Source: a virus. From it: a stretch of DNA of 24,710 nucleotides. Positions 1 through 24,710 of the stretch are shown in pieces. The notes under the pieces are model-generated. The model ran no database searches, was not told where the DNA came from, and worked only from the letters and a program-made list of their open reading frames with translations. Both the position numbers and the translations under genes were made by a program. The stretch lies in the IMG/VR virus record IMGVR_UViG_3300025383_000101, positions 1 to 24,710 of that record. One strand, 5' to 3'. How positions within the stretch are numbered: position 1 is the first letter of the stretch; the number at the start of each line of letters is the position of its first letter.

Positions 1-2681
1 TTTGGATTAACCAATATATTACCATTTGGACCCGTATATGAAACTATAGTATCTTCTAAATCTAAAAATGGTAATGAATTTAATAAAAGATATGCCGAAC
101 CAACAAATTTCCCTGAAGAATTAGTCTTAGTAAAATCTGTAAATAATTGTTTATGAAAATATGGTGTGTTTAAAATATTAACCGAACCATTATTTAATAT
201 GTTTAAATTTTGACTAAATAAATTAGTATCGTAACCATCCTTAACCCACATTTTAGAATCTAACTTTGAACTTATAAAACCTTCTTTTGTATTAATATTC
301 AAGAAATTTTTTATATTCAAATCGTCAGAATTGAATTGTTTTTTATTTAGATAATTTAAATATAAATTTGAGTTAAATGGATAAATTGATTTTCTATAAT
401 CTTCTGAAACATAACTTATTAGATTTTGATTTAATCCAGAATAAGAACTATCTTTTAATGATTTTACAGTTTGTCCGTATTGTTCTAAATTAAAATTATA
501 GTTTTCTAATGTTTTTAGATAGGTTATTGTTGGTAATTTATCTTGTAAGTATGGATATCTTTCGAATGGTGAAAACGATAACAAATATTCATCAAATTTA
601 GTTCTATTGGTTACGGTTCTTAAAATGTCTATAATGTCACTATCCTCTTTGAATAATTTTGAAATATTATCAAATTCATTTGTGGCCAATTCTTGAATTG
701 ATTTTGGTTGAAACGTATCTAATAAAGTAGCATATCTTGCTCTTTCAAATATTTCATATAAAATATTTGATATTGTTTTATCTCCATAAGGAACTGCATT
801 TACAACATCAAATCCATTAGCAATATTTAATATATCAACATTGGGAGTATTGTTCTCAAAAACGTAATTTATTAAACCAACTCCACCTTCTTTTTCTGCC
901 GTAGTATCAACTCTTTTTGTACCAATACCATGATAGTTTTCTACGAAGTCAACTTCGGGCCATAAATTAGGGTCTGTTGATTGTAATGCAACTTGTAAAT
1001 CAGGGTCACCTGGATATGCTAATACTTTTTGTTTACCGTTAGAATCAATTTTTTTAATTTGAGGCCAAGGATATATAGGGTCTCCAATTGTTTCATCTGT
1101 TGCATAACCTTTTAATAATGATTTTCTTTTTTCTGCAACATCAAACGCCCTTATGTGTACATCTTTTAAAAGTTTAATATACACATCTGCATTTGCCATT
1201 ATTACTCCAAAAATATTTCTGATTGTGGGATTGAATCCTATTCCTTTAGATGGGTCTCTTATAATCTTATTCATTTCATCCTCCACAAATGTTTGTAATT
1301 TGTTTCTTTGAGTTACAAATGCCCTTTCAATATCTAAAATTTGATTTCTTAATAATTCATATTTTACAACTATATTACCTCCTACTTGATCCACATAAAA
1401 ATTAATATTTTGTATGTTGTTTAAAAAATTAAATGTTTGTCCTTTAAAATCGACTCCAGAAGCATTTAATTTATGTTCAGTAAAAATTGTAGTTTTATTT
1501 AATTTATTAGTATATTCATTTAAAATAGATTCCAATGATTTACTATTTTTTGGACCAATTATGTTTGTATTTAAATTCTTTTCCGTTGGTGCCAAATATG
1601 TTAATTTTGTATTATTAACTGTTGCAAAATTATTACTCAAGTATTTTTGAGCCCAAGCATCGATTGAAGCTAAAAAATTTTGTACTAATTTTTCAAATTC
1701 TTTTACCCCATCAAATATATGGAAATCAACTTTTTGATCTAAAATTTCTCTTTCTAATATTTTATCCAAAGTTTTTGCAACACTAATAATTTCTCTTAAT
1801 GTTTTTGGATTTTGTAAAAAACTTTTGGGTAACAAACCTTTTGACACATAATCACTATAAACAGATTTTAATAAAGTATAACCTTTACTTGTTTTTGAAA
1901 CTATCTTTGTTGTTTCGTTAGTGTTTCCATTTTGTTTGGTATTTTTTTCAGTTTCTATAGCATACATATAAGGTGCGTTTAATATACCTGTTAAAGGAAT
2001 ATCATTTAAGAACGCATATGTGGAACCTACAAAAGTTGTTGCAATTTCAAAATTACCATTAGAACCATTATACTTTGAATTGAACTTAGTTAAATGTAAT
2101 CTATATCTAATAGCCTTACCATAATAACCTTTTACTGTTAAATAAAATATAGGCCAAGGTAAATGAAAGAAAGCAGCATACGGTGAATTTTTAGGTGAAT
2201 CAAAAAGTGTCTTACCTCTAACATCCACAAAATTTATATTTACCTGTGGAATAAAATTAACACCTTTGATTACAATGTTTATACTTTCGATACCAAAAGT
2301 TTGTGCTGAAGTATCTGAAGAGTTATCAAACAAAGTGGTACTTTTACCATTTATATCTGTTTTAATTTGATTTTTTTCATCAAACGAATTTGTCCAACTT
2401 GTATCTAAATCACTACCGTTAGCGTTTCTTAAAATATTAAGAGTTCCTTTAGCAATTGATTGTAGATTTCCTGTTGTTGTTTGTCCACCATTTATGTTTA
2501 ATACTGTTCTTGGTACTAAATCAGCCTCCAAGTTTACATACATAACCAAATTTTCCTGTTCAACATTTCTCATAGAAACATTACCCCCATCAACCACACT
2601 ATTGGGGTCGATAAGAATGACATTGTTTTGGTCAACTTTTACAAGTATGTTTTCAGTCTTATTTAAGTTATTGTTCGCCAT
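1..2681 (-). CDS. Very large virion structural protein, probably baseplate/tail (3' end outside window)
   Basis: An open frame runs on the minus strand from ATG at 2681-2679 to the left edge without a stop: 893 codons seen, C-terminus missing. The protein begins MANNNLNKTENILVKVDQ. About residues 129-228 form a beta-rich stretch (FVDVRGKTLF, SPYAAFFHLPWPIFYLTVKG, then NGNFEIATTFVGSTYAFLND) that resembles, from memory, a domain in large structural proteins of marine T4-like phages and could be a tube/hub-type barrel. The rest is Asn/Lys/Ile/Leu-rich and I do not recognise it. The start overlaps the end of the gp53-like gene by 14 bases, suggesting translational coupling within a baseplate operon. 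The gene is real with high confidence; the exact baseplate role is inference. Confidence 0.8.
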   Translation of the reverse strand, partial: MANNNLNKTENILVKVDQNNVILIDPNSVVDGGNVSMRNVEQENLVMYVNLEADLVPRTVLNINGGQTTTGNLQSIAKGTLNILRNANGSDLDTSWTNSFDEKNQIKTDINGKSTTLFDNSSDTSAQTFGIESINIVIKGVNFIPQVNINFVDVRGKTLFDSPKNSPYAAFFHLPWPIFYLTVKGYYGKAIRYRLHLTKFNSKYNGSNGNFEIATTFVGSTYAFLNDIPLTGILNAPYMYAIETEKNTKQNGNTNETTKIVSKTSKGYTLLKSVYSDYVSKGLLPKSFLQNPKTLREIISVAKTLDKILEREILDQKVDFHIFDGVKEFEKLVQNFLASIDAWAQKYLSNNFATVNNTKLTYLAPTEKNLNTNIIGPKNSKSLESILNEYTNKLNKTTIFTEHKLNASGVDFKGQTFNFLNNIQNINFYVDQVGGNIVVKYELLRNQILDIERAFVTQRNKLQTFVEDEMNKIIRDPSKGIGFNPTIRNIFGVIMANADVYIKLLKDVHIRAFDVAEKRKSLLKGYATDETIGDPIYPWPQIKKIDSNGKQKVLAYPGDPDLQVALQSTDPNLWPEVDFVENYHGIGTKRVDTTAEKEGGVGLINYVFENNTPNVDILNIANGFDVVNAVPYGDKTISNILYEIFERARYATLLDTFQPKSIQELATNEFDNISKLFKEDSDIIDILRTVTNRTKFDEYLLSFSPFERYPYLQDKLPTITYLKTLENYNFNLEQYGQTVKSLKDSSYSGLNQNLISYVSEDYRKSIYPFNSNLYLNYLNKKQFNSDDLNIKNFLNINTKEGFISSKLDSKMWVKDGYDTNLFSQNLNILNNGSVNILNTPYFHKQLFTDFTKTNSSGKFVGSAYLLLNSLPFLDLEDTIVSYTGPNGNILVNP

Positions 2682-2994
2682 AATATAATTTATACAATTC
2701 TACACCATTTTTATAATCTTGTAAAGAATCTAATAAAGGAAATGGTATTCTTATGTAAAAATTATCGGGTATTAAAAATTCAATACTACCAGCTAATGGA
2801 TTAGCTAACATAATTAACCAACCAAAAGTAGGTGAACCATAATACTCTTGTGATAACATATCCATTCTATCTTTACCTCTCTTATATTGAATATATTTGT
2901 CAGTTCCTTTAATAGGTAATTCAATTCCAGGTACTATTAGGAAGTTACCATCATTTTCAAAAAATTGATATCTATCGTAATATTGTCTACTCAT
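2668..2994 (-). CDS. gp53: gp53-like baseplate wedge protein (LysM-type fold)
   Basis: This 108-residue protein begins MSRQYYDRYQFF. Residues about 34-78 (YIQYKRGKDRMDMLSQEYYG, then SPTFGWLIMLANPL and FLIPDNFYIRIPFP) follow the pattern of T4 gp53 and LysM-like tail proteins: a request to 'run' a domain, a YYG turn, a W in the next helix, an alanine-asparagine, then a closing IP strand. In T4, gp53 is a baseplate wedge component that helps join wedges around the hub. It is shorter than T4 gp53 (about 196 residues), so it corresponds mainly to the LysM-like part. Only one base separates it from the stop of the 1567-residue gene upstream (TAAAATG), and its end overlaps the next structural gene. 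A tail protein X relative is the main alternative. Confidence 0.7.
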   Translation of the reverse strand: MSRQYYDRYQFFENDGNFLIVPGIELPIKGTDKYIQYKRGKDRMDMLSQEYYGSPTFGWLIMLANPLAGSIEFLIPDNFYIRIPFPLLDSLQDYKNGVELYKLYYGEQ

Positions 2995-2995
2995 T

Positions 2996-5900
2996 TTATG
3001 GTTTATAGAAATTTAATACATTTGTGGTACCGGAAATACCTTTTTTATTTATGAATATATTATTCAAATTATCTTTTTGTGTTGTATCCTTAACATCTAT
3101 TTCTGAAGAAGTACCTGATTGATACGTTATTGCTTTATCATTTTTTCTAATAGGAAATTTATCTAAATTAAAAACTTTTTGTGGTGGTGTTTTCACAAAT
3201 AAATCAATAATCGCATTCATATTCTCAATATCGGCAGCACTGAATACATCATTTTTTATGATTTGTTTTAATTCATCTTTACTTCCCGATAATAATACTG
3301 ATAATATACTCTTTATTTGTTCAGTTGTGTATTGATTAGTTGATAATAAATCATAAGTTAAATCTTGAGTAAATGGTGTATTAGAATTATTCATATATGT
3401 TAAAACATTAGAATATTGACTATAAAAATCAGAACCACTAAAACTTGTTAAAGGTAATTGAGTGTATGTTGTTCCCGATATTTGTGCATCATGTTCATAT
3501 TTTACTAAGAAATTAACTTCATCTATATTTTTTATAATATCATTTCTTGATGACTCTAAGTCTTTTATTGATTTAGTATCTACTATTCCATCAATTAAAG
3601 TTGAAACTAAATTTTGTATTGAACTTTTTATTATATTTTCAGTAATGGAAGATTTAGTATCTGAAATATCAAAAAATTCAAAAATAAATGATGTTATGTT
3701 TGTATTTGTTAAAGAATAATCCATTATTGTTTTTATTTTCCTTACAATTGTGGGAAAATCATTATCAGTATTTTGTAAACCTAACATCGAATATGTTAAA
3801 GTACTTGTTGGACTATTTTGGATAGTAATATTCTTGATAGTTCTATATTTTGGGTTTAATAATGTACTTGTAATTTCAATACCATATGTAGTCAATAATT
3901 TATTATATGTTGATTGATATGTATTTGTGTAATTACCAACAGTACTAAAAATTAAATTAACAAGATTTGTATAATCCATATTAGTACCCGAAATCGTACC
4001 AAGATATTTTCCTTGTACTACATTTACAGACTGGTCCTTCAAATCGGTAATTAATTGATATTCAGGTTTTTTAGTAAGTTGTTCTAAAAATTCTTTTGTA
4101 AATTGATCTGTTGTTTTACCATTTATTGTTGTTGTTGTAGATTCGGACCTTTCATCATAAATTTCAGTATTGGCAAAGAAATTAGATGATAAAGCGTTTT
4201 GTAATCTTTCAACTGGTTTTTCTAAACCTTGTCCTCCAATGAAACTTACTTGTAAAGTTACATTGGCAATCATTGGTTGGTATCCTATTCCTTCAGGATT
4301 CATATCCCATGGTCCATCGTCATATGTTATCCCAACATCTCTGATGATTATTTTAGAATGGTAAAAATCGCCAATTCTAACTACACAAACAGGAGGTGGT
4401 CCAAATGAAGTATTTCTTGAATTTAAATCCGCATCATCCGATAAACCTTTAATAGGTATTGTATCTCCAGGTCTTAAACATTGTAATAAAAATGTTAAAC
4501 GACTATTCAATCCTTCTGGTGTTGTTGAGTGAAACCCTGGATGAAAATATTTTAATTTTTCTTTAAGAGAATCAAAAACTATTGGTGAATTATTTTCTAA
4601 TTGTTTAAAATAAAAACATTCTGTTAATGTTTTCATTATAATTCTTTTCATTACATCAATACTTGGTTTCTTATTAAAAACTTGTGTATCATCTGGACTA
4701 ACAGTTAATTTAGGTATTTTTACTGTTTTATTTTTTGTAGGTTGTTGTTCTCTTTTTGTTGTTGTTATAACAAGATTAGATTGTCTACAATAAAAGGCAA
4801 CCGGTGCATAATTTTTTAAACCATAATTTGTGTAGATTTTTGTATGACAATCTAAATTTAATTCACTTCCTCCTCCACCATTATTTAATTTTGCATTTTC
4901 TCCTTTTGTACCAAAATAAACAGTTAATTTACCAGTATTACCTTTGTAACCAAATTTATCAAATGTATATTCTTGTACGGTATCTTTAAATTCTATTATA
5001 CTTTTTGATGAATATTGTTTTAATTGTTCATCGGTTTTCCAAACTAAAGTTGGTGGTTGTGCACCATCTGCGGTAATACTTTTAAAAATTTCAGTTAAAA
5101 CAGAATATCCTCTCCTAACTCCCAAATAGAAATTATAATTATCTTCAGCTACTTCAGAAGTAGAAGTAAATAACCAAATTTGTACATCTTGTAATGTATT
5201 ATTACTTATAGCGGTTTTTAAAGTTGATAAATAATTTTTATAATCATTTATATTAGTATTAAGTTTTTCAAATGCGTTACTTAAATCTGTAACTTTAGCA
5301 TCAATTGTTTGTCCACTTGTTGCAGGTACTATTGGTGCTTTTCCAAAAATAGTTTCTCTATCTTTTTGTGCATTAACTGATGTGTCTGGTATCAATTTAT
5401 TTAAATCATTTCTTAATTGTGTTAAGTAATTATTTTTAGATTGATAATATGTTGTACCTAAATCAGAATAATACGATTTTGTTTGTCCGCTTACTCCTCC
5501 AGATGATTTTGGAAAATCATTCATGAAATATAATTCAGTATTAAAATTTGGAATTTGATTTGTTTGATCAGGAGCAGTATTAGGAACTTCAGTTGTAGTA
5601 TCTGTAGAAGTATATTTGTATTTTTTAATTGTTTCTTTAGGTGTACCTGCATTCAAATATGCTTGTATTAAAGAAACATCATTTTGGTCCAATGTTGTAT
5701 ATGTTTGTATTAAACTATAAAAATCTAATTCTTCACATCCAGCAAAAAAAGCATTAATATAATTTTCTGCAACATCATCTGACATTTTACCAAAAACTTC
5801 TCTTGTTAATAAATTTAAAATACTCGGATGGTCAACTACCACTTTAAATGATATTTGTCCTGATCTTGATGCATTTTTATATGTATAAATTGGTTCTGGT

Positions 5901-7699
5901 CTACCTAAAAATTCATTTTCTTCCCATCTCGCAGAGTTTTGTTCACTAACTTTTAAATCATATGGTGGGAACCACATAACTCTACCACCATTAGGTCCTC
6001 TTTCACAATAAGGTAAATCCGATACTCTAAACCCATCTCTATTAGATGTTTTCCATGCTAAATTCTCAATTGAAAACATATATTTTTTTGCATAAAATCC
6101 TCCTCCATATGGGTATCCATCAACAATATTACTTGAATTGTCAAATGATTTTTTACCATTCGACATTGGTGCAATACTCATATTCCATGGTCTTCCTTTA
6201 CCACCTAAAACACTACCATCATATTTTCTGATAATGTCAGTTCTTTTCATAGTATCATCTAAATGAAGGTATGGTCTATCTTTAGTCCATACTCTACAAT
6301 ATTCAACACCAGATTCTTGACCGTATTTATCCACATATTTTATCGCGGAACCTCTTGATATTTTTACATCACCTTCTTGGAATATTCTACTTGTTTGGTC
6401 AATAGCATTCGCAACATGAGAACGAGAAATACCTCCATCAGAAGGTAATGAGTTTAATATTTCTTGTGTATTACCTAAAATAGAATCTCTTCTATAATCA
6501 AATTTTGTTGATAGAGAACTTTCAAGAATATTAAGAGTACTACCTGATTCATTATTGTTAGCTCCTAAAGGGTTTTTTGAACCTTTACTATACCATGTTA
6601 AATTACCACCTATAGGACCACCTTCTGAATAATTTTTACTTTTATGAAATAATTCTGCAGAACCACTATCAAACATTAAACTTGTATAGTAGTTTCCTCG
6701 TACTGTTCTATCCCAAAAATCACTCATAGAGTATTTTACATCAAAATATCTATCATCACCTATGTAAGTGTTACCAGGGACTTGTATTGGGGATTTAATT
6801 TGTAATCCATTTTGTAGTACGTTATTAACCTCAGATAATAATGTGTAATTTGGTGAATATCTTGAATAACTTAATAAATCAAATAATCTATTTTTCTGAC
6901 CTGGACCCATGTACTGAATCATTATGTCAGAAGGTCTTGGACTAATTTTTGGTTTTCCTTGTATTCCAACCATAGATGCAATTGCACCCGTGGCATCATT
7001 TAATAATGTACCTAATTGTAACGGATTTTGTGAATTGTAATTTAATGGATTTTGTGGATTACTTAAATAATCACCAGGTATAATACTATATGGTGTTGAT
7101 TCACCTTCAACCGCAGATAAAAAATCTGTAGGTACTCCTGATGGATTTGTTGGGTTAATTGTAATAGAATAATTAGATTCTACTAATGGTTCTCTACCTG
7201 TTATAATATTTAATGCGGTAGCTGAATTACCATTTATAGCATCTAAAATTCTTACTCTACCTAATGTTGTTTTTTCAACATTCTGAGCTATTCTTGCATA
7301 AACAGGACCACTTGTGTTATTTTTAATATTATATGCGGCAAATTTGAATAATTCAGATTCAGTATCATAATTATTAGTATTCATAATACCAAATAAATTA
7401 TAATCACCTGGTGTAAAATATGGATATAAACTTAAGTTCGCTCTTCTTGGTAAAGTATCAATATTCTCTTCAATAAAAAAAGTATCTGGTTTATATAAAT
7501 TTAAAGATTGTATTCCTTTTAAATCACTCGTTCTATTTGTATCTACATTACCTAAAAATATATTAGGAATATCACTTAGATTTTGTTCAGGATATCCTGT
7601 ACTACTAAAAGTTTGAGGTCCATTAGGTTGTTGTAAAGTTCTTCCTAATATCTTATCTCTAAAACTTTTTGTGGAATTAAAATCTAAAAAACTTGGCAT
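2996..7699 (-). CDS. 1567-residue virion structural protein, probable baseplate component
   Basis: A single uninterrupted 1567-codon frame between the tape-measure candidate and the gp53-like gene. No family is recognised with certainty. Residues about 540-630 (KKYMFSIENLAW, WFPPYDLKVSE, FLGRPEPIYTYKNASRSGQI, FKVVVDHPSIL) look like the beta-barrel layout of tail-tube-initiator/baseplate proteins, where a strand pair FPPYDL...GRPEPIYTY is followed by a strand SFKVVVDHP. A second beta-rich stretch occurs in the C-terminal half (PPPVCVVRIGDFYHSKIIIR, then IANVTLQVSFIGG), also reminiscent of a tube-fold sheet. Much of the remainder is Asn/Thr/Ser-rich. Position in the operon after the tape measure matches where T4 encodes its tube-initiator/baseplate proteins (48, 54). 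It has an AT-only leader with a CTATTTATATT box 11 bases before the start codon. Structural role likely; the specific role is inference. Confidence 0.8.
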   Translation of the reverse strand: MPSFLDFNSTKSFRDKILGRTLQQPNGPQTFSSTGYPEQNLSDIPNIFLGNVDTNRTSDLKGIQSLNLYKPDTFFIEENIDTLPRRANLSLYPYFTPGDYNLFGIMNTNNYDTESELFKFAAYNIKNNTSGPVYARIAQNVEKTTLGRVRILDAINGNSATALNIITGREPLVESNYSITINPTNPSGVPTDFLSAVEGESTPYSIIPGDYLSNPQNPLNYNSQNPLQLGTLLNDATGAIASMVGIQGKPKISPRPSDIMIQYMGPGQKNRLFDLLSYSRYSPNYTLLSEVNNVLQNGLQIKSPIQVPGNTYIGDDRYFDVKYSMSDFWDRTVRGNYYTSLMFDSGSAELFHKSKNYSEGGPIGGNLTWYSKGSKNPLGANNNESGSTLNILESSLSTKFDYRRDSILGNTQEILNSLPSDGGISRSHVANAIDQTSRIFQEGDVKISRGSAIKYVDKYGQESGVEYCRVWTKDRPYLHLDDTMKRTDIIRKYDGSVLGGKGRPWNMSIAPMSNGKKSFDNSSNIVDGYPYGGGFYAKKYMFSIENLAWKTSNRDGFRVSDLPYCERGPNGGRVMWFPPYDLKVSEQNSARWEENEFLGRPEPIYTYKNASRSGQISFKVVVDHPSILNLLTREVFGKMSDDVAENYINAFFAGCEELDFYSLIQTYTTLDQNDVSLIQAYLNAGTPKETIKKYKYTSTDTTTEVPNTAPDQTNQIPNFNTELYFMNDFPKSSGGVSGQTKSYYSDLGTTYYQSKNNYLTQLRNDLNKLIPDTSVNAQKDRETIFGKAPIVPATSGQTIDAKVTDLSNAFEKLNTNINDYKNYLSTLKTAISNNTLQDVQIWLFTSTSEVAEDNYNFYLGVRRGYSVLTEIFKSITADGAQPPTLVWKTDEQLKQYSSKSIIEFKDTVQEYTFDKFGYKGNTGKLTVYFGTKGENAKLNNGGGGSELNLDCHTKIYTNYGLKNYAPVAFYCRQSNLVITTTKREQQPTKNKTVKIPKLTVSPDDTQVFNKKPSIDVMKRIIMKTLTECFYFKQLENNSPIVFDSLKEKLKYFHPGFHSTTPEGLNSRLTFLLQCLRPGDTIPIKGLSDDADLNSRNTSFGPPPVCVVRIGDFYHSKIIIRDVGITYDDGPWDMNPEGIGYQPMIANVTLQVSFIGGQGLEKPVERLQNALSSNFFANTEIYDERSESTTTTINGKTTDQFTKEFLEQLTKKPEYQLITDLKDQSVNVVQGKYLGTISGTNMDYTNLVNLIFSTVGNYTNTYQSTYNKLLTTYGIEITSTLLNPKYRTIKNITIQNSPTSTLTYSMLGLQNTDNDFPTIVRKIKTIMDYSLTNTNITSFIFEFFDISDTKSSITENIIKSSIQNLVSTLIDGIVDTKSIKDLESSRNDIIKNIDEVNFLVKYEHDAQISGTTYTQLPLTSFSGSDFYSQYSNVLTYMNNSNTPFTQDLTYDLLSTNQYTTEQIKSILSVLLSGSKDELKQIIKNDVFSAADIENMNAIIDLFVKTPPQKVFNLDKFPIRKNDKAITYQSGTSSEIDVKDTTQKDNLNNIFINKKGISGTTNVLNFYKP

Positions 7700-7710
7700 T
7701 ATTGTATTTT

Positions 7711-7721
7711 AATATAAATAG
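7711..7721 (-). promoter_or_regulatory. Late-promoter-like box (variant) before the 1567-residue gene
   Basis: On the coding strand the sequence reads CTATTTATATT and ends 11 bases before the ATG at 7699. It matches the first eight bases of the CTATTTATTAA box found upstream of several other genes in the window. Confidence 0.35.
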
Positions 7722-7728
7722 ATTAATT

Positions 7729-9660
7729 CTATTTTTTATGTGCTGGATTTGGTGTTGTAAAATCTTTGGGGGACATTGAAACAAAATTAGACATGGATGT
7801 TGGATTTTTACGAACCCCATCAAATACAGAATCGGTAATAGTACCTTCAGATTTATGGTAAAATGTTACATTAACATTTTGTGTAGTAGGTTGTGTTGTT
7901 GGACTATTTTTACCAGTTACTTTATCCCATCCTTCTTTAGCAATGTCCAATGCTTTATTTGCGGCATTACCTATTGCATTTGTCATACCAACTATTTTAT
8001 CTTCTGCCTCTTTTGATGAACCATATATATTTTTTTTCTTATCTTCTTCACTCATATTATTCAAAGCACTCTGCATACTTTTTCCAAGTTCGCTCTTTAA
8101 GAAAGCAGTACCTGCACCTCTAAGATATTGTGCTGTTTGAACTCTATAATATGATGCCACAACATCCAAATCTCTTACCATTTTTTGAGTTTCAGTTAAT
8201 TGACTCATAGCAATTGCTTTAGAATCCATTTTTTCAAATTGTTTTTGATATTCTGTCAATTGCGTTACTTGTGAACTTGTAAGTTTATCCATTGCAATTT
8301 CTGTAACATTACCAAAACTTTTTTGTAGAGATTCGGGAACGACTATTTTCATCTCACCACCTTCCATACGTGACATATTGATAAGAAATTCCTTATCCTT
8401 GTCATTCATATTACTTGTAATACTGTTAGCCATTAAAGCATTTGTTGCAGACATTCTTTCCGCACCTGCTATTGCCGATTTTGTAAGTTCTTTATAATCA
8501 ACTCCTAAAGCATTAGCCATTTCATGTGCCTTTCTTATATTGATACCTGTAATTTCAAATTTACCTTGTTCTTGATTATATGTTGCTAACCCTTGTGTGG
8601 CACCAATTAATGCGTCTTGTAATCCTTCCACATTATTTGTTGCCATATACATCAATTTGATTGGGTCATTAAAATCACCCATAGCACCACCTAATACCTG
8701 TAAACTTGCAGATAATTCAATAGCCTTTTCAGGGGTAAAAACATTATCAGCTAATTTGAATACTTGATCCATACTCATTCTAAATTCAACAGCCTTTTGG
8801 GACATTCTTTCTAAACCTTGTATTCCATTTTGAAAACCATATTCATTTAATCTACCGATTTGTTCTGTCATAGTTTTACTAACCGTTCTCGCATTTAAAC
8901 CTAAACCAATAGTTCTTGTTGCCGCATTATCTAATTCTTTAATTGTTTTATCAACACCTAAACCAACTGTTTCATATTGTGACATGATATCGGCCATTTC
9001 ACTCATAGTCTTACCTAAAACAGTTGCAACAGGTGCTGCAGAATCTAATATACCCCTATTAACTAAAGCAAATTTTCCTGAATTATCGGATAATTTAGTA
9101 TAAAAATCTCCAAGTTCATTTATAGTAATACCATATTTACTTGCCTCAATTGAAGCTTGTTTCATATCGTCCTGTAAACCTTTTGATAATTCACCACTAA
9201 TACCTGTCTTAGAATTAATTTCAGTTAATAATTTAGATTCATTTGTTAATTCTGTATTTAATGCTTGTATAACTTCCGCACCACCTTTTTGAATTAATTT
9301 AGCAGGATTTAAACCTCCTTTACCAAGAACATTAAGAATCGAACCTGCAGCATTTTGTTCTTCTTTTGCTCCGAATTGTGTTGATATAATACCATTTATA
9401 CCATTCGCTAAACCTCTTGTAAAATCACTTAACATTCCACCTAATCTACCTACAAATGTACTATTAGCAGCCTTAGTAAAATAATCACCACTTGTTACAT
9501 TTTTTATAGCATCACCTGTAGAACCGTATCTTGCGGAAGTTGGTGCCTTTTTAGATAATGTTTCAAAAACATCATCAGGCATACCGGCAGCCTTTAATGC
9601 TTTTTCATTACCACCATTAGCTTCATATCTTTCAGACCAATTAATTTTTGAATCTCCCAT
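7729..9660 (-). CDS. Tail tape-measure protein candidate (gp29-like)
   Basis: A 643-residue, mostly alpha-helical, Ala/Gly/Met-rich protein. It lies directly downstream of the tail chaperone and its overlapping frame and upstream of baseplate genes, the classic slot of the tape measure that sets tail length and runs through the tube lumen. The N-terminal region has Gly-rich, moderately hydrophobic stretches (FVGRLGGMLSDFTRGLANGI, residues about 69-88); the central part (about 180-480) is a long series of amphipathic helices of tape-measure type (MSEMADIMSQYE, MTEQIGRLNEYGFQNGIQGL); the last 60 residues are Thr/Pro/Ser-rich. T4 gp29 has 590 residues, so the length suits a T4-sized tail. No lytic enzyme motif is visible. 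Position and composition support the call; no signature motif proves it. Confidence 0.7.
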   Translation of the reverse strand: MGDSKINWSERYEANGGNEKALKAAGMPDDVFETLSKKAPTSARYGSTGDAIKNVTSGDYFTKAANSTFVGRLGGMLSDFTRGLANGINGIISTQFGAKEEQNAAGSILNVLGKGGLNPAKLIQKGGAEVIQALNTELTNESKLLTEINSKTGISGELSKGLQDDMKQASIEASKYGITINELGDFYTKLSDNSGKFALVNRGILDSAAPVATVLGKTMSEMADIMSQYETVGLGVDKTIKELDNAATRTIGLGLNARTVSKTMTEQIGRLNEYGFQNGIQGLERMSQKAVEFRMSMDQVFKLADNVFTPEKAIELSASLQVLGGAMGDFNDPIKLMYMATNNVEGLQDALIGATQGLATYNQEQGKFEITGINIRKAHEMANALGVDYKELTKSAIAGAERMSATNALMANSITSNMNDKDKEFLINMSRMEGGEMKIVVPESLQKSFGNVTEIAMDKLTSSQVTQLTEYQKQFEKMDSKAIAMSQLTETQKMVRDLDVVASYYRVQTAQYLRGAGTAFLKSELGKSMQSALNNMSEEDKKKNIYGSSKEAEDKIVGMTNAIGNAANKALDIAKEGWDKVTGKNSPTTQPTTQNVNVTFYHKSEGTITDSVFDGVRKNPTSMSNFVSMSPKDFTTPNPAHKK

Positions 9661-9663
9661 ATC

Positions 9664-9674
9664 CTAATAAATAG
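9664..9674 (-). promoter_or_regulatory. Late-promoter-like box (variant) before the tape-measure gene
   Basis: The coding strand reads CTATTTATTAG, ending three bases before the tape-measure ATG. It differs at only the last base from CTATTTATTAA found at 16400-16410 and 24553-24563. If it is a promoter with a start site a few bases downstream, the message would be nearly leaderless. Confidence 0.4.
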
Positions 9675-9679
9675 ATTAA

Positions 9680-9871
9680 TTAACTATTTTCTGATTGTTT
9701 TTCAATTAGAAAGTTGATATAATATCTCCTTACAAATATCGGCATACTTAAAACATCACCATAAGTAAAACCTCTGGTAATTAAAAATAAAATCTCATCT
9801 AATTGAATTTTCTTATAATCCGTAGAAAGGGCGAAAAAATTCAACCCCAAATCCAATTTCAATTTGGACAC
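9680..9871 (-). CDS. C-terminal extension of the tail assembly chaperone, probably made by frameshift
   Basis: A 63-codon frame that overlaps the last 59 bases of the 249-residue chaperone ORF in the +1 frame. The distinctive part lies after the overlap: residues about 19-60 (DYKKIQLDEILFLITRGFTY, GDVLSMPIFVRRYYINFLIE). Helix, 'GFTYGDVLSMPIFVRRYY' and a final helix resemble the short C-terminal domain found at the end of tail chaperones or in a small separate ORF of T4-like phages (from memory). The only start in the overlap is GTG at 9871-9869, with an AGGAG just three bases before it, a poor spacing, so independent initiation looks weak. A ribosomal shift at TTT TTT CGC (9831-9839) would produce a 293-residue fusion. 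A one-base indel in the T6 run, either natural or from assembly, is the alternative. Confidence 0.65.
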   Translation of the reverse strand: MSKLKLDLGLNFFALSTDYKKIQLDEILFLITRGFTYGDVLSMPIFVRRYYINFLIEKQSENS

Positions 9872-10562
9872 TATCTCCTGATGGGGTGGTTACTGTTTGG
9901 GTTAAATCTAACCCTGGTTTATTTTCTGCAACGTATTTTCTAAAATCTTGAGAGTCTTTAATTGGTAAACTTTCAATGAATTGACGTATAGACATTTGTT
10001 CTTTATTACCCCCAACTGATTTAATCATAAATTCAAGTTGTTTTGTAATAACAGGTGCAACTCCATTACCATTCCAACTTTTTCTAATTTCATCAATTTC
10101 TTTTTCTTGTTTCATTGTTAAAAACTGAAAAGTAATGTTAGTCTTACTTTTTTCCATATAGAATGGATATTCACCATTTACATCTTCTTCTAATGTAAAA
10201 TCTTTAACCTTAAGTTGACTTAAATCAACGTCTACACTAAATTGTTCATTTGTTTTTGGGTCATTTGCAGTTAATGTGTATTCTGATCCAAAAGCGGTAT
10301 TTCTTAAAAATATTAAAACAGCTTGTCTATCTTCTTCTACAATTTCATCAACGGATAAATCTTTATCAATAATTTTTCTTTTTAATAATTCATCAACCAC
10401 TTTACCTGAAGCAATTAAATTTTGTGATGATAAAATATTTTCATCTGCTGCAGTTAAATAAGCTACTCTTACTGATTTCTTTTTATTTTTATAGTAAATT
10501 CCTTTAGTTGGTAATTCTACTACATCGTATGCAATTGTTGGGTCTATTCTATAATCTTCCAT
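9813..10562 (-). CDS. Tail assembly chaperone / gp26-type T4 baseplate protein
   Basis: A 249-residue protein with the features of the T4_baseplate family (gp26 type): an N-terminal LPTKGIYY motif (residues about 18-25), then VRVAYLTAADENILSS (about 32-47), a helical block containing the KVVDELLKRKI segment, an acidic beta region, and a C-terminal TPSGDSVQIEIGFGVEFF. Proteins of this family act in tail or hub assembly and are not simple virion parts. It sits between the tail tube and the tape measure, the standard position of tail chaperones that wrap the tape measure. Its 3' end overlaps the next frame by 59 bases (see the frameshift entry). The leader contains no conserved late box; it has TATAAACTTATATT before ATG. 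Confidence 0.75.
   Translation of the reverse strand: MEDYRIDPTIAYDVVELPTKGIYYKNKKKSVRVAYLTAADENILSSQNLIASGKVVDELLKRKIIDKDLSVDEIVEEDRQAVLIFLRNTAFGSEYTLTANDPKTNEQFSVDVDLSQLKVKDFTLEEDVNGEYPFYMEKSKTNITFQFLTMKQEKEIDEIRKSWNGNGVAPVITKQLEFMIKSVGGNKEQMSIRQFIESLPIKDSQDFRKYVAENKPGLDLTQTVTTPSGDSVQIEIGFGVEFFRPFYGL
9831..9839 (-). promoter_or_regulatory. Candidate programmed frameshift site (TTT TTT CGC)
   Basis: On the coding strand the chaperone frame reads GAA TTT TTT CGC CCT. A tRNA-Phe that has read UUU could move one base forward onto UUC, a better match to its GAA anticodon, while the next zero-frame codon CGC is likely slow in this AT-rich genome. This gives residue 243 followed by ALSTDYKKI of the overlapping frame. 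A -2 slip reaches the same frame with one extra residue. A -1 slip enters a frame that stops after about a dozen codons, so it is not favoured. Confidence 0.5.
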
Positions 10563-10607
10563 AATATAAGTTTATACTATAACTATGATAAAGTAAAGTT
10601 TTTCAAT

Positions 10608-10641
10608 AAAAAAACCGACACCCATTTCTGGTATGTCGGTT
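10608..10641 (-). terminator. Rho-independent terminator after the tail tube gene
   Basis: Downstream of the tail-tube stop the minus strand has AACCGACA (10641-10634) and TGTCGGTT (10620-10613), an 8-bp perfect stem with a 13-base loop that can pair further (ACC with GGG/U), followed by a run of seven T. It separates tube transcription from the chaperone/tape-measure operon. Confidence 0.85.
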
Positions 10642-10663
10642 CATATAAATTAAAATTATAATA

Positions 10664-11152
10664 TTAGTATACTAAGATACATCTATCCATTCTTAAAGTA
10701 GCTTGGATAGTAGCCAATTTATCGTCTGAGTAATCTAAGTTTTGGAAATCCAAATCAGATAAGAAAGTACCTTGTAAAATCCATTTTTCAACTACTACAC
10801 CTGTTGGGTCTAATAATTCTAATTCTACATCCTTCTTATAACCAGCAGCATAACCCATACGACCTGTAACAGATTCTGCATGTAAACGGAACCATTCCAT
10901 AAGTGCTTGAGCTGCAGATGGTCCAATTGGATCTCTGAATACTACGTTCATAGTTTCCCACTCAAATCTACCTGCAACATAAGTTGATGTATTTAAAAAC
11001 GGAATTGGAGTAACGTTAATTTTAGCTTTAGGTCTTGCAGCCGATTGTACATACCATTCGTTGATACCCAAAGATGATGGGAATCTTAGTATAAATCGGT
11101 TGACTCTTTTCGGTTCGTAAGGAACCGGCATTTTCATTAGTAAATCTGCCAT
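10664..11152 (-). CDS. gp19: Tail tube protein (gp19-like)
   Basis: At 162 residues it is nearly the same length as T4 gp19 (163). The sequence fits the family: N-terminal MPVPYEPKRVNRFILRFPSS, then GINEWYVQSAARPK (loop before the next strand), FEWETMNVVFRDPIGPSAAQ and MEWFRLHAESVTGRMGYAAG, ending with strands ELELLDPTGVVVEKWILQGT and a final ATIQATLRMDRC. Hexameric rings of this protein stack to form the rigid inner tube driven through the envelope on contraction. It is monocistronic in appearance: a conserved promoter-like box lies 36 bases upstream and a strong terminator follows. Confidence is high from sequence and from the adjacent sheath gene. Confidence 0.95.
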   Translation of the reverse strand: MADLLMKMPVPYEPKRVNRFILRFPSSLGINEWYVQSAARPKAKINVTPIPFLNTSTYVAGRFEWETMNVVFRDPIGPSAAQALMEWFRLHAESVTGRMGYAAGYKKDVELELLDPTGVVVEKWILQGTFLSDLDFQNLDYSDDKLATIQATLRMDRCILVY

Positions 11153-11188
11153 GTTGTATTAGTTAAGTTTTTTTTGTATTATTTACTT

Positions 11189-11200
11189 TCTTATAAATAT
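11189..11200 (-). promoter_or_regulatory. Late-promoter-like box of the tail tube gene
   Basis: The coding strand reads ATATTTATAAGA, 36 bases before the ATG. The identical 12-mer in the coding direction lies before the sheath and the neck-protein genes. Confidence 0.55.
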
Positions 11201-11263
11201 AACAATATTAGAAAATAATTTTTTTTTAAGATATTATACGAAATACTTGATTTTGTCAAAAAT

Positions 11264-11278
11264 TTTCCGTAGTTTTTT
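11264..11278 (-). promoter_or_regulatory. Box shared by the tube and sheath leaders (TTTCCGTA plus T run on + strand)
   Basis: TTTCCGTAGTTTTTT on the plus strand here, and TTTCCGTATTTTTT at 14441-14454 upstream of the sheath gene. Both lie upstream of the ATATTTATAAGA box, at 63 and 18 bases respectively. The differing distances argue against a -35-like element of fixed spacing; a binding site or remnant of duplication is possible. Confidence 0.25.
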
Positions 11279-11291
11279 ACAGTCACCCAGT

Positions 11292-11357
11292 ATAACCAGT
11301 TCCAGTTTACTACTTTAATATAATATATAATATAAATACTTTAATAACCGGTTCCAG
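11292..11357. repeat. Direct repeats ATAACC(A/G)GTTCCAG
   Basis: Copies at 11292-11305 and 11344-11357 share 13 of 14 bases. Flanking CCAGTATA copies occur at 11287-11294 and 11364-11371. The second repeat contains the palindrome AACCGGTT. The GTTCCA core recurs in both arms of the parS-like palindrome next to them. Confidence 0.75.
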
Positions 11358-11363
11358 AATATA

Positions 11364-11375
11364 CCAGTATACTGG
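11364..11375. repeat. 12-bp palindrome CCAGTATACTGG
   Basis: A perfect dyad that extends one side of the repeat cluster, eight bases left of the parS-like site arm. The half CCAGTATA also occurs at 11287-11294. It is a candidate operator. Confidence 0.6.
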
Positions 11376-11381
11376 GAAAAT

Positions 11382-11399
11382 ATGTTCCACGTGGAACAT
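11382..11399. promoter_or_regulatory. parS-like ParB-binding palindrome
   Basis: A perfect 18-bp palindrome with the central 16 bases TGTTCCACGTGGAACA. Bacterial chromosomal parS has consensus TGTTNCACGTGNAACA, and the 14-base core GTTCCACGTGGAAC is, from memory, an authentic parS form in Pseudomonas. ParB-CTP clamps load at this site and spread along DNA. No ParA or ParB gene is in this window, so either the phage encodes one elsewhere or it recruits the host protein. The palindrome is in noncoding DNA upstream of the tail tube gene and is not part of a terminator (no T run follows). Confidence 0.75.
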
Positions 11400-11403
11400 T
11401 TAA

Positions 11404-11434
11404 TAAAAAAAGGAAGGTATTTCTACCCTCCTTT
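11404..11434 (-). terminator. Rho-independent terminator after the tail sheath gene
   Basis: On the minus strand AAAGGAGGGTA (11434-11424), GAAA tetraloop, TACCTTCCTTT (11419-11409): an 11-bp stem with a single G-U pair, then a T run. It starts 24 bases after the sheath stop codon. On the other strand a T run follows after CTC, so it could be bidirectional. Confidence 0.92.
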
Positions 11435-11458
11435 CTCTTTTTTATATCTCCTTTTAGA

Positions 11459-14377
11459 TTAGATATTTTCAAATGAAGCTCCTGTTGGAGTGATAACAAA
11501 CTCTAAATCAATGAATTCTAAAGAACGAGTTGGTTTCACATAGATTTTACCTCTAAGTGTGTTTGCGTCTATATCTTCAGGTGCACTTGATACAGTTACA
11601 CGGAAGTCATATAAACCTCTTTCTTTCTTGATTGCTTCTAAGATAGGATTTACCAATCTTAAGAATTCTTGTCTTACTTGGTCATCATTTTGTTCAAATA
11701 ACAAACGTACTGCAACTGCGGAAATTAATTTCCTTGCTCTTAATAACAATCTTCTTACGTTAATTCTGTCTAATGCAGACTCTCTAACTTGTAAAGTTTT
11801 GTTACCCCAAATGATTGTTCCTGTATCAGAGAAAGTGGCAATTGGGTTGATTCTATTTTTATATAAATTATCTCTTTCGTCTAAAGTTAATTTCTTTTGT
11901 GCTTTGATTGCATTTACTAAACCTCTTGAATAACCCGCAACCGCGAACCAAGGATAAGATACGTTGTCAGTTAAGGCAATATTCTTAACAACTTCACCTG
12001 TTGGTGGGATATATAATTGAGTTGCATTATCTGTATCTCTAATTTGTATCCAAGGCCAGTATGTTGCTGAATAGTTAGAATCAATCGAAACTGAATCCAA
12101 ATCATCAACCACATTTGATGCATCTGTTTCATTTGGTGCACCAATAATATAAATTGAATCGGCCCTATCGTTTTCAATCATGTCAATTGCTTGAGTAACA
12201 AGAGAACTATGATTTAAGAAATCAATACCCGGTGTAGCAAATACGTTGATATCAACTGCCTCAGGATTTTGATATGTCATAATACCTTGTAAGTATGCAT
12301 AATAATCCGAATTTCCAACTGTAGAACTGAATACACCACCGTTATTCGTATTACCTGAAATATATGTGTGAGTATTGAAAATATATTGGTCGGTGTTAGT
12401 TCTTACATTTCTGTAGATATCCCAACCATCAAAACCACCAAATGCAGCAAAAGTAAACTTACGATAGTTAATATCTGTTAATTTGTTATTTGTTGGGTCA
12501 GATTGACCTTCTAAATCATATGGAGTTGTAATGTATGTTGTTCCTGTAATTGTTGATGCGTTTGTTGATAAGTGGAAACCTTTTGTAGTTCCTGATGCAG
12601 TTACACCTTTAAACTTCAATAAATCACTATCATAGGTAAATGCATTTTGACTTGATAAACCTAAAGATACTTTCTTATATTTGTCACCACTTGACAAAAC
12701 TGGTGTTCCGTCTGGCTTATAATACATTGTTTCACCTGGGTCAAAATAATTTGTTTTATATGTAACAGCACCTAATTTACTATCGTCACCAAAACTATTT
12801 TTATTTGTAAATCCTTTAAAACCAGCAGGTACCGCATCCACAGGAGCATTATCTGCCATAGTCAACATAATATATTTTGAGTTTAATGTATATTCACCAT
12901 CAGATGTACCGATTTTGTTTGCAATATATCCTGCAACATCAGGGTTCATTGAACATCTTGAATATTTTTCTAATACTACTATATTATCATCAGTATCATT
13001 AAAATCACGTACTAATAAATCAAATTCACCTGAATCTAAATTAATATTTTGTATTGTAATTTTTACTTGATTGTTAGCAGATTCACCATCCGAAATAGTA
13101 ATAATGTTAAACAACTCGTCAACTTTACCACCACGAACTTCAGAAACAACTGTATTACTCATTGGAGTATCAAATTCTTTTATGAAATCAGTAGATGCAT
13201 CATCAACAACATATGTAAGTTGTAAACCTCTAATTTTACCTTGTTCGAAAGCGTTTTTCAACCAATTAGGATAAACCTCATGAACATAAACCGGATGGTC
13301 TACATATGATTGGTCATAATTCTCAACTCCCAAAACTTTAGTAATATATTTTGAAGATGTTTGATCTAAAGAAATTGTGAATGATTTATGTCCACCTGTA
13401 GTACCTGTAACATCAATTTGGAATTCTGCTAATGGATTTGATACAATACCACCTGTATCTGTTAATGAAATATTTGAGTTTTGTGTTACTTCTAAAACTA
13501 AATTTTCTTGGTGATAATGACCTCTTGATCTTAAAGCCGCAACTACAACATTATCATAGTCAGCGTCCATTGACGCCAAAAATTCATATCTTACAACTTG
13601 AAATCCATCAGTTACACCAGTACTTGGTACTGTAAATGTATAGCTTGCAACATCATAAATGGTTGTTTCGTCACCTGGAACCGATTCACGGAAACAGGTA
13701 TTATACCATTCTTGTCTATTTTCATTTTCAGCATAAATTTTTCCTGTTAAAGGTGATACTTGTTCTTTATTACGATTCAAAAGTAAAAATTGATCATAGT
13801 TACTACCTTGAGGAACTAAACCAATTTGGAACCATTTTCCAATATCAGAATTTGTTAAACCACTAAATTTTTCACTTATATATGTTAATATTGGTGTACC
13901 GTCATATGCTGTTACACCTGATAAATCCACATAAATATCAGATGCCGTTGGATTATTAGGGTCAAACATGTGATCTGAAGCGGTATTACCTGTATAAGTT
14001 CCTGCTAAATACTCCTCTAAATGGTCTACTAAAATACCACCTTGAGAAACGATACCAAATGTTTTACCTGGATTATATCCTGTTAAACCTAAAACTCTTG
14101 TTACAAAAAGTTGATTTGACTCTTGTAAATAAGATTTAGCAACATATCCTAATTCATATTTTGGATTATTTGCTCCGTCCTTTTCAGGAGAAGTTGGTCC
14201 GAAATATGACTTATAATTGTCAAAACTCGAAATTAAAATTGGTTCGAATGCTGGACCTTGTAAAGTCTCACCCACTAAACCTAATGTAGTTACACCTACA
14301 CTTTGTGCTACGAATGTTAAATCTACCTCTGAAGTGTAAACACCAGGAGATACAAAAACTCTGTTATTACTTGCCAT
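11459..14377 (-). CDS. gp18: Tail sheath protein (gp18-like)
   Basis: The N-terminus has the sheath signature FVSPGVYTSEVDLTFVAQS followed by GLVGETLQGPAFEPILISS and a YFGP segment (residues 8-62). The C-terminal 150 residues carry the conserved sheath core: LQVRESALDRINVRRLLLRA, AVAVRLLFEQND, LVNPILEAIKKERGLYDFRV and a final strand pair. At 972 residues it is about 300 longer than T4 gp18 (659), with the extra sequence in the middle (roughly residues 110-750), where surface-exposed protrusion domains lie in gp18. The gene has its own promoter-like box 33 bases upstream and its own terminator, consistent with high, separate expression. The protein polymerises around the tube and contracts on infection. 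Confidence 0.95.
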   Translation of the reverse strand: MASNNRVFVSPGVYTSEVDLTFVAQSVGVTTLGLVGETLQGPAFEPILISSFDNYKSYFGPTSPEKDGANNPKYELGYVAKSYLQESNQLFVTRVLGLTGYNPGKTFGIVSQGGILVDHLEEYLAGTYTGNTASDHMFDPNNPTASDIYVDLSGVTAYDGTPILTYISEKFSGLTNSDIGKWFQIGLVPQGSNYDQFLLLNRNKEQVSPLTGKIYAENENRQEWYNTCFRESVPGDETTIYDVASYTFTVPSTGVTDGFQVVRYEFLASMDADYDNVVVAALRSRGHYHQENLVLEVTQNSNISLTDTGGIVSNPLAEFQIDVTGTTGGHKSFTISLDQTSSKYITKVLGVENYDQSYVDHPVYVHEVYPNWLKNAFEQGKIRGLQLTYVVDDASTDFIKEFDTPMSNTVVSEVRGGKVDELFNIITISDGESANNQVKITIQNINLDSGEFDLLVRDFNDTDDNIVVLEKYSRCSMNPDVAGYIANKIGTSDGEYTLNSKYIMLTMADNAPVDAVPAGFKGFTNKNSFGDDSKLGAVTYKTNYFDPGETMYYKPDGTPVLSSGDKYKKVSLGLSSQNAFTYDSDLLKFKGVTASGTTKGFHLSTNASTITGTTYITTPYDLEGQSDPTNNKLTDINYRKFTFAAFGGFDGWDIYRNVRTNTDQYIFNTHTYISGNTNNGGVFSSTVGNSDYYAYLQGIMTYQNPEAVDINVFATPGIDFLNHSSLVTQAIDMIENDRADSIYIIGAPNETDASNVVDDLDSVSIDSNYSATYWPWIQIRDTDNATQLYIPPTGEVVKNIALTDNVSYPWFAVAGYSRGLVNAIKAQKKLTLDERDNLYKNRINPIATFSDTGTIIWGNKTLQVRESALDRINVRRLLLRARKLISAVAVRLLFEQNDDQVRQEFLRLVNPILEAIKKERGLYDFRVTVSSAPEDIDANTLRGKIYVKPTRSLEFIDLEFVITPTGASFENI

Positions 14378-14410
14378 TTAAATTAATTGGTTAAATTGTT
14401 TTATTACTTA

Positions 14411-14422
14411 TCTTATAAATAT
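14411..14422 (-). promoter_or_regulatory. Late-promoter-like box of the tail sheath gene
   Basis: The coding strand reads ATATTTATAAGA, 33 bases before the sheath ATG and identical to the boxes before the tail tube (11189-11200) and the plus-strand neck gene (18401-18412). Confidence 0.55.
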
Positions 14423-14457
14423 CTTTGTTTTTACTAAAGATTTCCGTATTTTTTGTA

Positions 14458-14490
14458 AAAAGATAGTTATTTATCTTTTAATATCTTTTA
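14458..14490. promoter_or_regulatory. Operator-like repeats before the small RHH-type gene
   Basis: An 8-bp inverted repeat AAAAGATA (14458-14465) / TATCTTTT (14472-14479) with a 6-base gap overlaps a direct repeat TATCTTTTA at 14472-14480 and 14482-14490. The direct repeat has a 10-base period, one DNA turn, as is common at operators of ribbon-helix-helix proteins. The last repeat ends one base before the ATG. Confidence 0.45.
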
Positions 14491-14491
14491 T

Positions 14492-14650
14492 ATGGAAAAC
14501 AATCAGAAAAACGTTAAAATAAGTGAGAAACACCACGAAATATTAAAAAATTATTGTAATAAAAATGGTTTGAAAATCTATAAAGTTTTAGAAAAACACA
14601 TAGAAGAACTTTGTAAACCTAAAAAGAAAGACATCTACGGAGATGATTAA
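14492..14650 (+). CDS. Small ribbon-helix-helix-like DNA-binding protein (52 residues)
   Basis: ATG at 14492, stop TAA at 14648-14650, 52 residues. Residues 7-11 (NVKIS) fit the beta strand that inserts in the DNA major groove; residues 12-25 (EKHHEILKNYCNKN) fit helix A; then a Gly turn; residues 27-41 (LKIYKVLEKHIEELC) fit helix B. A Lys-rich tail KPKKKDIYGDD ends the protein. This is the Arc/CopG-type layout of small phage and plasmid regulators. It is on the strand opposite to its neighbours, diverges from the sheath gene (start-to-start distance 114 bases) and overlaps the end of the convergent 411-residue gene by four bases. The operator-like repeats just ahead suggest autoregulation, and possibly control of the sheath promoter; both are inference. 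Confidence 0.7.
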   Translation: MENNQKNVKISEKHHEILKNYCNKNGLKIYKVLEKHIEELCKPKKKDIYGDD

Positions 14651-15882
14651 TAAACGTAAGTGATACCGATTGTTGAACCGACTGTCGGTGTACCTAATAA
14701 AGTAACGTCTTTTTTACCCGTGATTTCAAATGATTCACCTTCAGTTTGTACCATACCATTAACATCTAAAGTAACAATACTTTTAATATCATATTTTAAG
14801 AAAAAATTGATAGTGTTAGAATATGTAAAAATTTCAGTATTGACTTTTAATAATTTACCAAAATTATCATATATAATACTATTTTTACCTTTATAATAGA
14901 TTATTGTTACAACACTAAAATCAGGAACAGGTTCCGCTAATGTCACTCTTGATGTATACGCAATATGGTAATAATGAACGTCTTTAGTTTGAATAATACC
15001 ATTTATGGCTACGGTAAATAAAGTACCAATTGGTTCACCCACATTAAAAACCGTTTGTCCACCGATGGCAGATTGATTACTTGTGACAATATCAACTGTC
15101 TTACTTATAAATTTTTTCGATACTGCATTTTGGTTTACAAATTCAAACATGGTAAATAATCTATTAATTGCGGGTTTAACCTCAAACTCGTCACTATCCA
15201 TTAAATATCCAAGCATAGTAAACTGATAATTTTGTACGTAGAATCTACGTCCATCAATAGTATCAATTGGGCTATTGTCTTCAATTTTATCCAATACAAT
15301 TGGAATATAATGACCTTTTATTATTGTATAATCTTGTCTTGAAGCAAAATGTTTCAAAACTATTTTATTAAATTTATTTAAATCCCTGAATTTACCACAT
15401 ACAATTGTTACATCAAATGTTACATCCACAGGGATTGGTTGTGGAATTGTATAGATATCTGCACCCATAGTTGTACCATTCCAATTAGGAACTGCAGCAT
15501 AATAAATTTGATATCTATCAGGAATAGTTCTCTGAACTGATGGATTAGTACCAAATTGTACATCAGGTCTTCTAATTGTAGCAATGAAAGGTAATTTCAT
15601 ATTATTATCCTCATCACTAAATGACCAGTTCTGAGTAAACTCACCCCATCTTTGGATTGTTAATATTTTATCTATAATTGGAATTTGTGTTCCATCAGAC
15701 ACAACTTTAAACGTATTTGAAACATATTCTAAAAATCCTTTATCCAAATCATCATGTAATATTGTGTCAGGAAGATATGTGTCAGATTTAGTTATTTTAT
15801 CTAACAACTCTTGTCTTCTCGCAACACCATCCGCCTGTTTGTAAATCTGAATATCAGTTTTTCTTTTTTTAGGTATTCCCAT
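14647..15882 (-). CDS. Virion protein, tail-terminator/neck candidate with two C-terminal beta repeats
   Basis: 411 residues. The N-terminal 270 residues (RWGEFTQNWSFSDEDNNMKL, LPFIATIRRPDVQFG, YTIPQPIPVDVTFDVTIVCG, HFASRQDYTIIKGHYIPIVL, RRFYVQNYQFTMLGYLMDSD) look like a single beta-rich domain typical of structural proteins encoded near the neck and sheath genes of T4-like phages; position suggests a gp15-like tail terminator, but I see no decisive motif. Residues about 285-411 contain two related units: TVAINGIIQTKDVHYYHIAY then TLAEP...VVTIIYYKG, and TLDVNGMVQTEGESFEITGK then TLLGTPTVGSTIGITYVY. This 'NG.xQ....Y.....tL...P..gs.i.i.Y' unit is common in phage fibres and decoration proteins. 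An AGAGGAG lies six bases before the ATG, one of the few Shine-Dalgarno-like sequences here; the start is one base after the stop of the upstream gene. Confidence 0.6.
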   Translation of the reverse strand: MGIPKKRKTDIQIYKQADGVARRQELLDKITKSDTYLPDTILHDDLDKGFLEYVSNTFKVVSDGTQIPIIDKILTIQRWGEFTQNWSFSDEDNNMKLPFIATIRRPDVQFGTNPSVQRTIPDRYQIYYAAVPNWNGTTMGADIYTIPQPIPVDVTFDVTIVCGKFRDLNKFNKIVLKHFASRQDYTIIKGHYIPIVLDKIEDNSPIDTIDGRRFYVQNYQFTMLGYLMDSDEFEVKPAINRLFTMFEFVNQNAVSKKFISKTVDIVTSNQSAIGGQTVFNVGEPIGTLFTVAINGIIQTKDVHYYHIAYTSRVTLAEPVPDFSVVTIIYYKGKNSIIYDNFGKLLKVNTEIFTYSNTINFFLKYDIKSIVTLDVNGMVQTEGESFEITGKKDVTLLGTPTVGSTIGITYVY

Positions 15883-15883
15883 G

Positions 15884-16396
15884 TTAAACTCCTCTAAATG
15901 TAGTGTCTTGTGCTGGTGAGCATGTTATATTTCTATAATATGGCTTATAACCAAACATATTGTGTTTATTATCAGAAACAACTTTACCGTCGTTTGTTAC
16001 AGTATAAAATCTTGTTCTTGATTCAGATTCAGGATAACCAATATAATCTCCATATCTAATATCAATATTCAATTCTTCCAAATGTTTCATATATACGGAA
16101 ACAATCAAATTACCCGGTTCATTATAGTGTAATAAACCACCTTTATATGAACTATTTTTTGGTTCTTCTATTTTAACTAATCCATTGAATTCTACCGGTG
16201 GAAAATATTTGATTTCGTCAGTACCAACTTCAGCATATACATCGTCAATTTCAGTTTTACCTCTATCTACACGATATAAAACTAATTTCATATTCAAATC
16301 ACCATGAAGATATTCTTCACCCATACGAATATGAAGGTCGAAGTCATCTTGACCGAAGAATTTTGATATTCTGGTGATTGGTAGTTTATTATCCAT
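15884..16396 (-). CDS. Virion neck / head-tail connector candidate
   Basis: 170 residues, beginning MDNKLPITRISKFFGQDDFD. The C-terminal half (NIDIRYGDYIGYPESESRTR, FYTVTNDGKVVSDNKHNMFG, YKPYYRNITCSPAQDTTF) fits the pattern of gp14-like neck and head-completion proteins, in which a 'RxGDyIgyp...rfYtV.ndg' turn precedes a strand used for ring assembly. No motif is decisive. It is tightly linked to the 411-residue gene (one-base gap) and precedes the sheath gene, matching the neck-terminator-sheath order of T4-like genomes. A CTATTTATTAA box lies three bases before its ATG. Role is inference from context. Confidence 0.55.
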   Translation of the reverse strand: MDNKLPITRISKFFGQDDFDLHIRMGEEYLHGDLNMKLVLYRVDRGKTEIDDVYAEVGTDEIKYFPPVEFNGLVKIEEPKNSSYKGGLLHYNEPGNLIVSVYMKHLEELNIDIRYGDYIGYPESESRTRFYTVTNDGKVVSDNKHNMFGYKPYYRNITCSPAQDTTFRGV

Positions 16397-16399
16397 ATC

Positions 16400-16410
16400 T
16401 TAATAAATAG
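16400..16410 (-). promoter_or_regulatory. Late-promoter-like box before the 170-residue neck candidate
   Basis: The coding strand reads CTATTTATTAA, three bases before ATG. The same 11-mer occurs at 24553-24563. The divergent helicase gene starts at 16451. Confidence 0.4.
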
Positions 16411-16450
16411 TTGAATCTTCCATTCTATTTAGTTATATTATATATAATAG

Positions 16451-18202
16451 ATGGAAAAGAAAATACCTGAAATTGAAGCAAGGGAAATATTGAACGAATA
16501 TGAAGGTTCCAATAACGTTTTATTGGATTACAAACGAAAATTTGTGGAAGTTAAAAATTTTAAATTAACTCGTCCACAGGCGGAGTATGTTATAAAGTAT
16601 AAGGATACAATTCCAAAAGTTGCAAGAAAATATATTGGTGTTGTCAATACATTTGGTGAAAAGATAATGGAAGATATGTTATTAACAAAACCTCCTGAAA
16701 AGATATGGTGTGAAAAGTTATTATGTGAGTCAGATAAGGCTTACCATATTTGGGGTAAAATTATCGATAGTCAACAAAACCACGCATTATGGTTACCAAA
16801 GTCTGCAATTGTTCAAGAGGAGAAAAAATTAAATCGTGTAATTGATTATTCCAAATATTCTGTTAGACCTCCGATGGACCACCAAAAAATCGCTATTGAA
16901 AAGTTATTAGCGAATAATAAGTTTATTCTTGCCGATGATATGGGACTTGGTAAAACAACCTCCGCAGTTATTGCTTCTTTAGAGAGTGAAGCTAAGAAAG
17001 TTCTAATTGTATGTCCAGCATCTCTTAAAATCAACTGGCAAAGAGAAATTGCCAATTACTCAGATAGACGTGTATTAATCGTTGAAGGTCGTAAATGGGG
17101 TTCTACGTTTGATTTTTACATCATTAATTATGACATTATTAAAAATTATCATACAACAGATAAATCTGAAGATAGTGACGATTACAAATTGTTGGTTAAT
17201 GAAAAATTTGATTTGGCAATTGTAGATGAAGCTCACTACATTTCCAACACAACAGCAAACAGAACTCGTTTATTAAATGATGTGTTAGACCAAATTCCTA
17301 AAGTCTGGTTACTAACGGGTACTCCAATGACATCAAGACCAATTAATTATTTCAACTTATTGAAAATCGTGGAATCTCCACTCACATTAAATTGGCAAAG
17401 TTATGTTCGTAGATATTGTAAAGGATTTCAATTTAAAGTTGGTAATCGAAAAGTATGGAATACAAGTGGGGCAAGTAATTTAGATGAACTTCGTGAGAGA
17501 ACTAAAAACATTGTTCTTCGTAGAATGAAAACCGATATTCTTGATTTACCTGAAAAGATTGTTACTCCAGTGTTTGTTGAGTTGAATAGTAAAATGTATG
17601 ATGAAGAACTTGAGGAGTTTACTCGTATTAGTAATGATAAGAAAAATGATGAAACTATTAGTGTGACATTAAATCGTTTGATGAAAGTTCGTCAATTAAT
17701 ATCATATGAAAAAATACCATATACTTGTGAGATTATTGATAAATGTTTAGAACAAGGTAAGAAAGTTATTGTTTTAACTAACTTTACAATGACCTTAGAT
17801 ATGTTACATGAAAAATATAAGAAAAATTCAGTAATTCTTGATGGTCGTATGTCTAAGGATAGGAGACAAGAATCTGTAGATAGATTCCAAAATGAAGACA
17901 AAATAAAAGTGTTTATAGGAAATATTAAAGCCGCAGGTGTCGGTATTACTTTGACCGCCGCAGAAGTTGTTATCATGAATGACTTATCATTTGTACCTGC
18001 AGACCACTCACAAGGAGAAGACCGAGCATATCGTTACGGACAAAAGAATAGTGTATTAGTTTATTACCCTGTATTTGAGAATACAATTGAAAAGGTAATT
18101 TACAACATTTTACAAAAGAAAAAGAACGTCATTGACCAAGTAATGGGTGACGGAGAATATTCGGAATCGTTTAGTAAAGATTTACTTAAGAGTCTCCTTT
18201 AA
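16451..18202 (+). CDS. SNF2-family ATP-dependent DNA helicase/translocase
   Basis: 583 residues with a complete set of SNF2-type superfamily 2 motifs: DDMGLGKTT (162-170, Walker A Lys168), VCPASLKINW (Ia region, about 187-196), DEAH (259-262), LLTGTPMTSRP (III, 287-297), the two-domain linker with LRRMKTDI (about 356-363), VLTNFTMTLDML (IV, about 441-452), AAGVGITLTAA (V, 494-504) and QGEDRAYRYGQ (VI, 521-531). The RA.R.GQ ending is typical of SNF2 proteins and the SMARCAL1-like branch, which anneal or remodel forked DNA; T4 UvsW is a different superfamily 2 branch. Residues 1-135 form an uncharacterised N-terminal domain. It is probably a replication-fork or recombination factor. It is on the plus strand, divergent from the neck gene (54 bases), and its end overlaps the convergent 66-residue ORF by 17 bases. 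Confidence 0.95.
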   Translation: MEKKIPEIEAREILNEYEGSNNVLLDYKRKFVEVKNFKLTRPQAEYVIKYKDTIPKVARKYIGVVNTFGEKIMEDMLLTKPPEKIWCEKLLCESDKAYHIWGKIIDSQQNHALWLPKSAIVQEEKKLNRVIDYSKYSVRPPMDHQKIAIEKLLANNKFILADDMGLGKTTSAVIASLESEAKKVLIVCPASLKINWQREIANYSDRRVLIVEGRKWGSTFDFYIINYDIIKNYHTTDKSEDSDDYKLLVNEKFDLAIVDEAHYISNTTANRTRLLNDVLDQIPKVWLLTGTPMTSRPINYFNLLKIVESPLTLNWQSYVRRYCKGFQFKVGNRKVWNTSGASNLDELRERTKNIVLRRMKTDILDLPEKIVTPVFVELNSKMYDEELEEFTRISNDKKNDETISVTLNRLMKVRQLISYEKIPYTCEIIDKCLEQGKKVIVLTNFTMTLDMLHEKYKKNSVILDGRMSKDRRQESVDRFQNEDKIKVFIGNIKAAGVGITLTAAEVVIMNDLSFVPADHSQGEDRAYRYGQKNSVLVYYPVFENTIEKVIYNILQKKKNVIDQVMGDGEYSESFSKDLLKSLL

Positions 18203-18386
18203 TAGTCATTATAGCGTCCCTTAATGTTAAATCTAAATCCTTGTGTTCAGGGTCACCAATTATAAGAGTTAATTTCTTATTTTCTAAATCCAACGTTAAT
18301 ACATTTTCACCTTCACCTGTTTTATAGGTAAATTCAAAATCATTTTTACCCGCCGTTTCAAATAAGTCTAATAGTGTCTTGTTCAT
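18186..18386 (-). CDS. Small hypothetical acidic protein (66 residues)
   Basis: MNKTLLDLFETAGKNDFEFT and a run of short predicted strands (GENVLTLDLENKKLTLIIGD) ending LRDAIMTIKGDS. No family is recognised. It fills the 222-base space between two plus-strand genes, overlapping the helicase stop by 17 bases. Its composition is like neighbouring genes and it starts with ATG, so it is probably real though unproven. Upstream, within a 38-base divergent spacer, lies the 12-mer ATATTTATAAGA read toward the plus-strand gene; seen from this gene it is TCTTATAAATAT, containing TATAAATA, the T4 late box. Confidence 0.5.
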   Translation of the reverse strand: MNKTLLDLFETAGKNDFEFTYKTGEGENVLTLDLENKKLTLIIGDPEHKDLDLTLRDAIMTIKGDS

Positions 18387-18400
18387 AACTTAAATATAAG

Positions 18401-18412
18401 ATATTTATAAGA
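18401..18412 (+). promoter_or_regulatory. Late-promoter-like box of the plus-strand neck gene
   Basis: ATATTTATAAGA, 12 bases before ATG at 18425, identical to the boxes before sheath and tube, here on the opposite strand and again in the coding direction. Confidence 0.55.
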
Positions 18413-18424
18413 ATATATCAAATT

Positions 18425-19540
18425 ATGGCTACAATTATTTCAGCAGAAGAAAAAGAAAAATTATACACCCAAGTATTTCACCTTTTAGGTATGCCTGTTC
18501 GTGGTATTGAACTTACCGAAGAACAAATGGATACTTTTATGGAATTATCTTTATCTGAATATGAACAATATGTAAGTGATTGGTTAATTGAATCTCAATG
18601 GTCAGCATTAGCAGGTTTAGATGTCGATACTCAATCATTAAGTAGAGCATTTACAAATCGTAGTTTAGATTATGAAACTCAATACACTTATGCTTATTCT
18701 AAAATCGTAGGATTACAAGCAGGTGGTGATAATGAATTAAAAAAGGATTTTTTTACAATTACACAAAATCAACAAGTTTATCAAATACCAGCTGGTCGTG
18801 AAATAAATGAACTTTTATGGTTCCAAAGAGCGACTTTAACAGATTCTATTGTAGATCCGTTCTTAGGTGGATTTGGTGGTCTTGGTGGTGCTGGTTTTGG
18901 TAGTGCTGGTGGTTTTGCTCAAACAGGTTCTGCGGGTTCATTTTTTATGATGCCGGCTTTTGACTTGTTACTTAGAATGGGTGATAGAAATATTAAAAAC
19001 CGTTTGATTGGTGGTGATGTAACTTATAGAATTACTGCAGGTCCTGAAGGAACTAAAATGATTCATCTTTATAATGTACCTGGTGGTAAATTTGACTTTA
19101 CAAATTTAAGAAGTAACAACTATCAAGTTTGGTATTGGTATTATGATACTATGGATAGAGATACTTGTTTAAAGAAAAACAAAGACGTTATTAAATTACC
19201 TTCTGATGTTATGACCGATGAATTAACATGGGACGAATTAAATAAACCTTCACAAAACTGGGTTAGAAAATATTTGATTGCTTATGCAAAAGAAGGTTTA
19301 GGTAGAATATGGGGTAAATTCTCAGGAGACTTACAAGTTCCTGATAGTTCAGTTAAATTAGATTATCAATCATTAATTACTGAAGGTAAAGATGAAAAAT
19401 CTAAATTGATTGAAGAACTTATGGCAAGATTGGAAAGATTACGACCTGACAAACTTCTTGAAAGAAAAGCTGGTGAGGCCGAAAATCTTAACAAATCTCT
19501 TAAGTTCAGAGCAATGCCTTCTCCGTTTAACGTAATCTAA
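18425..19540 (+). CDS. Neck protein candidate (gp13-like), with a Gly-rich loop
   Basis: 371 residues. The N-terminal helical part (SAEEKEKLYTQVFHLLGMPV, GIELTEEQMDTFMELSLSEY) has the 'xhxLG.p.r.IELTeeQ.d..m.lsl.ey' layout of gp13-like neck proteins, followed by DFFTITQNQQVYQIPAGREI and LLWFQR. Residues about 147-172 are Gly/Ala-rich (FLGGFGGLGGAGFGSAGGFA), then a FMMPAFDLLL helix, a YRITAGPEGTKMIHLYNVPG strand region and a WYWYYDTMDRD segment. The C-terminal half is basic and helical. T4 gp13 has 309 residues. The box ATATTTATAAGA just upstream suggests late expression, as for sheath and tube. It converges with the polymerase gene, whose stop codon overlaps by four bases. A head-tail adaptor of a different kind is the main alternative. 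Confidence 0.6.
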   Translation: MATIISAEEKEKLYTQVFHLLGMPVRGIELTEEQMDTFMELSLSEYEQYVSDWLIESQWSALAGLDVDTQSLSRAFTNRSLDYETQYTYAYSKIVGLQAGGDNELKKDFFTITQNQQVYQIPAGREINELLWFQRATLTDSIVDPFLGGFGGLGGAGFGSAGGFAQTGSAGSFFMMPAFDLLLRMGDRNIKNRLIGGDVTYRITAGPEGTKMIHLYNVPGGKFDFTNLRSNNYQVWYWYYDTMDRDTCLKKNKDVIKLPSDVMTDELTWDELNKPSQNWVRKYLIAYAKEGLGRIWGKFSGDLQVPDSSVKLDYQSLITEGKDEKSKLIEELMARLERLRPDKLLERKAGEAENLNKSLKFRAMPSPFNVI

Positions 19541-22434
19541 CTTTCTATTGCGTGAAATGCATAATCGTGATTATTATTCTCGATTATTTCATCTTCATTA
19601 GACATAATACTTTGTTCTTGTAACGAAACAACTTTTCTGTTGTGTTCAACCCAAAATTGGTCAGCAAGTTCTAAACTATTTTCCACATACATAAAGTAAG
19701 GGTCTCTTTGTACTTTGTTCCAAAATATTACTTCACTATCGGATAAAGTCATAACCTCATCTAATTTATCTTGTCCTTCTTCTTTTAATGGGAATCCATT
19801 AACTAATTCACATTGTTGTTTAGTAAAATATTGTCTATCTTTTGGGTCATCAATTAAAATATCTTCTCTAATTGAAGGATTAAATGCAACAAGTAATGGT
19901 TCAACACGTTTATTAAAATTATTCAAATAACGAGGAACATTATAATCACCTTTTAAATCAGGATTATTTGTTATTTCTTTTTCATCAATCATATAACAGT
20001 TAATCTCGATGTAATCATTCGGCATTGGGTAACCATGTTTAACAATAAATTCTTCTTGAACTTTCTTTGATGGTTTAGCAATTTTCTGAACGTCCCCTGA
20101 AGATTTTTTAGAACCATTATTAATATAATAAATTGTATCACCTAAACCTGCAGGATAATCATTCAACATAATTAACTCCATATGTGCTTGACGAGACATT
20201 AAAGAACCTGCCTTAGTTGTCTTCATTACATATTTCTTATACTCCGCAATACTTTGTTTAACACGAGCTTTGTTTGCAATTTTTGATAATGGAATTTCTT
20301 TATTATAAATTTTACCTACATAATCATAATATAATTCTACGAACGAATGACCATCACCATTTAACAAATATTTTAATCCTTCATCTAAAAACTCAACAAT
20401 ATATGTTTGTAATTTTTTAGATTTGATTGTATTACCTGTTAATTTAATTTTCTCTTTACCTTTCTTCATCATTTTAATGATGTAGTTCTTACGAGAAACA
20501 TTGATACAAGCCGGAGCAATATAGTCAATATCTAAACCCATTTCATTTCTCATGAATATATCATTGAACTCTGCGGTGTCCGCTTCAATACCCGTATATT
20601 CTTTTCCTTCTTTAACTAATTCATTTAATCCTTTACCAACGTATCTTGTATTTTCAATCCCATCAGGTGTCTCAAAATTCACACCATCCGTGTCCATTAC
20701 GAGAGGTTTATAACCTTTCTTCATAAAGAACATAATCATCATACGTAAACACTGACGACCAATACAAGTAATAGTTTCACCCGCATCCATTTCTCCCCAA
20801 GGGAATACATGTGGAGCCGATAATGAACCAAAGTATGCGTTAATAAAAATCTTAATTGGTAATTGTTTACGGTCATACATCTCTGCCATTACAGGGTCCT
20901 TATCTTTTAATTCACCGGCAAGATGTTTATATTTAATACGAATATCACGGAAATATTTTAACATTGATTTTTGCACTCCCATTACATCACACGCAGGAAA
21001 TACATCATATACTAATTGAATAGATGGGTAAAGTGATGCGTAGTCAAATTTAACAATGTTCTTTGCATAACCTACATTTAATAATCTTGATAATCCACCT
21101 GTGAATGCACGTTTCTCATCTTTAGATGGAATTGCCAAATTATTTTCATAAGACCATGCTAACATAATAATTTTCCACAATGTTGCAGTTCCCATTGTTG
21201 CAATTCTTTCATATGTAGTAGGTACCAATTTAGAAAGTAAAAATGTTGATTGAGAGAAACTATCATCTACAATCATAGTTTCATACAAGTCATCGTCAAG
21301 ATATTGTTCAACAATTTTTCTACCTGGCCAAATCTCAAACTTGCCAGGATATTTTTGTAATAAACCTTCAGTACCAGGTTCTCCAATTTGTTTGTAATTT
21401 CCTGTTTTTGGATTTACATAATAACTTTCGTTATCAAGATATATTTTAGAAATTTTAGAACCTTCTACATACACACGATTAGGTTTTTCTTTTTCCAAAT
21501 ATTTTGTAATATATTTCAATCCCCAAGATTTAATCTCAGAGTTAATTGCCTGTGCTCTTCTAACTGAATGTGCAATATCAATAATATTAAAACCCCATAT
21601 AACGTGTTGTGTGTATGGTTCTACTTCATTAGCGAGTTTTAATATACCTTCTTTTTCTTTCATTCCTTGTGATGTAAAGATTTGTGTTAAACCATCAACA
21701 TCAACACCAAGAATTTGTGCACGTTTTAATATAAACGGAAAGTCAAAGAAAGCGGAGTTATATCCTGCAACAATGGTTGGTTTTAAATCTTTTATATATT
21801 GGAAAAATCTCTCAATACATTTCTTTTCACCATCTTCACCAAACGCAGGTATTGTTTCTTGTAGACCACGGTTATCCTTAACTCCAATCAAAATGATATT
21901 ACAAGTTTCGGGATCAAGACCTGTAGTCTCAATGTCAAATACAAATCTATGAACTCCACCATAATCATCAATACCCTTAAATAATCTTTTTCTTTTTTGT
22001 ATAAGATATTGTTCTACAGGGTTTAAGATTGTAAATAGGTGTCTACACTTTTCATCCCATGGATTTAATCCGCCCATTCTAAAGAACGATACTAAATCGG
22101 TATATGATTTAATACTTCTAACGATATGAGTCATACCATTCTCTAAACGCTCGTTGCCATGAGTATCTAACTTCTCAATTAGGATACCAAACTCACCCAT
22201 ACGTTTTTTCTGCATTGCCTTTGAGTTTCCGTAGAAATTCATACCGGTCAAATCACCTACCCATAAAAATGGAGTAAACGAATCAGGTTTAACAATTTTC
22301 CCTTGTTCAGGGTCTTGGATAATTTTGTAGATTGTATTTGTGGGATAATCGTATTCAACACCGACGATATACATTTCGTCGTCACCACCGTTTAAGAAGC
22401 CTTCAATAACTTCTTGAGAGATAACCTCTTTCAT
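19537..22434 (-). CDS. gp43: Family B DNA polymerase with 3'-5' exonuclease (gp43-like)
   Basis: 965 residues (T4 gp43 has 898). Exonuclease motifs: ExoI FVFDIETTGLDP (Asp167, Glu169), ExoII AGYNSAFFDF (about 223-232), ExoIII YLDDD (about 378-382, the Y-x3-D pattern). Polymerase motifs: A DYASLYPSI (464-472, catalytic Asp464), B KIFINAYFGSL (528-538), C MDTDGVNF (580-587, Asp581 and Asp583). Motif C has Gly where the common form is DTDS. The order and spacing are normal, so the enzyme should be a proofreading replicase. It lies on the minus strand between the fibre-type genes and the neck gene. Its leader carries an ATATTTATTAA box and a hairpin (see separate entry). Confidence 0.97.
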   Translation of the reverse strand: MKEVISQEVIEGFLNGGDDEMYIVGVEYDYPTNTIYKIIQDPEQGKIVKPDSFTPFLWVGDLTGMNFYGNSKAMQKKRMGEFGILIEKLDTHGNERLENGMTHIVRSIKSYTDLVSFFRMGGLNPWDEKCRHLFTILNPVEQYLIQKRKRLFKGIDDYGGVHRFVFDIETTGLDPETCNIILIGVKDNRGLQETIPAFGEDGEKKCIERFFQYIKDLKPTIVAGYNSAFFDFPFILKRAQILGVDVDGLTQIFTSQGMKEKEGILKLANEVEPYTQHVIWGFNIIDIAHSVRRAQAINSEIKSWGLKYITKYLEKEKPNRVYVEGSKISKIYLDNESYYVNPKTGNYKQIGEPGTEGLLQKYPGKFEIWPGRKIVEQYLDDDLYETMIVDDSFSQSTFLLSKLVPTTYERIATMGTATLWKIIMLAWSYENNLAIPSKDEKRAFTGGLSRLLNVGYAKNIVKFDYASLYPSIQLVYDVFPACDVMGVQKSMLKYFRDIRIKYKHLAGELKDKDPVMAEMYDRKQLPIKIFINAYFGSLSAPHVFPWGEMDAGETITCIGRQCLRMMIMFFMKKGYKPLVMDTDGVNFETPDGIENTRYVGKGLNELVKEGKEYTGIEADTAEFNDIFMRNEMGLDIDYIAPACINVSRKNYIIKMMKKGKEKIKLTGNTIKSKKLQTYIVEFLDEGLKYLLNGDGHSFVELYYDYVGKIYNKEIPLSKIANKARVKQSIAEYKKYVMKTTKAGSLMSRQAHMELIMLNDYPAGLGDTIYYINNGSKKSSGDVQKIAKPSKKVQEEFIVKHGYPMPNDYIEINCYMIDEKEITNNPDLKGDYNVPRYLNNFNKRVEPLLVAFNPSIREDILIDDPKDRQYFTKQQCELVNGFPLKEEGQDKLDEVMTLSDSEVIFWNKVQRDPYFMYVENSLELADQFWVEHNRKVVSLQEQSIMSNEDEIIENNNHDYAFHAIES

Positions 22435-22466
22435 CTTATAATTTTTTTTAATGTGACGTATTAGCT

Positions 22467-22481
22467 TGTGATTAAATCACA
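22467..22481. promoter_or_regulatory. Inverted repeat TGTGATTAAATCACA in the polymerase leader
   Basis: A perfect 7-bp dyad around one base, 33 bases upstream of the polymerase ATG. In RNA of the minus strand it can form a 6-bp stem with a UUA loop. T4 gp43 represses its own translation by binding a leader hairpin, which makes a translational operator a reasonable guess; a DNA operator is the alternative. Confidence 0.4.
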
Positions 22482-22497
22482 GTTTGCCTTGATAACA

Positions 22498-22508
22498 TTA
22501 ATAAATAT
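22498..22508 (-). promoter_or_regulatory. Late-promoter-like box in the polymerase leader
   Basis: The coding strand reads ATATTTATTAA, 63 bases before the polymerase ATG, ahead of the leader hairpin. Confidence 0.35.
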
Positions 22509-22525
22509 AAGGAAAAAAGGGGGTA

Positions 22526-22894
22526 TTAAAAAATATTGATGTATAATTTTTCTTTAACGGGTAAAATTAACAAATTGGTTGGGTTTAAACTAATGTCTCT
22601 AAATTGGACATTCACCTTACCCTCAAATTTACCAGCTGTTGATGTTTGTTCCGATGTAAATCTATAAACAATATAATATTCTTCAGTTGTTTGATTATAT
22701 AGTTTTGTTCTTGTTGTGATATTACAAGGTGCCGCTAATATAATAGGTTCTCCTGTATTATAATCATACATATCAAATGTAATTTCCGAGTTTTCCAATA
22801 AATCATTAAATGATGATTTATCGTTTTTTCCGTCATCAATCATTCTCATTTTTAGTATTGGGTCAGATGCCCCTTGTCTTATAAAAAATTCCAT
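22526..22894 (-). CDS. Small virion protein with an Ig-like baseplate/fibre domain (BppU N-terminal-like)
   Basis: 122 residues, beginning MEFFIRQGASDPILKMRMID. The layout (N-terminal ...PILKMRMIDDG, LLENSEITFDMYDYNTGEPI, strand YYIVYRFTSEQTSTAGKFEG, then LLILPVKEKLYINIF) fits the single beta-sandwich domain found at the N-terminus of baseplate upper proteins (BppU_N type) and in small proteins next to fibre genes. It lies just downstream of the fibre gene and could act as an adaptor joining fibre to baseplate. A GTATTTATAACA box precedes the ATG. Family call is from pattern memory, so moderate. Confidence 0.55.
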   Translation of the reverse strand: MEFFIRQGASDPILKMRMIDDGKNDKSSFNDLLENSEITFDMYDYNTGEPIILAAPCNITTRTKLYNQTTEEYYIVYRFTSEQTSTAGKFEGKVNVQFRDISLNPTNLLILPVKEKLYINIF

Positions 22895-22895
22895 A

Positions 22896-22907
22896 TGTTA
22901 TAAATAC
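22896..22907 (-). promoter_or_regulatory. Late-promoter-like box (variant) before the 122-residue gene
   Basis: The coding strand reads GTATTTATAACA, one base before the start codon; it shares TATTTATAA with the conserved 12-mer. Confidence 0.35.
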
Positions 22908-22959
22908 TAAAATTTTTAATATAATTGAACTATTCCTCTATATGTAAATGTTCCCTTTA

Positions 22960-24108
22960 TTACCAACTACTATTTGATAATTGGACTCTTTTCCAAATAT
23001 TGTTAGTTCCACTTGTATAGTCTTCAAAACAATAATATATGTAATTGCCATCCGATGCAATCATACCATTCAAATCTCCTGTTTGTCCTTTACTTGTTGT
23101 TGGGTAATTTGCACCAAATACAATACCATTTGCTTTAATTAAACCATTAAATTCTGCATTTAAATTACTTCTTAATGTAAGTGCAGTATTAGTATGTACA
23201 TCACCATCCGGACTTACATTAAAATCAATTTTACCAGGACTACTACCATCACCAATCGTTATACCATCTGCATCATCTGCACTAAAAACGATATTAGCAA
23301 ATTCTTTATAATCAGTTCCTGCCCAACCGGTTGCTACTATTTCTAATAATGCCATACCAGGTGTTATATCGGTATCAGTATCATCATCACTATTACTACG
23401 AGCCGATGCTAATATTGGTTGAATTTCAGTTGAATGTCTGTGTAATATTAATTGACCAACGTAATCACTTCCATAATTACTAATTACTAATTGTGAATTA
23501 TATTCAGTTCCTGCTACTGTTATATTGTTATCATCACCTTCAACATCACCAATAACCATTCTGTCGGTATCTACAATTGTTCCGGATACATACAATGAAC
23601 CTGTAATTGTTTTATTACCAACCATCGTATAATTACCCGTTTGAGAATAATCACCAATTTGGGTCATACTACCAGAAATAAATTGGAATGATCCTGTTGC
23701 CGCGTTAAATGCTCCTGAACCAACCAATTGCATACCACCCGCAGATATTAAAATGTTTCCACTTACGTTTGATAATGTTGTATTTGGTTGTCCCACAATA
23801 CCCGCGATGTTAATTGAACCTGATGATACGAATATATCACCAAATGGATTTGCTAATGTACCTAATGATGCACCTCTTGGTGTTGCTGGAATAATGTTAC
23901 CACCTAATGTTGTTGTTCCTGTAATTGATAAATTACCATCAATAGTTTGATTACCATGAAAAGTATTAGAACCTGTTGTTGCCAAGGTTGAATGTAAATT
24001 ACCAACGGTAACTTGACTTGTTATACCAGCACTTACAATTGGTAATACGTCTGTTGATGAAGGTGATGTTACTGAGGGGAGATCGGATATTCTTTTATCT
24101 GTTGCCAT
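22960..24108 (-). CDS. Tail fibre / receptor-binding-type structural protein
   Basis: 382 residues. The N-terminus MATDKRISDLPSVTSPSSTD followed by VLPIVSAGITSQVTVGNLHS is the well-known N-terminal fibre segment that precedes a long beta-repeat shaft. Residues 47-170 contain degenerate repeats (GNQTIDGNLSITGTTTLGG; GNKTITGSLYVSGTI; GDYSQTGNYTMVG) typical of trimeric shafts. The C-terminal part ends with GDLNGMIASDGNYIYYCFED, then TNNIWKRVQL, a tip motif found at ends of many fibres. There is no chaperone domain or endosialidase motif. The start codon overlaps the stop of the upstream gene by one base (TAATG), implying translational coupling. The host receptor is unknown. Confidence 0.8.
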   Translation of the reverse strand: MATDKRISDLPSVTSPSSTDVLPIVSAGITSQVTVGNLHSTLATTGSNTFHGNQTIDGNLSITGTTTLGGNIIPATPRGASLGTLANPFGDIFVSSGSINIAGIVGQPNTTLSNVSGNILISAGGMQLVGSGAFNAATGSFQFISGSMTQIGDYSQTGNYTMVGNKTITGSLYVSGTIVDTDRMVIGDVEGDDNNITVAGTEYNSQLVISNYGSDYVGQLILHRHSTEIQPILASARSNSDDDTDTDITPGMALLEIVATGWAGTDYKEFANIVFSADDADGITIGDGSSPGKIDFNVSPDGDVHTNTALTLRSNLNAEFNGLIKANGIVFGANYPTTSKGQTGDLNGMIASDGNYIYYCFEDYTSGTNNIWKRVQLSNSSW

Positions 24109-24533
24109 TATGTTTTAATTTTTGAGTTGTCTTCTTGTAGTAAATAACCACCATCTTCAGTTAAAAGATAAATGGTATACCAATTATTCCAAAATCCATT
24201 ATTAGTTAAGTAATCTGATGCGTCGTTCCCTGATGTAAAATGTTGATGTGTTGCTTGATTGGCAAATAAAACAAATGAACTTTCTACAAAACCTCTTGAA
24301 CGGTAAAAATCAATTGATGCGTGTAAACCTGGTACTTCTGTTGTTACTGCGTTTGATGGAACACTTCTGGCAATCACATATCCTAAATCTTCATCGGGAC
24401 CCATCCACCATTTTACATTACCATAGTCCGTATCATATCTATCGGTTGAATTGGCAATTGCAATATTACCAACCTGAATTGTGTTTGGTATTGTTGGACC
24501 GTTGTTGTAAGCGAATAACCTTGTAGTTGCCAT
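24108..24533 (-). CDS. Fibre-associated structural protein (141 residues)
   Basis: Begins MATTRLFAYNNGPTIPNTIQ, then VGNIAIANSTDRYDTDYGNV, KWWMGPDEDLGYVIARSVPS. This 'YN.G..i.GT.q.GNiai' start with a 'KWW.GPDEDLGYVI' block is, from memory, a repeated pattern in fibre-cluster proteins of marine phages, but I cannot name a family. It is coupled to the downstream fibre gene and is probably a fibre or adhesin part. Its leader has ATATTTATGATA and, further up, CTATTTATTAA. Confidence 0.6.
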   Translation of the reverse strand: MATTRLFAYNNGPTIPNTIQVGNIAIANSTDRYDTDYGNVKWWMGPDEDLGYVIARSVPSNAVTTEVPGLHASIDFYRSRGFVESSFVLFANQATHQHFTSGNDASDYLTNNGFWNNWYTIYLLTEDGGYLLQEDNSKIKT

Positions 24534-24534
24534 A

Positions 24535-24546
24535 TATCATAAATAT
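24535..24546 (-). promoter_or_regulatory. Late-promoter-like box (variant) before the 141-residue gene
   Basis: The coding strand reads ATATTTATGATA, one base before the ATG. Confidence 0.3.
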
Positions 24547-24552
24547 CTTTAA

Positions 24553-24563
24553 TTAATAAATAG
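24553..24563 (-). promoter_or_regulatory. Late-promoter-like box before the 141-residue gene
   Basis: The coding strand reads CTATTTATTAA, 19 bases before the ATG of the fibre-associated gene and an exact copy of the box at 16400-16410. Confidence 0.4.
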
Positions 24564-24575
24564 TATATTAAATCT

Positions 24576-24710
24576 TTAAGGTGCGGTACCCGCATCGTAA
24601 ATTGATACAGTAATCACATCGGTTGTAGAGAAAGCAATACCATAAAAATCCAAAACATTTAAATGATATGATACTCTTTTAATTACCCTTGAACTATTCT
24701 TTGTTACAAC
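24576..24710 (-). CDS. C-terminal fragment of a structural protein (5' end outside window)
   Basis: The last 44 residues of an open frame entering from the right edge, ending at TAA 24578-24576. The visible part (RVIKRVSYHLNVLDFYGIAF, STTDVITVSIYDAGTAP) is beta-rich. Its position ahead of the fibre cluster suggests another fibre or structural protein. Function cannot be determined from the fragment. Confidence 0.55.
   Translation of the reverse strand, partial: VVTKNSSRVIKRVSYHLNVLDFYGIAFSTTDVITVSIYDAGTAP

Follow-up and report, generated by a model that had tools for sequence, protein, structure and literature searches.

The window, i.e., the whole 24.7-kb virus record analyzed here, carries a T4-type tail module on its minus strand. 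Genes for the sheath, the tube, ORF1 (249 aa), a 643-aa protein in the tape-measure place and a 1567-aa protein follow one another in this order (Table 1). ORF1 matched PF12322 (T4_baseplate) with 42.1 bits, the curated cut-off being 24.5, and the baseplate hub family phrog_150 with an E-value of 5.7e-12. The AlphaFold2 model of this short form had a pLDDT of 85 and was matched by Foldseek to viral baseplate hub and gp26-type proteins, with a best E-value of 5.8e-27 and a value of 1.4e-15 for the hub protein of SP-15. Against PDB structures, the model yielded no significant match; the HK97 gp13 chaperone fold (2OB9) came up for the TAC-N model with an E-value of 3.4 only. The 643-aa gene gave no significant family match with Pfam and PHROG profiles. 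In the 972-aa sheath protein (window 11459-14377), Pfam sheath-domain matches were confined to residues 687-963, which suggests a large insertion or added domains ahead of that part.

ORF1 is located between the tube gene and the putative tape-measure gene, as frameshifted tail chaperones are. Frameshifting of tail chaperones is textbook knowledge for lambda-like phages; for T4-like phages, a different mechanism with two genes is reported. In most cases the shift occurs in the -1 direction on X_XXY_YYZ, and a fixed ratio of both products is needed for assembly.

Table 1. Features of the tail chaperone locus, in window coordinates.
Feature	Position	Strand	Remarks
Tail tube gene, upstream of ORF1	10664..11152	-	phrog_4542, E 8.4e-25
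ORF1, short tail assembly chaperone (TAC-N, gp26-like)	9813..10562	-	249 aa; PF12322
Putative tape-measure gene, next after ORF1	7729..9660	-	643 aa; by place and length only
Stem-loop upstream of the site	9844..9887	-	base 7 nt before P-site codon
Outer stem, 5' arm ACCCCA	9882..9887	-	paired in 98% (set A3) and 95% (set A4) of cells
Unpaired, near-invariant TCAGGAGA between stems	9874..9881	-	synonymous constraint
Inner stem, 5' arm GTCCAA	9864..9869	-	variable
Inner stem, 3' arm TTGGAT	9851..9856	-	variable
Outer stem, 3' arm TGGGGT	9844..9849	-	ends 7 nt before P-site codon; covariation, RNAalifold
E-site codon TTT	9837..9839	-	TTT 134, TTC 3 of 137
P-site codon TTT	9834..9836	-	TTT in 137/137; predicted tRNA-Phe slip to TTC 9833-9835
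A-site codon CGC, rare Arg codon	9831..9833	-	CGN in 137/137
+1-frame extension (TAC-C)	9680..9835	-	51 codons from TTC, then stop 9680-9682
ORF1 stop TAA	9813..9815	-	seven codons past P-site codon

Extension in the +1 frame

The 3' end of ORF1 reads GGG GTT GAA TTT TTT CGC CCT TTC TAC GGA TTA TAA, and the +1 frame over this end reads AAT TTT TTC GCC CTT TCT ACG GAT TAT AAG and continues to its own stop. A +1 shift would yield a fused product of 293 aa with the predicted junction ...IGFGVEFFALSTDYK.... An earlier note on this DNA had described a 249-codon ORF overlapping a +1 frame, with TTT TTT CGC near its end, and this was borne out by the sequence and by a comparison of 161 loci with 137 distinct ORF1 sequences. 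An IMG/VR scan contributed 80 relatives with 66–100% identity, and a second, alignment-based scan contributed 80 more, a few of them repeats, with identities down to about 37%. The overlap in the +1 frame and the conserved extension were present in 161 of 161 loci (ORF1 identity of 37–100%), with the same overlap geometry in every one. The extension comprises 46–66 codons with the consensus FxLS[ST]xYxxxxLDExxxLxxxxxxSYxDixxMPxxxRRYxxxxxxE; it was complete in 156 of the 161 loci, and the others were truncated by contig ends only.

The remaining two frames across the extension were closed in 132 of 132 cases. The -1 frame closes 2–74 nt past the ORF1 stop, and the extension lies in the +1 frame instead. 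In the window, the non-overlapping extension is open with P of about 0.013 by base shuffling of this one sequence. Since pN/pS of the extension, although near that of ORF1, is saturated for distant pairs, variability was counted by codon position. At 70–85% ORF1 identity, it amounted to 0.27, 0.19 and 0.47 at positions 1, 2 and 3 of the extension and to 0.21, 0.14 and 0.40 in ORF1; third positions in the +1 frame thus vary most, as they do in ORF1. Four contigs from other samples (L001–L004) have an ORF1 100% identical to that of the window and the same bases including the T6 run. Since they agree, a sequencing error at this run, which the earlier note had left to be verified, was excluded.

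A direct family search with the window's own extension gave no match. In the alignment it is tied by 37% identity to the extension of L117, which matched phrog_634 (baseplate hub assembly catalyst) with an E-value of 4e-5. The same family was matched by the C-terminal 47 aa of T4 gp51 (2.8e-7) and by a small ORF that is annotated separately in cyanophage Sf-FS3 (4.7e-25). Judged from these matches to phrog_634, the extension family and the gp51 C-domain are homologous. Since residues 1-201 of T4 gp51 and T4 gp26 both belong to PF12322, this homology indicates that ORF1 alone represents the short chaperone and that ORF1 joined to the extension corresponds to the long form. One PF12322 gene was found in each of 13 large relative contigs (121–297 kb; some may be incomplete), compared with two in T4. 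Some T4-like phages possess one short and one longer fused gene and no frameshift, as the study of Vladimirov et al. 2022 is summarized by the authors of PRFect (PMC10885494).

The +1 overlap geometry also occurs in an immuto-like lineage, Mel-JY01, LR756508, SP-15, Streptococcus phage GXN1 and RM378, and the overlap of Pseudomonas phage QdP_Psa3 is likewise in the +1 frame. In cyanophage Sf-FS3 (L171:3130-3390) and Rhizobium phage IC12 (L172:3600-3860), the gp26-like gene ends with T_TTT_TTC, and a gp51-C-like ORF, annotated as a separate gene, follows in the -1 frame. A -1 frameshift may take place at this T_TTT_TTC, and the -1 overlap looks like a third solution beside the +1 overlap and two genes. 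A distant chaperone relative in a Bacteroidaceae MAG from goat reticulum (L282:2001-2700) has CTT TTT CGT near its end and is without an extension; a long ORF resembling a tape-measure gene begins at its stop codon.

In Mel-JY01 and Flavobacterium phage immuto, the extension has been filed as a separate hypothetical gene, starting at TTG and at an internal ATG, respectively. These annotated starts and the GTG at 9871 in the window would agree with an independent small gene that is translated from its own start by translational coupling. However, 47 of the 161 loci have a +1-frame stop (GTAGAR) at most 12 nt ahead of the shift codon, and in many relatives TAG stands in the +1 frame directly before the site. 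Moreover, 49 of the 161 loci have no ATG, GTG or TTG between the upstream +1-frame stop and 8 codons past the site, and in these 49 FxLS[ST]xY is already conserved in the codons ahead of any possible start. The refuting case named in the earlier note, relatives with the second frame as a separate gene that has a good start of its own, did not hold. An independent gene, which we consider exceedingly improbable, stands refuted for this family, short of translation from an unusual start codon, and the annotations of Mel-JY01 and immuto should be corrected.

It follows from the upstream stops and the missing starts that the shift is confined to a stretch of about nine codons (9815-9839 of the window). 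Its most likely place is 9831-9839, since in many relatives a +1-frame stop stands right before AGT/AAT TTT TTC. The interval 9813-9871 given in the earlier note holds as the start-to-stop overlap counted from the GTG at 9871, but not as the place of the shift.

The shift site

The site UU(U/C)_UUU_CGN was kept, together with the overlap and the extension, in all loci compared. The codon ahead of TTT TTT varies (GAG, GAA, GAC, CAT, TCT, GCC, AAC), and the A site is CGN. Among the 137 distinct sequences, the A-site codon was CGC in 56, CGT in 40, CGG in 29 and CGA in 12, counts that are not adjusted for shared ancestry among sequences diverging to 37% identity. Elsewhere in ORF1, Arg is encoded by AGA in 82% and by CGN in 8.7% of cases, with CGC at 0 of 1159 and CGG at 0.2%. 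TTT accounts for 83% of the Phe codons elsewhere in ORF1, compared with all of them at the P site. In two relatives, CGC and CGG reach at most 0.3 per thousand codons. TTT_CGN occurs in frame a single time among the 6912 codons of the window.

A class of UUU_C +1 sites was predicted by Firth et al. 2012 (PMC3498833), and amalgaviruses use each of the four CGN codons (Nibert et al. 2016; PMC5052127). A shortage of one host Arg tRNA was considered and is unlikely, since all four CGN codons are used here and one relative encodes tRNA-Arg(ACG). The 269-kb relative G001 carries 22 tRNA genes in about 7 kb (L176-L189), including Phe(GAA), Arg(ACG) and Arg(TCT).

In the genomes of two relatives, UUU_CGN occurs in frame 15 and 9 further times, so UUU_CGN alone is not a strong shift site. 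The genome-wide counts, 16 observed versus 23.2 expected and 10 versus 13.2, show a mild deficit at most, and avoidance of UUU_CGN is not convincing by itself. In G001 and the 212-kb G005, in-frame UUU followed by a codon starting with C is about 30% rarer than expected (192 versus 281 and 165 versus 231).

The earlier note had given the direction as +1 or -2. A -2 shift on the T6 run, similar to that of phage Mu, the known natural case (PMC3498833), would lead to the same destination frame, with T6 letting tRNA-Phe re-pair two bases back, and would give an extension with an extra Phe (VEFFFALSTDYK). The predicted junctions differ, being ...GVEFFALSTDYK (FF) for +1, i.e., ...EIGFGVEFFALSTDYK in the window, and FFF for -2. 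However, re-pairing of the Mu type is impossible in the TTCTTT and UUU_CUA members: in the former (L040, L041, L094, L170, L085 and phage GXN1) it would put Phe-tRNA on UCU, and the latter (L084, L211, L222, L233) are not permissive. Variants without T6 still keep UUU_CGN, and the CGN constraint at the A site is a requirement of a +1 site. Sites in the immuto lineage are UUU_CUU_UGG, UUU_CUA_UGG, UUU_UUU_UGG and UUU_CUU_UAC, all with the +1 frame; UUU_CUA is compatible only with a UUU_C slip. A -2 shift is therefore very unlikely, and the variants argue for +1.

Interrupted T runs bear on transcriptional slippage as well. RNA polymerase can slip on T runs, and a one-base deletion or a two-base insertion would join the frames, giving a heterogeneous mRNA population from which the extension could be translated. 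Six T are short, however, the overlap stays where TTCTTT variants interrupt the run, and the A-site CGN constraint and the upstream stem would be left unexplained; we regard this explanation as scarcely credible. A +1 shift in which tRNA-Phe moves from UUU to UUC and an extended tail chaperone is made, as the earlier note had proposed, is the reading best supported by the comparative evidence.

The upstream RNA stem-loop

The strongest synonymous constraint in ORF1 was found mostly in its last 22 codons, at Ser228, Gly229 and Gly239, followed by the shift site. Ser228 is TCA in 118, Gly229 is GGA in 132 and Gly239 is GGG in 130 of the 137 sequences, with GGG making up 10% elsewhere. The 57 nt before the site are ungapped in 112 distinct sequences and follow the pattern RCCCCR-UCAGGAGA-[inner stem]-YGGGGU-NGANUUU-UUU. 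Its second element, UCAGGAGA (9874-9881, minus strand), is an AGGAG-like octamer with almost no codon-level variation in the family.

The two arms of the outer stem co-vary. The third bases of Pro227 and Phe238 change together as A-U or G-C (Fisher P of about 1e-8 for the nearer set, uncorrected; tree-aware P of 0.015), as do those of Ala/Thr226 and Gly239 as C-G or A-U (tree-aware P < 0.001), the tree-aware test having also flagged one unpaired control pair. Same-branch co-changes were few for the stem in a test that is low in power. In both sets, the covariation score of the outer stem exceeded 500 of 500 shuffles and all slid controls. Without guidance, RNAalifold recovered the six-pair outer stem in the first set and four pairs in the second.

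Folding energies were compared with those of codon-resampled sequences encoding the same protein. For the 54-nt stretch whose end lies 6 nt upstream of the P-site codon, the mean z-score was -2.4, a value reached at the hairpin position only, whereas windows elsewhere in ORF1 were at about -0.3. In the immuto lineage, a hairpin of its own terminates at this position (z-score of -1.85), and one forms there as well when the sequences of Mel-JY01, LR756508, GXN1 and SP-15 are folded singly. Taken alone, the window sequence forms a stem no more stable than dinucleotide shuffles. An Rfam search gave no useful family match.

Other stimulators were considered and rejected. First, for a downstream structure, 91 nt past the site were folded in eight relatives, and the z-scores ranged from -1.2 to +1.0. 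Second, Shine-Dalgarno stimulation of the RF2 type was rejected as a conserved feature since the bases 3–8 nt upstream vary.

The frameshift could also be real and the upstream conservation reflect another regulatory site, or pairing of GGGG/AGGAG with the anti-Shine-Dalgarno sequence. GGGG and TCAGGAGA are nearly invariant and resemble anti-Shine-Dalgarno partners, and the folding z-score of single sequences is modest in several members. Compensatory wobble–wobble changes (GCC..GGG to GCA..GGT; CCA..TTT to CCG..TTC), the sliding controls and a folding z-score that peaks exactly at -6 nt argue against such a site, which is rather unlikely. On test constructs, a refolding hairpin near the E site raises +1 and weakens -1 shifting on 70S and 80S ribosomes (PMC6321510). 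The upstream hairpin is probably the stimulator of the +1 shift.

Proposed mechanism and known systems

Comparison of the loci yielded the overlap, the coding extension, the need for a frame change, the identity of the site, the gp51 homology and the RNA stem. From these we infer that a programmed +1 frameshift in a single tail chaperone gene very probably yields a C-terminally extended form. Absent from the earlier note were the CGN constraint at the A site, the stem-loop upstream of it, the gp51-C homology and the two-gene state of T4.

The proposed model covers the shift itself, its efficiency, the stimulatory role of the hairpin and the role in assembly. The majority of ribosomes would stop at TAA (9813-9815) and produce the short, gp26-like form TAC-N. 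A minority would pause with UUU in the P site and the slowly read CGN in the A site, where tRNA-Phe (GAA anticodon) could slip by one base from UUU to UUC, which offers better pairing. Reading would continue in the +1 frame, giving TAC-NC of 293 aa with a gp51-type C-domain. The upstream hairpin, whose base lies 7 nt to the 5' side of the P-site codon, may refold behind the ribosome and either push the mRNA forward or block backward slippage. The two forms would coat the tape measure through the N domain and recruit the tube through the C domain, like lambda gpG/gpGT; these roles are taken from established knowledge on lambda gpG/gpGT and T4 gp26/gp51.

Each of the three elements, frameshifting in a tail chaperone, a UUU_CGN site and a refolding hairpin, is known separately. 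The combination of all three in a T4-type chaperone gene was not found described in the searchable literature, the study of Vladimirov et al. 2022 aside. The site is accompanied by a seemingly natural, conserved case of a 5' refolding hairpin for +1 shifting, which searchable papers show only for test constructs, and the mechanism can be tested directly on 70S ribosomes with more than 100 natural variants. We see about an even chance that the sites belong to a widespread class of +1 shifts on bacterial ribosomes in which a UUU_C slip goes together with a rarely used sense codon and a conserved refolding hairpin, without a stop codon or an internal Shine-Dalgarno sequence, and that is ancestral in T4-type phages, i.e., older than the gp26/gp51 split in the T4 group and the -1 sites elsewhere. 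Given a single gene with the +1 site in many T4-type phages, possession of two genes is one among several solutions at this place, namely the +1 shift proposed here, an apparent -1 shift at T_TTT_TTC (cyanophage and Rhizobium phages) and duplication in T4.

The locus resembles T4 gp26/gp51 in that ORF1 belongs to PF12322, the extension family is akin to the gp51 C-domain and the N domain is common to both forms. T4, however, encodes the short form and the longer fused form in different genes, in contrast to one gene with an overlapping +1 frame. Vladimirov et al. 2022 reportedly describe gp26 and gp51 as tail assembly chaperones of T4-like phages. With lambda G/GT, whose frameshift was reportedly described by Xu et al. 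2004, the locus shares the place before the tape-measure gene and a short and a long form obtained by changing frame shortly before the first ORF ends. In lambda, slippage is -1 and takes place on a heptamer, whereas here a single tRNA would slip by +1 and the N domain is of the gp26 family.

RF2 (prfB) also combines a one-base slip in the P site with a slowly read codon in the A site, and an mRNA duplex likewise forms behind the ribosome. It differs in its stop codon (CUU_UGA) and an internal Shine-Dalgarno sequence 3 nt upstream, compared with a sense codon and an intramolecular hairpin. The -2 shift of phage Mu and the -1 shift on GTTTTT in Vandenendeviridae (PMC12846349) are both recoding events in myovirus tail chaperones and differ in direction and slippery site. 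Influenza PA-X, with UUU_CGU (PMC3498833), and plant amalgaviruses, with UUU_CGN (PMC5052127), have UUU in the P site, CGN in the A site and the +1 direction in common with the phage site, which shares the use of four CGN codons with the amalgaviruses. These viruses are unrelated and use 80S ribosomes, in contrast to DNA phages on 70S ribosomes, and the conserved upstream stem adjoining the site is absent from the descriptions of PA-X and amalgaviruses. The refolding-hairpin test constructs (PMC6321510) have the same arrangement; in the phage locus, a hairpin base 7 nt before the P-site codon goes with UUU_C, neither a downstream structure nor an internal Shine-Dalgarno sequence, and a slow A-site codon.

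Follow-up and report, generated by a model that had tools for sequence, protein, structure and literature searches.

A parS-type palindrome kept between the tail sheath and tail tube genes of T4-like phages, a probable loading site for a ParB-family protein

The stretch of DNA analysed here (the window) is a 24,710-base IMG/VR virus record with about 30% GC. PHROGs were matched by six of the nine scanned window proteins, namely tail sheath, tail tube, baseplate hub, head-tail adaptor, helicase and DNA polymerase. Judged from these protein matches, the window genes are those of a T4-like myophage, and such a gene set points to a lytic lifestyle. Searches of the window with Rfam and for tRNA and tmRNA genes gave no match. 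The gap between the sheath and the tube gene, on which we have focused, contains the following features.

10664..11152, minus strand: tail tube gene, 162 aa (PHROG tail tube, 8.4e-25)
11192..11199, minus strand: TATTTATA, candidate late-promoter motif, 47 nt before the tube start (motif scan)
11233..11259, minus strand: sigma-70-like promoter candidate of the tube gene, TTGACA, 15 bp, TATAAT (read by eye)
11286..11376, no strand assigned: CCAG/CTGG array bounded by the inverted repeat CCCAGTATA / TATACTGGG (repeat listing and word counts)
11382..11399, no strand assigned: parS-type palindrome ATGTTCCACGTGGAACAT, 18-bp, perfect (direct sequence reading and pattern match)
11383-11398, no strand assigned: 16-bp core TGTTCCACGTGGAACA of the palindrome (sequence)
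11402..11441, minus strand: terminator-like hairpin and T-run after the sheath gene, arms 11402-11419 and 11424-11441 (inverted-repeat listing and reading)
11459..14377, minus strand: tail sheath gene, 972 aa (PHROG tail sheath, 1.9e-64)

The palindrome ATGTTCCACGTGGAACAT exactly matches the parS consensus TGTTNCACGTGNAACA, which confirms what an earlier note on this DNA had stated for positions 11382-11399. When the window is scanned with TGTTNCACGTGNAACA, the palindrome is the sole match with fewer than three mismatches, and four other places match at three. From the base composition of the window, the expected numbers per window are 6e-5 for the N-containing consensus, 1.1e-5 for the 14-mer and 1.7e-7 for the 18-mer; the value for the 14-mer agrees with the earlier estimate of about once in 10^5 windows. 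The palindrome is noncoding and lies between the terminator-like hairpin of the sheath gene and the tube gene. The previously described position between sheath terminator and tube promoter is borne out for the hairpin with its T-run and for the two genes, while the promoter is read by eye only. By eye, a hairpin is also seen at the equivalent position in many relatives. As for the late-promoter candidate, TATTTATA is the reverse complement of the T4 late promoter word TATAAATA. It occurs on the sense strand 11-50 nt before the start codons of five of the 14 window ORFs (positions 11192, 14414, 7713, 22899 and 18402) and never in antisense, and before starts in a 233-kb relative (G015) it is found 20 times in sense and 5 times in antisense, over 223 ORFs.

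The word of the phage site is the parS word of Flavobacteriaceae chromosomes. In 13 Bacteroidota genomes, selected for containing the 16-mer, mostly clustered CACGTG sites are present. In an even draw of 60 Flavobacteriaceae genomes, the pattern GTTYCACNNGRAAC is matched in all 60. Since a reversed control pattern also matches many of those genomes (0 to 4 times per strand), it is the core that is decisive for the identification in Flavobacteriaceae, and CACGTG is present in 26 of 26 genomes of this family among the matches listed, usually as two sites ~1.9-2.4 kb apart. This pair flanks mnmG/gidA in both Flavobacteriaceae genomes that were examined. Twelve genomes encode one strong chromosomal-type ParB each, of about 300 aa, and one genome has a second, weak match. 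The phages themselves most likely infect Bacteroidota, as suggested by the count of SD-like motifs (one in 14 window genes) and by the nearest named phages. By tube or sheath, the latter include Flavobacterium phages and Rhodothermus phage RM378; a Microcystis phage scores higher, and none is close. The window DNA polymerase is nearest to that of Salinibacter phages, again not closely.

We have then compared the locus among relatives. A tube-protein search gave at least 80 loci, two more tube queries from other clades added further loci, and the pooled set, with one locus from a pattern scan (L014), contains 197 loci, of which 107 are distinct and have at least 330 nt upstream of the tube gene. 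Elements were called by the two-arm consensus with at most three mismatches, and one false element (TGTTTCAAATGACCCA, with the core CAAATG) was removed, which lowered the count from 71 to 70. Thus defined, the element is found in the sheath-tube gap of 70 of the 107 distinct upstream regions, and the other 37 regions are without it. It lies 234 to ~340 nt upstream of the tube start and follows the sheath gene, usually immediately after the terminator of that gene. Between 12 lineages with CACGTG cores, which were picked across the tube tree and for this core, the element is 92% identical pairwise, and the next 60 nt are 34% identical ungapped and 57% gapped. In the tube-gene tree, CACGTG cores are scattered over many separated branches, with 11 changes needed for presence or absence of the element and 10 for CACGTG versus other cores. 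As only 34 of the 102 inner branches of this tree (106 rows, L242 left out) are strongly supported, it is used for the scatter only. Overall, the palindrome is not a product of chance, as it agrees with the parS of the probable hosts and has kept its place in relatives. Apart from the many windows that were scanned, nothing speaks for a chance palindrome, whose probability is practically negligible when the element is kept in 70 of 107 distinct relatives.

On the other hand, the core of the element is often altered. Of the 70 cores, 30 are CACGTG, 10 CACATG, 9 CACAAG, 7 CACGAG, 4 CACGGG, 4 CACGCG and 3 CATGTG, with 3 singles, so that 40 elements have a core other than CACGTG. The per-position conservation is C in 69/70, A in 69/70, C in 65/70 and G or A in 70/70 at positions 6-9; the arms are almost invariant, and position 10 and the outer right base are variable. 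Even a close relative whose tube protein is 98% identical (L124) keeps the arms and has the core CACAAG, and in another record (L194) the element lies ~40 nt after the tube gene, not before it. Considering these altered cores and the regions without the element, the element should be dispensable or replaceable in many lineages. The earlier reading as a bacterial parS site therefore stands in so far as the palindrome has the sequence of the likely hosts' chromosomal parS and keeps its place, and is weakened by the altered cores and by its absence from 37 of the 107 regions. Likewise, the question whether relatives lose the palindrome while keeping the spacer receives a divided answer, with the majority of regions keeping the element, and L124 and the element-free regions on the other side. 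In one Flavobacteriaceae chromosome (G087; L475 3319-3369), GTTCCACATGGAAC occurs twice in place of the second canonical parS, which means that the altered core of some phages is also found in a host parS cluster.

An intact half-parS, GTTYCAC, is present at least once in 67 of the 70 elements (both halves in 15, left only in 37, right only in 15, neither in 3), a result which the two-arm calling favours. In addition, in the interval from 60 nt ahead of the element to the tube start, 13 of the 70 regions contain extra half-sites, 13 in total against an expectation of 1.3 by Markov resampling; some of these regions belong to close relatives. The regions without the element have 3 half-sites against 0.86 expected. 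According to the parts of the study covered here, P. aeruginosa ParB occupies GTTCCAC/GTTTCAC half-parS in vivo, which account for more than 80% of the ChIP peaks, and the mutation of 25 half-parS had no dominant local effect on transcription (PMC10419367). The sections consulted of a review by the same group state that half-parS binding is absent in B. subtilis, S. coelicolor, V. cholerae and C. glutamicum (PMC7022226).

The pattern of change also bears on whether the element acts as DNA or as RNA. With its stem GTTCC/GGAAC next to the terminator, and with many variants in which the arms are retained while the four central bases differ, it might be taken for an RNA stem-loop serving as a terminator or processing signal. 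However, in 33 distinct strings, including a false hit that contributes nothing to these counts, the arm pair cells hold 8 C:A combinations, which break the stem in the sense strand, and 6 T:G combinations, which leave a wobble pair. As the two changes are about equally common, the stem of neither strand is preserved, and Rfam gave no match in the window. To judge from these strings, the changes are those of a DNA site rather than of an RNA stem, and we consider the RNA explanation very unlikely. A DNA site could also be an operator for an unrelated phage dimer which reads GTTCC-N4-GGAAC, the exact parS cores being by-products. The contrast between the almost invariant arms and the variable position 10 and outer right base would suit such an operator, as would the non-CACGTG cores of 40 elements and a place upstream of a late gene. 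Yet positions 6-9 of the core are strongly conserved too, the extra copies are of the GTTYCAC half-site and not of the arm alone, the word is identical with the parS of the probable hosts, and one relative (G124) has canonical sites at another locus and none in the tail gap. An unrelated operator is thus rather unlikely. An exact parS, kept in position, identical to that of the likely hosts and behaving as half-sites do, is most simply accounted for by a ParB loading site. Based on these comparisons of sequence, we consider it probable, with some reservation, that the palindrome is a parS-type site at which a ParB-family protein is loaded, and that selection has kept it in a large group of T4-like phages.

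The number of sites per genome is usually one. In the window record, GTTNCACGTGNAAC is matched within one mismatch at a single place, which is the palindrome. Among 26 tube-bearing records, 13 have an exact match to GTTYCACNNGRAAC, at one place each, including records of 233 and 288 kb, several of the 13 being one lineage. In a second set of 15 records, nine have a match to GTTYCACNNGRAAC, eight of them at a single place; a 310-kb record (G101) has a second match with the core CACCGG, and a 176-kb record (G102) has the tube gene and neither the site nor a ParB-fold gene. Flavobacterium phage immuto has a sheath-tube gap of only ~45 nt, and no match to GTTYCACNNGRAAC was found on either strand of the 13 kb examined. 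These copy numbers matter for the idea that the site is a decoy which titrates host ParB during infection, that is, the same binding with another purpose. A decoy shares the support of the loading-site reading, and replication would bring many copies into a cell whose chromosome usually has two sites among the genomes listed. But one site per genome makes a poor sponge, and titration needs no fixed placement between sheath and tube, so the decoy appears improbable. A replication origin at the site was also considered and rejected, as the GC skew of G015 has no clear turn at 65-70 kb.

Outside these tail loci, exact parS words occur in at least 120 stretches of other viral contigs, in mixed contexts. 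Among the 120 matches listed, the first site lies inside a frame of at least 200 aa in 46 and in no 100-aa frame in 55, and ten genes near parS words in eight low-to-middle-GC viral contigs have no common function. When the 30 bases around the site were compared with named phages by BLAST, 191 records matched, and 86 of these reached at least 99% identity along a portion of the query. Some further observations were made on the contigs. One phage contig (L105) has five exact copies of TGTTCCACGTGGAACA in 11.5 kb, at 4324, 6308, 8135, 9161 and 10442, one of which is directly before a helicase gene (PHROG 62). In the spacers of L155, L183 and L513, the sheath gene end is abutted by the final part of a further open frame, which by eye resembles EWEIM...WDCGSMKFELNL and is perhaps an inserted gene. 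Finally, L209 (7307-19999, which is ~107-120 kb of G015) contains an open frame of at least 4,231 aa with 48% Thr, 21% Pro and TPTVT-type repeats, where the GC skew is near -0.74.

Which protein would read the site depends partly on what the phages encode. A weak ParB_N match in two of 14 records (G015 and G016) drew attention to a protein of 251 aa, which belongs to PHROG 12305 (annotated as ParB-like) and has relatives in other large contigs. Its structure model, built from 18 sequences, has a pLDDT of 88 and supersedes a shallower first model (pLDDT 65). Compared with Caulobacter ParB 7bm8, the model gives Z 11.5 with 90 residues at 2.0 A in the first domain, and with M. xanthus ParB 7bnr Z 11.7 with 131 residues at an rmsd of 10.7. 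With KorB 8qa9, 166 residues align at 4.3 A (residues 7-205, running into the DNA-binding part), and with Noc 7nfu 168 residues at 5.2 A. According to the model, the N-domain of this protein has the ParB CTPase fold, the assignment of the part after it being less sure. The ParB_N score is below the cut-off, and the HTH_ParB profile is not among the matches listed for the protein; with both, it is unlikely that the protein has kept the ParB specificity unchanged. In 19 records of relatives, which reach 310 kb at most and are possibly incomplete, no ParA-type ATPase (PF13614) was found, while 14 of 14 controls were positive; the window record, itself a fragment, is outside this set.

All of the ten records with both tube and ParB-fold genes carry parS-type sites, a co-occurrence which comes from few independent lineages and from fragments. 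The sites are exact in G015, G016, G101, G116 and G117, and have a GAG core in G119, G120, G122 and G123. The tenth, G124, is the relative whose tail gap is without a site, and there four canonical sites surround the ParB-fold gene; in G127, of the same lineage, five do so. These sites are in gaps; wherever the stretch examined includes the next start codon, they precede it by ~130-380 nt. In most relatives the gene and the site are apart, as in G015, where the gene is at 220 kb and the site at 67 kb. Of 20 ParB-fold loci searched on both strands, mostly 1.5 kb to each side, 13 have no match to GTTYCACNNGRAAC, 5 have a CACACG core and 2 have canonical sites. The last two (L478 and L479) are one lineage, and as they are the sole canonical loci, the link between the ParB-fold gene and nearby sites rests on that lineage. 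The CACACG-core word, GTTCCACACGGAAC, is inside the 3' part of the ParB-fold gene in L487, L488, L489, L491 and L492, which form one subfamily, and may be a chance of coding. Among 17 ParB-fold records, nine have no match, and the tube gene is absent from the six of these that were searched for it; those six are probably fragments or other phages.

A complete ParABS system of the phage is rejected, and the plasmid-like partition system which the earlier note had listed as a possibility is not supported, as no ParA was found in the 19 records and a ParB-fold gene adjoins parS only in the G124/G127 lineage. The phage-encoded ParB listed in the same note survives in part: relatives do encode a ParB-fold protein, which in most is not beside a canonical site. 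The window record has no second site within one mismatch of GTTNCACGTGNAAC. It is possible, though doubtful, that only the phage's own ParA-less ParB-fold protein reads the site, as a phage regulator like KorB, Noc or VirB, and that the likeness to host parS is inherited or coincidental. The alignment of the 251-aa model with ParB, KorB and Noc would fit this, as would the canonical sites that surround the gene, four in G124 and five in G127, and the sites in all ten records with both genes. Against it stand the 13 of 20 ParB-fold loci that lack GTTYCACNNGRAAC, the five with only an in-frame CACACG core, the restriction of canonical sites to one lineage, and the profile results, which make an unchanged specificity unlikely; moreover, the gene is known from relatives, while the window genome is a fragment. 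If the palindrome is a ParB loading site, we lean towards host chromosomal ParB as its reader, on the grounds that the word is that of the host parS and that the phage protein is too distant in sequence from known ParBs for an unchanged specificity to be expected. The phage ParA-less ParB-fold protein is the main alternative, for which the G124/G127 lineage speaks, and both proteins may read the site.

Several known systems are comparable. The phage site and the chromosomal parS of Bacteroidota have the identical 16-bp word TGTTCCACGTGGAACA and share variants (GTTTCACGTGGAAC, and a CACATG core in one genome), whereas the phages differ from chromosomal ParABS in usually having one site, in its position between late tail genes, and in that no ParA was found in the records examined. 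The closest phage case is Bacillus phage phi29, whose genome has four exact TGTTTCACGTGGAACA sites; Meijer et al. are said to have reported in 2005 that host Spo0J uses them. It is likewise a lytic phage with an exact host-type parS (a lytic life being deduced from the genes in our case). Unlike the phages here, which are T4-like, up to ~310 kb, and have one intergenic site, phi29 is a podophage of 19 kb that infects a sporulating Firmicute, and three of its four sites are inside annotated genes. Phages P1 and N15 and extrachromosomal mycobacteriophages also have a parS-like site on the phage genome. In these, ParA and ParB are encoded beside the site and the prophage is in a plasmid state, neither of which is seen here. 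With regard to half-parS in P. aeruginosa, the binding unit GTTCCAC/GTTTCAC fits the degenerate elements, whereas those half-sites are, in the parts of the study covered, heptamers scattered over the chromosome, and the phages have, at a single locus, a palindrome of which one half or both are intact (PMC10419367). Among ParA-less members of the ParB family, Noc, KorB and VirB are comparable in that the relatives' modelled protein resembles ParB, KorB and Noc. Unlike them, it is without a listed HTH_ParB match and usually does not adjoin the canonical site. In the literature covered (titles and abstract openings, with few subscription papers), no parS in T4-like or jumbo phages was found, and a survey of the ParB-CTPase fold that includes phages does not mention the present case in the parts covered (PMC12704722).

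If the loading-site reading holds, the following course may be envisaged. After infection, a ParB dimer would recognise the site through its two GTTYCAC half-sites. The bound dimer would then close as a CTP clamp, a step that is established for chromosomal ParB, and could slide over the neighbouring tail genes. Early in infection, with few copies and one site per genome, ParB might serve to mark the phage genome and to hold it, and might dampen the late genes next to the site. Replication would multiply the sites, so that ParB is spread thin and drawn away from the host chromosome, and the late genes would be freed. A local damping is plausible, since P. aeruginosa ParB represses the genes next to parS3 and parS4, as described in the part of the review covered (PMC7022226), whereas the half-site mutations in the same species, being without a dominant local effect, count against it.

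The rest of the spacer has a character of its own. In the window, six CCAG/CTGG words lie in the 100 bp from 11281, which is the window maximum, and in relatives (including L122-L331 and L513) the array of the spacer is made of CTAG instead. Over 106 loci, CTAG has a density of 11.1 per kb within 330 nt upstream of the tube gene and of 0.91 per kb elsewhere. In G015, one of 2,335 bins of 100 bp has 8 CTAG and the others have at most 2, and L513 has ten copies of a 15-bp CTAG unit and 20 CTAG in its spacer. At least two CTAG are found in 64 of 70 regions with the palindrome and in 25 of 36 without it, i.e. in 89 of 106 overall, so the array is spread more widely than the parS-type site. By contrast, the whole window has no CTAG where 36.5 are expected and 16 GATC where 72 are expected, and G015 (233 kb) has no GATC where 640 are expected. 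From these counts, the depletion of CTAG and GATC looks like an avoidance of restriction sites. It is conceivable, though we hold it to be quite improbable, that the sheath-tube gap is a composite phage centromere, with parS beside an iteron-like CTAG array to which a second phage protein would bind. Together with the ParA-less phage ParB, it would couple clamp loading to genome counting and late-gene timing in T4-like Bacteroidota phages, and it could move to another locus, as in G124, if the site is kept.

If the palindrome is indeed a ParB loading site, large lytic phages of Bacteroidota would have retained a bacterial centromere word across a wide evolutionary span, usually with one copy per genome, and some of them would also encode a ParB-fold protein of their own, with no ParA found. 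The ParB clamp would thereby gain a role outside segregation, in late-gene timing, genome marking or host takeover, and the case of phi29 would be extended from sporulating hosts to environmental T4-like phages.
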